Source of the DNA: an uncultured Bacteroidales bacterium
Lineage (GTDB): Bacteria; Bacteroidota; Bacteroidia; Bacteroidales; CAIWKO01
DNA length: 64,000 nucleotides
Assembly: GCA_903913285.1 (NCBI GenBank)
Contig: CAIWKO010000010.1
Span: 1-64,000 of the forward strand
Direction of reading: 5' to 3'
How positions within the stretch are numbered: position 1 is the stretch's first letter; every line of letters begins with the position of its first letter. The notes beneath the pieces are model-generated. The model made no database searches and was not told where the DNA came from. It worked only from the letters and a program-made list of their open reading frames with translations. The translations under genes were made by a program, and so were the position numbers. Of this stretch, positions 1-64,000 are shown in pieces.

Positions 1-447
1 CCCGTACAAAAGCAGTTTACAACCCATAAGGCCGTCATCCTGCACGCGGCATGGCTGGTTCAGGCTTGCGCCCATTGACCAATATTCCTTACTGCTGCCT
101 CCCGTAGGAGTCTGGTCCGTGTCTCAGTACCAGTGTGGGGGATTTTCCTCTCAGAACCCCTAGACATCATAGCCTTGGTGAGCCATTACCTCACCAACTA
201 GCTAATGTCGCGCATGCCCATCTTAAACCGTCAGAACTTTAACTGCAAAAAGATGCCTTCTCGCAGTGTTATGGGGCATTAATCCCTCTTTCGAGGGGCT
301 ATTCCCCAGTTTAAGGTAGGTTACATACGTGTTACGCACCCGTGCGCCGGTCGCCGCCAGGTATTGCTACCCGCGCTGCCCCTCGACTTGCATGTATTAA
401 GCCTGCCGCTAGCGTTCATCCTGAGCCAGGATCAAACTCTTCATTGT
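1..447 (-). rRNA. rrs: 16S ribosomal RNA, 5' portion (truncated by window edge)
   Basis: Reverse complement of the 27F site (ctgagccaggatcaaactct, 421-440) and of the 338 site (ctgctgcctcccgtaggagt, ~93-112); 5' end approximate. Confidence 0.97.
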
Positions 448-587
448 AAAATTTGATCTTAAATGTTCTCAAGATTTACTATTCTTCTCAAGATAATTGA
501 CAAGAGATACTTACTCTTTTCTTACCTTCTTCAATATTTTCAAAGAACTTTATTTCTATCTTTTTTCCTTTTTATCAAAAGGGGCTG

Positions 588-618
588 CAAAATTACTTCC
601 TTTTTTTTAATTTCCAAA
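588..618 (-). promoter_or_regulatory. rRNA promoter proximal (TTTG-N19-TAATTTTG)
   Basis: Minus strand reads TTTG, 19 nt, TAATTTTG, matching the Bacteroidetes -33/-7 consensus TTTG / TANNTTTG. Confidence 0.75.
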
Positions 619-729
619 TATTATTTTACTTTTTTTTAAAATAATTTTTCTAAGGTTGATTTTCTGCTTACTACCTTTTCTAATCAGAACAAAGAACGAT
701 AAACTTGTTATCCCCATAAATTGGGAGTG

Positions 730-760
730 CAAAGATACTCCCTTTTTCATTACCTCCAAA
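730..760 (-). promoter_or_regulatory. rRNA promoter distal (TTTG-N19-TATCTTTG)
   Basis: Minus strand reads TTTG, 19 nt, TATCTTTG; same architecture as the proximal copy. Confidence 0.75.
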
Positions 761-946
761 TATTTTTTAATATTTTTTTCATTTATTTTTCTTATAATTG
801 AAAAACAGTTTATTATAAGTTAAAATAAATTCAACTCCACTTATAATCTATTCAATAATTCTCCGTTATTATTAATATTGTATAAATTTTACAACTTCTT
901 AAATCAGTTTTATCGTTTTATTACCATTATAACTAACTATTCCAAA

Positions 947-1519
947 ATGAAAATTATTACTTTTAGATTCTTTGTATTAACCTGTATTATATTGCTTTTC
1001 TCTTTTCAAACATTTTCTCAAATTGAAGAAAGCCAGGAAGATAACGGAAGTTATAATCTACCCTATAAAAAGAGCTTTTTTACAGGTGGTGGTCTGGGAT
1101 TACAATTTGGAACTGTCACTATGGTTGATATTTCTCCTCAATTCGGTTATTATATCTTCGAAAACATGTCTGTAGGCGCTGGTTTAACCTATCAATATGT
1201 TAGTGATAGGAGTTATTCGCCTGCTGCTACAATGAATGTTATTGGCGGAAGAGCTTTTACACGTCTTTACTTACCGTTCTTTAACAGTATTTTTGCTCAT
1301 GGCGAATATGAGTACATGACCTATAATACTAATGTATTTAGTACAACAGGAGAAAAACAATGGGTCAATCTATCGAATATCCTGGCTGGTATTGGTTATC
1401 GTCAAAAAATATACGGGCGTTCTTCCATTACATTAATGATACTCTGGAATTTTAATGAGTCACAATACGACTTATACAGTAATCCAATAATAAGGGCAGG
1501 TGTAGATATTGGGCTATAA
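947..1519 (+). CDS. Outer membrane beta-barrel-like exported protein
   Basis: Start MKIITFRFFVLTCIILLFSFQTFSQ gives a signal peptide (ORF track starts earlier at 878); alternating aromatic/glycine C-terminal region. Confidence 0.6.
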   Translation: MKIITFRFFVLTCIILLFSFQTFSQIEESQEDNGSYNLPYKKSFFTGGGLGLQFGTVTMVDISPQFGYYIFENMSVGAGLTYQYVSDRSYSPAATMNVIGGRAFTRLYLPFFNSIFAHGEYEYMTYNTNVFSTTGEKQWVNLSNILAGIGYRQKIYGRSSITLMILWNFNESQYDLYSNPIIRAGVDIGL

Positions 1520-1520
1520 C

Positions 1521-1562
1521 ATAAATCCCTTTCAGAACAATCTGAAAGGGATTTATAGTTTT
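1521..1562. terminator. Hairpin terminator
   Basis: ATAAATCCCTTTCAGA-ACAA-TCTGAAAGGGATTTAT followed by a T-rich run; between convergent genes. Confidence 0.8.
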
Positions 1563-1575
1563 TTACACTACTATT

Positions 1576-3075
1576 CTACAATGATTTCAAAACTTCTTTA
1601 AGCAAATCATAGCACTTCTGCACTGTATGAATTTCTATTTTTTCTCCCGGTGCATGAACTCCCAATAAAGATGGCCCAAATGAAATCATATCGATACCGG
1701 GATATTTTTCACCTATCAAGCCGCATTCCAATCCTGCATGTATGGCTTTAATAATAGGTGTTGATCCGTACAACTTCTCGTATGACTTTTTAGAGACCTC
1801 CAAAATTTTTGAGTTCAGATCCGGTTTCCAGCCTGGATATCCGGAATCGTGAGACACTTCAATTCCTATATGAATAAATGCACATTCAACCATGTCAATA
1901 ACATCTTGCTTCGCAGATTCGATAGCACTGCGTTGACTTGTAGCAATTTTTATTTCGTTATCCTGCAACTGGGGAATTTCTTTATCGTCTTCTGCATCTT
2001 TTGCATCTCCCTTCATTTTTATTGAAGCAAGATTTGTTGAAGTTTGAACCAATCCTTCAATATCCGGCGACATCGTAATAACGCCATGAGGACATGCATA
2101 AAGCGAATTCAGTAATATTTTTTGGGTTTCAGCATCCAAAACAAATTCAGGAGTATCTTCCGCTGTGCAAGTAATCGTTAGTTTTGGTTCCTTTGTTTTA
2201 TATTCCGCTTTGATTTCTTTAGCCAATTTATTGAAGTACTCAGCAAAAGCAGTGATATTGCTTTGTGGTAGCAATAGAACACATTTACCTTCACGGGCAA
2301 GAGCATTTCGCAGATTCCCGGCTTTTACATAGGATATCCTTGCACCAAATTTTCCTGCAACATTCCATAAGATCCGTGTTAACAATTTTACAGCATTACC
2401 CCTTCCCCTGTTAATATCATCACCTGAATGACCACCCTGCAAATCGCTAACACTTATTTTAAAGGTATCAAAACCGCTTGGAATAGCTTCTTTTTTATAA
2501 AAAAACCTTGCAACAGTATCCCCTCCACCTGCACAACCTATAGTAAACTCACCGTCTTCTTCCGAGTCAAGATTAATCAGCATACGGCTTTTAACAAAAT
2601 CCTCTTTAAGCGAAAATGCACCTTTTAATCCGGTCTCTTCATCTATAGTAAACAAACATTCTAATGGACCATGTTCTATAGAATTTGACTCCAGAACAGC
2701 CATCTGAAGTGCAACACCAATTCCATTGTCAGCACCCAGAGTGGTTTCTTTTGCAATAAGCCATCCTTCTTCAATAACTGCTTTTATGGGATCTTTATCA
2801 AAATCATGTTTTGTATCCGAATTCTTTTCGCAAACCATATCCAAATGACTTTGCAAAACTATTGAAGGTAAATGTTCTTTTCCTTTTGTGGCTGGCTTAC
2901 GTATTATCACATTGCCAACTTCATCCGTCAGGGTTTCCAAATGGAGTTCGTTTCCGAATTTTTGAAGATAGGCAATTATTTTTTCTTCCTTGCCCGAAGG
3001 ACGTGGCAACTGCATAATTTCATAAAAATAACCCCATACACTTTGCGGTTCGAGGTTCTTGATTTCATTATTCAT
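1576..3075 (-). CDS. pepD: Aminoacyl-histidine dipeptidase (cytosol nonspecific dipeptidase, M20 family)
   Basis: QSHLDMV, ADNGIG, DEETGL and HAGLECG motifs of M20C dipeptidases. Confidence 0.9.
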   Translation of the reverse strand: MNNEIKNLEPQSVWGYFYEIMQLPRPSGKEEKIIAYLQKFGNELHLETLTDEVGNVIIRKPATKGKEHLPSIVLQSHLDMVCEKNSDTKHDFDKDPIKAVIEEGWLIAKETTLGADNGIGVALQMAVLESNSIEHGPLECLFTIDEETGLKGAFSLKEDFVKSRMLINLDSEEDGEFTIGCAGGGDTVARFFYKKEAIPSGFDTFKISVSDLQGGHSGDDINRGRGNAVKLLTRILWNVAGKFGARISYVKAGNLRNALAREGKCVLLLPQSNITAFAEYFNKLAKEIKAEYKTKEPKLTITCTAEDTPEFVLDAETQKILLNSLYACPHGVITMSPDIEGLVQTSTNLASIKMKGDAKDAEDDKEIPQLQDNEIKIATSQRSAIESAKQDVIDMVECAFIHIGIEVSHDSGYPGWKPDLNSKILEVSKKSYEKLYGSTPIIKAIHAGLECGLIGEKYPGIDMISFGPSLLGVHAPGEKIEIHTVQKCYDLLKEVLKSL

Positions 3076-3106
3076 ATAATATAGGGTTAAAGTTAAATTT
3101 CAAAAA

Positions 3107-4321
3107 TCAACTCACGCATTTTATTTCCAGCATTTTTGCTCCAAAGTCTTTTCCGTATTGAATGCAGCGCTTTAAATCATCCATAGAGGGTGTGAACTTT
3201 ACAAAAATACTATCTGGAAACACATTTAATTTAAGTACTGCAAGATTCGCTTCAATAATTTTTTGAGCTTCGCCGCTCCATCCGTATGAGCCGAAACAGC
3301 CAGCAAGCTTGCCCTTGTCACGTATGGGAGTAATAGCCGAAAACATCTTATAAACCGGCAATAAAGTATTTTGATTAATGGTTGGACTACCTATAATAAT
3401 TGCCGATGATTGCGAAATTTTTTGTTCCATTTCCTCATGTTCCATCTTCTCAATATCGCAAAGGTCAACTTCAATATCCTGATATTCTTCAAATCCTTTT
3501 GCTATTTCTTCTGCCAGTATTTTCGATTTACCATAAGCCGAAACATAAGCTATCAAGACCCTTTCATTCTTTAGTTCATTTATTGCTTCCTGAGCAAACT
3601 TTTCAGAAAGGTCAACATATTTTTCCCATTTATGCGTTAGCAAAGGTCCGTGACCGGTACAAACGGCACTGATCTCTAAAGGTCTTATTTTTTCAATGGC
3701 TTTCAGCATAAACTTGCTGAATGGTTTTAATATCACATTAAAATAATAAGTAAAGGCATCATCAAAATCGCCAACCTTATCGTCAAACATTTCTGCATTG
3801 CAATAATGAGCACCGAATGAATCGCATGTAAACAGCACTTTATCTTCTTCAAGGTACGAATACATGGTGTCGGGCCAATGAAGATTGGGCGCCCCAATGA
3901 TCCTGATCTTTTTATTCCCCAAATCAAGTACGTCGCCATCTTTTACAATGATGTGAGGAAATTCACAGTTCATCAGATCGGTCAAATAGCGTATTACATT
4001 GCCTGAACCAACCACTTTTGCATTGGGAGCAATTTTTATTAAATTCATAACATTGCCCGAATGATCAGGCTCCGTGTGTTGCACTATAATATATTCTATC
4101 TCCTCGGGTTTTGTTACCTGTAGAATCTTTGCCAGATATACATCCCAAAATTTTTCCTTAGTGGCATCTATTATAGTCTTTTTCTCTGCATTGATAAAAT
4201 AAGAATTGTATGTCGTCCCGTATTTGGTTTCCATCACAATATCAAAGGTACGGATATCAGGGTCAAGCACACCGATCCATTTCACATCTTCTGTTACATC
4301 CAAAATCTTAGTGTCTTCCAT
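3107..4321 (-). CDS. FprA-family A-type flavoprotein (flavodiiron protein)
   Basis: MBL diiron motif HTEPDH plus C-terminal flavodoxin domain ([22 protein letters not shown]). Confidence 0.9.
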
Positions 4322-4336
4322 AAATCATTTTCTCAA

Positions 4337-7165
4337 TTAAAACTCAAATTCAATCTGTATGGTTCCCGATGATTCATTGTTGTCTTTAGTTTCTTTCTTC
4401 GGTTTTGTTTTCTTGGGTTTTTTAACCACTTCAGGCTCATCTGCCACTTCATTCTCTTCACTTTCGGGCTTTGTTTCCGGCAATTCAAGCTCAATGGGTT
4501 TTGATTCTTCCTCTTCGTCTTCAAAAACATCTTCAATAATGAAATTCTTAATTATTGGTTCCTCTTTCAAAGGTTCTTGTTCAGCAATTTCATCTGCAGA
4601 TTGTTCTAGTTCATTTTCTGTTTCTTCTTCCTCTTCCTCCGGCCCTTCCGGAATTATCCGGGTAATGGATAGTATCTGATTGTTCGACAACCGTTTTCCT
4701 TTGGCTTTATAACTCTTTACTCCGATAAATTCAACCAGATCCAGAGTCTCAGATGGCTTGCTGCGGGCATTTTTTGTCTCAAATACAAGCTCAACTGAAG
4801 GATTTTTTTCCGGCATAAACTCCTGCATCAAGGAGTTTGCACTTTCGCTGATAAAACACGATTTCTTATCGGTATATTCCACATTAAAGCGTTTGGCAAA
4901 GCTATATCCAAGCTCCCCGTCAAAATAGATCACCGTGTAAACTTTGTCAGGATTGTATTTTTCAATTCTGAAAAGATCTTCATCAAAATGTATCGAAAGA
5001 TCGGGATTATATATTTTAAAGTGTCCCGATTTCATAAAGGTGATGATTTTATCCTCAGGTTCAAAAGCGCCAAGACGCATACCGCGTTGTTCAGCATTCA
5101 ACCGGTTCACACTATCGTCAAACCAGATATCGCGCGCACCCAAGGTAGATACACCTTCATCTTTCAGCGAAATTTTCCGTACTATATGTTTTGTGAGTCT
5201 ATTCCCAATGGAACTTCTTCCCTTGATAGCAATAGAACTAAAATCGAAGTTGAAAGTCAGGATTTTCAGTCTGGGTCTAGGTCGCAGATTAACGGTAATA
5301 ATTTCGGCTTCACCATTGGGATTGACCGTAAAGTACAGCACCTTCGAACCCGCACTGCCTTTGGTCAACGAATATTCCTTATCGCGGTTCACGCCTGTCA
5401 CAGCAAATCGTTTTATCATCGCCGGGCCGGTTTTCCCGTCCTGATACACCATATTATATATAGTGCGCTCGTCGTTCTTTTTAAAAACGTTCACGTATAT
5501 GATATCCTTCCCCACGAAAACCTTATCCGACACTTTCGTAACCAGGAATGTTCCGTCCGACCTGAACGTGATGATATCATCAATATCCGAACAATCGCAC
5601 ACAAATTCATCCTTCTTTATTCCCGTGCCGATAAAACCTTCTTCACGGTTCACATACAGCTTTTGGTTGGCTGCAGCTACCATCGTTGCTTGTATCACAT
5701 CAAAGTTGCGAATTTCCGTTTTGCGTTCCCGTCCGGGTCCGAATTTGGTCTTGATGCGCTCATAATACGCTATGGCAAAATCAACCAGATGATCCAGGTC
5801 ATAATTCACCTGATCAATGTCGTCGCGGATCGAACTGATGATATCTTCTGCTTTGTCCGAATTATATTTTGAAATGCGGTCGATTGGTATCTTCCTTAAG
5901 CGGTGTATATCTTCAATGGTAACTTCCCGAATAAATTCTTTGGTATAAGGCTTCAGTCCGTTGTCTATCGTTTCATCAATTTCCTGATCGGTTTTCGATT
6001 TACGCATCAGCTGATACACTTCCTTCTCGATAAAAATACGTTCGAGCGAAGCGAAATGAAGTTTTTCCAGACATTCGGCCTTTTCAATTTCCAGTTCAAG
6101 CTGCAACAGATCGAGAGTATTCTGTACCGACAACTCCAGTATCTCACGCACGTTGATAAACCTCGGTTTTTGATTATCAATGATACAGCAGATGGGCGAA
6201 ACGCTGATCTCGCAATCAGTGAATGCATACAAAGCATCAATGGTCGTGTCGGGCGAAACACCGGGCGTTAAATGTATGATAATCTCTACATTTTGCGCTG
6301 TATTATCGTCGATCTTGCGTATTTTGATCTTGCCTTTTTCGTTGGCAAGCACAATAGTATCGATCAAACTTCCGGTATTGGTTCCGTAAGGTATCTCGGT
6401 GATGACGAGTGTTTTTTTATCTATCTGGTTGATGCGTGCCCTGATCCTTACCTTGCTGCCCGTGGCACCATCGTTGTATTTCGAAAAATCGGCCATGCCC
6501 CCAGTCAGGAAATCCGGAAAAAATTCGTAGTCTTCTTCTTTCAGGTGTTTTATCGATGCATCAATAAGTTCTATAAAGTTATGCGGCAAAATTTTCGAGG
6601 CAAGCCCCACTCCTATGCCTTCCACTCCTTGTGCAAGTAATAGCGGAAACTTCACGGGAAGTATAACAGGTTCTTTGTTGCGGCCGTCGTAAGAATTTTG
6701 CCAGATGGTAGTTTTCGGATTGAACACCACTTCCAGCGCAAATTTCGACAATCGTGCTTCAATATATCGCGGAGCCGCTGCCCCGTCGCCGGTCAGTATG
6801 TTTCCCCAGTTTCCCTGCGTGTCTATCAGCAGGTCTTTCTGTCCCAGGTTCACCAAGGCATCACCAATGGATTGGTCGCCGTGGGGGTGATATTTCATGG
6901 TGTTGCCGATAATGTTGGCCACCTTGTTGAATCGTCCGTCGTCCAGTTCTTTCATCGAATGCAAAATGCGGCGGTGAACGGGTTTCAGCCCATCGCGCAC
7001 GTCGGGAACGGCACGGTCGAGGTTTACATACGACGCGTAGTCGAGAAACCAATTCTTGTACATGCCCGACAAATGGATGGTCTTCGGAAGCTCTTCCTGC
7101 GATTCTGCCGCGGGTTCAGGATTTTCTTCAGGTTCCGGTTCGTTCAGTGTGTTCGGTTCATCCAT
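4337..7165 (-). CDS. DNA gyrase/topoisomerase IV subunit A-like, with long acidic C-terminal tail
   Basis: DGLKPVHRRIL, YHPHGDQSIGDALVNLGQ and AAPRYIEARLSK motifs; acidic low-complexity C-terminus. Confidence 0.88.
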   Translation of the reverse strand: MDEPNTLNEPEPEENPEPAAESQEELPKTIHLSGMYKNWFLDYASYVNLDRAVPDVRDGLKPVHRRILHSMKELDDGRFNKVANIIGNTMKYHPHGDQSIGDALVNLGQKDLLIDTQGNWGNILTGDGAAAPRYIEARLSKFALEVVFNPKTTIWQNSYDGRNKEPVILPVKFPLLLAQGVEGIGVGLASKILPHNFIELIDASIKHLKEEDYEFFPDFLTGGMADFSKYNDGATGSKVRIRARINQIDKKTLVITEIPYGTNTGSLIDTIVLANEKGKIKIRKIDDNTAQNVEIIIHLTPGVSPDTTIDALYAFTDCEISVSPICCIIDNQKPRFINVREILELSVQNTLDLLQLELEIEKAECLEKLHFASLERIFIEKEVYQLMRKSKTDQEIDETIDNGLKPYTKEFIREVTIEDIHRLRKIPIDRISKYNSDKAEDIISSIRDDIDQVNYDLDHLVDFAIAYYERIKTKFGPGRERKTEIRNFDVIQATMVAAANQKLYVNREEGFIGTGIKKDEFVCDCSDIDDIITFRSDGTFLVTKVSDKVFVGKDIIYVNVFKKNDERTIYNMVYQDGKTGPAMIKRFAVTGVNRDKEYSLTKGSAGSKVLYFTVNPNGEAEIITVNLRPRPRLKILTFNFDFSSIAIKGRSSIGNRLTKHIVRKISLKDEGVSTLGARDIWFDDSVNRLNAEQRGMRLGAFEPEDKIITFMKSGHFKIYNPDLSIHFDEDLFRIEKYNPDKVYTVIYFDGELGYSFAKRFNVEYTDKKSCFISESANSLMQEFMPEKNPSVELVFETKNARSKPSETLDLVEFIGVKSYKAKGKRLSNNQILSITRIIPEGPEEEEEETENELEQSADEIAEQEPLKEEPIIKNFIIEDVFEDEEEESKPIELELPETKPESEENEVADEPEVVKKPKKTKPKKETKDNNESSGTIQIEFEF

Positions 7166-7183
7166 AGTTTAAGTGTCGAAATT

Positions 7184-9259
7184 TTATTTCCACAAACGCA
7201 AAAGTAAAACTTCTGCGGCAAGAAATAGCAATGCAAGCAACACAAAAGTTTTCCACAATTTTTTCCCCTGGTTCATTTCGGCTATAACCTGCGTTATGGG
7301 TTTGTTGCCTGCCTCTACTATGCGGGCGTGCTGCAGTTTGTTCTTATCAATAAACGTGTTGATCTCGCTTGTGCTATAGCAGTTGATCTCCGATTCGCGG
7401 CGGTCGTAGTTGAACGACAGGCACGAATGTTCCGTTTTGTCGTTCATCAGCATATAATTTCCATTGCTCAAAACATGGTTCTGAAACATCAAACTCACGA
7501 TGCCGTCGGTTTTGCGCTGTTCCGGAATGATCTCGTCCGAACCTTTTAACTGTTTCAGCTTAAAAACCTTGTCGTTGAAAGTATCGTTGGCGGTCGAAAC
7601 ACTCACCACCTCATCGCGGCCAATGGTGTAATATAATTTTTGCTGTGGCGAACTCAGCAGCGCTATTTTATAAAGCGTCGGCACAAAAACCGCGTGCTTC
7701 ACAAAATTGCTGAACTCCGTCTGCATCGGAGCCGCCATCAGATATACTTTTCCGCTCCCGGAGTTTTGCTCGTTCAAAAACACATCACCGTTCTGCAGCT
7801 TCAGCAGAAAATCCTGACTCGAACGGCTTACCCGGCTCAGCGCGTAATATGACATCACCTGCGGCAAATCGATGTTATCGGGAAAACCTTCGAACACGTC
7901 GTTATAAACATTGCTTTGCAGGTTGATGGCCGATATCTTTTGCGTGGCTTTTATCAGGTTGCCGTAATAATCAGAGCCCATCGCACTCAAAAAACTCCGG
8001 TACGAATCCGTGTTGATATGCGCCGACGGCACCACCAGCAAACTGCCGCCCGCTGCCACAAACTTTTGCAGCTCCTGCGCCAGCCCGCTCGATATCTCAT
8101 CAATTTCATTCAAAATAATCAGGTTGTTGGTGGCCAGTCCGCTGTAATCCACGCCCGTCACCGCAACATTTCTCATCACGAAAGCCGAATCTTTGCCCAG
8201 CAGCGAATTCAAATACACGCTCGGCTGCCCGCCGTTGATGCACAACAGCGGTATCGATTTCTGTATCGTGTACGAAAAATAAAGTTTGTCGTCCCAGGTA
8301 ATGGGGTTGTCCGTAATTTCCAACATGCAGGGGTGTATGCCCGCTTCCAGGTCCGAATAGCTTATAGTGATGTCGGTCGATGTGTTGGCGCCTATGTTGA
8401 AACTGCTCACCGCTTTCTGCACATTATCTTCCACCAATTTCAGCGGCACCTTGTCGACTGCGGCGCTGCCCAGGTTTTTAACCCGCACCATCAGTTTCAC
8501 CTTTTGCCCCACCAAATGCACAGGCGACCCGAACCAGCACGAATCTATAAAAAGGTTGTTCTGCGTGTTCGATTTCAGTGGCACGAAATAATATTGCACC
8601 GAACTGTCGGGTGCAAACTTGTCGCTCAGCGTGGTGTTCTTCTGAAAGTCGGAAACGTAATACGCTTCCCGGGCTGCGCCGTTAGCAGGGCCGAAGCTCT
8701 CCATCTGCCTGCGGGCAACCTCAGCCACGTTTTTCGAATAAGGGCCGGTCTCCACATCGTGCAGCATCGCGGCAAACTCCTCGCGCGAAACGAAGCGGAA
8801 ATGCCGCGGGTCGAAATTGTTGGTGACCAGTTGAAAATAATCGCCGCTCTTGTAGGCCGAAGCAATTTCCATGGCCTTGGTTCTGGCTTCGTCCATCAAA
8901 GGGCCATTGACGCCCTCGGCCTGCATGCTGAACGAATTATCGACATAAATGCTCACGTAGTTGACCGCGCGCGGGTGGGTGAGCTGTTTGGAAAAAGGGA
9001 TGTAGGGCTGCGCGAACACCATCACCAGCGAAGCGATGGCCAAAATGCGCAGGCATAAAATGATGAGGTGGAGCAGTTGCCGGCGTTTGCGCGTTTCCTG
9101 TTTCACCTCGCTGATGAGCTTCACGTTGGAAAAAAACACCTTTTTGTAGCGCCTGAAGTTGAACAGGTGTATCACCACCGGCAACGCAACTGCCAACAGG
9201 CCCAACAAAAAATACGGATGTAGAAACTGCATTCCGAAAAGGTTTTTTATGAATGGCAA
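7184..9259 (-). CDS. BatA-domain / N-terminal double-transmembrane protein with vWA-like region
   Basis: N-terminus MQFLHPYFLLGLLAVALPVVIHLFNFRRYKKVFFSNVKLI and VSIYVDNSFSMQ (MIDAS-like DxSxS). Confidence 0.8.
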   Translation of the reverse strand: MPFIKNLFGMQFLHPYFLLGLLAVALPVVIHLFNFRRYKKVFFSNVKLISEVKQETRKRRQLLHLIILCLRILAIASLVMVFAQPYIPFSKQLTHPRAVNYVSIYVDNSFSMQAEGVNGPLMDEARTKAMEIASAYKSGDYFQLVTNNFDPRHFRFVSREEFAAMLHDVETGPYSKNVAEVARRQMESFGPANGAAREAYYVSDFQKNTTLSDKFAPDSSVQYYFVPLKSNTQNNLFIDSCWFGSPVHLVGQKVKLMVRVKNLGSAAVDKVPLKLVEDNVQKAVSSFNIGANTSTDITISYSDLEAGIHPCMLEITDNPITWDDKLYFSYTIQKSIPLLCINGGQPSVYLNSLLGKDSAFVMRNVAVTGVDYSGLATNNLIILNEIDEISSGLAQELQKFVAAGGSLLVVPSAHINTDSYRSFLSAMGSDYYGNLIKATQKISAINLQSNVYNDVFEGFPDNIDLPQVMSYYALSRVSRSSQDFLLKLQNGDVFLNEQNSGSGKVYLMAAPMQTEFSNFVKHAVFVPTLYKIALLSSPQQKLYYTIGRDEVVSVSTANDTFNDKVFKLKQLKGSDEIIPEQRKTDGIVSLMFQNHVLSNGNYMLMNDKTEHSCLSFNYDRRESEINCYSTSEINTFIDKNKLQHARIVEAGNKPITQVIAEMNQGKKLWKTFVLLALLFLAAEVLLLRLWK

Positions 9260-9304
9260 ATTTAGTTAAAAAGTTGATTGGTTTGTTATATATTTGCCGA
9301 TACA

Positions 9305-12244
9305 ATGCCGAATAAACTAAAACATATTTTTTGTGTTCTTGCCATGTTGTTTGTTGCTACATACACTTGTGCACAGCAATACAGCTACAAGCATTACACT
9401 ATACTTGACGGATTGGTACAAAACCAGATAACTACATTATACCAAGACCGTCAGGGATATATATGGGTAGGAACTAAAGGGGGTGCCAGCCGATTTGACG
9501 GTTTGCATTTTAAAAATTATACAGCAGATGATGGGTTGCCTACCGGTTTGGTGCAAGGTTTTCTGGAATTACATAACGAACTTTATTGTTATACAGCAAA
9601 TGGAATTTCCGTTTTAAGAAACGGGCGGTTTGAATTAATATACACATTACCTAAACCCCAATTAGAAAATATCAAACTTAATTCCGATTCTACTAAAGCT
9701 TATATTGTTTTACATTATGAGATATTGCAAGCGAATAAAATCGGTATTCACAGCATTTATACTTTTCATGAGAAAACCTTAATAGGAAATTTCTGTATCG
9801 ATCCGGAAACTGAAAAACTGATATTTTCAAATTCAGAAAGTATTTTTAGTCTGGACAAAAAAAATGCACTTAAGACTATTTATAATTCATACTGTGGGAG
9901 AATAATCAATATTAATAGACATGTCTATTTTGTCTTAGAAAATGTTAATTCTAAAAATAATCTTAATGGTATTTATAAATTAATGAATGAGAAACCTACA
10001 AAAGTTTTTAATGGTTACCCAAAACCAATGTTCGGGTCAATTACTTTGAACAGAAACGGAAACATTGTTTGTTTTTTAGATAATTCCAGTTGGGCAGAAA
10101 TTGATACAAACGGAAAGGTTTTAGATCAGGATTCTTTACCCAATATTATTATTACTGAATTTATTTGCGACCGCGAAGGAAATTATTGGTTCGGAACCGA
10201 AACCGGACTTTATTGCTTACAATCATTTGCTTTCAGAAATTATGGTGAAAAATCGGGTATACCATCTTATGTGTGGAGTATTATGGAAGCTCACGACAGC
10301 GCTATGGTTTTTGCAGGTTTTGGAGGTGGACTGGGAGTGCTGAAAAAAAATAAAGTTACAATTATACCGAAAGCAAAGTACATGATGTTTAATGATGATA
10401 AATTCTATATGGATGGCATGTGCAACAGTAGGGGTGATGGATTTTTGCCAATGGAAAAAGGTCATATCCTTATTTACGATGGAAAAAAGTTTGTGAATTT
10501 AATATTAAAGTTTTCTGGAGAATACTCAGTTACATTATGCACTTATGAGGATATTGCTGAACACCTTATGTACTTTGGAGGTACCAATGGATTGTTTTTA
10601 TATAATATTGTCGACAAGTCGCAAAAAAATTATGCAACTGAAGGCCATAATGTTCTTTACGTGGAAGCAGATAAATTTAACCGAAAATGGATATGCACCA
10701 ATGCAAAAATATATTTGTTCGAGCACGATTCACTGAAAGAGATGCACCTGCCGGGCATGGAAAACAAATCGGCAGTGGTTTCGTGCAAACGCGACCCGCG
10801 TGGCAATATGTGGCTGGCATGCAAAAGCGGGCTTTATCTTTATAACTGGAAACACTATATTAAATTTTCGGGGGGACAATACTCTTTTATAAGCTTGTAT
10901 CAAAATCGATATTTAATTGCCGGAGCTATAACGGGGTTTTTATACATCGATTTGGATACTTTTTATGCCATGAAGCCTGATTGTTTCCGGTTTTTCGACC
11001 GCTACAACGGTTTCACCGGAATTGAATGCGGGCAAAACGGAACCTGCACCGACAGTAAAGGCAATGTGTGGATACCTACTTCGGAAAGCGTGGTGAAGTT
11101 TATGCCGTATCGGTTGAAAAAAAATACGCTTGCCCCTACTTTAAATGTTTATTCGTTCGAAATTTCGGGCAACGATTTGAAATGGGATAATATCTTTGAC
11201 GAATATTCCGAAACGGGCAAAACTATTAAACTCACTTACGATAAACACAATATACGAATCACGTATCAGGGTATTTCGCTTTCGTGTCCTGAAAAAGTCA
11301 ACTATAAAACCCGATTGGTGGGCTACGATAATACATGGTCGGAACCGAACAACGAAAAAACAGCCGTTTATACCAACCTGTCGCCCGGCCGTTATACGTT
11401 CGAAATTTTAGCTTGTAATGCCGACGGTGTTTGGACTGAGAAACCTTTACAGGTGAATTTTGTTATAATGCCTGCTTTCTGGCAAACCTGGTGGTTTATA
11501 TTGTTAGCAGTTTTGGTATTTACATTTGATGTAGTGGCTATCGTATACTTTATTATGAGAGCCAGGCGAAAAAAAGAACAAAAACAACGGGCTATCGAAA
11601 AGGAATTGGTGAGCATGCAAATAAAAACCATCAATGCTCAGATCGATCCGCATTTTGTGTTTAATGCCATCACAGCTATAGGAGCCGAAGTGCAGGAAAA
11701 CAATGCCGAAAGAGCCTACTCATATTTTGTGAAGGTATCGAACCTGTTGCGGAATTCGTTAAAAAACAACGAAAAAATGATCAGACCTTTGAGCGATGAA
11801 ATTGATTTCGTGAACAACTATCTTGTTTTGCAAAAATTCAGGTTTGGAGAGCGTTTTGAGTATGTGGTGAATGTTTCGGAAGATACGGATTTGAAATTCG
11901 AAATCCCGAAAATGTGTATACAAACTTTTGTTGAAAATGCAATGAAACACGGGCTTGAACATAAAAAAGCGGGAGGTTTGTTACAGGTAAACATCAACAC
12001 TCAAAACAAACTACTGATAGCTGAAATTATCGACAATGGAATTGGACGGATACAAGCAGAGAAATTTAATTTAAAATCAACAGGAGTTGGGCTAAACACA
12101 CTCAGACAGTTTTTTAAGATTTTTAATTCGTATAATTCAGAAAAAGCGGGCTTCTATATTGAAGATCTGTTTAATGAATCGGGCGAGGCTTCCGGAACGA
12201 AAGTAATTTTGAGCATACCACTTAGCTATAAATTTATTGTGTAA
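9305..12244 (+). CDS. Two-component sensor: propeller repeats, Y_Y_Y domain, TM, LytS-type histidine kinase
   Basis: LDGLVQNQITTLYQDRQGYIWVGTKGGASRFDG propeller motif; QIDPHFVFNAITAIGAEV His_kinase box; C-terminal ATPase domain. Start moved to 9305 for a signal peptide. Confidence 0.88.
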   Translation: MPNKLKHIFCVLAMLFVATYTCAQQYSYKHYTILDGLVQNQITTLYQDRQGYIWVGTKGGASRFDGLHFKNYTADDGLPTGLVQGFLELHNELYCYTANGISVLRNGRFELIYTLPKPQLENIKLNSDSTKAYIVLHYEILQANKIGIHSIYTFHEKTLIGNFCIDPETEKLIFSNSESIFSLDKKNALKTIYNSYCGRIININRHVYFVLENVNSKNNLNGIYKLMNEKPTKVFNGYPKPMFGSITLNRNGNIVCFLDNSSWAEIDTNGKVLDQDSLPNIIITEFICDREGNYWFGTETGLYCLQSFAFRNYGEKSGIPSYVWSIMEAHDSAMVFAGFGGGLGVLKKNKVTIIPKAKYMMFNDDKFYMDGMCNSRGDGFLPMEKGHILIYDGKKFVNLILKFSGEYSVTLCTYEDIAEHLMYFGGTNGLFLYNIVDKSQKNYATEGHNVLYVEADKFNRKWICTNAKIYLFEHDSLKEMHLPGMENKSAVVSCKRDPRGNMWLACKSGLYLYNWKHYIKFSGGQYSFISLYQNRYLIAGAITGFLYIDLDTFYAMKPDCFRFFDRYNGFTGIECGQNGTCTDSKGNVWIPTSESVVKFMPYRLKKNTLAPTLNVYSFEISGNDLKWDNIFDEYSETGKTIKLTYDKHNIRITYQGISLSCPEKVNYKTRLVGYDNTWSEPNNEKTAVYTNLSPGRYTFEILACNADGVWTEKPLQVNFVIMPAFWQTWWFILLAVLVFTFDVVAIVYFIMRARRKKEQKQRAIEKELVSMQIKTINAQIDPHFVFNAITAIGAEVQENNAERAYSYFVKVSNLLRNSLKNNEKMIRPLSDEIDFVNNYLVLQKFRFGERFEYVVNVSEDTDLKFEIPKMCIQTFVENAMKHGLEHKKAGGLLQVNINTQNKLLIAEIIDNGIGRIQAEKFNLKSTGVGLNTLRQFFKIFNSYNSEKAGFYIEDLFNESGEASGTKVILSIPLSYKFIV

Positions 12245-12295
12245 TTTTATGGTTCGAAGAATAGAACGCTGATGACAATATAAATAAAAAAAATA

Positions 12296-12374
12296 GAACG
12301 CTGATGACACAGATTTGTATGATTTACGCAGATAAAATCATTTTTAATCATAAAGATTCGCGTTATCTGTATTC
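12296..12374. repeat. Palindromic repeat R1 (79 bp)
   Basis: GAACGCTGATGACACAGATT...ATTCGCGTTATCTGTATTC; left arm is near-complementary to right arm. Confidence 0.85.
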
Positions 12375-12391
12375 TATAAAAAATAAAAAAA

Positions 12392-12799
12392 ATGATTACA
12401 GATAATTACAAACATTCGGAAATTACTGAAAAAGTTATTAAAGCATTTTATAAGGTGTATAATACTTTGGGATATGGATTTTTGGAAAAGGTTTATGAAA
12501 ATGCATTGTTTTTTGAACTGGTTGAAATGGGCTTTTTTGTCGAAAAACAAAAACAAATAACGGTTTATTACGAAGAAAAAGAAGTAGGCGGCTATTTTGC
12601 GGATTTGATTGTTGAAAATTGCGTGATACTTGAATTAAAAGCTGCAGAAGCCTTATGCGAAGAACATGAATTTCAATTGATCAATTATTTGAAGGCAACT
12701 GAAATTGAAGTTGGGCTATTATTGAATTTCGGAAAGAAACCTGAATTTAAACGAAAAGTATTTTCTAATAAAGAATGGAACGCTGATGACACAGATTAA
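12392..12799 (+). CDS. GxxExxY protein (PD-(D/E)XK nuclease-superfamily fold)
   Basis: GFLEKVYENAL = GxxExxY motif; D...ELK core in FADLIVENCVILELKA. Stop codon lies inside repeat R2. Confidence 0.88.
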   Translation: MITDNYKHSEITEKVIKAFYKVYNTLGYGFLEKVYENALFFELVEMGFFVEKQKQITVYYEEKEVGGYFADLIVENCVILELKAAEALCEEHEFQLINYLKATEIEVGLLLNFGKKPEFKRKVFSNKEWNADDTD

Positions 12800-12880
12800 T
12801 ATGATGAACGCAGATATAATAATGCAGAAATTTTTAATTAAAATCATTTTTGATCATAATGATCCGCGTTATCTGCGTTC
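12778..12880. repeat. Palindromic repeat R2 (~103 bp, internally expanded)
   Basis: Begins GAACGCTGATGACACAGATTAATATGAT and ends GATCCGCGTTATCTGCGTTC. Confidence 0.85.
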
Positions 12881-12891
12881 TATAAAAAAAG

Positions 12892-12933
12892 ATGATTACA
12901 GATAATTATAAACATTCGGAGATTATTAAAAAA
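12892..12933 (+). pseudogene. Truncated 5' copy of the GxxExxY gene (~42 nt) fused to repeat R3
   Basis: ATGATTACAGATAATTATAAACATTCGGAGATTATTAAAAAA vs intact 12392 ATGATTACAGATAATTACAAACATTCGGAAATTACTGAAAAA. Confidence 0.85.
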
Positions 12934-12936
12934 ATG

Positions 12937-13015
12937 GAACGCTGATGACACAGATTTGTATGATTTACGCGGATAAAATCATTTTTCATCATAAAGATCC
13001 GCGTTATCTGCGTTC
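12937..13015. repeat. Palindromic repeat R3 (79 bp)
   Basis: GAACGCTGATGACACAGATTTGTATGATTTACGCGGAT...GATCCGCGTTATCTGCGTTC. Confidence 0.87.
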
Positions 13016-13032
13016 TATAAAAAATCATTGAT

Positions 13033-13785
13033 ATGAATGAGGAGAAATATAAAGTAATTATTGTCGACGATGAAGAACCTGCACGTCGCAATTTGGCGAA
13101 TACACTTTCGAAATACAGCGATATAGAAATTGTTGCTCAGGCAGCCGATGCCGCTGAAGCCTTATCGGCTATTGTCAGCAAACGGCCCGATTTGGTGTTT
13201 TTGGATATTAAAATGCCGCAACAGGATGGCTTTGCCTTGCTTGATGAATTGATAAAACTAAAATGCAATGGCTTTCAGGTGGTTTTTTTAACTGCTTACA
13301 GCGAATTTGCCATAAAAGCCATCAAATACGATGTGTTTGATTATATCCTGAAACCTATAGCCCCCGATGAACTTGATAAAACGCTAACTAAATTCAGAAT
13401 TAAAAAACACGACGGCTCGCTTAACGATATCGACTACCTCGACAAACTCAAACATCTTTTCGAAAAAAACAATAAGATCAGGTTTAAAACCAACACAGGC
13501 TTTATATATCTGCAACTTGAACAAATTGTTTATATAAAAGCCGACAAAGGTTATTCCGACATTTACGATACCGATAATAATAAGCATACCGTATGTAAAA
13601 CCCTGCAATTGCTACTGGATGAAATAAACGAAAAATCCCTGATCAAAGTTCATAAAAGCTACGCTCTAAACGCACTTTATTTAAGCTCCTACAATAGAAT
13701 TAAAAAGATCTGCATCCTAAAATCTGGAAACAGCACGTATGAAGTGCCGGTTTCGAACCGCATGGAATGCAATTTAAGCCGATAG
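13033..13785 (+). CDS. LytTR-family response regulator (REC + LytTR)
   Basis: IIVDDEEPARRNL, LVFLDIKMPQQDG, FLTAYSEFAIKAI, FDYILKP; C-terminal LytTR domain. Confidence 0.93.
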   Translation: MNEEKYKVIIVDDEEPARRNLANTLSKYSDIEIVAQAADAAEALSAIVSKRPDLVFLDIKMPQQDGFALLDELIKLKCNGFQVVFLTAYSEFAIKAIKYDVFDYILKPIAPDELDKTLTKFRIKKHDGSLNDIDYLDKLKHLFEKNNKIRFKTNTGFIYLQLEQIVYIKADKGYSDIYDTDNNKHTVCKTLQLLLDEINEKSLIKVHKSYALNALYLSSYNRIKKICILKSGNSTYEVPVSNRMECNLSR

Positions 13786-13804
13786 AAAACTGTTGACAAA
13801 AATG

Positions 13805-13884
13805 GAACGCTGATAACGCTGATTAATATGATGAGCGCAGATAAAATCATATTTAATCATAAGCAATCCGCGTTATCTGCGTTC
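13805..13884. repeat. Palindromic repeat R4 (80 bp)
   Basis: GAACGCTGATAACGCTGATTAATATGATGAGCGCAGAT...AATCCGCGTTATCTGCGTTC. Confidence 0.85.
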
Positions 13885-13904
13885 CTTTTACTCCCCTCCT
13901 AATT

Positions 13905-13955
13905 TACGTTCGTTGCCAAAAAGCATACGTTGGTTGCCAAAATTGCTACGTTAAC
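13905..13955 (+). promoter_or_regulatory. Three putative LytTR-binding direct repeats spaced exactly 21 bp
   Basis: TACGTTCGT (13905), TACGTTGGT (13926), TACGTTAAC (13947). First two match [TA][AC][CA]GTTN[AG][TG] 9/9, third 8/9; 12-bp gaps. Confidence 0.75.
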
Positions 13956-14040
13956 AAAGTCGATTGACATTTGCTTGCGTCAAAAAAATTATTACCAGTA
14001 CTTTGTAATCGAAAATTGTAATACTAAAACCATTAAAAAA

Positions 14041-14046
14041 AGGAGG
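14041..14046 (+). promoter_or_regulatory. Consensus Shine-Dalgarno AGGAGG upstream of 14052
   Basis: AGGAGG-ACACA-ATG, 5-nt spacer. Confidence 0.8.
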
Positions 14047-14051
14047 ACACA

Positions 14052-14756
14052 ATGCCAAATTTAAACATTTCCGCATCAATTGACCCGGCTGACAAAGCCA
14101 CCCTCATTTCCAATGCATCGCATATAATGGATATACTCAAATTCATGGTAAACCTCGATCCCAAAACCCGTAAACGCCTGCGCAAGATGGCAACCAAACG
14201 TACGGGCTATGTAAAAGACGTTTATATGGCTGTACTCGCCAATTCTCCGGCTATACCCGATACCTTCGATATAGACGGATACAAAAGCGATATGACACTG
14301 TATGACGATCTTCATGAACTTTTAGGTTATTTTCTTCCTATTGTAGAAGGTATTCAGGACACGATGCTTGCTCTCGGAAACGAACTGATGAAACAAAGCG
14401 ACACCTGCTACAACTATCTGCAACGCGCCGCTAAAGACAATGCCCCACTAACCGATACGGTTGCCCGAATCGGAACTGCTTACAGAAGAAGTACACCAAA
14501 AGCAGCTACTGCCTTTACGATTGCTGCCGCCGGAGCTACCGTTATTGAACATGTTAAACCCGGCACGCGCATAGTAAACACGGGAACTTCCGTAATTAAA
14601 TTCAAACCAGGTAACGATTTAGCTTCGAAAGTTCGTATCGCATATATTACAATAGATCCCGGCAATTCGGAAGTGATACCTAAAGGATATACTTCCATAG
14701 TGGTTGAAAACGTGAGCACCACTGCCGAAGCCATTTTCACAGTTAGAATGAAATAA
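14052..14756 (+). CDS. Hypothetical protein without signal peptide; C-terminal beta-rich domain
   Basis: 234 aa intact ORF with strong SD; C-terminal ITIDPGNSEVIPKGYTSIVVENVSTTAEAIFTVRMK. Confidence 0.75.
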   Translation: MPNLNISASIDPADKATLISNASHIMDILKFMVNLDPKTRKRLRKMATKRTGYVKDVYMAVLANSPAIPDTFDIDGYKSDMTLYDDLHELLGYFLPIVEGIQDTMLALGNELMKQSDTCYNYLQRAAKDNAPLTDTVARIGTAYRRSTPKAATAFTIAAAGATVIEHVKPGTRIVNTGTSVIKFKPGNDLASKVRIAYITIDPGNSEVIPKGYTSIVVENVSTTAEAIFTVRMK

Positions 14757-14763
14757 TTCAGAT

Positions 14764-15099
14764 GAGCGCTTCTACAATTCAACGGAGTACTTTATTTGTT
14801 CGGGCGAGCACTTCGCTTGTTCAAAGGAGTACTTCGTTTGTTGAGGCGAGCACTTCGTTTGTTGAGCCGAGAACTTCACTTGTTGAGGCGAGAACTTCGT
14901 TTATTGAAGCGAGTACTTCCGTTATTGAGACGAGAACTTCGTTTGTTGAGGCGAGTACTTCGCTTGTTGAGGCGAGAACTTCATTTGTTGAGGCGAGAAC
15001 TTCGCTTGTTGAGAAGAGAACTTCGTTTGTTCAAAGGAATACTTCGTTTGTTGAGGCAAGGACTTCGTTTATTGAAACGAGTACTTCGGTAGTATAAAG
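14764..15099 (+). repeat. 16 x 21-bp degenerate tandem array (consensus GAGWACTTCGTTTGTTGAGGC); may encode a heptad-repeat ORF 14762-15097
   Basis: Sixteen consecutive 21-bp units read without indels. Confidence 0.92.
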
Positions 15100-15180
15100 T
15101 GGAGTTTCCCACTATAAAAACGAGCCTGTCCCGATCAGGTATTTTAATCGGGGGCGGAACTGAAAAGCCAAAAGAGTAGG
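15099..15180 (+). ncRNA. Leader element copy L1 (putative structured 5' UTR; core 15121-15180)
   Basis: CGAGCCTGTCCCGATCAGGTATTTTAATCGGGGGCGGAACTGAAAAGCCAAAAGAGTAGG, 21 nt before ATG 15201. Confidence 0.75.
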
Positions 15181-15200
15181 AAAAATAAACATTAAAAATT

Positions 15201-15566
15201 ATGAAAAAACTTTTACTTATTTTATGTTTTTTACTCCCAGCATTTGGGTATAGTCAATCACGAGCAGATGTGGAAGATATTCTGGATCGGTTTTGTGAAA
15301 AGTTTTTTAGCGAATGTTTTTCCGGACGATCCTACAAAAACATTAATGTATCTTCTTTTGATGTTGATAACGAAAATCAACAAATTAAGGCTTGGGGAAC
15401 CGTGTCTTGTTTAAACTATTTAAATCTAACAGTTTCTCAAAATTTTGAAGCAACTATAACAATTAGATCCACTGGGAAAGCAATTATTAATTTCAAAAAA
15501 AGAAGTTCTTCTTTAGATGGTAGTTATTATTGGGAAGACTGTGAAAAAAATTCTGAGGACGATTAA
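15201..15566 (+). CDS. Small exported hypothetical protein
   Basis: MKKLLLILCFLLPAFGYSQ signal peptide; 121 aa; Cys-containing mature region. Confidence 0.7.
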   Translation: MKKLLLILCFLLPAFGYSQSRADVEDILDRFCEKFFSECFSGRSYKNINVSSFDVDNENQQIKAWGTVSCLNYLNLTVSQNFEATITIRSTGKAIINFKKRSSSLDGSYYWEDCEKNSEDD

Positions 15567-15577
15567 TAAAAAGTATT

Positions 15578-15670
15578 ATGGGATTCTTAGATGGTTTAGG
15601 AGAAGGTTGTGGTTGCGTTTTTGGAATAATAATAGCAATTCTGATTATTCTCGCATTATTATTGAATTGA
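15578..15670 (+). CDS. 30-aa single-TM microprotein (not in ORF track)
   Basis: ATG at 15578: MGFLDGLGEGCGCVFGIIIAILIILALLLN*. Confidence 0.55.
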   Translation: MGFLDGLGEGCGCVFGIIIAILIILALLLN

Positions 15671-15721
15671 ACCACAATGGTAGTGTCAAATCTAACTAAT
15701 GTTTACATTAAGATTTGAAAA

Positions 15722-15808
15722 GTGGAGGTCAGAAATTATAATAAAACCGATCCTGTCCCGAACAGGTAAATTTATCGGGGGCGGAACTGAAAAGCCTTAA
15801 GAGTAGGG
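15722..15808 (+). ncRNA. Leader element copy L2 (core 15748-15807)
   Basis: CGATCCTGTCCCGAACAGGTAAATTTATCGGGGGCGGAACTGAAAAGCCTTAAGAGTAGG, 22 nt before ATG 15829. Confidence 0.75.
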
Positions 15809-15828
15809 AAAAATAAACATTAGAAATT

Positions 15829-16851
15829 ATGAAGAAATTTTTTACAATTTTAATTTTAGTATGCGTAATTGGAATAAATGGATTTTCACAGATACCTACA
15901 AGCGGTTTGATTGGTTATTGGCCTTTTAATGGAAATGCTAATGATGAAAGCGGGATTGGTAATAATGGAACAGTGAACGGAGCCACACTTTGTCCAGATA
16001 GATTTGGAAATTCAAATAGCGCATATAGTTTTGATGGTTCATCATCTATATTATTGCCTAATTCTTTAATGAGTAATATGCCTAATGGCTGTTTTTCAGG
16101 TTGGTTTAAATTAAACAATTTACCAACAACAGGCAATTCTTATGCAATTTTTGATAAAACTCAAACTGATGTAATTAATGATTTTCAAATAGTCATAACA
16201 GATAGTGCAAAATTAAGATTAATGATGAATGATGTTTATAATATAGGAGGAAGTACAATTAAGTCCAATTACATTTTTTCAACTAATATTTGGTATAACA
16301 TATTGATAAGTTGGACCGGTGATACTGCAAAGCTATATATCAACAACTTATTAGATAAAGTTTTAATTAATAGCAACGGATTTCTGCCGACATCTGCAAA
16401 CCTTGTTCATATTGGAGTTGTTGATAATGGAAGTGCTCATTTTAATGGGCTTATTGATGATATCCGAATTTATGATCATGCATTAAATCAAACAGAAATT
16501 ACTTCGCTTTATAATGAAGGATTATGCTATCAAACGATTACAGTAACCGATACCTTATTAATTAATGCAACAATAACGGGTTATCAGCCTGTAACATTTT
16601 TAAACACAATTAAAATTTATCCTAACCCTACAAAAGATCATATCACAATTGACTATGGCAATTATAGCGCAATGGCCAATTATACTTTAAAAATAACAAA
16701 TAGTTTGGGGCAAACCGTATTTACAAGTCCTGTTAATCTGCCCCAATCTTATATTGATTTATCCACCTGGACTGGCAATGGAATTTACTTCGTATATCTC
16801 ATGAATGCCAGCAACAATATTGTTGACATCAAGAAAATTATTATTCAATAA
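15829..16851 (+). CDS. LamG/concanavalin-like domain protein with T9SS type A C-terminal sorting domain
   Basis: GLIGYWPFNGNANDESGIGNNGTVNGATL...DDIRIYDHALNQTEI LamG signature; C-terminal KIYPNPTKDHITIDY...GIYFVYL. Confidence 0.88.
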   Translation: MKKFFTILILVCVIGINGFSQIPTSGLIGYWPFNGNANDESGIGNNGTVNGATLCPDRFGNSNSAYSFDGSSSILLPNSLMSNMPNGCFSGWFKLNNLPTTGNSYAIFDKTQTDVINDFQIVITDSAKLRLMMNDVYNIGGSTIKSNYIFSTNIWYNILISWTGDTAKLYINNLLDKVLINSNGFLPTSANLVHIGVVDNGSAHFNGLIDDIRIYDHALNQTEITSLYNEGLCYQTITVTDTLLINATITGYQPVTFLNTIKIYPNPTKDHITIDYGNYSAMANYTLKITNSLGQTVFTSPVNLPQSYIDLSTWTGNGIYFVYLMNASNNIVDIKKIIIQ

Positions 16852-16865
16852 AAATAAATTTATTT

Positions 16866-16949
16866 GTGGAGTTCAGAAACCACTAAAAAACGAGCCTGTC
16901 CCGATCAGGCAAATTATCGGGGGCGGAACTGAAAAGCCTTAAGAGTAGG
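16866..16949 (+). ncRNA. Leader element copy L3 (core 16891-16949)
   Basis: CGAGCCTGTCCCGATCAGGCAAATTATCGGGGGCGGAACTGAAAAGCCTTAAGAGTAGG, 17 nt before ATG 16966. Confidence 0.75.
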
Positions 16950-16965
16950 ATTTTAATAAAAAATC

Positions 16966-17484
16966 ATGAAAACAAAAATATTAACTCTTTTATTTGTTTT
17001 TTTATTTATTACTTCTAATGCGCAAAAAACAAAATCTGGTATACCCTTATATTTGGGAGCAGGCTTCCAATATACTAGAATAGATCTAGATAAAAATGAT
17101 TTTAATACGTATGGTTATAAAATTGATTTAGGTTATGGAGACCATTTTAATACAAAATATCAAATGCAAATTTCTTCAACTAATTACTTTTTGGGAGTAG
17201 GACTTGGTTATCGTATTTTAAGTAAAAAACCCATTAGATTTCAACCCTTGATAGGTTTTGTAGGAGGTGTTACTCATTTTAAATATACAGGCAAATTTTG
17301 CTTTACCATTTTGCCGGAAATTTCTTTAGACTACTTTATATTTTCAAAATTTGCAATAGGACTCTATGTTGACAAATCCTTTATCTTTTCTGAAAAGGCA
17401 TTAATAAATTATCAAAATGAAATTAGTAGAATGCACGGAGATTTTGGAACAGGCATAATTTTGAAATTATATATTTTTCAATGA
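16966..17484 (+). CDS. Outer membrane beta-barrel-like exported protein
   Basis: Signal peptide MKTKILTLLFVFLFITSNAQ; alternating aromatic pattern. Confidence 0.65.
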   Translation: MKTKILTLLFVFLFITSNAQKTKSGIPLYLGAGFQYTRIDLDKNDFNTYGYKIDLGYGDHFNTKYQMQISSTNYFLGVGLGYRILSKKPIRFQPLIGFVGGVTHFKYTGKFCFTILPEISLDYFIFSKFAIGLYVDKSFIFSEKALINYQNEISRMHGDFGTGIILKLYIFQ

Positions 17485-17526
17485 TAAAGTTATATAGTTA
17501 TCAATAATCAGATAAATATTAATTCC

Positions 17527-18372
17527 ATGAAAAAAATACTTTGTATAATTTTACTTTTCTTGATAGTATTTATATCTTTTGGTCAAACCAAAGAAATTGA
17601 AAAAGCTATTGCAAATAATGATTATCATGATTATAAATATACAGTTAAATATAAAAACAGTAAATTGATTGAACCTCAAAAATTAATTAAATGGTTTAAT
17701 AACAATAAAGCCATTTATTATTTGATTGATTATCAAACAGAGTCAGTTTGGTTTGCAGGTACAAATAGAAATTTAATAAGCTCTTTTTCTTTTGTTAAAG
17801 TTAGTGATCTTGCTACTTACAATAATATCCAAGCAGAAAAAATCAGACGAGATGCTGAAGCAGCTCAGATAAAAGCCTCAAATGCAGATGCAAATTTTAT
17901 TGGGGCTGCTATTTTACTTGGTCTTGCTGTAAAGGCAGTTTATAGTCTTGCAAGTGAAGCTGGTTCTTCCTCATCGAGTAATAGTAATTATTCCTCAAGT
18001 CATTCTTCAAATTCTTCATCATCTAGTAATGAAGGCGCTTTTGTAATATCAAAGAATGGTATGGATGTTCAAATAGAAAGTGATAATATAGGCATTCATA
18101 ATATGGCATTTGTTTATGTTAAAACAAAGTGTGAATGTGAAAAACCAATAGTGACTGCGACAGATAAAAACGGTAAAACAGAAACAGATTTTGGTGATGG
18201 TTTTGACAAAGATGTATTGCCAATTATTATTGAGGTTTCTTATAGGGTATCATGTTGTACTACTGATATTCTTTATAATTCAATGAATGATAACCCATAT
18301 AAAATTATTAGTGCTTCTATCAAAATAACAAAGGCTGGTTCTTGGAGAATTGAAACTTCCGAAAAATTATAA
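17527..18372 (+). CDS. Exported hypothetical protein with Ser/Asn-rich linker
   Basis: Signal peptide MKKILCIILLFLIVFISFGQ; SSSSNSNYSSSHSSNSSSSS linker. Confidence 0.65.
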   Translation: MKKILCIILLFLIVFISFGQTKEIEKAIANNDYHDYKYTVKYKNSKLIEPQKLIKWFNNNKAIYYLIDYQTESVWFAGTNRNLISSFSFVKVSDLATYNNIQAEKIRRDAEAAQIKASNADANFIGAAILLGLAVKAVYSLASEAGSSSSSNSNYSSSHSSNSSSSSNEGAFVISKNGMDVQIESDNIGIHNMAFVYVKTKCECEKPIVTATDKNGKTETDFGDGFDKDVLPIIIEVSYRVSCCTTDILYNSMNDNPYKIISASIKITKAGSWRIETSEKL

Positions 18373-18390
18373 ATTTATTCCAGCAATAAA

Positions 18391-19065
18391 ATGTCTTTAT
18401 CCTTTTTCAAATTTTTTTTTATTATTATTATTTTATTTTTCTTCTCTTGCCACTCTAATATTAAAAAGCCTAATACCGTATTAAATAAAACCGATACAAC
18501 AGTCTCTTTTAAGGATACAAACATAGACAGATATACTTCGGAAAAAGTTTATGCATTGTGCCAGAATAAAAGCGGGAATTTATCGGACGAACTTATTGAG
18601 AAGATTTGCAATTTAAAAATTGCGCATGAAGCTACCCGAAAAATTGATAAGATCTATACAAGCGGGCGGGAGTTAAAAACATCTGCTTTCCGGAAATTGT
18701 TTTTCAGAAAATATACGGATGGAAGTGGCATTCAGGCAGGCTTTCTGTACAATTTTGCCGGAGCGGATTATTATTTTGAAGTAGAGTGGTTTACTTTATT
18801 GGGCAATAAAGATGTTGTTTCTGTTTTCAATTACAGTGATGATCCTGAAGGCAGATGGAGCGGAGAAATAGTTGTAATACTATCAAAAGATGAAGAGAAC
18901 CATTATTACACGGATATTTTAACGGAAGATTGCGGACAACTATCGTGCGAAATGGGTTTCTTGTATGAGGAAGATTCTGTTTATAAAGAGCAATTCAAGC
19001 AAGTTAAGAGCTATGGAGATTTTGTAAAGAATTATAAGAATATAAAAAAGAAAATACAGAAATAG
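18391..19065 (+). CDS. Putative lipoprotein, hypothetical
   Basis: N-terminal hydrophobic stretch followed by FFSCHSN lipobox-like Cys. Confidence 0.6.
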   Translation: MSLSFFKFFFIIIILFFFSCHSNIKKPNTVLNKTDTTVSFKDTNIDRYTSEKVYALCQNKSGNLSDELIEKICNLKIAHEATRKIDKIYTSGRELKTSAFRKLFFRKYTDGSGIQAGFLYNFAGADYYFEVEWFTLLGNKDVVSVFNYSDDPEGRWSGEIVVILSKDEENHYYTDILTEDCGQLSCEMGFLYEEDSVYKEQFKQVKSYGDFVKNYKNIKKKIQK

Positions 19066-19075
19066 GTAGTTGGGT

Positions 19076-19168
19076 ATGAAATTCTATAAAATTTTCCTGT
19101 GCTGTTTAATTTCTATTTGCTTTATCATTACCGTTGTTCTGACATTTTTATATTTTAAAATAGTTTAG
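19076..19168 (+). CDS. 30-aa single-TM microprotein (not in ORF track)
   Basis: ATG at 19076: MKFYKIFLCCLISICFIITVVLTFLYFKIV*, 10 nt after the previous stop and 25 nt before a terminator. Confidence 0.5.
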   Translation: MKFYKIFLCCLISICFIITVVLTFLYFKIV

Positions 19169-19192
19169 GTTCAAATTGAAATAAAAAAGAAA

Positions 19193-19222
19193 AGGCCCGC
19201 CCTACCCTGCGGGCTTTTTTTA
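19193..19222 (+). terminator. Rho-independent terminator
   Basis: GCCCGC-CCTACCCT-GCGGGC-TTTTTTT. Confidence 0.85.
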
Positions 19223-19291
19223 TTTTGTACTCATTTATGAAATTTTCTATTCCCAATTTATTTTCTTATTTTTGTATTAAATTTAAAAGCT

Positions 19292-19540
19292 ATGAATATT
19301 GCTGAATTGAAAATAAAAATATTCCGTCAGGTTGATTCATTAGATTCAAACAAACTGGAGGAATTTTATGGCCTTATGCTAAATTATTTCAAAAGTAAAA
19401 AAGATATAGACGAATGGATAGGCGTTACTGAAGACGAAAAACTTGGAATAGAAGCTGCCATAAAAGAATTGGATTCGGGAAAAGGAATTCCGCATACTCA
19501 GGTGATGCATAATTTCAGAAAAAAATATTCACATGATTAA
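19292..19540 (+). CDS. Type II toxin-antitoxin antitoxin-like protein
   Basis: 82 aa; overlaps the start of a RelE/ParE-like toxin fragment (ATGATTAA). Confidence 0.6.
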   Translation: MNIAELKIKIFRQVDSLDSNKLEEFYGLMLNYFKSKKDIDEWIGVTEDEKLGIEAAIKELDSGKGIPHTQVMHNFRKKYSHD

Positions 19541-19583
19541 GCAGGTTATTTGGTCGCCTCTTTCGGAGAAAGTTTCAAATTAG
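19533..19583 (+). pseudogene. Truncated RelE/ParE-family toxin N-terminus
   Basis: MIKQVIWSPLSEKVSN*; resembles RelE/ParE toxin N-termini, then stop. Confidence 0.6.
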
Positions 19584-19712
19584 GAAGTCCGAATTGATGG
19601 CTCATAACTAATAGCATTCCTATAGTCTAAAAGTCTAAAGTCTACATCAATCTAATCACCAATCGCTAATCACCAATCGCACTTCTAAATTCTCACTTCT
19701 GAATTCTGCCCC

Positions 19713-22085
19713 TTAGAAATTCACCTTCACGCTCAATATAGGCAGCAGCAGCAGGTCGTAGTCGTATTTGATGGCGCCGGTGTAGGGCTCGTATTTCATG
19801 CCGATGATGCTTTTTTGGTTGGTGAGGTTGTTGAGGTCGAGCGAAAAGATCCACGATGAGCGGCGGCGGTTGTATTTGAAATTAACGCCCAGATCGAGGT
19901 TATACACGTCGGGGGTTTTGAGGGTGAAATTTTCGTTGGTATCCATCACGGCCGCGCCCGCCAGGTTGGAAGCCACGAGGTCGATGGCCTGATAGCGCAG
20001 CCCGCCGCGATACAGAAAGCGGGTGTTGATGCCCAGGGTTTTGTTTTTCTTTTTGCCGAAGGTCCATTCTTTGCCCGCCAGCGCGTTGAAGATATAGTTG
20101 CCGTTGAAGGTGGTGTTGTAGGTGCGTCCGTCGGCGGGAGTGTAGCGCGAATCGTAGACAGAACCCGTTATCATGAAATAATACGACTTGGTGTAGTAGC
20201 GTTCGAAGGTGATGTCCATGCCGAGGTTGCGCCCCGTGCCCGCGTTGCTGAGCGGTATGGTGACAAAGCCATAGCGCAGGTTGATGACCGAGAACTGCGC
20301 GTTGGCGCCCATGCCCGAAGGGATGTTGAACAGATACTGATAGTAGGCTTCGATGCGGAAATGAAAGTTTTCGGTGAAAGAATAATCGTAGCCCAGCACG
20401 GTGTGGAAGGATTTGGAGAGGCCGAGGTTCCTGTTGGGCTGAGCATCGACACCCGCGAGGGGGATGTTGGTGAGATAGATGGAAAGGGGTTCGATGCGCG
20501 AATGGAGGCCGAGACCCATGCTGAGCGATTGTTTTTCGTCCAACTGCCAGATGAAACCCAGGCGGGGTTCGATGGCCTGATCGCCGTTGAGGAAAAGGCG
20601 GATATAGTTGAGGCCCGAATTCATGGTCCATTTGTCGTTGATGCGGTATTTCCATTCGATGAAACTCTGCAGCACATAAGTGTTTCCCTTGTTGTTGAAC
20701 ACCTGCCGGTTTTGCTCCAGATCGAAATCGTAGCCGGAGGAATTGAGTTTATAGAATTCGGCGCTGAAGATGGCACCTGCCTTGAGGGTGTGGTTGGAGT
20801 TGAATTTATGGTTGACGGTGAAAGCCCCGCGGAGGGTGGTGTAGTTGAGGTCTTCGTTGTAGATGTTATGGTCGTTGAAGTGGAAGTCCATGGTGTCGTT
20901 GGTCATTTTGTTGTCGGAGCCCATGGCAGCGACGACGGTATGGAAAGAAGTTTTTTTGTTGCGGCAGGGAAAGGTGTTGGTGATGCCGGCTATCCACATA
21001 TAGCCCTGGTCGTATTCTTCGAAGCGCTGGGTTTTGTCGAGCAAAGTGAGCGAATCTTTGGTTGCTTTGGTTCCCGAACTGCTTTGGCCCATGATGCCGA
21101 AAATGGTGGTGTGGCCCAGCTTGCTCGAGGGCATAGAAATGTTGAAGGTTAGGTCCTGAAATTTGGGGATGATGTTTTCGGTTGAAACTTTGATGCCAAC
21201 AGCATTGAGCATAGCAAAGGTAGAATAGCGATAGTTGACCAGAAAGGAGGATTCGCGTTTTTTATACAAAGGACCTTCGATGCAGGCTTCGGTACCGATA
21301 ACGCTTGCCGCGACGGATGCCTGCACATATTGGTCGCTGCCCTTGCGCAGGTTAAGATCGAACACTCCCGACAAGGCATTGCCGTATTCGGCGGGAAAAG
21401 CGCTGGTGAAGAAATCGGAGTTGCCAATAACATTGGAACTGAGCATGCACACGCCACCACCCGTGGCGCCTTCGTCTTCCTGAAAATGGTTGGGATTGGG
21501 AATTTCGATGCCCTCTACCCTCCACAGCAGTCCGCGGGGCGAATTGCCGCGCACCACTATCTCGTTGTTGTCGGCAGAAGTGGCAGCCACACCTGCATAA
21601 GCCTGCGCCATGCGCGAAGGGTCGGTGAAGCCTCCTGCAAAACGCTGCGCCTCTTCGATGCTGAACGAACGCGCACTGATGGATGCCATCGGGTTGAGCG
21701 CTTTATCCTTGTCGATCTTGGCCACGATGATAACCCCCGTGAGGTTTTGAACCTCTTCGGTGAGCTGCAGGTTGAGCGAGATGTCTTCTTCGGAAGTTAC
21801 GAGTACATTTTCGAGCAAAAGGTCTTCGTAGCCGATGAAACTTACTTTGATGTTCTGACGACCCACGGGCACTTTATCGATGGAGAAATAGCCCGACGAA
21901 TCGGTGGAGGCACCATAAAACTTAGCCGAATCGACAATAACCACCGAGGCTCCCCACAATGGGGCCTTTGAATCTTTGTCGACCACTTTGCCCTTGACGG
22001 TTTGAAAAGCATCTTCGTTATTTTCCTGAGCATAACAAAAGAAAACGGAGCAGAAAAACAAAACGAAGAGGATGAAGTGCTTCAT
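19713..22085 (-). CDS. TonB-dependent receptor with carboxypeptidase-regulatory-like domain
   Basis: GKVVDKDSKAPLWGASVVI...VSFIGYED domain followed by plug and barrel. Confidence 0.92.
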   Translation of the reverse strand: MKHFILFVLFFCSVFFCYAQENNEDAFQTVKGKVVDKDSKAPLWGASVVIVDSAKFYGASTDSSGYFSIDKVPVGRQNIKVSFIGYEDLLLENVLVTSEEDISLNLQLTEEVQNLTGVIIVAKIDKDKALNPMASISARSFSIEEAQRFAGGFTDPSRMAQAYAGVAATSADNNEIVVRGNSPRGLLWRVEGIEIPNPNHFQEDEGATGGGVCMLSSNVIGNSDFFTSAFPAEYGNALSGVFDLNLRKGSDQYVQASVAASVIGTEACIEGPLYKKRESSFLVNYRYSTFAMLNAVGIKVSTENIIPKFQDLTFNISMPSSKLGHTTIFGIMGQSSSGTKATKDSLTLLDKTQRFEEYDQGYMWIAGITNTFPCRNKKTSFHTVVAAMGSDNKMTNDTMDFHFNDHNIYNEDLNYTTLRGAFTVNHKFNSNHTLKAGAIFSAEFYKLNSSGYDFDLEQNRQVFNNKGNTYVLQSFIEWKYRINDKWTMNSGLNYIRLFLNGDQAIEPRLGFIWQLDEKQSLSMGLGLHSRIEPLSIYLTNIPLAGVDAQPNRNLGLSKSFHTVLGYDYSFTENFHFRIEAYYQYLFNIPSGMGANAQFSVINLRYGFVTIPLSNAGTGRNLGMDITFERYYTKSYYFMITGSVYDSRYTPADGRTYNTTFNGNYIFNALAGKEWTFGKKKNKTLGINTRFLYRGGLRYQAIDLVASNLAGAAVMDTNENFTLKTPDVYNLDLGVNFKYNRRRSSWIFSLDLNNLTNQKSIIGMKYEPYTGAIKYDYDLLLLPILSVKVNF

Positions 22086-22183
22086 GAGGCTAAATTAATA
22101 CAACATGCATTTTGGTTGCGTTTACAAAAATAAACAAACGACACAATTAGTAGAATTGTTTTTTGAAAAGGAATAAAAAAGTT

Positions 22184-24040
22184 CTAATTATTAATTTTCA
22201 GATAGTCTTCGAACAAGGTTTCGAGGTAGGCTTTTCCGTATTCGAGGATGTGTTTGTCGACTGTATCGGCGACATTGTTTTTGCGATACACCACCTGTTT
22301 CAGGTCGTGGTCGAAGACGAGAGTCTGTTGAGGAGTGATGATGCCGAAGCCGTTGTCGAAAGTATAAAAAGCAAAACCCGGGGCATATTTATTGAAAAGG
22401 TTGTTGCTTTTGGCGAATTCTTTGGACGGGATATTCAACTGCGACAGCAGCAAGGCAGGCAAATCGGTTTGAGAGCCGATGGTGGATATCTGTTTTCCGC
22501 GATATTCGGGTTTGAGAACGTTGCCATAGAATATAAGGGGAACATGGTGGCGTTCGGGGTCGTTGGCAGCGCGGGCCCTTGGATAGGAATGGGCATGGTC
22601 GGAAGTTATGATGAACAGCGTATTGTTGAACCAGGGTTGGGAGGCTGCCTGCTGCAGATAATCGTAGATGCATTTATCGGTGTAATGGGCCGTGTTTTTA
22701 TAAAAGTCAGCACGGTCGTTACCTTTAAACACTTTCTCCACATCCGCATCAAAAGGTTCGTGGTTGGTGCTGGTCATGATGATTGAAAAGAAGGGCTGTT
22801 TGTCGTTGGCGGATTCTTTCAGCTGGCTTGCAAAGAGTTCATCATCATAGGAGCCCCAATCGGTTTTTTTGTGCCAGGGATATGAAGTTTTATCCAGTAT
22901 CTTCGAGAATCCTGAAAGTTTGAGAAATGCATCGGTGTTTGCAAATTCTATCTCGCCCGAATAATAATAATTTTCGGAATACCCATTCTGGCCAAGTATT
23001 TTGGGCATATTATCCAGCTTGTCGAATTTACCGAACTTTCGCAAAATGGTGGTTTTGGGTTGTGCGGGGAATCCGCATAAGAGTGCTATCAAACCCTGTT
23101 CGGTACGAAAACCGCTGGCATAAAAATCGGAAAACCACAGCGAATTTTTGGTCAGGCTGTCGAGATGGGGCATGATGCCGGGTTCGCCGCCGAGTTTGGT
23201 CATGCATTCGGCGCTCACGCTTTCCATTAGGATGAGTACAATGTTGGGATGCGGAACCGTGAGTATGTGTTCACAGGTATCTTTTTCTGTTTTGTGCATG
23301 CTGTTAGTTATAGCCCGTGCCTTTTCCAGTTCGAAATATTTGTAGGGATTTTCCTTTTCATCGGGAGAAACAAATATCTCCATAAAATTCCAGAAACCAT
23401 TCAAGGCAGCATTATTCAAGACAGGATATTTTGAATAGTAAACCCAACTCTTGTTGATCGGATACATCTGGAATCCGCCGCGCATACCTATAATAAGAGC
23501 AAAAATGATGATGGGCGGAAAAATAATCATATAAGGTATCTTTATCTTTCCAGTAAGGTCGATCCTTATGATTTTTCGGTAGGAATAGAATAACACCAGA
23601 CATTCGGCAATTAGTACCAGAAAGAATAGCCAGACAGGACCTGCTTTAAGGGCATCGAAAGACTCTTTCGGATAAGCCATATATGAAACAGCTTTGCTGT
23701 TTAGTTTGGAGCCCCAGACCGAATATATGCCCGTATCGATCAGCGGAATCAGTATACAGAAAAAAATCAAGATATAGTTTACGACATGTATGGATGTTGT
23801 AATTATTTTTTTTCTTTTTAAAAAGAACGAAATAATTATCAGAAGTATCGGAATGCTGATGAGAAAAGAGGTTGCCGCCAGATCCATTGCCAAAGCATAA
23901 TAATAAGACGACAGTATCTCTGCAAAAGTTGCCGGTTTTAGTTCGGTGTGGTTATAGAGCATGAAAATAGTATGCTGCAAGGCAAACAACAGCATCCAGA
24001 ACACCAGCAGTTTTAAGATAATAAAAAGTATCTTTTTCAC
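22184..24040 (-). CDS. LTA synthase-family sulfatase-fold membrane protein
   Basis: N-terminal TMs; NIVLILMESVSAECM, SDFYASGFRTEQG, FIITSDHAHSY. Confidence 0.88.
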   Translation of the reverse strand: MKKILFIILKLLVFWMLLFALQHTIFMLYNHTELKPATFAEILSSYYYALAMDLAATSFLISIPILLIIISFFLKRKKIITTSIHVVNYILIFFCILIPLIDTGIYSVWGSKLNSKAVSYMAYPKESFDALKAGPVWLFFLVLIAECLVLFYSYRKIIRIDLTGKIKIPYMIIFPPIIIFALIIGMRGGFQMYPINKSWVYYSKYPVLNNAALNGFWNFMEIFVSPDEKENPYKYFELEKARAITNSMHKTEKDTCEHILTVPHPNIVLILMESVSAECMTKLGGEPGIMPHLDSLTKNSLWFSDFYASGFRTEQGLIALLCGFPAQPKTTILRKFGKFDKLDNMPKILGQNGYSENYYYSGEIEFANTDAFLKLSGFSKILDKTSYPWHKKTDWGSYDDELFASQLKESANDKQPFFSIIMTSTNHEPFDADVEKVFKGNDRADFYKNTAHYTDKCIYDYLQQAASQPWFNNTLFIITSDHAHSYPRARAANDPERHHVPLIFYGNVLKPEYRGKQISTIGSQTDLPALLLSQLNIPSKEFAKSNNLFNKYAPGFAFYTFDNGFGIITPQQTLVFDHDLKQVVYRKNNVADTVDKHILEYGKAYLETLFEDYLKINN

Positions 24041-24058
24041 GGCAGTTGCAGATTCTAA

Positions 24059-25333
24059 TTAAATAATCATACCCGCACCCAGAGTTTCGTTGGTGGCCTC
24101 GTCGATGAGAATAATGCTTCCGGTGATGCGGTTCATTTTATATTTATCGAAGAAGAAAGGCTGGGTGGTGCGAATAGAAACGCGTGCAATATCGTTTAGC
24201 CCAACACTTTTATCGGTTTCGTTACGATGCAGGGTATCTATATCAACTTTATAACGAATGTCTTTGATGACGCAACGAGCATCTTTGGTGGTATGTTTTA
24301 TGGCATATTTACCGCCGTTCACCAGTTTCTTTTCGTTCATCCAGCAAAGCATCACATCAAAATCCTGACCTATCATGGGAAGGTTGTTTTCGCGCACGAT
24401 CATGTCGCCGCGACTGATGTCGATATCGTCGTCGAGCAAAATGGTGACCGACATGGGCGAAAAAGCTTCTTCCACCGGCCCGTCGAAGGAATCGATTTCT
24501 TTAATGGTTGTTGAAAAACCCGAAGGTAATATCAACACTTTGTCGCCTTTTTTAAAGATGCCGCTTGCCACACGACCCGCATAACCTCGATAATCGTGAA
24601 ACTCGTCGTTATATGGACGAATGACATATTGAACGGGGAAACGGCAATCGACAAGATTTTCGTCGCTGCTGATATGAATGGTTTCGAGCAGGTGTAACAA
24701 AGGACCGTCTTTATACCAGGGCATATTTTCGGAAGAAGTCACCACATTGTCGCCTTTCAGCGCACTGATTGGAATGAACCGGATATCGTGAACCTCGAGT
24801 TTGGTGGCAAAATTTGTGAAATCCTTTTTTATTTGTTCGAAGACGTTCTCGGCATAATCGACCAAGTCCATCTTGTTGACACAAACGACCACATGAGGAA
24901 TTTTCAATAAAGAAGCAATGAATGAGTGCCGGCGTGATTGTTCGATAACGCCTTTGCGGGCATCGATGAGTATCAGCGCCAGATTGGCCGTTGAGGCCCC
25001 TGTGACCATATTGCGTGTATATTGAATATGTCCGGGGGTGTCTGCAATTATAAATTTGCGTTTTGGAGTGGCAAAATAGCGATAGGCCACATCGATGGTG
25101 ATACCCTGTTCGCGCTCGGCACGCAAGCCGTCGGTGAGCAAGGCCAGATTGACATGTGTTTCGCCGCGTTGTTCGCTGGCTTGCTTAATGGCATTATATT
25201 GGTCTTCAAAAATAGATTTAGAGTCGTAAAGTAAACGTCCTATCAGGGTGCTTTTGCCATCGTCGACACTTCCTGCAGTGGTAAACCGCAACAGTTCCAT
25301 ATCGAGATATCCGTCTTTTATATTTGTTGCCAT
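24059..25333 (-). CDS. cysN: Sulfate adenylyltransferase subunit 1 (GTPase)
   Basis: TTAGSVDDGKSTLIGRLLYDSK, DTPGHIQYTRNMVTGAS, NKMDL. Confidence 0.95.
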   Translation of the reverse strand: MATNIKDGYLDMELLRFTTAGSVDDGKSTLIGRLLYDSKSIFEDQYNAIKQASEQRGETHVNLALLTDGLRAEREQGITIDVAYRYFATPKRKFIIADTPGHIQYTRNMVTGASTANLALILIDARKGVIEQSRRHSFIASLLKIPHVVVCVNKMDLVDYAENVFEQIKKDFTNFATKLEVHDIRFIPISALKGDNVVTSSENMPWYKDGPLLHLLETIHISSDENLVDCRFPVQYVIRPYNDEFHDYRGYAGRVASGIFKKGDKVLILPSGFSTTIKEIDSFDGPVEEAFSPMSVTILLDDDIDISRGDMIVRENNLPMIGQDFDVMLCWMNEKKLVNGGKYAIKHTTKDARCVIKDIRYKVDIDTLHRNETDKSVGLNDIARVSIRTTQPFFFDKYKMNRITGSIILIDEATNETLGAGMII

Positions 25334-25363
25334 TTATTGGTGATTAATGATTGGTGATTTGAA

Positions 25364-26269
25364 CTAAAAGTATCCTTCTTTTTTTCGGTCTTCCATGGCA
25401 GCTTCCGAACGTTTATCGTCGATGCGGCTTCCACGCTCGGTCACTCTTGTGGCTGCCACCTCGGCTATGATATCTTCGAGACTCTTGGCATGTGAAAGTG
25501 TAGCTCCGGTGCAGGTCATATCGCCTATGGTTCTGAAACGGACGTGCATGTTTTCCACCTTTTCGGTGGGTCGCAGTTTCATGAAATCTGAAAAAGCATA
25601 CATCACCCCATCGCGAACAAAGCAATCGCGGTCGTGTGAAAAATATAAAGAAGGCATTTCAATTTGCTCATGATAAATGTATTGCCATACATCCATTTCG
25701 GTCCAATTGCTGAGTGGAAAAACCCTGAAATGTTCGCCAATTCGTTTTTTACCGTTAAACAGATTCCACAACTCGGGTCGTTGATTTTTGGGGTCCCATT
25801 GTCCGAATTCGTCGCGATGGGAAAAGAAACGTTCTTTAGCACGGGCTTTTTCTTCGTCGCGGCGGGCGCCTCCCATTGCCACATCGATCTTATTTTCTTC
25901 GATGGTATCGAGCAGGGTAATGGTTTGCAGCACATTCCGACTGGCATTGTACCCGGTTTCTTCCATCACGCGGCCTTTATCAATAGACTCCTGCACAGAA
26001 CCGACAATCAATCTGGCTCCGATCGTCTCAACAACTCTGTCGCGATATTCAAGTGTTTCAACAAAATTATGACCGGTGTCGATATGCATGAGTGGAAAAG
26101 GAATGCGGGAAGGCCAAAAAGCCTTGCGGGCGAGATGCAACATAACGATGGAATCTTTTCCGCCCGAAAACAGCAATGCCGGACGCTCGAACTGAGCGGC
26201 AACTTCGCGCAAAATAAAGACAGATTCTGCTTCGAGAAGTTTAATATGATTTAAATGATAGTTAACCAT
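25364..26269 (-). CDS. cysD: Sulfate adenylyltransferase subunit 2
   Basis: LLFSGGKDSIVMLHLA, HIDTGHNF, GGARRDEEKARAKER. Confidence 0.96.
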   Translation of the reverse strand: MVNYHLNHIKLLEAESVFILREVAAQFERPALLFSGGKDSIVMLHLARKAFWPSRIPFPLMHIDTGHNFVETLEYRDRVVETIGARLIVGSVQESIDKGRVMEETGYNASRNVLQTITLLDTIEENKIDVAMGGARRDEEKARAKERFFSHRDEFGQWDPKNQRPELWNLFNGKKRIGEHFRVFPLSNWTEMDVWQYIYHEQIEMPSLYFSHDRDCFVRDGVMYAFSDFMKLRPTEKVENMHVRFRTIGDMTCTGATLSHAKSLEDIIAEVAATRVTERGSRIDDKRSEAAMEDRKKEGYF

Positions 26270-26904
26270 TTTCTTTTTTGGTATCTGATTAGCGGCAAAA
26301 TTTGCCGCATTAAGTAACGTGCCGTTTTTTTAATGGACCATAAATCGGTGCGAAGTTCAATATCCGCATTTTCAGGAATCTCATAAGAGGAACCTATTCC
26401 TGTGAAATCTTTTATCATTCCCATACGGGCTTTTTTATATAATCCTTTAACATCGCGCTGTTCGCAAACTTCCAAAGGACAATTTACAAACACTTCGATG
26501 AAACGATCCTTCCCTATAATTTCTCTTGCCAAATCGCGCATGGCTTTCTGAGGAGAAATAAAACTGCAGATAACGATTAAACCATGGTCGACAAAAAGCC
26601 TAGCAATCTCGGCAGTACGACGAATATTTTCCATACGATCGGCATCTGAAAACCCCAGATCTTTATTGATTCCATTGCGAATTATATCACCATCGAAGGT
26701 TTTGGTAAAATACCCTTTGCGATGAATTTCCTTTTCAAGAGCAACCGCAATTGTTGTTTTACCTGCCCCCGACAAACCTGTCAACCAAATCACTTTCGGG
26801 TCCTGACGGACCAAAAAGCGTTTGCGATTTCGGCGTATATAGCTATTAAAATCGGTAAGTATCCGCATCTTCATCAATATTCCTCTTTCAGTTTCTGCGT
26901 GCAA
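26251..26904 (-). CDS. cysC: Adenylylsulfate kinase
   Basis: WLTGLSGAGKTT, FDGDIIRNGINKDLGFSDADRMENIRR. Confidence 0.95.
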   Translation of the reverse strand: MHAETERGILMKMRILTDFNSYIRRNRKRFLVRQDPKVIWLTGLSGAGKTTIAVALEKEIHRKGYFTKTFDGDIIRNGINKDLGFSDADRMENIRRTAEIARLFVDHGLIVICSFISPQKAMRDLAREIIGKDRFIEVFVNCPLEVCEQRDVKGLYKKARMGMIKDFTGIGSSYEIPENADIELRTDLWSIKKTARYLMRQILPLIRYQKRKWLTII

Positions 26905-26981
26905 AAGTATAAAATATTATTTACTTTTGTTGACAGCAATAATTCAACATTCCAATCACGACTCACAATTCTTCTTAAATC

Positions 26982-27494
26982 ATGAAAACGAATACCAGTA
27001 AATTCATTCGAAATCGGGCTCTGCTTTATTTGAGTTTACTAATGGTAATCATTTCGTGTAAACCTGTTGAAAAAACCCAAACGACAATTAAAAGTACATC
27101 TATGGTAGCACGACCGAAAGTAGTTATTTACAAAACCAAGACAGATTATTATAAAAATGTACCTGTAATACTATCTTCCGATAAGACAAAGATCGTTTCT
27201 TATCCCGGGATAAACGATGTTTACTATAAAGGTAAATTAGCCTATCCTACACTATTAGTTAATGGTTATTTGCTTGATAACAGAGGGATAAATGCTGATG
27301 TAGCCTTTTTGAAATACTCTTACGAGGAATATATTAAATTATCTGAACCCCTTACACCGGAAAATTTGTTTAAAAACATAATTGATATAAATCCAGTTTT
27401 GGAAATGTATATCTGTGATTGTACAAGAGATACGGCTGAAATAAACAAAATAATTTTAAACGGATTTAAAGAATTTTGCAAAAAAAGCCAATAA
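26982..27494 (+). CDS. Putative lipoprotein, hypothetical
   Basis: LSLLMVIISCKP lipobox. Confidence 0.65.
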   Translation: MKTNTSKFIRNRALLYLSLLMVIISCKPVEKTQTTIKSTSMVARPKVVIYKTKTDYYKNVPVILSSDKTKIVSYPGINDVYYKGKLAYPTLLVNGYLLDNRGINADVAFLKYSYEEYIKLSEPLTPENLFKNIIDINPVLEMYICDCTRDTAEINKIILNGFKEFCKKSQ

Positions 27495-27567
27495 ATTTTC
27501 TCAGTACACGTTTATCTTTGTAAATTTGTCAAAATCTTAATTTGTATAATCTTAATTTTAAACATCT

Positions 27568-28707
27568 ATGAAAAAAGTTCTATTTATGTGCCTTTTGATT
27601 GCTTTTGTAGGTTACGGCAATACGTTCGCTCAGAAAAAAGCAGTAATTAAATTTGATAAACTTGAAAACGATTTCGGAACCATCAAAGAAGAAGCTGGCA
27701 AGGTGAAATGTAAATTTACATTTACGAATACGGGTAATGATACCCTGAAACTTCTCAGTGTAAAACCAGGTTGCGGATGTACCACTGTTGACTGGACGAA
27801 AACAGGTGTATTACCGAAAAAAACAGGAACTATTGATGCCGAGTTTGACCCAACACAACGCCCGGGAACTTTTAGTAAAGGTATAACAGTTACTACTAAC
27901 GATCCCAGCCAACAGGTCGTTACATTAACTATCAAAGGAAATGTTATTCCCAAACCGAAGTCATTTACTGATCTTTATCCTGTAACTATTGGAAATTTAC
28001 GTCTTAAAACTTCACAGTTCAATTTTTCAAATGCAAAAAATACAGAAATCCGTTGCGATACGATGAAACTATACAATAGTTGGAATAAACCAATGAATAT
28101 CGGATTTAAAGATCTCGCAACTTATATTACAGCAAAGGCTGTTCCCGAAGTTTTAAAACCGGGAAAAGAAGGATTAATTATTATCAATTATGATGTAAGT
28201 AAACGTAATGATTTCGGATATATTTACGACAGAATGTTGATCCAAACGAATGACAGTCTTCAAGCTGACAAGACTTTAAACATCAGCATGAATATTGTTG
28301 AAGATTTTTCAAAACTTACACCCGAGCAATTGGCTAATGCTCCGAAAATAAAATTTGAGAATTCATCATACGATTTCGGAACAGCTAAACAAGGTGACAA
28401 AGTTGAAGCTACTTTCAAATTTACCAATGAAGGTAAAAGCGACCTTATCATCCGTAAAGTAAAAGCATCATGTGGATGTACTGCAACAAACCCTGAAAAA
28501 ACCGTTCTAAAACCAGGTGAAAGCAGTAAAATTGATGCAACTTTCAACACTGCAGGTAAAGAAGGCAAACAATATAAAACAATCACAGTTACCAACAGCG
28601 ACCCTGCTAATTCATCGGTTATGTTAACACTTCAGGGAACAGTTGAAAAACCAGCTACTCAACCCATACCGGAAAATAATCAGAACAATATTCAGCCAAC
28701 TCATTAA
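27568..28707 (+). CDS. DUF1573 domain-containing exported protein (two copies of the domain)
   Basis: FDKLENDFGTIKEEAGKVKCKFTFTNTGNDTL...GCGCTT and FENSSYDFGTAKQGDKVEATFKFTNEGKSDL...CGCTA. Confidence 0.92.
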   Translation: MKKVLFMCLLIAFVGYGNTFAQKKAVIKFDKLENDFGTIKEEAGKVKCKFTFTNTGNDTLKLLSVKPGCGCTTVDWTKTGVLPKKTGTIDAEFDPTQRPGTFSKGITVTTNDPSQQVVTLTIKGNVIPKPKSFTDLYPVTIGNLRLKTSQFNFSNAKNTEIRCDTMKLYNSWNKPMNIGFKDLATYITAKAVPEVLKPGKEGLIIINYDVSKRNDFGYIYDRMLIQTNDSLQADKTLNISMNIVEDFSKLTPEQLANAPKIKFENSSYDFGTAKQGDKVEATFKFTNEGKSDLIIRKVKASCGCTATNPEKTVLKPGESSKIDATFNTAGKEGKQYKTITVTNSDPANSSVMLTLQGTVEKPATQPIPENNQNNIQPTH

Positions 28708-28720
28708 TAAAATAGAATAA

Positions 28721-28758
28721 AAAAAGCCCTGAAATAATTATTTCAGGGCTTTTTTTTT
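28721..28758. terminator. Bidirectional terminator
   Basis: AAAAAGCCCTGAAATAATTATTTCAGGGCTTTTTTTTT between convergent DUF1573 gene and rho. Confidence 0.93.
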
Positions 28759-28771
28759 GGATCAAAAAATC

Positions 28772-30607
28772 TTAGCCATTCATAAAGACCAAGAACTCTT
28801 CATTCGTTTGAGTAAATTTCATTTTATCTTTAAGGAATTCCATAGCCTCAACCGGATTCATGTCGGCTAAATGATTACGCAACACCCAAATTCTTTGCAA
28901 GGATTCTTTATCATGTAATAAATCATCACGACGAGTGCTTGAGGCAACAATATCAATGGATGGGAAGATACGTTTATTTGAAAGTTTACGTTCCAACTGC
29001 AATTCCATATTACCGGTTCCTTTAAATTCTTCAAAAATAACTTCATCCATTTTCGAGCCAGTCTCGGTGAGCGCAGTAGCAATAATAGTCAATGACCCAC
29101 CATTCTCGATTTGACGGGCAGCACCAAAAAATTTCTTTGGTTTCTGGAGGGCAGATGCTTCGACACCACCTGAGAGAACTTTTCCGGAGGCCGGAGCAAC
29201 AGTATTGTATGCACGGGCCAAACGCGTTATTGAATCCAGCAGTATCATTACATCGTGTCCGCATTCAACCAAACGTTTTGCCTTTTCAAGAACAATATTT
29301 GCAATTTTTACATGTCTGTCGGCCGGTTCATCAAATGTTGAGGCAATTACTTCAGCGTTGACACTTCTTTGCATATCCGTGACTTCTTCAGGGCGTTCGT
29401 CGACCAATAAGATAATCAAATACACTTCAGGATGATTGAAAGCAACCGCATTTGCAATTTCTTTTAATATCATGGTCTTACCTGTTTTTGGCTGAGCCAC
29501 GATCAAACCTCTTTGCCCCTTACCAATTGGAGTGAACATATCCATGATGCGGGTTGTCATTGTCATGCTAGGATGTCCGGTTAATTTTAATTTTTTCTCC
29601 GGAAATAATGGAGTTAAGTGATCAAAATTGACACGGTCACGAACAATTTCCGGACTTCGTCCGTTGATATGCTCAACTTTTATTAACGGGAAATATTTTT
29701 CACCTTCCTTAGGAGGACGAATTCTACCTTTAATTGTATCTCCTGTTTTTAACCCAAAAAGCTTAATTTGCGATTGGGAAACATAAATGTCGTCGGGTGA
29801 ATTTAAGTAATTATAATCGGAAGAACGCAAAAAGCCATATCCATCCGGCATTATTTCAAGAACTCCCTCACTTGAAACAATACCTTCAAATTCGAATGCA
29901 TATTCCGGTTGTTTTTCACGCGGTTGTTGTTGACTTTTCTTGTGAGGAATATCGCGCGATGAACGTTCCTGGTCATTTTGTTTGAGGTCATCATCGTTTA
30001 AAAGAACAGAACTTTCATCTTCATTATCAACTTTTATTTGCCCCTCCTGAAAATTATTTTCAGAGTCTAATTCTATTTCAGAAGGACTTATTTCTTCAGG
30101 TGCTGAATTATCATTTACAGTAATTATTTCATCATCATCCAAAGAAGGTAAAATGAAATCAAATTTCTTGGCTTCCTCTTCAAACAATTCTTTTTTATAA
30201 ATTATATCCGGATTAGATGGTTCTGTGTTTTCGGTAAAAACCGGTTTATTCTCAACAACGGGAGCATCATGTCTTTTGTTATGATTTCGTGTACCGTATG
30301 CAAATTTGGGGTTTTTGGAAAAAACTTTTTCAGGAGCAGGTATCTGACTATCATTCGCAGGAGTTACTTTTAATTCCGGATTATCCATACGGGTACGCCT
30401 TTGGATGACCTTTCTTCTGTTTTTGCCATTTTCTTCTGCAGGCTTTGATTCTTTAATGATTTCTTCTGGTTTTATAGCCTGTATATCTAAAATTTTGTGA
30501 ATTAAATCTTTTTTTCTGAGGTCTTCGTAATCCGGAATATTTAATTTCTCGGCGATTTCGCGCAATTCTGGAATACTCATTCCATTAAGGTCAATGATAT
30601 TGTACAT
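28772..30607 (-). CDS. rho: Transcription termination factor Rho with long disordered N-terminal insertion
   Basis: [41 protein letters not shown]. Confidence 0.97.
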
Positions 30608-30780
30608 AAATGTTACTTTGGTTTTGTGGTATTATTTGTTTAAATAAACAATAATTTGAAATTTTTCTGATTTTTTTTTGAAATATTCAGCAAACGAATG
30701 CTGCTGAAACTTGTTCTTACAAGGAAATTCGATGCAAATGTAATCAAAAAAAACTAATTACAAAAAAAAAATGTTTTTTC

Positions 30781-32007
30781 TTACTTATTTACCATTTTCA
30801 CATCGAGGGCATCGCGTAAAGCATTTCCGGTAAGCATAAAAGCCAAAACAGTAAGCATGATCGCAATTCCGGGTATTATGGCTAAATAAGCAGAATCAAG
30901 AATGATGTAACCATAATGCTCTTTTATCATAGTTCCCCAGGATGGCATAGGTGGCTGCACGCCAATACCCAAAAAGCTCAAACCTGCTTCGATCAGAATT
31001 GCAGAAGCAAAGTTAGCAGCCGAAATTACAATAACAGGTGCCATAACATTAGGAAGTATATGCCGGAATATTATTCGGGAATGTTTGTATCCTAATGCCA
31101 CGCCTGCTTCGACAAATTCTTTTTCACGAATACTCAGAATTTGTCCCCTCACGACTCTGGCAACTTCTACCCACATTGTTAAACCAATTGCGATAAAAAC
31201 CTGCCAAAACCCTTTGCCTAAAACAAAGGTAATTGCAATAACCAGAAGTAATGTAGGAATTGACCAGACCACATTAATAAACCACATGATAAGGTTATCG
31301 ACCCATCCCTTGAAATATCCAGCCAAGGCACCAAGCAAGATTCCAATTATCAGAGAAATCAATACGGAAATAAAACCAACAGATAAACTTACACGGGTGC
31401 CAATCATTATCTGACTTAATATGTCTCTCCCAAATCTATCAGTACCCAATAAGAATCTTTTAGAGATAATATTATCGCTTTTTATTCTTTGTGTTAATTC
31501 CTCAATCGTTGCCCTCTCAGTTTTTCCATCAATATTTGTATATCTGAGTATGCCTCCCTCATTACTTACTGATTTATCAGGTTGAATAGCATAAACAACA
31601 TCAACCAAACTGAACGATTTTATTTCACCTTCATTCGGATTCATTCCGGTATATTCTTCCACATAAATCTTATCACCCTTAAAATTATAACTATAAACAG
31701 GAATATAGATGTAATTGGATTCAAGACCTGAAATAGTTTGTTTTATTAATCCGGTATGATGTTCTGTTTCATTTTTATGGACTTTTAGCATTGTTACTGA
31801 AAATCCGGGTTTCTTAGTACTTAGTTCCAGAAACTGAGCATTAGCATAAGGTGTTGTATCAGGAGTAATCAAATATCCTAAAAGAGAGACTAAAACCAAA
31901 AACAATATAAAAATGATTGATACGAGAGCAATTCGACTTTTCAGCAGTTTGCGAATGGCTAATTTAGTCAATGAACCGGAACTAACGAATTGCTTTTTTC
32001 TGAACAC
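30781..32007 (-). CDS. ABC transporter permease, OppC/DppC type
   Basis: GTDRFGRDILSQIMIGTRVSL, LPNVMAPVIVISAANFASAILIEAGLSFLGIGVQPPMPSWG. Confidence 0.92.
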   Translation of the reverse strand: MFRKKQFVSSGSLTKLAIRKLLKSRIALVSIIFILFLVLVSLLGYLITPDTTPYANAQFLELSTKKPGFSVTMLKVHKNETEHHTGLIKQTISGLESNYIYIPVYSYNFKGDKIYVEEYTGMNPNEGEIKSFSLVDVVYAIQPDKSVSNEGGILRYTNIDGKTERATIEELTQRIKSDNIISKRFLLGTDRFGRDILSQIMIGTRVSLSVGFISVLISLIIGILLGALAGYFKGWVDNLIMWFINVVWSIPTLLLVIAITFVLGKGFWQVFIAIGLTMWVEVARVVRGQILSIREKEFVEAGVALGYKHSRIIFRHILPNVMAPVIVISAANFASAILIEAGLSFLGIGVQPPMPSWGTMIKEHYGYIILDSAYLAIIPGIAIMLTVLAFMLTGNALRDALDVKMVNK

Positions 32008-32101
32008 AATTGAGATATTTCTACAAAAATATTATAATATTACCAACTAATATAAAATTCGCAAAAGGAATTAATTTATAATTTTACCACAAAATTTTTT
32101 T

Positions 32102-32896
32102 ATGGATTCATTTTTTAGTTATAATAATAGGAACATTCATTATACTCTAAAAGGCAAAGGGGATGCAGTTATATTATTGCATGGTTTTACAGAATCTTTA
32201 GACATTTGGGACGAATTTTCGGAACGTTTATCACAAAATTATAAAGTTGTTTGTATCGACCTGCCCGGACATGGATTAAGTGAGTGTATTGCTGAAACAC
32301 ACACCATGGAACTTATGGCAACTTGTGTTTTAGAAGTTTTGAAGAGCTTACATATTAAAAAATGTGTTATGGTTGGTCATTCAATGGGTGGGTATGTTTC
32401 TTTGGCTTTTGCTGAAGATAACCCGGAAATGCTAACGGGCTTATGCCTGTTTCATTCAACTGCCTATAAAGATAGTGACGAAGCAAGACAGAACAGATAT
32501 AGGACAAATGAAATCATTAATAAACATCCTTATAATTTTTTAAGCAATTTTATTCCCTCATTGTTTACAGAGCAAAATCAAAAAAAATATAGTACTGAAA
32601 TCAATGAACTTGTTGAAAAGTCGAAAAGGATGACAGCCGAGGGTGTTATTGCCTGTAATAAAGGTATGGCTGAACGTCCGGACAGAAGTGACGTATTAAA
32701 AAATGCTACAATACCAGTGCTTTTTATTGCAGGAAAATTAGACAGTCGTATTCCTTTCGACAAAGTAATGGAACAAATTGCAATGCCAAATGACAGCGTT
32801 GCTTTGCTTATGGGAGATGTTGCTCATATGGGATATTTAGAAGCAAAGGAAAAAACTTACTATGGAATAAAGACCTTTGTTGACGGTTGTTTCTAA
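32102..32896 (+). CDS. Alpha/beta hydrolase
   Basis: VILLHGF, GHSMGGYVSLAFAE nucleophile elbow. Confidence 0.9.
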   Translation: MDSFFSYNNRNIHYTLKGKGDAVILLHGFTESLDIWDEFSERLSQNYKVVCIDLPGHGLSECIAETHTMELMATCVLEVLKSLHIKKCVMVGHSMGGYVSLAFAEDNPEMLTGLCLFHSTAYKDSDEARQNRYRTNEIINKHPYNFLSNFIPSLFTEQNQKKYSTEINELVEKSKRMTAEGVIACNKGMAERPDRSDVLKNATIPVLFIAGKLDSRIPFDKVMEQIAMPNDSVALLMGDVAHMGYLEAKEKTYYGIKTFVDGCF

Positions 32897-32932
32897 GAAT
32901 ATTAATTTCTTTATTCATCATTTAATAGCTTT

Positions 32933-35290
32933 ATGACCAGACAATTTACAGGAGAACATTTAATTACCGGTATTATTGGACAATATAGCCTGATTTTTAC
33001 TTTGCTAATTTCTGCTATTTTGGTTTTTTTCAGCATCTACCTGTTAAAGACCAAACGCGATAGTTTAAAATTAAAAATCTGGACAATTCCATTATTCTCT
33101 TTCTGTTTTATACTGGTATGCATTGCACTTGCAATGCTCTATTCGGCCATATTCAATCATTATTTTGAATACTCGTATGTTTATAAATATTCTTCGATAG
33201 AGCTTCCTTTACAATATATCTTTTCGTGTTTATGGGCAGGGCAGGAAGGGAGTTTGCTTTTGTGGCTTTTCCTTATCGGGCTTGTTGGCATGATAAATCT
33301 GATAATTGAAAAAAATCTGAAAGCCGAACTGCTGCTCACCTATTCTATTGTGATTTTTATTTTTGCGTTTTTACTCACCGGATTCAATTTTTGGGGATAT
33401 AGTTTTGGAAATAGCCCCTTTGAGTTATTGCGAAATAATCCGGCTTATTTAAATCTGCCATTTTTCAAAATGAGTAATTACGCAGGTTTGATTGCTGATG
33501 GCAACGGTTTGAATCCTTTGTTGAAAAACCCGTGGATGGTTTCGCATCCACCTTTGTTGTTTTCGGGTTATGCTTTATGTTTGGTGCCATTTGCATATAC
33601 TATAGCTTATATACTTAAACGTGATTTAAGAGGTTATGCCAAAAAAGTTCTCCCATGGAATATTTTAGCACTAATTTTTATGAGCACAGGATTATTGCTG
33701 GGCGGAGTGTGGGCATATCAGGATCTGACCTTTGGCGGCTTCTGGTCGTGGGACCCGGTAGAAAATGCTTCGTTGGTGCCCTGGATCATTCTGGTTTCGG
33801 CATTGCATTTTAACTTGATCCTTCTAAAAAAGAAACCCGTTACCATTATTACTCAAATTTTTAATTTTTTACCGTTTTGTTTAGTTCTTTACGCTGCATT
33901 TCTTACCCGAAGTGGTGTTTTGCAAAATGCATCTGTACATTCTTTCACCGGAACAAGTACCCGATATATTTTCGGGATTCTGGCATTAGGTTTTTTATTA
34001 TTTCCAAGCATTTTGCTAATCCTGAACCCTAAACTAAAACAAAAAACAACAATTTCGGATTCCGACACAGAGTTACCTGACGCTAAAACTGAAAATAAGC
34101 TTACAAAAGAAATCCTTTTATTTATCGGGGCGATAGTGCTGATGCTTTCTGCTTTTCAGGTAATATTTACCACTTCAATACCCTTATACAATAAATTCTT
34201 TGGAATAAACCTGGCTCCACCAATTGACCCCGAAAATTTTTATAATAACTGGCAAATGATCTTTGCATGTCTTATTTGTATGCTTATAGGAGTGGTACAA
34301 TATTTTCCGGTTAGCTCACATAAGTATAAACAACAATTATACAGTTTACTGTTGGCTGGAATTGCGTCAATTTTAGTCACCATTATTTTTTCGGTTTATT
34401 GGTTAGACCTTAGCGTAATTAATATTGTATTTCTGTTCGGAATAGTGTTCTGCATTTTAAGCATTATTGATAATAAGCTTCGCCAGGGAAAAACTAAGAA
34501 AAATAATGCAGCTATAATTTCTCATTTCGGGTTGGGAATCTTTTTACTGGGAATATTGATCACCTTTACTTTAAAACAGGAAATTGAAAGCAAAGCGCCA
34601 CAAGCGATGGGTAATCAGGACGGGATCATGGCTATTAAAGGAAGAATTATTCCGCTGACAAATGATAAATACGCTTCCTACTCTGAAAGAATCAGAAAGG
34701 GAGAAAAAATTTATTACCGCGTGGATCTGTTGGTGAAACGGGACGGTAATTATTATCTTTCGAACTCGATGTATCCTTCGCTGGAGAGCAGCGAGCAGAT
34801 GAATGAAGTGTTTTTTCCGGATGTGCACCATTTTATTAAAAAAGATGTGGAGATGTTTTTAACCTATGCCGAAATTACAACCGACTCTTTTAAAAATGCA
34901 TACTCGAAAAAATTAAGCGCCTCAGATAGTTTACTAACCGATCAGGGACTATTTATTTGCAAAGGGATTGAAAACGACAGCAACAACTATAAAGTAAGCT
35001 TTAGTTTCGGGCAACGTGGTGGAGCTTCTGTTGATTCTGCATTGATCTATAATACTGCAACGAAAACAGGAAACGAAATAATGGTTCCGAAAACACCCAT
35101 TAAGCTCGCATTGTCGGATGCATCGGCTGATTCATGTTTGGTGAATGTTTATTACAAAAAAACCGATTTCATCATTTTCAAAATTTATGAATATCCGTTT
35201 ATTTGGCTGATATGGATGGGTGGAATTATCTTTCTCATCGGAGTAGTTTATTCGGCAATAAAGCGTTTTGCAAATCAAAAAAGAAACTGA
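32933..35290 (+). CDS. Cytochrome c assembly protein (CcmF/CcsA family)
   Basis: WWD-type motif GGVWAYQDLTFGGFWSWDPVENASLVPW; many TMs. Confidence 0.88.
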   Translation: MTRQFTGEHLITGIIGQYSLIFTLLISAILVFFSIYLLKTKRDSLKLKIWTIPLFSFCFILVCIALAMLYSAIFNHYFEYSYVYKYSSIELPLQYIFSCLWAGQEGSLLLWLFLIGLVGMINLIIEKNLKAELLLTYSIVIFIFAFLLTGFNFWGYSFGNSPFELLRNNPAYLNLPFFKMSNYAGLIADGNGLNPLLKNPWMVSHPPLLFSGYALCLVPFAYTIAYILKRDLRGYAKKVLPWNILALIFMSTGLLLGGVWAYQDLTFGGFWSWDPVENASLVPWIILVSALHFNLILLKKKPVTIITQIFNFLPFCLVLYAAFLTRSGVLQNASVHSFTGTSTRYIFGILALGFLLFPSILLILNPKLKQKTTISDSDTELPDAKTENKLTKEILLFIGAIVLMLSAFQVIFTTSIPLYNKFFGINLAPPIDPENFYNNWQMIFACLICMLIGVVQYFPVSSHKYKQQLYSLLLAGIASILVTIIFSVYWLDLSVINIVFLFGIVFCILSIIDNKLRQGKTKKNNAAIISHFGLGIFLLGILITFTLKQEIESKAPQAMGNQDGIMAIKGRIIPLTNDKYASYSERIRKGEKIYYRVDLLVKRDGNYYLSNSMYPSLESSEQMNEVFFPDVHHFIKKDVEMFLTYAEITTDSFKNAYSKKLSASDSLLTDQGLFICKGIENDSNNYKVSFSFGQRGGASVDSALIYNTATKTGNEIMVPKTPIKLALSDASADSCLVNVYYKKTDFIIFKIYEYPFIWLIWMGGIIFLIGVVYSAIKRFANQKRN

Positions 35291-35456
35291 TTTTACAAAA
35301 AACATACCTATACTATTGTGGCTTTTTTACATTTTGAGCTTCTATTTATGCTATTTTTCCGAATTTTTGAAACAAAATGAGTTTCTATAAGTCAAAGAAT
35401 TATCTTTGCACCAGCAAATTTTATTTAATCAATTAATAATTTTAATCACAAAATCT

Positions 35457-37669
35457 ATGAAAAAATTACTTGCTTCTTTTATGCTTTTCATCGCGCTCGG
35501 CGTTGGTGTTTTTGCAACAAATCCGCCCGACGAGGGTATGTGGCTGCCGATGTTGATCGACCGCCTGAATTATGTTGATATGCAGAAAATGGGATTGCAT
35601 TTAACGGCCGACGAACTGTATAGTGTGAACCATGCTTCGCTTAAAGATGCTGTTGTGGGTTTGGGTAATAAACAAAACCCCAGTATGCATTTTTGCACCG
35701 CTGAGATCGTTTCTGATCAGGGTTTGCTGCTCACAAACCACCACTGCGGCTTTGAATCAATTCAAAGTCAGAGTTCGGTTGAACACGATTATTTAACCAA
35801 CGGTTTTTGGGCCATGAGCCTGAAAGAGGAACTGCAATGCGATGGTGTTACGGCTGCTATTTTAGACCACATGGAAAATGTTACCGATAAAGTGCTTGCC
35901 GACGTTACCAGCAAGATGACAGAAGACGAACGCGCTGCAGCTATCAAAAAAGTTTCGAAAAAGCTTGAAAAAGAAGCTTCGCAGGATGGCAAATTCGTTG
36001 TAAACGTTGAAAGTTTTTATAACGACAATGAATTCTACATGTTTGTTTACACAGTTTATAAAGATGTTCGTTTGTGCGGCGCTCCTCCATCATCGATCGG
36101 AAAATTTGGCGGCGACACCGACAACTGGATGTGGCCACGTCATACGGGCGATTTTTCGATGTTGAGAATCTATACAGCTCCCGATGGTTCGCCTGCAGAG
36201 TATTCGGAAAAGAATATTCCTTTGAAACCCAAATATCATTGCCCATTTCGCTGAAAGGGGAGAAAAAAGAAGATTTCGCTATGATCTGGGGATATCCCGG
36301 AAGAACCGACCGCTATCTGACCTCTTACGGTGTGCAAATGGAGCTGGATCAATCGGACCCGACAGTTGTTGCCGTTCGTACTAAAAAACTTTCGCTTATG
36401 AAAGAAGATATGGATGCCGATGCTAAAATTAAACTTCAATATGCTTCTAAATACGCCGAATCGGCCAACTATTGGAAATATTTTATTGGCCAGTCGAAAG
36501 GTTTGAAACGTTTGGATGTTTATGACAAAAAGAAACAAATTGAAAATCAGTTCGACGCATGGGTGAATGCCGATAATGCACGCAAAGAAAAATACGGCGA
36601 AGCCCTGAAACTTATCTCCGACGGATATGCCGAAAATAAGAAATATAACCTGAGCATGAAGTATCTGGAAGAAGCAGTGTTTCAAGGCCCCGAGTTTATT
36701 TATTTTTCGTTCGGTGCATTTCAGTTATACATGAAAATGAAAACCCAGGACGGCACTAAAGATAAAAAAGCCAAAGCCATGCTCGACCCGGATATTAAAA
36801 CACTGGCCGACGGTTTTAAACCCGAAGTAGAAAAGTTTTTTAAAGACTATAATCAACCTACAGATAGAAAATTATTCGTAGCGCTGCTGAAAATGTATTA
36901 CGACAACGTTCCAAAAGATCAGTGGCCCGATATTTTCACCAATGTGGTTGATAAAAAATATAAAGGCGATTTCGGAAAATGGGCAAACGATGTGTATGCA
37001 AAATCGATTTTTGTTGATAAAGCACGTTTGACCGCATTTCTGGATAAACCCAGTTATAAAGTAATTACCAGCGATCCGGGCTTCGCCATCACATTATCGA
37101 TGGTTACTTGCATCCGCGGTTTGTATAAATCGATGGACGACCCTCAGGCAAAAATAGATAAAGGAAATCGTCTGTTTGTGGCAGGTTTGCGCGAAATGTA
37201 TCCCGATAAAAAATATTATCCCAACGCCAATTCAACCATGAGAATGACCTACGGCAAAGTGCTCGACTACGATGCAGCCGATGCCGTTCATTATAACTAT
37301 TTCACAACGCTGAAAGGTGTGATGGAAAAAGAAGACCCGAAAAACGATGAGTTTATTGTTCCTGACAAGTTGAAGAAACTGTATGATGCAAAAGATTTCG
37401 GTCGCTATGGCGAAAACGGCGTTATGCATGTTTGTTTTACGGCCAATCTGGATATTACGGGAGGCAACTCCGGCAGCCCGGTGATTAACGGAAACGGACA
37501 GCTGATAGGCATCGCGTTCGACGGAAATTGGGAAGCCATGAGCGGTGATATTGCTTACGAACCCGATGTGCAAAGAACCATTTGCGTTGACATTCGCTAC
37601 GTGCTGTTTGTTATCGACAAATATGCCGGCGCCAAGAATTTAGTGGATGAAATGACGTTGGTGCAATAA
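35457..37669 (+). pseudogene. S46 family dipeptidyl peptidase, split by an apparent 1-nt frameshift near 36235-36245
   Basis: TNHHCGFESIQSQSS in ORF 35406-36254; GGNSGSPVINGNGQLIG in ORF 36074-37669; frames join at KPKYH(C/L)P-ISLKGEKKEDF. Confidence 0.85.
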
Positions 37670-37692
37670 TCCGCATCACCGAATAAATATTA

Positions 37693-37725
37693 GAGGCGGC
37701 AGCGAAAGTTACCGCCTCTTTTTTT
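37693..37725 (+). terminator. Rho-independent terminator
   Basis: GAGGCGG-CAGCGAAAGTTA-CCGCCTC-TTTTTTT. Confidence 0.85.
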
Positions 37726-37773
37726 GTAAAAAAATCGTAATTTTGTATTCAGGTAACAATTATCGTAATTGAA

Positions 37774-38622
37774 ATGAGAGTTAGTTTGCTGTGTGCCGAA
37801 AATTTTAAACTCGACGGGGGCGCGTGCTTCGGTGTGGTTCCGAAATCGATGTGGAATAAGCTTTTTACTGCCGACGAAAACAACATGCTCGACATTTCGC
37901 TGCGCGAACTGCTTGTTGAAGACGGCAACCGCCTGATACTTTTCGACACGGGTATCGGCAACAAGCAAAACGAGAAATTCAGAAAAAATTTTTATGTTGC
38001 AGACAACGATAGCCTGCTGAACTCATTTAAAACGGCCGGCATTTCGCCCGACAGGGTTACAGACGTGGTGTTCACTCATCTGCATTTCGACCATTGCGGC
38101 GGAACGTTTCGTATCGGCGAACAAAATGAAACGATAGAGCTTTTTAAAAATGCCCGCTATTGGTGCTCGAAAGCGCAATGGAATTGGGCCACCAACCCCA
38201 ACCCGCGCGAGAAAGCTTCGTATCTGACCGAAAATCTGCAGCCCCTGATGGATTCGGGCAGGCTGAATTTTTTTGAAAACGAAGGCAATTTCACTCCCAA
38301 CATTTATATTACGCTCAAAAACGGCCACACCGACGGGCAAGTGATTCCGCTGGTGAAATACCGCAACCGAATGCTGGCTTATATGGCCGATTTTATCCCA
38401 ACGGCAGCCCACATTTCGCTACCCTTCGTGGCGAGTTTCGACACGCGTCCGTTGCTGTCGATCGACGAAAAGAAGAGTTTTTTGGACGAAGCCGCCCAAC
38501 AAAACTACCTGCTGGTGTTTCAGCACGATATCGCCAACGAATGTTGCACCGTGATGCAAACCGAAAAGGGTGTGCGTGTGAACGAAACCGGCACACTCGA
38601 ACATTTTATGAATGAAATCTGA
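37774..38622 (+). CDS. MBL-fold metallohydrolase
   Basis: THLHFDHCGG motif. Confidence 0.92.
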   Translation: MRVSLLCAENFKLDGGACFGVVPKSMWNKLFTADENNMLDISLRELLVEDGNRLILFDTGIGNKQNEKFRKNFYVADNDSLLNSFKTAGISPDRVTDVVFTHLHFDHCGGTFRIGEQNETIELFKNARYWCSKAQWNWATNPNPREKASYLTENLQPLMDSGRLNFFENEGNFTPNIYITLKNGHTDGQVIPLVKYRNRMLAYMADFIPTAAHISLPFVASFDTRPLLSIDEKKSFLDEAAQQNYLLVFQHDIANECCTVMQTEKGVRVNETGTLEHFMNEI

Positions 38623-38628
38623 CCTGCT

Positions 38629-39336
38629 ATGACTCCCACCGAAATTGCCCAACTGAACCTCAACTTTGCCGATGCCACTCCCGAAACTATTTTATCGTAC
38701 TGCGCTCAGCGCTTTCCCGGCAAGGTAATACTGTCGTCGAGCATGGGCAACGAAGATCAGATGCTCACGCATTTGATCGGCAGCGCCAAAATCGCCATAC
38801 AAATCATTACACTCGACACGGGCCGCTTGTTTGCCGAAACATACAGCCTGATTGAACGCACGAATGAGCGCTACGGGATCAGCATCCGTATTATGTTTCC
38901 CGATGCCGCGCAGGTGGAGGAAATGGTGAACGCGAAAGGCGTCAACCTTTTCTACGAAAGTGTCGGTAACCGAAAACTTTGTTGCCACATCCGTAAAATA
39001 GCGCCGCTGAAACGAGCCCTGGCGGGAATGGATTGCTGGATAACCGGTTTGCGCCGCGAGCAATCGGAATACCGCGCCGACATGCAATTGTTTGAATGGG
39101 ACGATGAATACGGAATTTTGAAGGTAAATCCGCTTATAAACCTGAAGGAAGCGGAGGTGTGGAGTTTTATTACCGAAAATCACGTGCCCTACAACAAACT
39201 GCACGATAAAAACTTTAAAAGCATCGGTTGCCAGCCTTGCACACGAGCCGTGACCGACGGCGACGATGCCCGCTCGGGCCGTTGGTGGTGGGAAGACGCT
39301 AACCACAAAGAATGCGGATTGCACGAGAGACAATAG
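38629..39336 (+). CDS. cysH: Adenylylsulfate/phosphoadenylylsulfate reductase (Fe-S type)
   Basis: SSSMGNEDQMLTHL, LDTGRLFAETY, CCHIRKIAPLKRAL and CQPC cysteine motifs, KECGLH. Confidence 0.92.
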   Translation: MTPTEIAQLNLNFADATPETILSYCAQRFPGKVILSSSMGNEDQMLTHLIGSAKIAIQIITLDTGRLFAETYSLIERTNERYGISIRIMFPDAAQVEEMVNAKGVNLFYESVGNRKLCCHIRKIAPLKRALAGMDCWITGLRREQSEYRADMQLFEWDDEYGILKVNPLINLKEAEVWSFITENHVPYNKLHDKNFKSIGCQPCTRAVTDGDDARSGRWWWEDANHKECGLHERQ

Positions 39337-39451
39337 TGAACAGATACTAGTGAATAGTGAATAGTTGAGTGATTTTTTGTGCATGGATGGCTTTGGTGAT
39401 GCAGATAGGGTGATTTGAAGATTTTATGATGTGTTGATTTGAAGATTTAAG

Positions 39452-39480
39452 GCCTGCGCAATTTTTGCAGGCTTTTGTTT
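39452..39480 (+). terminator. Rho-independent terminator after cysH
   Basis: GCCTGC-GCAATTTTT-GCAGGC-TTTTG. Confidence 0.7.
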
Positions 39481-39587
39481 TGTTGGGTTTCGCACTATTT
39501 CTTTTGCAGGATGTTTTGAAGGGAACTAATCAGGGGTTTTTTAAATTCTGTCTGTTCCAAAAAATGAAATACGCGCTATTGCTGCCT

Positions 39588-39915
39588 AAAACCCATTCTG
39601 TTTCGTCAGAATGGGGTTTTTTCCGTCTAAAACGCATTGTGACGCGCGGAAATGGGTTTTTTTCGAAATAAAATGCATTGTGACGCGCGGAAATGGGTTT
39701 TTTTCCGTCTAAAACGCATTTCGTTTCGTGGAAATGGGTTTTTTTCGGAATAAAACGCATTGTGACACGCGGAAATGGGTTTTTTTCGGAATAAAATGCA
39801 TTGTGACACGCGGAAATGGGTTTTTTTCGGTCTAAAACGCATTTCGCTTCGGGGAAATGGACTTTATGTCAAAAATAATGCATTCCGACGCGGCAGAATG
39901 GACATTTTGTCATAT
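39588..39915. repeat. 8 x 41-bp tandem array of hairpin-forming units with 123-bp higher-order structure
   Basis: AAAAYGCATT...AAATGGGTTTTTTT units beginning 39588, 39629, 39670, 39711, 39752, 39793, 39834, ~39875 (constant 41-bp step). Confidence 0.93.
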
Positions 39916-40061
39916 TTTCTCTGTTTCGCTTATCCGATAAGGGTTTTGACTAAATTTTTATAAAAACCAAATTGTTCAAACCGATTTTGAACGAAATTTC
40001 TCAGCTATCTTTTAAAATAAATGCAGGTAAACAAAAATTAACTCAACCAGCACCATACGCA

Positions 40062-40703
40062 TCAGTTCATCGGGAAATAAATAGGGTGTTTGTCGTTATA
40101 CAACAGCAAAAAATGGTGAATCATGTCGCGTTTATTCTTCGAACTTTCCAATTGCTGATACAGGTCGGCATCGTTCACTTTCAAAAAATCTCTAAAGTTC
40201 TGATAGGTGAATAAAAAGGTTTTGCCCGTTTCGAAAACGAGCAAATACTCCGAAAACTCGTCGGCACTCCACATCAAACCCGTTGGGTCGCCAAAGGCGT
40301 CGACATCGGCCCTTGGTTTATGGTTGTAAGCCATATAATGCGACAGCGCCCCGATTATAAACATCCTGTAGTAGCCATAATCGCCCTGCGACAGATACAA
40401 CACCCCATCTTTGCAAAACCCGAAGCACCTCGAAATAATATAGTTATTTTTGGCCCCTGTTGAATCTATTTTCGCGTATTTCAGCACAAACTCCTCGCCG
40501 CCCGAATTATTTTCCTCGCGCTGCACCTCAAAAACCGTGATCGAGGGTTCGTTTTGCTTAAACTCCCCGAAAGTGGCAAAAATGCCGTCTTTAAACACAA
40601 AATCGCGCGAATATTTCACTTTCCCGTTCAGCGTGTCCTGCTGGCCAAACCCTGCCATCGCAATGCACACAAGCAAACCCAAAAAAACAACTATTCTTTT
40701 CAT
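40062..40703 (-). CDS. Exported hypothetical protein
   Basis: Signal peptide MKRIVVFLGLLVCIAMAGFGQQ. Confidence 0.7.
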   Translation of the reverse strand: MKRIVVFLGLLVCIAMAGFGQQDTLNGKVKYSRDFVFKDGIFATFGEFKQNEPSITVFEVQREENNSGGEEFVLKYAKIDSTGAKNNYIISRCFGFCKDGVLYLSQGDYGYYRMFIIGALSHYMAYNHKPRADVDAFGDPTGLMWSADEFSEYLLVFETGKTFLFTYQNFRDFLKVNDADLYQQLESSKNKRDMIHHFLLLYNDKHPIYFPMN

Positions 40704-40717
40704 AACACTCCGAAACT

Positions 40718-43558
40718 TTAATTATTGAAACGCGAAAAAGGTGGTTTGAAATATATCTGAGCGAAATTTATGCTGTAAACCAGTTCGGGAATGATGGCGC
40801 CGTCGCCAAACCTGTAGGTGGTTCGAACACCCAGAGTGATAGGTGCCAAAAACCGCAAAGCATGAAAATCGGCCAGAATCGCCACCCCCGCCGACCTGGC
40901 AGTGTAATTAGTATTGTTCCAATCGGTGGCCCAAGCCTGATCGTAATAAAACCCCGCGCGAAAACGCTTGATATAGATCAGCGAACCTATGCTCCAGTCG
41001 GGGTAAAACAGCGGCATCTCGTAGGCAAACTTTCCAACCAGCAACTGATGAAAACCGCTCATCTTTATTTGTTGTGGAAACGATATAATATCATTAAAAG
41101 CAAAATCAACCGCGTTGTTTTGCTGCCAGCCGATGTAGGCGTTTAAACTATGGTGTTTGCCGATGCCCGGAAAATATAATATCGATTCAACCGACCATAT
41201 ATTTCCCAGATTGGCCCCGTTGAAAGGCGTATGCTTATAATTCACGTTCAAAACCTGTCCCCACCGGGGATTTATGTCGCGCTGCGAAGTTTTCATGATG
41301 TTATACCCGTATAAATGGTATTCCATCGCCTGAAAATAGCCCGAAAACGCATCCGACGAATAATTTTTGCGTCCCAACACGTCGTAATACGTAAATCCAA
41401 GCTGCGGCTCCAGATACATATAGAATTTTCCTTTCGTAAGCTTCAACGGCACTTTAACATTTATCTGCGCCGAAAAAACATCCCAATTTATCGTGTCGTC
41501 CTTGTCCAGTTCATATTTCAGCGTCAAATCAATCTGCGGATACCATCCCCGATAGCTTATTTTGGCATAAAAATCGCTCGTGGGCATATTCCATTCGTGT
41601 TCGTAGCCTAAGCTGGTTACCATGGTGCTCAGGGGGTTTTGCGACAAAATCTCGAAGCCCGGTTTCACCGTAGTGTTGTCAGCATCTATTGAAATCGGTC
41701 CCCAACTATGCACATCAAACAAATTCAAAAATTTCGAATAGCGCTTCACGCGATACTCGGTCTGTCCGGGTTTATAAAAATCCAGAACGCCGCTTTCGCC
41801 CTGCGTGAGCGATTCGCATAGCTTCACAGAATTGTCGGTTACATTTTGCAGGGCTATCCACTGCAAGGTATCGATGGGGGCTTTCACCAACCGATATCCG
41901 TTGGCCGAATAGTCAGAATAAATAAGTTGGATGCCGTCGGGCGAAACATCGGGGTCGTCGGCCCCAAATTGCGACGAAGTAACCTGAAATATCGTGTTAG
42001 TGGTGATGTTGAGCACATAAATATTATTGATACCCGAATAAGCGCCCACAAAATACACCTTGTTACCCTGCATCCGTGCTTTATTTATTTCGACGAACGA
42101 TGGGCTTGTCAGTTGATGAATTTTCCCAGCCGAATCGAGCATACAGATGCGCTTCCCGTCTTTATTCAACGCCACGAAAACAATTTTCGTATCGTCGTCG
42201 GCCCACGAAGGCATCATCAAAAAATCGTTCGAATCGGCTGCAATACGTTTCAACAAACTGCCTTTTTTAGCATCCAGAATAGCGATAAACGACCTTCCGG
42301 TGGTAGTTTGTTCCACGCAGGCAATTTTATCGCCGCTATGGCTCAAAGCGGGAGCAAAATATCGCGAACGATGCGTAAGTTGCCGGGTTTTGTTTTTCAG
42401 AACATCATGAGTTTTAATGATCGAAAAAGTGCGGTTATCCCAACGTGGGTCAGTTACCGATTCGGCCCAAACAATACGTCCGGATGAAGCATTTAACGAA
42501 GCCGAAGCGTAATCTCCCGGTGTAAAAACCCTGTGTTCGTTTCCTGCGCTGTCGATGCGCACAAAACGCGTGATATCGTTCACGCCCGATTTTGCAACAA
42601 TGCAAGAAGTATTATTTAAAAAACCACCCCGGTTATAACTCGTGTAAAACTTGTTTTTTTGTGTTGAAATCAGTTCAAATCCGGTCTTTCGCATCGATTT
42701 GTCCTGCAGGGTCCATAAGCTGTCCAATTCTCTCAAACAAAACTTATATAAGCCAACCTTGTTCAAATGACTCACTTTTTTAATGCCGCTCGAAAAAGGC
42801 ACCACCATAAAAGGCAGCTTCGAAGTTCTGTTCATAGCCTGTTCCCACACGGCATTGGTAAAATGTTTCCGGGCCGTTGCCACGATATTATAACCGAGTA
42901 TATAGCGGTCGGGGATGTAGGTCGTGTAACTTCCAAGCGCTGCTTTATCATATCTGTACCATCCTTTTTGCAGCACCTGAGCCCGCAGTTCCATTTCAAA
43001 AGCCGGCACTCTTCCCCTGCCCGATCGGCTCATAGCGGTTTCGGTGCATACTGCATCGCCCTCTATATACCAAAACGGAACAAATGCACCCATCACACCC
43101 ACGGTTATTTGCTGTCCGAACAAATACGAAAGTATTTTAGTGAAGCCTTTGTTGATTTTTGAATATTGTGCCACATGCCTGAACTCGTGAACCACTAATT
43201 GGTCGAGCCAGGGCTGAGCATAATCTTCCTGATCAGGACAGGTATAAAATTCAATGCGCTTTGGAGCCCACGGCACTTCAGCATTCGATATAACTGCGCG
43301 GTTGTGCAGCACCACGGGAATCTTCACCGGTTGCACTTTCAGCGAAGCGCTCACGGGAATATAAGCCTGCTCAAGCATATTGGCAACGTGTTGCGCTTGC
43401 TGTTCTATTTCTTTCGGGAAAATAATTTTAAAATGTTGCGTTTTAATGCACATCCATTTTACAGATGCAGGGTCCTGTCCCAAATCGTAGAATTGAGCCT
43501 GTGCACAAATGCATGATAGTATCAATAACAGAAAAACAAATCTTTTCATCACCGCCAT
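40718..43558 (-). CDS. Exported multidomain protein: HExxH metalloprotease-like N-terminus, TolB/PD40-like propeller, C-terminal barrel-like region
   Basis: Signal peptide; VVHEFRHVAQ; repeated SHSGDKIACVEQ / SPDGIQLIYSDYS blades; aromatic-rich C-terminus. Confidence 0.75.
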   Translation of the reverse strand: MAVMKRFVFLLLILSCICAQAQFYDLGQDPASVKWMCIKTQHFKIIFPKEIEQQAQHVANMLEQAYIPVSASLKVQPVKIPVVLHNRAVISNAEVPWAPKRIEFYTCPDQEDYAQPWLDQLVVHEFRHVAQYSKINKGFTKILSYLFGQQITVGVMGAFVPFWYIEGDAVCTETAMSRSGRGRVPAFEMELRAQVLQKGWYRYDKAALGSYTTYIPDRYILGYNIVATARKHFTNAVWEQAMNRTSKLPFMVVPFSSGIKKVSHLNKVGLYKFCLRELDSLWTLQDKSMRKTGFELISTQKNKFYTSYNRGGFLNNTSCIVAKSGVNDITRFVRIDSAGNEHRVFTPGDYASASLNASSGRIVWAESVTDPRWDNRTFSIIKTHDVLKNKTRQLTHRSRYFAPALSHSGDKIACVEQTTTGRSFIAILDAKKGSLLKRIAADSNDFLMMPSWADDDTKIVFVALNKDGKRICMLDSAGKIHQLTSPSFVEINKARMQGNKVYFVGAYSGINNIYVLNITTNTIFQVTSSQFGADDPDVSPDGIQLIYSDYSANGYRLVKAPIDTLQWIALQNVTDNSVKLCESLTQGESGVLDFYKPGQTEYRVKRYSKFLNLFDVHSWGPISIDADNTTVKPGFEILSQNPLSTMVTSLGYEHEWNMPTSDFYAKISYRGWYPQIDLTLKYELDKDDTINWDVFSAQINVKVPLKLTKGKFYMYLEPQLGFTYYDVLGRKNYSSDAFSGYFQAMEYHLYGYNIMKTSQRDINPRWGQVLNVNYKHTPFNGANLGNIWSVESILYFPGIGKHHSLNAYIGWQQNNAVDFAFNDIISFPQQIKMSGFHQLLVGKFAYEMPLFYPDWSIGSLIYIKRFRAGFYYDQAWATDWNNTNYTARSAGVAILADFHALRFLAPITLGVRTTYRFGDGAIIPELVYSINFAQIYFKPPFSRFNN

Positions 43559-43646
43559 AAGGTCAAAAGTACAAAAAGCAGTAAATATGGTTGCAAAAAC
43601 ACGTAAATACTTTTAAATTCCGTAACTTTGTTTAAAATATAAAGTC

Positions 43647-44036
43647 ATGCGATTCATCATTAAAGTCTTGTTCACTGCTTTTGCAGTTATGCTGGCAGCT
43701 TATTTGCTGTCGCCGCATATACAGGTCGATAATTTCTTTATCGGCGTCCTGGTAGCCTTAACCCTTGCACTTTTAAATGCAGTAGTGAGGCCCATATTGG
43801 TTTTTATCAGCATCCCGGCCACCGTGCTAACCTTAGGCCTGTTTATATTCGTTATCAACGCAATCCTGATCCTGATTGCGGCAAAATTATTCAACACTTT
43901 TGATGTAAAAGGCTTTCGGGTCGAAAATTTTTGGTGGGCCTTGTTGTTCAGCGTCATCATTTCGTTTGTAAGCAGCGTTTTGAATGGGTTTATAAAGAAA
44001 GACGAAAACCATCCGCCTAAACAACTTGATGAATAA
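43647..44036 (+). CDS. Phage-holin-family / 4-TMS membrane protein
   Basis: ALLNAVVRPILVFISIPATVLTLGLFIFVINAILI signature. Confidence 0.85.
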   Translation: MRFIIKVLFTAFAVMLAAYLLSPHIQVDNFFIGVLVALTLALLNAVVRPILVFISIPATVLTLGLFIFVINAILILIAAKLFNTFDVKGFRVENFWWALLFSVIISFVSSVLNGFIKKDENHPPKQLDE

Positions 44037-44128
44037 GGGAACTGGGAATAATGCAGTTTCTAGAATTTAAAAATAAAGACTATTGGCTGAATTAAAAACA
44101 CTAATCGCAAATCACGAATCACATTAAT

Positions 44129-44884
44129 ATGAAATTAGCAATTATCGGCGGCTCCGGCCTCGAAACCCTCGACATTTTTAAAGATTCCAAAGAAAAAACA
44201 ATTATCACCCCTTACGGTGATCCGAGTTCAAGCCTGCTTGAAGGAACCATGCTTGGTTTGGATGTGGTTTTTTTATCGCGCCACGGCAAACAACATACCA
44301 TCACTCCCACCCATGTCAATAACCGGGCAAACATTCAGGCACTGAAACAACTGGGCTGCACACACATTATTGCCACCACGGCTTGCGGCAGCTTGCGTCA
44401 ACATATCGGCCACGGACACATGGTAATTTTAGATCAGTTCATCGATTTCACCCGTTTTCGCGCCAACACTCTTCACGATACGTTTGAACCGCATAAACCA
44501 ATTCATACGGGTATGGCCACACCTTTCTCCGAAGAGCTCCGCAAGGTGATCATTCAATCGGCAAATGAGGAATTATTTACCTTTCATAAAACAGGAACCG
44601 TTGTAACCATCGAAGGCCCCCGTTTTTCAACCCGCGCCGAATCAAAAATGTTTCAACTATGGGGTGCCGATGTGATAAATATGAGCACCGCCCCCGAGTG
44701 TATGCTGGCCAACGAAGCCGGAATACCTTATGCCGCAATTGCACTCAGCACCGACTACGATTGCTGGAAAACCGACGAAGAACCCGTTAGTTGGGAATCA
44801 ATTCTGGAAGTTTTTCAACAGAATGTAGAAAATGTGACAAAATTGTTGGTAAGAATAGTGAATAAATTGAAAGAACTTGCCTAA
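44129..44884 (+). CDS. mtnP: S-methyl-5'-thioadenosine phosphorylase (PNP/MTAP family)
   Basis: AIIGGSGL, FLSRHGKQHTITPTHVNNRANI, GPRFSTRAESKMFQLWGADVINMS. Confidence 0.9.
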   Translation: MKLAIIGGSGLETLDIFKDSKEKTIITPYGDPSSSLLEGTMLGLDVVFLSRHGKQHTITPTHVNNRANIQALKQLGCTHIIATTACGSLRQHIGHGHMVILDQFIDFTRFRANTLHDTFEPHKPIHTGMATPFSEELRKVIIQSANEELFTFHKTGTVVTIEGPRFSTRAESKMFQLWGADVINMSTAPECMLANEAGIPYAAIALSTDYDCWKTDEEPVSWESILEVFQQNVENVTKLLVRIVNKLKELA

Positions 44885-44902
44885 ACTCTGAATCGTTGTG
44901 TT

Positions 44903-45112
44903 CCGGGAAAATTTCCGTGAAGTCCGGGAAAGTTTCCAGGGTGTCTGGGAAAGTTCCAGGGAATACCGGGAAAGTTCCAGGGAAGTCCGGGAAAGTTCCA
45001 GGGAATACCGGGAAAATTCCAGGGAAGTCCGGGAAAGTTCCAGGGAAGTCCGGGAAAGTTCCAGGGAATACCGGGAAAATTCCAGGGAAGTCCGGGAAAG
45101 TTCCAGGGGGTG
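44903..45112. repeat. 10 x 21-bp tandem array (CCGGGAAAGTTCCAGGGAAKW)
   Basis: Ten consecutive 21-bp units without indels directly after the mtnP stop. Confidence 0.93.
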
Positions 45113-45116
45113 TCAA

Positions 45117-45155
45117 AAAAGAAAGGGACTTCGAATTCGAAATCCCTTTCTTTTA
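45117..45155. terminator. Bidirectional terminator
   Basis: AAAAGAAAGGGACTTCGAATTCGAAATCCCTTTCTTTT between convergent mtnP and eno. Confidence 0.9.
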
Positions 45156-45169
45156 ATATAACCACTAAT

Positions 45170-46489
<1,320 letters not shown>

Positions 46490-46504
46490 TTACAATATTT
46501 TCAT

Positions 46505-46545
46505 AAAAAAAGGGATAAAGTTTCTACTAACTTTATCCCTTTTCA
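46505..46545 (-). terminator. Terminator between rplQ and eno
   Basis: AAAAGGGATAAAGTT-TCTACT-AACTTTATCCCTTTT. Confidence 0.82.
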
Positions 46546-46561
46546 GATATTTTAACAGTGC

Positions 46562-47218
46562 TTATTCTCCTTCAGGTGTTTCTTTTTCTTCTTTTGCCTC
46601 AGGAGCTTCAGGTGCTTCATTTTCTTCAACAACTTGATTTTCTTCAGCAACTTCAGGTTCTTCGGTTATTTCATGTTCTTCAACTACTTCATGTTCTGCT
46701 TCAGCAACAACTTCTTCTTCTTTTTTAGCTTTGGGAGTTGCAGCCTTTTTTTCTTCTTTTGCCACGGGTGCACTATCAGTAGCTTTTTTTGCTCCTGCAC
46801 TGCGACGGCGTCTGGTAGTTGATTTTGCAGCTTTTGCTTCTTTTTCGCCCAACATCACTTGGTTATAGTCGACCAGTTCAATGATACACATTTCTGCATT
46901 ATCACCCAAACGTGTGCCTGTCTTTAGAATGCGTGTATATCCTCCCGGACGTTCAGCAATTTTTTTTGCTACTTCTCTGAATAATTCACTAACAGCTTCT
47001 TTGTTTCCTAAATAACTAAATACAGTTCTGCGCGAATGAGTAGAATCTTCTTTCGATTTCGTAATTAAAGGTTCTACGTAACCCCGAAGCACTTTTGCTT
47101 TAGCTACAGTAGTAGCAATACGTTTATGAAGTATGAGCGATGATGCCATATTGGCAAGCATCGCACTTCTGTGCGAAGCGGTTCTTCCTAATTGGTTAAT
47201 GGTTTTGTTGTGTCTCAT
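46562..47218 (-). CDS. rplQ: 50S ribosomal protein L17 with acidic C-terminal extension
   Basis: [29 protein letters not shown]; Glu-rich tail. Confidence 0.96.
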
Positions 47219-47223
47219 CTCTA

Positions 47224-48216
47224 TTAATCCTTATCTAATTTGTATTTGGAAATATTCATTCCGAATTGCAGGTTTTTAGCTTTCACAAGCTCTTCCAATT
47301 CGGTTAATGATTTTTTACCAAAATTTCTGAATTTAAGCAAATCGTTTTTGTTATAGGCAACCAAATCTCCGAGTGTTTCAACATCTGCAGCTTTCAAACA
47401 ATTGAGAGCTCTAACTGATAGATCTAGGTCAACCAATTTGGTTTTTAATAATTGGCGCATATGAAGTGATGTTTCATCGAATTCTTCAACAACGGCCTTT
47501 TCTTCAGTATCCATCGTAATTTTCTCATCTGAGAAAAGTAAGAAGTGATGGATCAGTATTTTTGCTGCTTCTTTCAAAGCATCCTTTGGATGAATTGAAC
47601 CGTTGGTTGATATATCCAACACCAGTTTTTCGTAGTCTGTTTTTTGTTCAACACGATAATTTTCAACAACAAATTTCACATTGCGTATAGGTGTGAAAAT
47701 AGAGTCGATTGCAATAGTTCCAATAGGACTATTGAGTACTTTATTATCTTCAGCAGGAACATAACCTCTTCCCTTGTCGATAGTAATTTCTATTACTAAT
47801 TTTACATTGGGCTCAAGATGGCATATCACTTCTTCAGTGTTCAGCACTTGAAAACCTGATAGAAAAGCATTGATTTCACCGGCTTTAAAAACATCCTTAC
47901 CTGAAATTGTAACAATAACTTTCTCATTAGTTACTGATTCGATCTGTCTTTTAAAACAGATCTTCTTCATATTGAGGATTATTTCAGGTACATCTTCCAA
48001 AACACCATCAATGGATGAAAACTCCTGATCAACGCCATCAATTTTTATATTGGTTATTGCAAATCCTTCAAGCGAAGAAAGCAGTATTCTTCTTAAGGAA
48101 TTGCCAACAGTTGTACCATATCCGGGTTCGAGAGGACGAAATTCGAATTTTCCGAAAAATTCGTCCGACTCTAACATTACAACCTTATCCGGTTTTTGAA
48201 AAGCTAATATTGCCAT
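47224..48216 (-). CDS. rpoA: DNA-directed RNA polymerase subunit alpha
   Basis: [28 protein letters not shown]; alpha-CTD. Confidence 0.98.
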
Positions 48217-48246
48217 ATTTATTTTTTCAATTATTTAATTTAAATC

Positions 48247-48852
48247 TTATTTGGAATACAATTCCACGATGAGTTGTTCATTAATATTTTCGGGGATCTG
48301 ATCACGTTCCGGATAACTCATGAACTTACCGGTCATTGTTTCCTGATCCCATTCTAACCAATTGAAACGGTTTGAATGTCTTAATAAAGCATCATTTATT
48401 ACTTCAAGTGATTTCGATTTCTCTCTCACTGCAACAATATCATTGGCTTTTAAGCTATAGGAAGGAATATTAACCACTTTTCCGTTTACTTCAATATGTC
48501 CGTGCGAAACCAATTGACGAGCACCATTACGAGTTGGTGATATACCTAATCGATAAACAACATTGTCTAAACGAGCCTCAATAAGTTGCAATAATACCTC
48601 ACCGGTGATACCTTTTTTACGACTGGCTTTCTCAAAAGTAATTTTAAACTGTTTTTCAAGAATCCCGTAGGTGTATTTTGCTTTTTGTTTTTCCTGTAAC
48701 TGAACACCGTATTCCGATTGTTTTTTTCTTTTTTTAGTCTGACCATGTTGTCCGGGAGGATAATTCTTTTTTTCATAGGATTTATCAGGACCATAAATGG
48801 CGTCTCTGAACTTTCTTGCGATCTTTGTTTTCGGACCAATATATCTTGCCAT
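48247..48852 (-). CDS. rpsD: 30S ribosomal protein S4
   Basis: [16 protein letters not shown]4 domain. Confidence 0.98.
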
Positions 48853-48879
48853 ATCTAATAATATTATCTTATAAAAAAA

Positions 48880-49272
48880 TTAAACTCTTCTTCTTTTAGG
48901 AGGACGACAACCATTATGAGGTAATGGAGTAACATCAATAATTTCTGTTACCTCGATACCAGCTGCACTGATCGACCTGATAGATGATTCTCTACCGGCT
49001 CCGGGTCCTTTTACATATACTTTAACTTTACGTAAGCCAAAATCGTAAGCAACCTTAGCGCAATCTCCGGCAGCCATCTGACCTGCATACGGAGTGTTCT
49101 TTTTTGAACCTTTAAATCCCATTTTACCTGCCGACGACCATGAAATAACTTGTCCATTCATGTTTGTCAACGAAATAATAATGTTGTTGAACGAAGCAAA
49201 GACATAAGCTCTACCGATTGGGTCAACCTTTACTACTCTTTTCTTTGCTGATTTAGCAGAAGTTTTTGCCAT
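48880..49272 (-). CDS. rpsK: 30S ribosomal protein S11
   Basis: [18 protein letters not shown]. Confidence 0.98.
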
Positions 49273-49312
49273 AATTTATAATAGGTTTCTGTGATTATAC
49301 AATAATTAATTC

Positions 49313-49693
49313 TTAACCTTTAGCAGCCTTTTTCTTGTTTGCTACTGTTTTTCTTTTCCCTTTACGTGTACGGGCATTATTTTTAGTACTCTGACCTCTT
49401 GTAGGTAAACCTGCACGATGTCTAACACCCCTGTAACAACCAATATCCATCAAACGTTTAATATTCATTTGAACTTCTGATCTCAAATTACCTTCAACCT
49501 TATACTTTTCGTTAATGATGTTACGAATTGAGGTTTGGTCGGCATCCGTCCAGTCACTCACTTTTTTATTAAAATCAATTTCGGCTTCAATCAATATTTT
49601 TTGTGCTGTACTATTGCCAATACCGAAAATATACGTTAAACCGATAACTCCTCTTTTGTTTTTTGGTAAATCAATACCTGCAATTCTTGCCAT
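49313..49693 (-). CDS. rpsM: 30S ribosomal protein S13
   Basis: [36 protein letters not shown]. Confidence 0.98.
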
Positions 49694-49722
49694 ATATTAC
49701 TTTTTAATATTGTTCAAAAATA

Positions 49723-49839
49723 TTAACCCTGTCTTTGTTTGTATTTAGGGTTCTTTTTGTTGATCACATAAACCCTACCGTTTCTTCTGATGATCTTGCA
49801 ATCAGGGGTTCTTTTTTTTACTGATACACGTACTTTCAT
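49723..49839 (-). CDS. rpmJ: 50S ribosomal protein L36 (absent from ORF track)
   Basis: [38 protein letters not shown], 38 aa, between infA and rpsM. Confidence 0.95.
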
Positions 49840-49847
49840 CTTGTTAA

Positions 49848-50066
49848 TTATTTATATCTGAATGTAATTCTTCCTTTTGTTAAATCATAGGGTGAAATTT
49901 CAACTCGGACTTTATCTCCGGGTAAGATCTTAATATAATGCATCCGCATTTTACCCGATATATGGGCAATAATAACATGACCGTTCTCCAATTCAACCCG
50001 GAACATGGCATTGCCAAGCGATTCGAGAACCGTGCCATCTTGTTGAATTGAACTTTGTTTTGACAT
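49848..50066 (-). CDS. infA: Translation initiation factor IF-1
   Basis: [43 protein letters not shown]. Confidence 0.98.
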
Positions 50067-50075
50067 ATTATTAAA

Positions 50076-50867
50076 TTAAAAAATCACGCTTATATTATTA
50101 TTTTTCACTTTTTCAATGTATTCAAATGTTGATAAAACTTCGCATTGGTTCTTCCTGACAACAACCTGATGTTCATAATGGGCTGAAGGTTTGGAATCTC
50201 TTGTTCTTATGGTCCATCCGTCTTGTTCCTGAACAATTTCTTTTTTACCCAAATTGATCATAGGTTCGATACAAATAACCAAACCTTCTGATAATTTTGC
50301 TCCGCTACCTCTTGATCCAAAATTTGGAACCTGAGGATCTTCGTGCAAATTCTTCCCAATACCATGACCAACTAATTCTCTTACTACAGTATATCCATGT
50401 TTTTCAACAAAATTCTGGATTGTATAACTGATATCCCCCACTCTGTTTCCGGCAACTGCCATTTCGATTCCTTTATACAATGATTCTTTTGTAATACGAA
50501 GTAATTGTAATACTTCAGGCTTCACCTCTCCAAGAGCAAAAGTATAAGCAGAATCACCATAATATCCGTTTTTTACCACACCACAATCAATCGATACAAT
50601 ATCACCGTCAACTACTTCATTATTTCCGGGTATTCCATGAACCACTTGATCATTCACCGAGATACAGAGAGTTGCTGAATATCCTCTGTAATGTTTAAAG
50701 CCCGGTATTGCATCATTTGATCTGATATATTCTTCGGCAATTTTGTCGAGATAATTGGTTTTTACACCTGGTTTCAGATAATTAGCTACTTCAGCTAAAG
50801 TTTTTCCAACAAGCAAAGAACTGTTTTTTATTAATTCAATCTCCTCTTCGGATTTAAGATGTATCAT
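50076..50867 (-). CDS. map: Methionine aminopeptidase type I
   Basis: GHGIGKNLHEDPQVPNF; metal-ligand motifs. Confidence 0.96.
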   Translation of the reverse strand: MIHLKSEEEIELIKNSSLLVGKTLAEVANYLKPGVKTNYLDKIAEEYIRSNDAIPGFKHYRGYSATLCISVNDQVVHGIPGNNEVVDGDIVSIDCGVVKNGYYGDSAYTFALGEVKPEVLQLLRITKESLYKGIEMAVAGNRVGDISYTIQNFVEKHGYTVVRELVGHGIGKNLHEDPQVPNFGSRGSGAKLSEGLVICIEPMINLGKKEIVQEQDGWTIRTRDSKPSAHYEHQVVVRKNQCEVLSTFEYIEKVKNNNISVIF

Positions 50868-50885
50868 CTTACAACAATAAAACTG

Positions 50886-52253
50886 TTATAATGATGCCTG
50901 ACCGTAACCCGCAGAGCTTCTTCCTTTAATCCTACCTGATTTTGTTAAACCGTCATAATGACGCATTAACAAATAACTTTCAATTTGTTGTAAAGTATCA
51001 AGAACAACACCAACCAAAATTAGAAGCGATGTTCCGCCAAAAAACTGTGCAAATTGAGAGTTAACTCCCATCAATCTCACAATGGCAGGCATAATAGCAA
51101 CAAACGCTAGAAATATTGAGCCGGGTAATGTAATTCTCGACATAACATTATCAATAAATTCAGCAGTTTTCTTACCGGGTTTAATACCTGGAATAAAACC
51201 ACCATTCTTCTTCATATCATCAGCCATCTGATTTGGATTGATCGTAATAGCAGTGTAGAAATACGTAAAAGCTATAATAAATAATGCAAATGTAAAATTA
51301 TACCAGAATCCGTTAAAATCAGAAAATGTTCTGGCTATACCAGATAAAGCTTCAATATTTGTAAAACCAACCAAGGTAATAGGGATGAACATGATTGCCT
51401 GAGCAAAAATGATAGGCATTACACCAGCTGCATTTACTTTTAAAGGAATATATTGCCGAACACCACCATACTGTTTATTTCCAACAATACGTTTGGCATA
51501 TTGTACCGGAATCCTTCTTGTACCCTGTACGAGCAAAATACACACTAAAATCACAACAACCAAAACCACCAATTCTAGTACGAATATAATCAAGCCTCCC
51601 CCTTGTTGTTCCATACGTGAAACAAATTCACCAACTATTGCAAATGGCAGTCGGGCAATAATCCCTATCATAATGATAAGCGAAATACCGTTGCCGATAC
51701 CCTTATCAGTGATCTTTTCTCCAAGCCACATAACAAACATTGTCCCGGAAACAAGAATAACAACCGACGACACCCAGAAGAAAAGGGACGGCGTCGTATC
51801 CGGTATAAAAGGATAAATCGCTTCACTGGGCAATTGACTTGTAATATTTCCAATATAAGCAGGAGCCTGAGCAGCAGTAATAAGAACCGTTAAAAAACGT
51901 GTGATCTGGTTAATTTTCTTCCTACCCGACTCTCCTTCTTTTTGAAGTTTCTGAAAATAAGGTATTGCCATCCCAAGAAGCTGAACAACAATAGAAGCAG
52001 AGATATACGGCATAATACCCAGTGCAAAGATAGATGCATTTGAGAACGCACCGCCCGAAAACATATTCAGTAAACCAAGCAAACCATCTTTTGATTGTTT
52101 ATGCAAGGCACTAAGATTATGTGGATCTAAGCCAGGTAATACAATATAAGAACCAAGACGATAAATCAAGATAATACCTAACGTAAAGATTATTCTTTTA
52201 CGGAGATCCTCAATCCTGTATATATTTTTTATTGTTTCTATTAGCCGTTTCAT
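50886..52253 (-). CDS. secY: Preprotein translocase subunit SecY
   Basis: Multi-TM; GIKPGKKTAEFIDNVMSRITLPGSIFL. Confidence 0.98.
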   Translation of the reverse strand: MKRLIETIKNIYRIEDLRKRIIFTLGIILIYRLGSYIVLPGLDPHNLSALHKQSKDGLLGLLNMFSGGAFSNASIFALGIMPYISASIVVQLLGMAIPYFQKLQKEGESGRKKINQITRFLTVLITAAQAPAYIGNITSQLPSEAIYPFIPDTTPSLFFWVSSVVILVSGTMFVMWLGEKITDKGIGNGISLIIMIGIIARLPFAIVGEFVSRMEQQGGGLIIFVLELVVLVVVILVCILLVQGTRRIPVQYAKRIVGNKQYGGVRQYIPLKVNAAGVMPIIFAQAIMFIPITLVGFTNIEALSGIARTFSDFNGFWYNFTFALFIIAFTYFYTAITINPNQMADDMKKNGGFIPGIKPGKKTAEFIDNVMSRITLPGSIFLAFVAIMPAIVRLMGVNSQFAQFFGGTSLLILVGVVLDTLQQIESYLLMRHYDGLTKSGRIKGRSSAGYGQASL

Positions 52254-52256
52254 TCA

Positions 52257-52703
52257 TTAAAGTTTTGTTGCGGTTCCACCTTGAGCTTCGATAATTTTTA
52301 TTGCAGTAGCTGAAAATGCATGAGCTGTAACATCAAGTTTAATTGTTAAAGCACCTCTGCCTAAAATCTTTATTAAATCATTTTTTGAAGCCAAACCATT
52401 ATCAATAAGCACATTGATATCAATAACGCTGAGGCTCTTTGCTTCGGCAAGTTTTTGGAGAGTATCAATATTGATACCGCTGTATTCAACTCTATTAAAA
52501 TTAGTGAATCCGAATTTAGGGATTCTTCTTATCAAAGGCATTTGACCACCTTCAAAAGCTAATTTTCTCGAATAACCGGATCTTGATTGAGCACCTTTAT
52601 TACCTCTCGTAGAAGTACCACCTCTACCAGAGCCTTGGCCTCTTCCGATTCTTTTGCATTTTTTTGTCGATCCCTTTGCCGGTTTCAGATTACTTAAGTC
52701 CAT
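52257..52703 (-). CDS. rplO: 50S ribosomal protein L15
   Basis: GRGQGSGRGGTSTRGNKGAQSRSGY. Confidence 0.98.
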   Translation of the reverse strand: MDLSNLKPAKGSTKKCKRIGRGQGSGRGGTSTRGNKGAQSRSGYSRKLAFEGGQMPLIRRIPKFGFTNFNRVEYSGINIDTLQKLAEAKSLSVIDINVLIDNGLASKNDLIKILGRGALTIKLDVTAHAFSATAIKIIEAQGGTATKL

Positions 52704-52723
52704 TGTATGTTTGATTAAATATC

Positions 52724-52906
52724 TTAATTAATTTCTTCAACTGATAATAAATGGCTGATCTTTCTAATCATTCCTTCCATTTGTGGTGTAGCTTCAACTT
52801 CAACGGAATGATGCATTTTTCTAATTCCCAATGCTATCAACGTTCTTTTTTGATCAGCTTTCCTATCAATACCACTTTTAATTTGGGTTACTCTTAACTT
52901 TTTCAT
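52724..52906 (-). CDS. rpmD: 50S ribosomal protein L30
   Basis: KLRVTQIKSGIDRKADQKRTLIALGIRKMHHSVE. Confidence 0.96.
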   Translation of the reverse strand: MKKLRVTQIKSGIDRKADQKRTLIALGIRKMHHSVEVEATPQMEGMIRKISHLLSVEEIN

Positions 52907-52928
52907 GTTATAATTATTTTCTCAGCGA

Positions 52929-53447
52929 TTAACCGTTAAACACTCTGCTTAATGATAGTCCTCTTAATTGAGCAACCGTATATGGATCTTTCATTTTAAT
53001 TAATGCATCCATAGTTGCTTTTACAACACTATGAGGATTTGATGAACCTTTTGATTTAGCCAATACATTTTTAACGCCAACACTTTCTAAAACTGCACGC
53101 ATTGCACCGCCGGCGATAACACCGGTACCGGGTGCAGCTGGTTTCAGGAAGATATATGCGCCGCTGTATTTACCATATTGTTCATGTGGCACTGTTCCGT
53201 TAAACACAGGAACTTTTATCAGATTCTTTTTAGCATCATCAATGCCTTTAGCAATAGCAGCTGTAACTTCTTTGGCTTTTCCAAGACCGTATCCAACTAC
53301 TCCGTTTTCGTTTCCAACAACTACAATAGCTGAAAAGCTGAATGTCCTACCTCCTTTGGTAACTTTTGTTACTCTCTGGATGCTAACTAATCTGTCCTTA
53401 AACTCGATTTCGCTTGACTTAACTCTTTTTATATTTGCGTTTGACAT
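52929..53447 (-). CDS. rpsE: 30S ribosomal protein S5
   Basis: [37 protein letters not shown]. Confidence 0.98.
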
Positions 53448-53453
53448 ATATTA

Positions 53454-53816
53454 TTAAAATTTTAAACCAGCTTCTCTTGCTGAATCTGCTAATGATTTTA
53501 CTCTACCATGATATAAGTATCCACCTCTGTCAAATACAACAGAAGTAATACCTGCTTCTACTGCTTTTTGTGCAAATGCTTTTCCAACCAGTTTTGCTTT
53601 TTCTACTTTCGTAACTTTTGCAGCTGCAATTTCTGGGTCCATTGATGAAACAGCCATAATAGTTTTTTTTGCTTCATCATCAATTAGTTGAACATAGATA
53701 TTGGTATTGCTCCTAAAAACCGACATTCTCGGACGTTCTGCAGTACCTTTCACGATCTTCCTGATCCTCTGTTTGATCCTTAACCGTCTGTATTCTTTGA
53801 AATTTTTTATTGCCAT
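53454..53816 (-). CDS. rplR: 50S ribosomal protein L18
   Basis: [39 protein letters not shown]. Confidence 0.98.
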
Positions 53817-53844
53817 TACTCAAAGAGTTTTAATTTTTTAAAAT

Positions 53845-54396
53845 TTATTTCTGTACGGCAGATTTGCCGGCTTTCTTTCTAACTATTTCGTCTTTAAATC
53901 TTATACCTTTACCTTTGTATGGTTCCGGTTTTCTTAAAGAACGAATTTTTGCAGCAACTTGTCCAATAAGTTGTTTATCGTTCGATTCTAATATAATCGT
54001 TGGTGGTTTTCCTCTCTCATTTATTGTTGATACCTTCACTTCTGCAGGTAATTCAATAAAAAAGTTGTGGGAATAACCTAATGCCAACTCTAAAATATTA
54101 TTTTGAGCATCAGCTTTATAACCAACACCAATAAGTTCCTGTTCTATTTTAAATCCTTCAGATACACCATGAACCATATTGGCTATTAATGAGCGATATA
54201 AACCATGTTTGGCCTTAACGGTATCATCAACTCTGCCAACAATAATGTGCTGATCATCTACTTTTACAGTAATACTGGGATCAACCATTTGTTTTAATTC
54301 ACCTTTAGGCCCTTTAATAGTTACAAGATTCTCATCAGAAACAGTAACTTTAACTTGCTGAGGTAATACGATTGGTAATTTTCCTATACGTGACAT
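53845..54396 (-). CDS. rplF: 50S ribosomal protein L6
   Basis: MSRIGKLPI; KPEPYKGKGIRFKDE. Confidence 0.98.
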   Translation of the reverse strand: MSRIGKLPIVLPQQVKVTVSDENLVTIKGPKGELKQMVDPSITVKVDDQHIIVGRVDDTVKAKHGLYRSLIANMVHGVSEGFKIEQELIGVGYKADAQNNILELALGYSHNFFIELPAEVKVSTINERGKPPTIILESNDKQLIGQVAAKIRSLRKPEPYKGKGIRFKDEIVRKKAGKSAVQK

Positions 54397-54414
54397 TCTA
54401 ATTTCTCCTCAATA

Positions 54415-54813
54415 TTAACTTACGTAACAAATTACTTCACCACCAACTTTCAAATTTCTGGCTTCCTTGTCGGTCATTACACCTTTTGAAGTCGAAATGA
54501 TAGCAATACCCAGCCCGTTTAACACGCGTGGCAGTTCATCAGCACCAACATATTGTCTAAGTCCAGGACTACTTACTCTTTGCAAAGTAGAAATAGCCGA
54601 AACCTTAGATGTTGGATGATATTTTAATGCTATTTTTATCGTTCCTGGTTTGGTTTCATCTTCAAATTTATAATTAAGAATATATCCTTTTTCAAAAAGG
54701 ATCTTAGTCATACTTTTTTTCAGATTTGAAGCGGGTATTTCCACCAAACGATGGTTTGCCATCACAGCGTTTCTAATTCTTGTCAAATAATCTGAAATAG
54801 GATCAGTATTCAT
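54415..54813 (-). CDS. rpsH: 30S ribosomal protein S8
   Basis: [38 protein letters not shown]. Confidence 0.98.
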
Positions 54814-54851
54814 TGCTATTATTTTTTTCTGTTATTACTACTCAATAATTT

Positions 54852-55121
54852 TTACCAACTTGCTTTTTTAACACCAGGTATTAAACCTGCTAAAGCCATT
54901 TCGCGAAAGTTTATACGGGAAATTCCAAATTGACGCATATATCCTTTTGGACGACCTGTTACCTGACATCTGTTATGCAAACGAACAGGAGATGAATTCT
55001 TAGGTAATTTTTGTAATCCAACGAAATCACCGGCTTTTTTCAATTCAAGTCTTTTTTCCTTGTATTGTTCGTGAAGTTTTTCTCTTTTCAATTCACGTGC
55101 TTTGACTGATTCTTTTGCCAT
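54852..55121 (-). CDS. rpsN: 30S ribosomal protein S14 (zinc-free form)
   Basis: [16 protein letters not shown]...[24 protein letters not shown]; start at 55121 preferred over 55151. Confidence 0.95.
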
Positions 55122-55122
55122 G

Positions 55123-55680
55123 TTATTTTTGTGTTTTAAATGGTAATCCAAATTCCTTTAATAATGCGTAAGCTTCCTTATCGGTTGGTGCAGATGTTAC
55201 AAAAGTAATATCCAACCCGTTTATTTTATTTATTTTATCAATATTGATTTCAGGAAAGATGATCTGTTCGGTAATTCCAAATGAAAAATTGCCTCTGCCG
55301 TCAAATCCTTTATCGTTAATGCCGCGAAAGTCACGGATACGTGGTATCGTAACTGAAATCAACCGATCAAGAAATTCGTACATTTTTTCACTTCTCAGAG
55401 TAACTCTAATACCAATAGGCATACCTTTTCTGAGTTTAAAATTCGAAATGTCTTTCTTTGACTTCGTTTGAACCGCTTTCTGACCGGTTATCATAGCCAT
55501 TTCTTCAATGCCGATATCCATTATTTTTTTATCTGCAATCGCTCCGCCAACACCTTGATTTAGGCATATCTTGAGCAATTTTGGAACCTGCATTACATTC
55601 TTATATTGAAATTGTTGTTTTAATGCTGGAACAATTTCTTTGTGATATTTTTCTTTTAACCTTGGTTGATAGTCCATCAC
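55123..55680 (-). CDS. rplE: 50S ribosomal protein L5
   Basis: [28 protein letters not shown]. Confidence 0.98.
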
Positions 55681-56006
55681 TTAATTGTCTCCTTTTTTTC
55701 AGATTTTTTTGAATATCTAACTAATTTACCTGTTTTTTCATCAATTTTTCTTCCTGTACGGGTAGGTTTCCCTGAAGAATCATGAACCATTAGGTTTGAT
55801 GAATGTATGGCAGATTCTTTTTTCAAGATACCGCCTTTAGTATTTTTAGCATTGGGTTTACTATGTTTCGAAATAAGGTTAACACCTTCAACAATAGCTT
55901 TGTTTTTGTCAATTATTACCTTAAGCACCTTGCCATGTTGACCTTTCGAATCGCCGGCTATCACAGTTACTGTATCGCCTTTTTTAATATGTAATTTCGG
56001 TCGCAT
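55677..56006 (-). CDS. rplX: 50S ribosomal protein L24
   Basis: [25 protein letters not shown]. Confidence 0.98.
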
Positions 56007-56018
56007 ATACTATTTTTT

Positions 56019-56387
56019 TTAAAGCACTTCAGGTGCCAATGAAACAATTTTCATGTATTGTTTTTCTCTCAGTTCTCTTGCAACGGGTCCAAAAATACGG
56101 GTTCCGCGCAATTCGTCTGTAGGGGTTAACAATACAACAGCATTATCGTCAAAGCGGATGTAAGAACCGTCAGCTCTTCTAACTTCTTTTTTAGTTCTAA
56201 CAACAACTGCTTTACTTACTGTCCCTTTTTTAATATTACCTGCGGGGATAGCGCTTTTAACAGCTACGATGATTTTATCACCTACTGAAGCATATCTTCT
56301 TTTTGTTCCGCCAAGCACCCTGATACAGAGTACCACTTTGGCACCGCTGTTGTCTGCTACAATTAATCTTGATTCTTGCTGTATCAT
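56019..56387 (-). CDS. rplN: 50S ribosomal protein L14
   Basis: [27 protein letters not shown]. Confidence 0.98.
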
Positions 56388-56389
56388 AG

Positions 56390-56644
56390 TTATTTAACTC
56401 TTTCAATAATTTCTACTAAACGCCAACATTTATTCTTACTCAATGGCTTTGTTTCAGCTATAAGAACGGTGTCGCCAATATTGCATTCATTTTTTTCATC
56501 GTCAGCCATGAATTTGGTATTTTTTTTCACAAATTTACCATACTTCGGGTGCATCACTTTTCTTTCAACATTAACGACGATCGTATTCTGCATTTTATTG
56601 CTGACAACAACACCTGTTTTTTCTTTTCTTAAATTACGTTCCAT
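56390..56644 (-). CDS. rpsQ: 30S ribosomal protein S17
   Basis: [35 protein letters not shown]. Confidence 0.98.
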
Positions 56645-56653
56645 GACAAATTA

Positions 56654-56893
56654 TTACTTTATGTTGTTTTTCTTTGTACCTTCTTCAACAATATTCGGTT
56701 CTCCGTGAATCGCTCTATTGCGAAGTTCTGTGTGCATACGGGCAATAGTTTTCTGATAATCCTTTATTTTCATTGGATTTTCAAGTGGAGAAACCGCATG
56801 GTTCATTTTCAGTTTTAAAAACTGTTTTTTTTCTTCCACTAATCTTTCCCGAAGTTCAATCGTAGAAAGTTCTTTGATTACTTGCTGTTTCAT
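56654..56893 (-). CDS. rpmC: 50S ribosomal protein L29
   Basis: MKQQVIKELSTIELRERLVEEKKQFLKLKMNHAV. Confidence 0.96.
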   Translation of the reverse strand: MKQQVIKELSTIELRERLVEEKKQFLKLKMNHAVSPLENPMKIKDYQKTIARMHTELRNRAIHGEPNIVEEGTKKNNIK

Positions 56894-56904
56894 TGCTTTA
56901 TTTT

Positions 56905-57327
56905 TTATTCTTCTACGTAATCTCTTCTTATTACAAATTTCGTATCTACCGGCATTTTTTGTGCGCCTAAACGTAATGCTTCTTTAGCAATATCAAAAGG
57001 CACACCATCAATTTCAAATAAAATTCTACCAGGAGTTACGCGTGCAACATAATATTCCAATGCTCCCTTACCTTTACCCATACGTACTTCGGCTGGTTTT
57101 TTGGTTACGGGTTTATCCGGAAATATTCTGATCCACAACTGTCCTTCACGTTTCATGTAACGTGTTATGGCTTGACGGGCGGCTTCAATCTGCCTGCCGG
57201 TGATCCAATATTCTTCAAGAGTTTTTATTGCAAAAGAACCGAATGAAATCTGGTGACCGCGATGAGCAGTACCTTTCATGCGTTGCTTCTGCATTTTCCT
57301 GTATTTCGTTTTTTTAGGCTGTAACAT
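56905..57327 (-). CDS. rplP: 50S ribosomal protein L16
   Basis: [24 protein letters not shown]. Confidence 0.98.
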
Positions 57328-57368
57328 TACAGTATGTTTTTTAAAAATTAACCAATAAGTTTCTTAAA

Positions 57369-58094
57369 CTATTTTCTCTTTCTTCTTCTTCCCTGGTCTT
57401 TTCCACCACCGACAGAAGATTCCTGATTATTTACTTTCAAAGTATTTGATGTAGGAACAATTTCTCTTTTTCCGTAAATTTCACCTTTACATATCCATAC
57501 TTTCACACCGATACGACCATAGGTTGTATGAGCTTCAACCAAAGCATAATCAATGTCAGCACGTAAAGTATGCAAAGGAATACGGCCTTCTTTATGAATT
57601 TCAGTACGAGCCATTTCAGCACCGCCGATACGACCTGAACATTGTACTTTTATACCTTCAGCTCCCATTCTCATGGTTGAAGCAACACCTGTTTTCACAG
57701 CGCGTCTATATGAAATTCTGCCTTCAATTTGTTTGGCAATTGTTTGAGCTACCAAAACAGCATCAAGTTCAGGACGTTTAATTTCGTTGATATTGATCTG
57801 AATCTCCTTGTTGGTGATCTTCTTCAATTCTTCTTTCAGTTTATCAACTTCCTGACCGCCTTTTCCAATGATGATACCCGGACGTGCTGTATGAATCGTT
57901 ACAGTAATAAGTTTCAACGTACGTTCGATAACGATCTTTGAAATGCTGGCTTTCGATAAACGGGCATTTAAATACGTTCTGATCTTTTTATCTTCAATCA
58001 GTTTACTTTCAAAACTTTTTCCACCGAACCAATTAGATTCCCATCCTCTGATTATACCTAATCTGATTCCTATTGGATTTGTTTTTTGTCCCAT
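57369..58094 (-). CDS. rpsC: 30S ribosomal protein S3
   Basis: [25 protein letters not shown] domain [11 protein letters not shown]. Confidence 0.98.
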
Positions 58095-58112
58095 CTGGTA
58101 AAAATTTATTTG

Positions 58113-58571
58113 TTATTTAGTTTTTTCTTTTTTACTTACTTTTTCTACAATTTCTTCTTCTACAGGAAGTATCTCTGCATTTCTGCTGTCAACAATCAAT
58201 GTAACGTGATTTGAACGTTTTTTGATACGATGTGCACGACCTTGAGGAGCAGCTTGTATCCTTTTCAATTGACGACCGCTGTCTACAAAAATTTCTTTTA
58301 CATACAAATTGCTCTCTTCTATACGAACTCCTTCGTTTTTTGTTTGCCAGTTCGATATAGCCGACAATAAAAGTTTGTGCAGGCGTCCCGAAGCTTCTTT
58401 TGGTGATGTTTTCAACAAGAATAAAGCTTTATCCACATTCATGTGTCTTATCTGGTCAGCAACCAATCGCATTTTTCGTGGCGATGTAGGGCAATTTACC
58501 AATCGTGCAAAGTACTTCTTTTTATTAGCTTCTTTTGCTTTGTTTGCACTTATTCGTTTTCTTTCTCCCAT
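58113..58571 (-). CDS. rplV: 50S ribosomal protein L22
   Basis: [38 protein letters not shown]. Confidence 0.97.
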
Positions 58572-58598
58572 GATATTATCTGTTTTGAAGCTGTTTGT

Positions 58599-58871
58599 TT
58601 ATTTTTTTCCTTTATTACCGGCGTGACCTCTAAAAATACGTGTCGGTGAAAACTCACCTAACTTGTGGCCTACCATGTTTTCAGTTACATAAACCGGAAT
58701 AAATTTGTTTCCGTTATGAACCAATACAGTTAACCCTACAAAATCCGGTGAAATGATCGAACCTCTCGACCAGGTTTTGATTGATGTTTTTTTATTGGAT
58801 TCTGTCATCTGAAGAATTTTTTTCTCCAGTTTGTAATTGATGTACGGACCTTTTTTTAACGAACGACTCAT
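58599..58871 (-). CDS. rpsS: 30S ribosomal protein S19
   Basis: [36 protein letters not shown]. Confidence 0.98.
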
Positions 58872-58896
58872 ATGTTTAATCTATACTGGTTCTTAT

Positions 58897-59721
58897 TTAT
58901 TTCTTTTTGTTTTCGATGATGTATTTATTCGACATCTTCTTTTTATCTCTGGTTTTGTAGCCTCTTGAAGGTGTGCCTTTTCTTGTTCTTGGCAAACCGC
59001 CTGATGCTTTACCTTCACCACCGCCCATGGGGTGATCAACAGGATTCATTGCAACACCTCTGTTTCTCGGACGACGTCCCAACCATCTTGATCTTCCGGC
59101 TTTACCAGATACTTCAAGGTTATGATCCGGATTTGATACCATACCCACGGTAGCTTTGCATGCTTGTAAGATCAAACGTGTTTCGCTCGAAGGTAATTTA
59201 ACAACAGCATATTTTCCGTCTCTCGACATCAACTGTGCAAATGTACCGGCTCCTCTGGCCATTTTTCCACCTTCACCCGGACGAAGTTCAATATTGTGAA
59301 TGATAGTTCCGAAAGGAATTTCACTTAAATATAATGAATTGCCTATTTCCGGAGCTACACCTTTTCCTGATGCAATCTTTTGTCCAACTTTCATTCCCTG
59401 AGCAGCGATAATATATCGTTTTTCACCATCAGCGTATGAAAGTAAAGCGATACGTGCGCTTCTGTTCGGATCGTATTCTATGGAAACAACTGTTGCAGGA
59501 ATATTTTCTTTATCACGTTTAAAGTCAATAATTCTATATTGTTTTTTATGACCACCACCAATATAACGCATGGTCATTTTTCCTGTGTTGTCTCTACCTC
59601 CCGATCTCTTCGTACTTACTAATAAACTCTTTTCAGGTCTATTGGTAGTAATCTCGTCAAAAGTACTAATTACTTTGAAGCGTTGACCGGGTGTTGTCGG
59701 TTTTAGTTTCTTTAATGCCAT
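58897..59721 (-). CDS. rplB: 50S ribosomal protein L2
   Basis: [34 protein letters not shown]. Confidence 0.98.
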
Positions 59722-59726
59722 TTTTA

Positions 59727-60017
59727 TTAAATATTGCTATAAAAATCTATTGTTTCACCTTTTGCTAACGTTACTATAGCTTTTTTTGTCGATAACTTAC
59801 GACCGGAAATATAACCGGCTTTAGTATAACGGGATTTTAATTTCCCCATCGAATTCAGGGTGTTTACTGATTCAACTTTTACTTCGTAAAATTCTTCAAC
59901 AGCTTTTTTGATCTGTAGTTTATTGGCCTTTTTATCAACCAGAAAAGCATAACGATTGAGAGTTTCTCCCAAATGCGTCATTTTTTCTGTAATTACCGGC
60001 TTTATAATCATGCTCAT
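59727..60017 (-). CDS. rplW: 50S ribosomal protein L23
   Basis: [30 protein letters not shown]. Confidence 0.97.
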
Positions 60018-60035
60018 TGTTCTGCTTTTTTTTAA

Positions 60036-60665
60036 TTATTTTTGAAACATTTCATTGATCTTCTGAACAGAACTTTCTATTATTAATAGATTCGATGCTC
60101 TCAGAATTTCGTATGTGTTTATCGATGCAGCTGTCAAAACTTTTGAATTTTGAAGATTCCGCGATGATAAATAAACATTGTTATCTACATAAGGAAGAAC
60201 CATCAAAGTTTTTTTGTCAGCCAGATTCAGTTTTGCTAATAATTCTTTGTAACTTTTGGTTTTAACTTCTTCAAAGGTAAAATCTTCAAGTATCATGATC
60301 TGGTTTTCTTTTGCCTTATAAGTTAAAGCAGATTTACGAGCCAGTTGTTTTACTTTTTTGTTTAATTTGAAGTTATAAACTCTGGGGTGAGGTCCGAATG
60401 CTCTGGCACCACCAACAAATACCGGTGAATTAATATCACCCGAACGTGCGCCGCCTGTACCTTTTTGACGTTTTAATTTTTTTGTACTGCCCGACATCTG
60501 TGAACGTTCTTTCGAACTATGAGTTCCCTGACGTCTGTTAGCTAAAAATTGTTTAACATCAAGATAAATTGCATGATCATTCGGTTCAATACCGAAAATG
60601 GTATCGTCTAAAGTAACCTTTTTGGTAGTTTTACTACCGTCGATTTTATATACTACTACATCCAT
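60036..60665 (-). CDS. rplD: 50S ribosomal protein L4
   Basis: [35 protein letters not shown]. Confidence 0.98.
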
Positions 60666-61285
60666 CTCTCAATTTTTATATATGCACCTTTAGGACCGGG
60701 AACAGAACCTTTTACTAATATGAGGTTCTTCTCAGGAATAATTTTTATTACTTGACTATTGATAACTTTCACTCTGTCGTTACCCATTCTGCCTGCCATT
60801 CTTAATCCCTTAAAAACGCGTGAAGGATACGATGAAGCACCAACTGAACCGGGAGCTCTCAAACGGTCATGCTGTCCGTGAGTTTTTTCGCCCACACCGC
60901 CAAATCCATGACGTTTTACAACACCCTGAAAACCTTTTCCTTTAGATGTACCTACACAGTCAATATATTCGCCTTCAATAAAAACATCTACCGTTAAAAC
61001 TTCCCCGAACTGTTTCCGATGACCTTCTTCAAATCTCGAAAATTCAGCAACTATTTTTTTCGGAGTGGTTCCGGCTTTTTCAAAATGACCTTTCATTGGC
61101 TTATTGGTCCGTCGTTCTTTCTTTTCATCAAAAGACAACTGAATAGCATCATAGCCGTTTTTTTCTTTTGTTAAGACCTGCGTTACTACGCATGGACCGG
61201 CTTCGATGACGGTGCAAGGGATATTTTTCCCTGCTTCGTCAAAAATACTGGTCATTCCAATCTTCTTTCCTAATAACCCTGACAT
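60656..61285 (-). CDS. rplC: 50S ribosomal protein L3
   Basis: [52 protein letters not shown]. Confidence 0.98.
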
Positions 61286-61317
61286 TGTTACCTTTTTTTA
61301 ACTATTATGAAAACTAA

Positions 61318-61623
61318 CTACACTTTTATTTCTACTTCTACACCATTCGGAAGCTCTAATTTCATTAAAGCATCGATAGTTTTTGAAGTAGTACTGTATA
61401 TGTCCAGTAACCTTTTGTACGTCGACAATTCAAATTGTTCGCGCGATTTCTTGTTCACAAAAGTCGATCTTAATACAGTATAGATCTTTTTGTTCGATGG
61501 CAAGGGAATGGGTCCACTTACTATCGCTCCGGTTGATTTAACGGTCTTTACTATTTTCTCTGCCGATTTATCAACCAAATTGTGATCGTATGATTTCAAC
61601 TTTATTCTAATCCTTTGACTCAC
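61318..61623 (-). CDS. rpsJ: 30S ribosomal protein S10
   Basis: [22 protein letters not shown]. Confidence 0.98.
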
Positions 61624-61642
61624 GTTTTTATAGTTTTATTTG

Positions 61643-63751
61643 TTATGATACAATTGGTAAATATCCTTTTATTCTAAAAATAACTTCATCAGCTATTTCT
61701 TTGGGAGTTTCTTCATAATGAAAAAATTCCATCGATGAGGTCGAACGTCCCGAAGTAATAGTTCTCAATGCTGTGATATAACCGAACATTTCAGATAAAG
61801 GAACCGTAGCCCTAACGATCTGAAATCCGATCTTTGCAGAAATGCCTTCCAAATGAGCTCTGCGTTTATTCAGGTCACCTGTAACATCGCCTACGTATTC
61901 TTCCGGTGTCACCACTTCAAGTCTCATCACAGGTTCCATCAACACACAATTGGCTTTTTTGCAGGCTTCTTTAAAAGCAAAACGTGCAGCAATTTCAAAT
62001 GCCATTGCATCAGAGTCTACACTGTGGAATGAACCATCTATCAAACGAACTTTCGCAGATTCAAATGGGAATCCCGCAATAACACCGTTTTGCAACGCAG
62101 CTCTAAAACCTTTTTCTGCAGCTTTAATAAATTCTTTGGGTAATGTACCGCCTTTTATTTCATCAATAAATTGCAAACCTTTAAAGCCTGCATCTGCCGG
62201 TGAAATTTCAAAATCAATATCTGCAAACCGGCCTTTGCCGCCTGTTTGTTTCTTATAGATCTCTCTGTGACGCACACTGGCTTTAATGGCTTCTTTGTAT
62301 GCAACCTGCGGAGCACCGTGATTACATTCAACTTTATGCTCTCTTCTGAGGCGGTCTAATATAATTTCGAGATGAAGTTCGCCCATACCGCTGATAATGG
62401 TTTGGCCGGTTTCTTCATTCATTCTGATTCTGAACGTAGGATCTTCTTCTGCTATTTTATTCAAACAGGTGATCAGTTTATCGATATCGGCAGTTGTTTT
62501 TGGTTCAACGGCAATATTGATAACAGGTTCTGGGAAATTAATATTTTCCAGAACGATAGGATGTTTTTCGTCGCAAAGCGTATCGCCGGTTCTGATTTCT
62601 TTAAAACCAACCAATGCTCCAATATCTCCGGCTTCAATTTCGTTGATCTGAATTTGTTTGTTGGCATGCATCCTCAATATTTTCGAGATGCGTTCTTTTT
62701 TACCCGTGTTCGAGTTATAGATGAACGAACCTGTACTTAAAGTACCTGAATAAACTCTGAAAAATGCCAGTTTGCCAACATAGGTATCGGTGGCGATTTT
62801 AAATGCCAGTCCGCTGAACGGTTCCGAAACATTTGAATGACGTAACTCTGCTTTTTCTGTAAACGGATTGATACCTTCAATAGCAGGAATATCCAATGGG
62901 CTCGGCAGATACAGAACAATTGCATCCAGCAAGGTCTGTACGCCTTTATTCCGGAACGATGAGCCACACAATACCGGAGTAATACGCAATTCGATAGTTG
63001 CTTTGCGCAGTGCGGCAATAATATCTTCACTTGAAATAGAATCGGGGTCGCTCAAGAATTTTTCCAGCAGCGCTTCATTTTCTTCGGCACAACCTTCAAT
63101 AATTTTTGTGCGGTATTCGTGAACTATTTCTTTAATTTCTTCAGGAATTGGAATTTCAGTAAAGGTAAGTCCCAACGATTCTTCATCCCATTCATACGCT
63201 TTGTTATGAACCAAATCAACGATCCCTTTAAAATTATCTTCTTCGCCTATCGGTATCTGTAAAACCACCGGGTTGGCGTGTAATTTGTTTTTTATCTGAT
63301 TAATTACTTCATAAAAATCGGCGCCTGAGCGGTCCATTTTATTTACATAACTAATACGGGGTACATTATATTTATCGGCTTGATGCCAAACAGTTTCTGA
63401 TTGTGGTTCAACACCGCCAACAGCACAAAACAGTGCAACGGCGCCATCTAAAACTCTCAGGCTGCGTTCAACTTCAACGGTGAAATCAACATGACCGGGT
63501 GTATCGATGATGTTGATCTTAAAAGGTATGTCATTTGTTTTCCAGTAAACGGTGGTAGCAGCTGATGTGATGGTAATTCCTCTTTCCTGTTCCTGCTGCA
63601 TCCAATCCATGGTGGCGTTGCCTTCGTGCACTTCGCCCATGCGGTGGTTGATACCGGTATAATATAGGATACGCTCCGTCGTCGTGGTTTTACCCGCGTC
63701 GATGTGCGCCATAATGCCAATATTTCTAATATTTTCTAACTTCTCTGACAT
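61643..63751 (-). CDS. fusA: Elongation factor G
   Basis: [46 protein letters not shown]. Confidence 0.97.
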
Positions 63752-63787
63752 TAATTTTATATTATATCCCGTTCCGCATTAAGTTTA

Positions 63788-64000
63788 TTAAAACTTAAAA
63801 TGTGAAAATGCTTTATTAGCTTCGGCCATGCGGTGGGTATCTTCTTTTTTCTTAAAAGCAGCACCTTCTTCTTTATAACCGGCCATAATTTCTGAAGCTA
63901 ATTTTTGGCACATCGACTTTTCGTGGCGTGAACGGGCGTATTTTATCAGGTTTTTCATACCTATAGACATTTTCCTTCCCGGTCTGATCTCCGAAGGGAT
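63788..64000 (-). CDS. rpsG: 30S ribosomal protein S7, C-terminal part (truncated by window edge)
   Basis: [63 protein letters not shown]; frame open to the window edge. Confidence 0.95.

What the first reader, a model, noticed from the sequence alone, without database searches (positions are those of the whole stretch)
12264..13015. GxxExxY nuclease-fold ORF embedded in palindromic repeats, with an adjacent internal-deletion derivative
Order: R1 (12296-12374) - intact GxxExxY ORF (12392-12799) - R2 (12778-12880) - 42-nt copy of the ORF start (12892-12933) - R3 (12937-13015). The 42-nt copy has ~90% identity to 12392-12433, then jumps straight to the repeat: exactly the ORF with its interior deleted. 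The ORF stop codon is supplied by the repeat (NKEWNADDTD*). Repeats are long imperfect hairpins (GAACGCWGATRACRCRGAT...ATCCGCGTTATCTGCGTTC). This resembles an autonomous/MITE-like pair, or REP with a RAYT-like partner, but with a PD-(D/E)XK-fold protein as the candidate mobiliser. That role is my inference.
Basis: partly seen in the sequence, partly recalled or inferred. Interest (0 to 1): 0.74.

Follow-up and report, generated by a model that had tools for sequence, protein, structure and literature searches.

The report
Nuclease gene nested in mobile repeats
A small nuclease gene and the hairpin-forming repeats around it make up a compact element that turns up between the genes of many operons in many bacterial phyla, and gene-less leftovers of the element lie beside it here; that it spreads itself is likely but not shown.

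Summary
R1, the ORF, R2, a 42-nt copy of the ORF start (38/42 identical) and R3 lie where stated. A fourth copy, R4 (13800-13886), follows the next gene, and a truncated one (12261-12276) precedes R1. The ORF is GxxExxY/PDDEXK_3 with an intact D...ExK core. Its own genome has only this one GxxExxY gene and no other clear repeat copy. The association is nevertheless general. In 80 close relatives from several phyla (plus one viral contig) the same arm motif lies within 200 nt upstream in 60/76 and downstream in 56/80, against about 3% elsewhere. The usual form is left arm, ORF, right arm. In 67 GxxExxY loci of relatives, 47 are bracketed by some repeat (YbeY control 0/30). Empty and filled sites exist (sucA-sucB, fnlB-fnlC). 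Between co-directional genes the ORF is almost always sense (94:3). Four-helix-bundle (23S IVS-type) genes behave alike but with 7-nt instead of 9-nt repeat periods. No target-site duplication was found, and mobilisation by the nuclease remains inference.

The parts
9278..12244 (+). upstream host gene: two-component-propeller/Y_Y_Y/His_kinase sensor
   Evidence: ORF; Pfam
12261..12276 (+). truncated left arm (R0), ATAGAACGCTGATGAC
12291..12378 (+). R1, gene-less hairpin: left arm 12297-12314, right arm 12356-12373; inner sequence is that of GxxExxY element ends
12392..12799 (+). GxxExxY protein, 135 aa, PD-(D/E)XK fold (GFLEKVY; D71, E81, K83); C-terminus NADDTD* read from R2
12774..12884 (+). 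R2, hairpin with longer inner part; left arm 12779-12796, right arm 12862-12879
12892..12933 (+). remnant of the first 42 nt of a GxxExxY ORF (38/42 identical), joined directly to R3
12932..13019 (+). R3, gene-less hairpin; left arm 12938-12955, right arm 12997-13014
13033..13785 (+). downstream host gene: LytTR response regulator
13800..13886 (+).

Best explanation
This locus is a small cluster of a compact mobile (or formerly mobile) element. The intact form is left end, GxxExxY nuclease gene, right end, about 440-560 bp, with inverted ends AATRG-AACRCNGATNACRCNGAT and its reverse complement. R1, R3 and R4 (and R2 in a longer form) are the two ends left after deletion of the gene, that is, MITE-like derivatives; the 42-nt stretch is a second such deletion caught with its ORF start still in place. 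Shown: the anatomy, the association across phyla, the deletion derivatives, filled and empty sites, purifying selection on the protein, and sense orientation inside operons. Inferred: the nuclease recognises the 9-nt-periodic ends and cuts there or at the target, host repair completes insertion or copying, and the gene is expressed from the host operon because antisense copies are almost never found.
For: Arm motif within 200 nt upstream in 60/76 and downstream in 56/80 of 81 fetched loci (80 genomic, one viral contig), about 3% in other 200-nt bins. Repeat bracket in 47/67 GxxExxY loci against 0/30 YbeY loci. Sharp termini: G before AAC in 56/56 and C after GTT in 54/56, conservation fading beyond about five bases. 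R3 inner sequence matches element ends: 20/48 left ends score >=16 against 2.1 in shuffles, right ends 17 against 5.6. sucA-sucB junction filled in G001, empty with a 28-nt spacer in the window's own genome, one right arm only in G003. fnlB-fnlC junction filled by GxxExxY in two Flavobacterium species, by a four-helix-bundle gene in another genome, and a 9-99-nt spacer in most others. 146 neighbours fall into 89 clusters. Tree mixes phyla. dN far below dS, for example 0.059 against 1.11 and 0.025 against 0.529. 94 sense against 3 antisense. Variable arm positions do not co-vary between arms, so the arms look like protein sites rather than a maintained stem. Model resembles Cas4/lambda-exonuclease-type DNA nucleases.
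Against: No target-site duplication. No insertion or excision event was observed, and no catalytic activity tested. Repeats persist in genomes with no detectable GxxExxY gene (G021, G034, G043). One close-clade locus (L081) lacks the repeat, and 12 of 81 lack the motif on both sides. A strong sense bias is not what a plain DNA transposon would give without selection. Phylum labels come mostly from metagenome bins.
Confidence: 0.55

Rival explanations
1. Homing-like spread: the gene-less hairpins are the targets; the nuclease cuts them (or DNA near them) and the gene is copied in by host gene conversion, so the gene invades pre-existing repeats rather than moving with its own ends.
For: Gene-less hairpins are common and dispersed; composite forms with whole hairpins on both sides occur, as here; no target-site duplication; several right-arm copies in tandem at one site.
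Against: Gene-less hairpins R1/R3 carry the first codons of the ORF joined to the right end, the sign of deletion rather than of an uninvaded target; empty sites at sucA-sucB and fnlB-fnlC carry no hairpin at all in most genomes.
Confidence: 0.2
2. IVS-like RNA element: as in the 23S rRNA intervening sequences, the ORF sits in the loop of an RNA stem inside a transcript, and orientation and placement reflect RNA processing (RNase III) or RNA-mediated insertion.
For: ORF in the loop of an inverted repeat is the basic form; sense orientation 94:3; the family of the 23S IVS protein (TIGR02436) shows the same habit; IVS precedent in Coxiella (PMC4990558).
Against: G-U pairs are not favoured on the sense strand (GU 346, AC 481); the variable arm positions do not co-vary; no Rfam match.
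Confidence: 0.12
3. Ordinary operon gene beside recombination-prone repeats: GxxExxY is a host gene and the repeats are unrelated REP-like sequences that happen to gather there.
For: Sense orientation and close spacing are also those of ordinary operon genes.
Against: Unrelated neighbours, empty sites, and repeats tied to the gene within 200 nt and not elsewhere; repeat period differs by protein family.
Confidence: 0.06
4. Passenger: another transposase acts on the ends and the nuclease is cargo or protects the element.
For: Repeats persist where no GxxExxY gene is found; nuclease role untested.
Against: The other family sharing the habit uses a different repeat period; the gene is kept under strong purifying selection.
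Confidence: 0.12

Closest known systems
23S rRNA intervening sequences (IVS) with S23/four-helix-bundle ORF, e.g. Coxiella burnetii IVS (PMC4990558)
   Same: Short (about 430-nt) element, one small ORF, ends complementary so that the ORF lies in a loop, sporadic distribution; the same protein family (TIGR02436) occurs in intergenic copies bracketed by inverted repeats in these genomes
   Different: GxxExxY nuclease instead of a four-helix bundle; in operon spacers of protein genes instead of rRNA; 9-nt instead of 7-nt repeat period; no sign of selection on the RNA stem
REP/REPIN with RAYT (REP-associated tyrosine transposase)
   Same: Hairpin repeats around a single candidate mobiliser gene, with gene-less derivatives
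   Different: PD-(D/E)XK nuclease instead of a Y1 transposase; longer arms; only a handful of copies per genome
Insertion sequence with MITE derivatives
   Same: Inverted termini at fixed positions; internal-deletion derivatives keep both ends; filled and empty sites
   Different: No known transposase; no target-site duplication found; strong orientation bias inside operons
Orphan heptamer repeats (TAACTGA of Beggiatoaceae, PMC4679880; GGGAATC/GGGGATT of Xanthomonas and Nostoc, PMC4692102)
   Same: Short-period intergenic repeats, partly inside operons
   Different: No protein partner had been named in those papers; here four-helix-bundle genes carry 7-nt and GxxExxY genes 9-nt periodic repeats

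Membership tests
GxxExxY protein family (TIGR04256 / PF13366 PDDEXK_3) | profile match over the curated cut-off | tested here: met
   135.5 bits against 35, 139.2 against 22
GxxExxY protein family (TIGR04256 / PF13366 PDDEXK_3) | GxxExxY motif and D...ExK core conserved | tested here: met
   G29, E32, Y35, D71, K83 invariant and E81 nearly so in 26 sequences
GxxExxY protein family (TIGR04256 / PF13366 PDDEXK_3) | nuclease activity | not testable with these tools
   fold resembles Cas4 SSO0001 and lambda exonuclease; no assay possible
REP/RAYT system | Y1 (HUH) transposase next to the repeats | tested here: not met
   only PF13366 found in the ORF
REP/RAYT system | high copy number of the palindrome in the genome | tested here: not met
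   4 copies, all at this locus
MITE / autonomous element pair | gene-less copies keep both ends of the gene-bearing element | tested here: met
   R3 inner parts match left and right ends of GxxExxY elements
MITE / autonomous element pair | target-site duplication | tested here: not met
   best z 2.5 among about 150 offset/length pairs
MITE / autonomous element pair | filled and empty sites in relatives | tested here: met
   sucA-sucB and fnlB-fnlC; not for the window's own site, whose gene pair has no close orthologue at hand
23S rRNA IVS | location in rRNA gene and excision by RNase III | tested here: not met
   lies between a sensor kinase and a response regulator gene; excision not testable
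23S rRNA IVS | stem selected as RNA | tested here: not met
   no G-U excess, no co-variation at free positions
homing endonuclease element | uninterrupted target present in gene-less relatives | tested here: inconclusive
   gene-less hairpins exist but look like deletion products; empty sites mostly lack hairpins

The most novel reading that the evidence does not exclude
A class of mobile elements without a known transposase, each built of one small protein family and repeats of its own period (GxxExxY with 9-nt, four-helix-bundle/S23 with 7-nt), that settle in sense orientation in operon spacers; their gene-less remains would be the long-known orphan intergenic nonamer and heptamer repeats of bacteria.
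Probability: 0.4. Interest if true: 0.9.

Novelty: new variant of a known kind. Interest (0 to 1): 0.76.

Why it matters
GxxExxY is a widespread named family without a known function; full-text searches found only two papers that mention the name, neither with a function, and one that mentions PF13366. Tying it to specific repeats gives a directly testable substrate and a reason for its scattered distribution. If the parallel with four-helix-bundle genes holds, it gives the orphan 7-nt and 9-nt repeats of bacterial intergenic regions candidate protein partners, and it suggests that 23S rRNA intervening sequences are one branch of a larger class of elements living in operons.

Tried and rejected
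Sense-strand RNA stem: wobble test and co-variation both negative. Target-site duplication: none. Empty site for the window's own insertion: no close orthologue of the kinase/regulator pair in the three sister species (the 46% regulator in G002 has no kinase beside it). G001/G003 comparison at repeat-bearing loci: both carry repeats of different content at the same spacer, no clean empty site. Phage origin: no match in the phage records, one distant viral contig. Plasmids: six records only. Sequence relatives with solved structure: none convincing. Rfam: none. A 26-sequence alignment was too diverse for collection scans. The solo hairpins are not enriched between co-directional genes beyond the local baseline (12 of 17 against 272 of 359).

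Full report
WHAT IS THERE. The copy is 38/42 identical and then jumps to R3. A fourth copy, R4, stands at 13800-13886 after the next gene, and a truncated left arm at 12261-12276. The hairpins fold far better than shuffles. The ORF is a full GxxExxY/PDDEXK_3 protein whose motif residues and D...E-x-K core are conserved in 26 relatives. AlphaFold gives mean pLDDT 89.7, and the nearest solved folds are Cas4 SSO0001, lambda-type exonucleases and, more weakly, Hjc resolvases. The cluster sits between a sensor kinase and a LytTR response regulator gene, all on one strand. In the 4.0-Mb genome there is no other GxxExxY gene and no other copy found by blastn.

IS IT GENERAL? In 59 related genomes 32 have GxxExxY genes, up to 12 per genome. 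For 67 of the loci I compared 320 nt upstream with 330 nt around and after the stop: 47 share a direct or inverted repeat at z>6 over dinucleotide shuffles. The same test gives 0 of 30 for YbeY genes and 31 of 48 for four-helix-bundle genes of the 23S-IVS family (Fisher p 5e-12 and 1e-9). In 80 close relatives from named contigs and one viral contig the window's arm motif is found within 200 nt upstream in 60/76 and downstream in 56/80, and in about 3% of other 200-nt bins. The commonest architecture is one left arm, the ORF, one right arm (24 loci of exactly that form); the window's form, whole hairpins on both sides, is a minority. The loci are not independent samples, and the 80 were chosen for closeness to the window protein.

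THE ENDS. Across 56 elements the ends are AATRG-AACRCNGATNACRCNGAT and its complement, with G before AAC in 56/56, C after GTT in 54/56 and conservation fading outside about five bases. No target-site duplication shows. Within the arms the fixed letters are fixed on both sides, while the free letters at three positions do not co-vary between arms; two positions do. G-U pairs on the sense strand are not favoured, A-C exceeds them. I read this as two copies of a sequence-specific site rather than a maintained RNA stem.

SOLO HAIRPINS ARE DELETION PRODUCTS. In gene-bearing elements the left end runs into the ORF start (for example L193: TATGATTTACGCTGATAATTATAAGCATTCGGAT, reading M I Y A D N Y K H S D), and the right end reads AAATCATTTTT.ATCATAA before the right arm (L190). 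R1 and R3 read TATGATTTACGC.GATAAAATCATTTTT.ATCATAA: the left end with the first codons, joined to the right end. The inner part of R3 matches left ends at score 16 or more in 20/48 (2.1 in shuffles) and right ends in 17 (5.6). The 42-nt remnant beside R3 is a second, independent example.

FILLED AND EMPTY SITES. G001 has a GxxExxY element of another repeat family between sucA and sucB. The window's own genome has the bare 28-nt spacer there, and G003 has one right arm and no ORF. Between fnlB and fnlC two Flavobacterium species have GxxExxY elements and one genome has a four-helix-bundle gene between heptamer repeats; most others have short spacers, and one has another gene. These are between-species comparisons; the direction of change is inferred. 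For the window's own site no close relative was at hand. The gene names sucA, sucB, fnlB and fnlC are my reading of the protein sequences, not a database result.

ORIENTATION AND SELECTION. Where the neighbours point the same way, the GxxExxY gene is sense in 94 and antisense in 3, and the four-helix-bundle gene 35 against 1. Neighbours are varied: 146 proteins in 89 clusters. dN is far below dS in every informative pair. The protein tree mixes phyla, with the caution that most are metagenome bins.

PERIOD BELONGS TO THE PROTEIN FAMILY. Autocorrelation of the flanks gives 9 nt for GxxExxY loci (25 of 150 over z 3, none at 7) and 7, 14, 21 nt for four-helix-bundle loci (28 of 50 over z 3 at 7, none at 9). 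Individual GxxExxY loci are often too short for a clear period.

REPEATS WITHOUT THE GENE. The exact arm pattern occurs in 17 of 32 genomes with GxxExxY and 5 of 27 without (Fisher p 0.008). Three of those five show no GxxExxY trace at all.

HOW IT PROBABLY WORKS. Inferred: the nuclease recognises the 9-nt-periodic sites at the ends, cuts there or at a target in an operon spacer, and host repair completes the move. Placement in sense orientation lets the host operon express a promoterless gene. Deletion between the two end regions leaves hairpins, which remain as scars. A homing-like variant and an IVS-like RNA variant are the main rivals; neither is excluded.

NOVELTY. I found no paper that gives GxxExxY a function or links it to repeats; the library is open-access only. 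The nearest known things are the 23S rRNA intervening sequences, REP/RAYT pairs, and orphan heptamer repeats, for which one author had suggested an unknown repeat-binding protein as the mobile part.

Noticed in passing
FHB loci, e.g. L116, L120, L133, L171, L172, L278: Four-helix-bundle (TIGR02436, 23S-IVS-type) genes sit between heptamer-periodic inverted or direct repeats inside operons; may explain orphan heptamer repeats known from other bacteria.
   Followed up: partly
window 14785-15088: Tandem array of 14 copies of a 21-nt unit (TTTGTTGAGGCGAGAACTTCG) forming a repetitive 111-aa ORF; sister species G003 has a similar 21-nt array (L313) at a place where G001 has none.
   Followed up: no
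L343 (G016:C193), about 11684-14020: Hairpins with GAT-type arms fill several successive spacers of one run of co-directional genes, almost gene edge to gene edge, one of them next to a GxxExxY gene.
   Followed up: partly
L092 (G001:C40), 1855-2280: Five tandem copies of a right arm with spacer after a GxxExxY gene of the CTTTGTGT repeat family.
   Followed up: no
L195, L200, L223 and L215, L231: GxxExxY elements between two related copies of the same gene type (peptide-transporter-like, AcrB-like) in different species.
   Followed up: no

What the first reader, a model, noticed from the sequence alone, without database searches (positions are those of the whole stretch)
13905..13955. Perfect LytTR operator triplet directly after a LytTR response-regulator gene
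TACGTTCGT, TACGTTGGT and TACGTTAAC start at 13905, 13926 and 13947, exactly 21 bp apart (9-bp box + 12-bp gap). The published LytTR-domain consensus is [TA][AC][CA]GTTN[AG][TG] direct repeats separated by 12-13 bp. Two boxes match 9/9 and the third 8/9. They lie ~100-150 bp upstream of the 14052 ATG and ~120 bp after the stop of the LytTR regulator (13033-13785), whose probable sensor is the kinase at 9305-12244. This gives a concrete regulator-operator-target prediction.
Basis: partly seen in the sequence, partly recalled or inferred. Interest (0 to 1): 0.72.

Follow-up and report, generated by a model that had tools for sequence, protein, structure and literature searches.

The report
Three-box LytTR operator before a gene
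Three evenly spaced copies of a short DNA word, lying between a LytTR-type regulator gene and the next gene, are most likely the docking site where that regulator switches the next gene on; following it up revealed a related, apparently undescribed set of docking sites in front of about twenty promoters of this genome and in many relatives.

Summary
In detail: TACGTTCGT, TACGTTGGT and TACGTTAAC start at 13905, 13926 and 13947, 21 bp apart (0/1000 shuffles). A match to the published LytTR consensus is weak evidence here. This genome carries a 21-nt-period satellite about every 16 kb, 1 of 26 sampled arrays also matches three tandem LytTR boxes, and every other exact TACGTT-21-TACGTT I inspected in five congeners lies in such an array.

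Independent evidence favours an operator. The genome has 21 sites of ACCGTTAAC-N12-ACCGTTAAC (same 9+12 geometry; 24 hits, 0 in control), usually 33 and sometimes 42-43 nt upstream of a TAnnTTTG promoter. Five adjoin LytTR genes. In six genomes of three families the site sits directly downstream of one orthologous LytTR response regulator, which is the window's architecture. The window's third box is 43 nt from its -7 element. The syntenic locus of a congener keeps sensor, promoter and target gene, and has CGTT boxes 33 nt upstream of its -7, although kinase and regulator were swapped.

The triplet is not a member of the ACCGTTAAC set by PWM, so it is probably the private operator of the adjacent regulator. 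Binding is untested.

The parts
9305..12244 (+). sensor histidine kinase (Reg_prop propeller, Y_Y_Y, LytS-type His_kinase), probable partner of the regulator
   Evidence: Pfam. Sensor half is 55% identical to the G004 HK, kinase half only 28%; the G001 ortholog has 53% sensor and 72% kinase identity.
13033..13785 (+). LytTR-family response regulator, proposed binder of the triplet
   Evidence: Response_reg 8.8e-25, LytTR 2.3e-9. Closest relative is a G001 ortholog (46%); closest own-genome paralog is C5:10999 (35%).
13905..13913 (+). box 1 TACGTTCGT
13926..13934 (+). box 2 TACGTTGGT
13947..13955 (+). box 3 TACGTTAAC, 7 of 9 positions equal to the order-wide box ACCGTTAAC
13970..14005 (+). candidate Bacteroidota-type promoter: TTTG at 13970 and TACTTTG at 13999 (43 nt after box 3)
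   Evidence: Direct reading. The counterpart in G004 is TATCTTTG, 33 nt after its last box; promoter-to-start DNA is conserved. Match to TAnnTTTG is only 4/6.
14052..14756 (+). proposed target: 234-aa protein of an undescribed family (helical N-terminal part, cupin-like beta-roll C-terminal part)
   Evidence: No Pfam or NCBIfam match. Homologs in 23 of 295 genomes of the order. Low-confidence model, pLDDT 53 overall and 70-80 in the C-terminal part, best matches small cupins/PpnP.

Best explanation
The triplet is a three-site LytTR-type operator. Phosphorylated response regulator 13033, activated by the sensor kinase 9305, binds the three direct repeats side by side on one DNA face (two helical turns apart) and activates, less likely represses, the promoter at about 13970-14005, controlling the 234-aa gene 14052. 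Shown: box sequences, spacing, LytTR and kinase domains, gene order, and the genome- and order-wide existence of a related operator with the same geometry, promoter distance and position next to LytTR regulators. Inferred: that this regulator binds these boxes, the sign of the effect, and the kinase-regulator pairing.
For: (1) The pair and triple are never reached in 1000 shuffles, and this is the only short 21-nt periodicity outside long arrays in 427 kb of the genome. (2) An independent LytTR-type operator exists in this genome: ACCGTTAAC-N12-ACCGTTAAC, 24 hits versus 0 for the reversed control, at 21 sites. In 12 of 21 the last box is 32-33 nt from a TAnnTTTG-like -7 element, in 3 it is 42-43 nt. 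Window box 3 is 43 nt from its candidate -7. (3) Five of the 21 sites adjoin LytTR genes, of which the whole genome has 14. (4) The site lies directly downstream of orthologous LytTR regulators (55-71% identical to C5) in G000, G001, G003, G200 and G344, and by coordinates in G002, covering three families: the regulator, operator, target order of the window. (5) In G004 the order sensor kinase, LytTR regulator, P234 is kept. Sensor (55%), promoter and P234 (54%) are conserved while kinase (28%) and regulator (31%) are exchanged, and CGTT-containing boxes end 33 nt before TATCTTTG. (6) Three direct repeats with 12-13 bp gaps are a documented LytTR operator form (RcoM1, CoxC; PMC11347149).
Against: A PWM from the 21 ACCGTTAAC sites scores the triplet -21 and -17 bits against 44 or more for real sites, so it is not the same site. 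In G004 the LytTR consensus score is not above chance (pair 977/1000, triple 148/1000 shuffles). Of about 25 P234 homologs only two have a LytTR regulator in front. The G001 regulator ortholog (46%) has no P234, and pairs of TACGTT boxes are not enriched in any of the five genomes. The spacer is conserved between copies 1 and 2, which an operator does not require. The -7 element is weak.
Confidence: 0.7

Rival explanations
1. The triplet is a short (2.3-copy) member or relic of the 21-nt satellites that fill intergenic DNA in this genus; its fit to the LytTR consensus is accidental.
For: 26 arrays with period about 21 nt in 427 kb, all with different units. The 14052 gene is itself followed by one (14757-15101). 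Three other own-genome loci with exact TACGTT-N15-TACGTT, and all congener loci of this kind that I inspected, are long arrays. One of 26 arrays scores 27/27 as LytTR boxes. Copies 1 and 2 share 16 of 21 nt.
Against: All sampled arrays are at least 84 bp; no other 2-3-copy lag-21 run exists in 427 kb. Only about 4% of arrays would match the LytTR boxes this well. It does not explain the position next to a LytTR gene and the promoter, nor the CGTT boxes at the same place in G004.
Confidence: 0.2
2. The triplet is an operator, but for another regulator: another LytTR protein of the 14 in the genome, for instance the C5-type regulator, or an unrelated factor.
For: 14 LytTR genes in the genome. 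Box 3 resembles the ACCGTTAAC box of the C5-type regulator, and TTGCCAAAA occurs in the spacers of congener sites.
Against: The PWM of the ACCGTTAAC set rejects the triplet. The adjacent LytTR regulator is the simplest candidate, as for the C5-type operator.
Confidence: 0.09
3. Chance arrangement without function.
For: Single boxes occur at chance level.
Against: 0 of 1000 shuffles reach the pair or triple.
Confidence: 0.01

Closest known systems
Canonical LytTR operators (pair of 9-bp direct repeats, 10-13 bp apart)
   Same: 9-bp boxes with a GTT core, 12-bp gap, upstream of a promoter, next to a LytTR response regulator gene (description in PMC11347149)
   Different: three boxes instead of two; located in a Bacteroidota-type genome with a TAnnTTTG promoter; binding unproven
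RcoM1 and CoxC operators (three direct repeats, 12-13 bp spacing)
   Same: triplet of direct repeats bound by a LytTR domain (PMC11347149)
   Different: box sequence TTCNNGCA / TTNNNGCN instead of TACGTTNNN; one-component CO sensors, not a two-component pair
ACCGTTAAC-N12-ACCGTTAAC sites found here
   Same: identical geometry, similar promoter distance, directly downstream of a LytTR response regulator
   Different: different box sequence; the window triplet fails their PWM
BrickBuilt minisatellite MITE of Porphyromonas gingivalis (PMC4596501)
   Same: intergenic tandem repeats with about two helical turns per unit, comparable to the 21-nt arrays noticed here
   Different: one 23-nt repeat family within a MITE; the arrays here have unrelated units at each place

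Membership tests
LytTR operator | direct repeats of about 9 bp matching [TA][AC][CA]GTTN[AG][TG] | tested here: met
   9/9, 9/9, 8/9; the consensus itself was taken from the finding
LytTR operator | gap of 12-13 bp between repeats | tested here: met
   12 bp twice
LytTR operator | upstream of, or overlapping, the promoter of a target gene | tested here: met
   box 3 ends 43 nt before a candidate -7; the promoter is inferred, not mapped
LytTR operator | bound by a LytTR protein | not testable with these tools
   needs EMSA or footprint
LytTR operator | conserved at the orthologous locus with the same regulator | tested here: inconclusive
   the only syntenic locus (G004) has another regulator (31%); CGTT boxes at the right place but not above chance by consensus score
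LytTR response regulator (13033) | receiver plus PF04397 domain over curated cut-off | tested here: met
order-wide ACCGTTAAC operator | match to PWM of the 21 own-genome sites | tested here: not met
   -21 and -17 bits versus at least 44
21-nt intergenic satellite | at least 4 copies (84 bp or more) of a 21-nt unit | tested here: not met
   2.3 copies; shortest of 26 sampled arrays is 84 bp

The most novel reading that the evidence does not exclude
LytTR response regulators of this order carry their own operator directly behind their gene, and kinase, regulator and operator move as a cassette: in two congeners the same sensor domain and the same output gene flank different kinase-regulator-operator modules, so input and output are kept while the transmission line is exchanged. 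The ACCGTTAAC operator then marks a separate, order-wide LytTR regulon (single-domain LytTR genes, candidate TonB and ExbB genes, outer-membrane and secreted proteins) that has not been described.
Probability: 0.4. Interest if true: 0.65.

Novelty: new member of a known kind. Interest (0 to 1): 0.5.

Why it matters
I found no described binding site for LytTR regulators of Bacteroidota in the held open-access library (most subscription papers are not held). This locus gives a testable regulator-operator-target triple. The comparison behind it yields an operator with fixed promoter spacing that can be used to predict a whole regulon across many families.

Tried and rejected
Scoring of single boxes (chance level). 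A genome-wide scan with the LytTR-like pair pattern (153 hits against 398 for the control, no enrichment). A TACGTT-pair regulon in the five congeners (not enriched; strong hits are satellites). The triplet as a member of the ACCGTTAAC set (PWM rejects it). A PDB search with the LytTR half alone (only weak hits, E 0.47). The P234 model is too poor for more than a cupin-like hint in its C-terminal part. Paper searches for 21-bp intergenic tandem repeats in Bacteroidetes gave nothing pertinent except the P. gingivalis BrickBuilt element.

Full report
Observation. The three words start at 13905, 13926 and 13947. Against the LytTR consensus they score 9/9, 9/9 and 8/9; 0 of 1000 dinucleotide shuffles reach the pair or the triple. 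Single matches to the consensus are at chance level in the window. Copies 1 and 2 agree over 16 of 21 nt, spacer included, so this is a tandem 21-nt unit as well as a set of boxes.

Setting. Upstream lies a sensor kinase, 9305-12244 (Reg_prop, Y_Y_Y, His_kinase), then a GxxExxY-type gene with repeated hairpin elements, then the LytTR response regulator 13033-13785. Downstream is a 234-aa gene (here 'P234') without any family match in Pfam or NCBIfam, followed at once by a 21-nt satellite, 14757-15101.

Why the consensus alone does not settle it. Of 427 kb of this genome inspected (contigs C10, C18, C26), 26 intergenic arrays of period about 21 nt were found, with unrelated units. One of these 26 scores 27/27 as three tandem LytTR boxes. 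In five congeneric genomes, the other exact TACGTT-N15-TACGTT loci that I inspected lie in long 21-nt arrays. A LytTR-like pair pattern is not enriched over its control in the genome. On the other side, the triplet is far shorter than any array and is the only short lag-21 run outside arrays in the 427 kb.

Independent evidence for a LytTR operator. The genome has 14 LytTR genes. In front of four single-domain LytTR genes, and just behind the response regulator at C5, a shared site appeared: ACCGTTAAC-N12-ACCGTTAAC. With up to one mismatch it has 24 hits in this genome and 0 for the reversed control. Order-wide, 35 of 344 genomes have hits, with 138 hits in all against 43 for the control (my sums of the table); the genomes rich in sites, such as G000, G003, G070, G117 and G268, have almost none in the control. 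At the 21 own-genome sites the last box is 32-33 nt from a TAnnTTTG-like -7 element in 12 cases and 42-43 nt in 3. A box histogram in the 427 kb peaks at a spacing of 21 (4 pairs, others 1-2; small numbers). Five of the 21 sites adjoin LytTR genes. The site is directly downstream of orthologous LytTR regulators, 55-71% identical to the C5 one, in genomes of three families: G000, G001 and G003; G344; G200; and, by coordinates, G002. Judged from the protein sequence only, other predicted targets look like TonB, ExbB and outer-membrane or secreted proteins (no family search was run on these).

How the triplet relates to it. It shares the 9+12 geometry, the CGTT core, a box 3 (TACGTTAAC) with 7 of 9 identical positions, the position directly behind a LytTR regulator, and a distance of 43 nt from box 3 to the candidate -7 element. 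It fails the PWM of the ACCGTTAAC set, so I read it as a distinct operator, presumably of regulator 13033 (35% identical to the C5 regulator, its closest own-genome paralog).

The G004 locus. In the congener G004 (KR_bin-2776) the order kinase, LytTR regulator, P234 is kept. The sensor half of the kinase is 55% identical and P234 54%, but the kinase half is 28% and the regulator 31%. In G001 the kinase half is 72% identical to the window's, so the low value in G004 is a replacement, not ordinary divergence. DNA similarity resumes at the promoter and start of P234 (14020-14060). In G004 the boxes ACCGTTTCG / GCCTTTCAA / CCCGTTCAT end 33 nt before TATCTTTG (direct reading of the sequence; the script itself picked another TATTTTTG at 21 nt). 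By LytTR consensus score these boxes are not above chance. Sensor and output gene thus stayed together while the transmission module between them changed, which supports P234 as the output of this system. The number of loci is two.

What remains open. Binding, the sign of regulation and the kinase-regulator pairing are inferred. The pairing rests on gene order here and in G004, and on co-occurrence, unlinked, in G001. The other P234 homologs have no LytTR regulator in front. The -7 element of the window is a weak match. The PWM was built from sites chosen by near-exact match and is therefore strict.

Verdict. An operator of known kind, most likely real (0.7), with a satellite relic as the main rival (0.2). 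The order-wide ACCGTTAAC sites are the more consequential by-product; no held paper with this motif in a relevant context was found.

Noticed in passing
window 14757-15101, 39582-39867, 44892-45125; 26 places in contigs C10, C18, C26; also G002, G003, G004, G199, G223, G284: Genome-wide intergenic satellites with a period of almost exactly 21 nt (sometimes 41-43), 84-400 bp long, each with its own unrelated unit, about one per 16 kb; also present at lower density in other families of the order. No explanation for the fixed period with free sequence.
   Followed up: partly
window 14052-15101; L002, L009, L010, L012, L014, L046-L071: Genes of the P234 family are accompanied by such arrays across the order: about 17 of 26 homolog loci of about 3 kb contain one, against roughly 2 expected from 8 arrays in 377 kb of sampled DNA (my count).
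   Followed up: partly
G000 C10:74557, C10:111577, C10:181264, C18:88720: A second family of about 205-aa proteins with an MTGN motif (for example MKKPLIDFSAYYVAALIIKARNIVTKMTGNPDFPTPDP) repeatedly lies beside the 21-nt arrays; the one member searched had no Pfam or NCBIfam match.
   Followed up: no
G000, 21 sites, e.g. C5:10910, C68:62859, C56:30697: Order-wide ACCGTTAAC-N12-ACCGTTAAC operator at promoters of LytTR, TonB-like, ExbB-like, outer-membrane and small HTH-like genes.
   Followed up: yes
window 9305-14756 versus L092 1000-5687: Exchange of kinase half plus response regulator between a conserved sensor domain and a conserved output gene in two congeners.
   Followed up: yes
window 12262-13018 and 13804-13886: Four copies of an approximately 80-100-nt inverted-repeat element (GGAACGCTGATGACACAGATT ... 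ATCCGCGTTATCTGCGTTC) around a GxxExxY-type PDDEXK_3 gene (12392-12799), inserted between kinase and regulator and again just before the triplet; absent at the G004 locus, where kinase and regulator overlap.
   Followed up: partly
G000 C36:25003-25269 and C36:25400-25786: A 21-nt array with TACGTT in its unit lies directly behind a single-domain LytTR gene; possibly coincidence.
   Followed up: no
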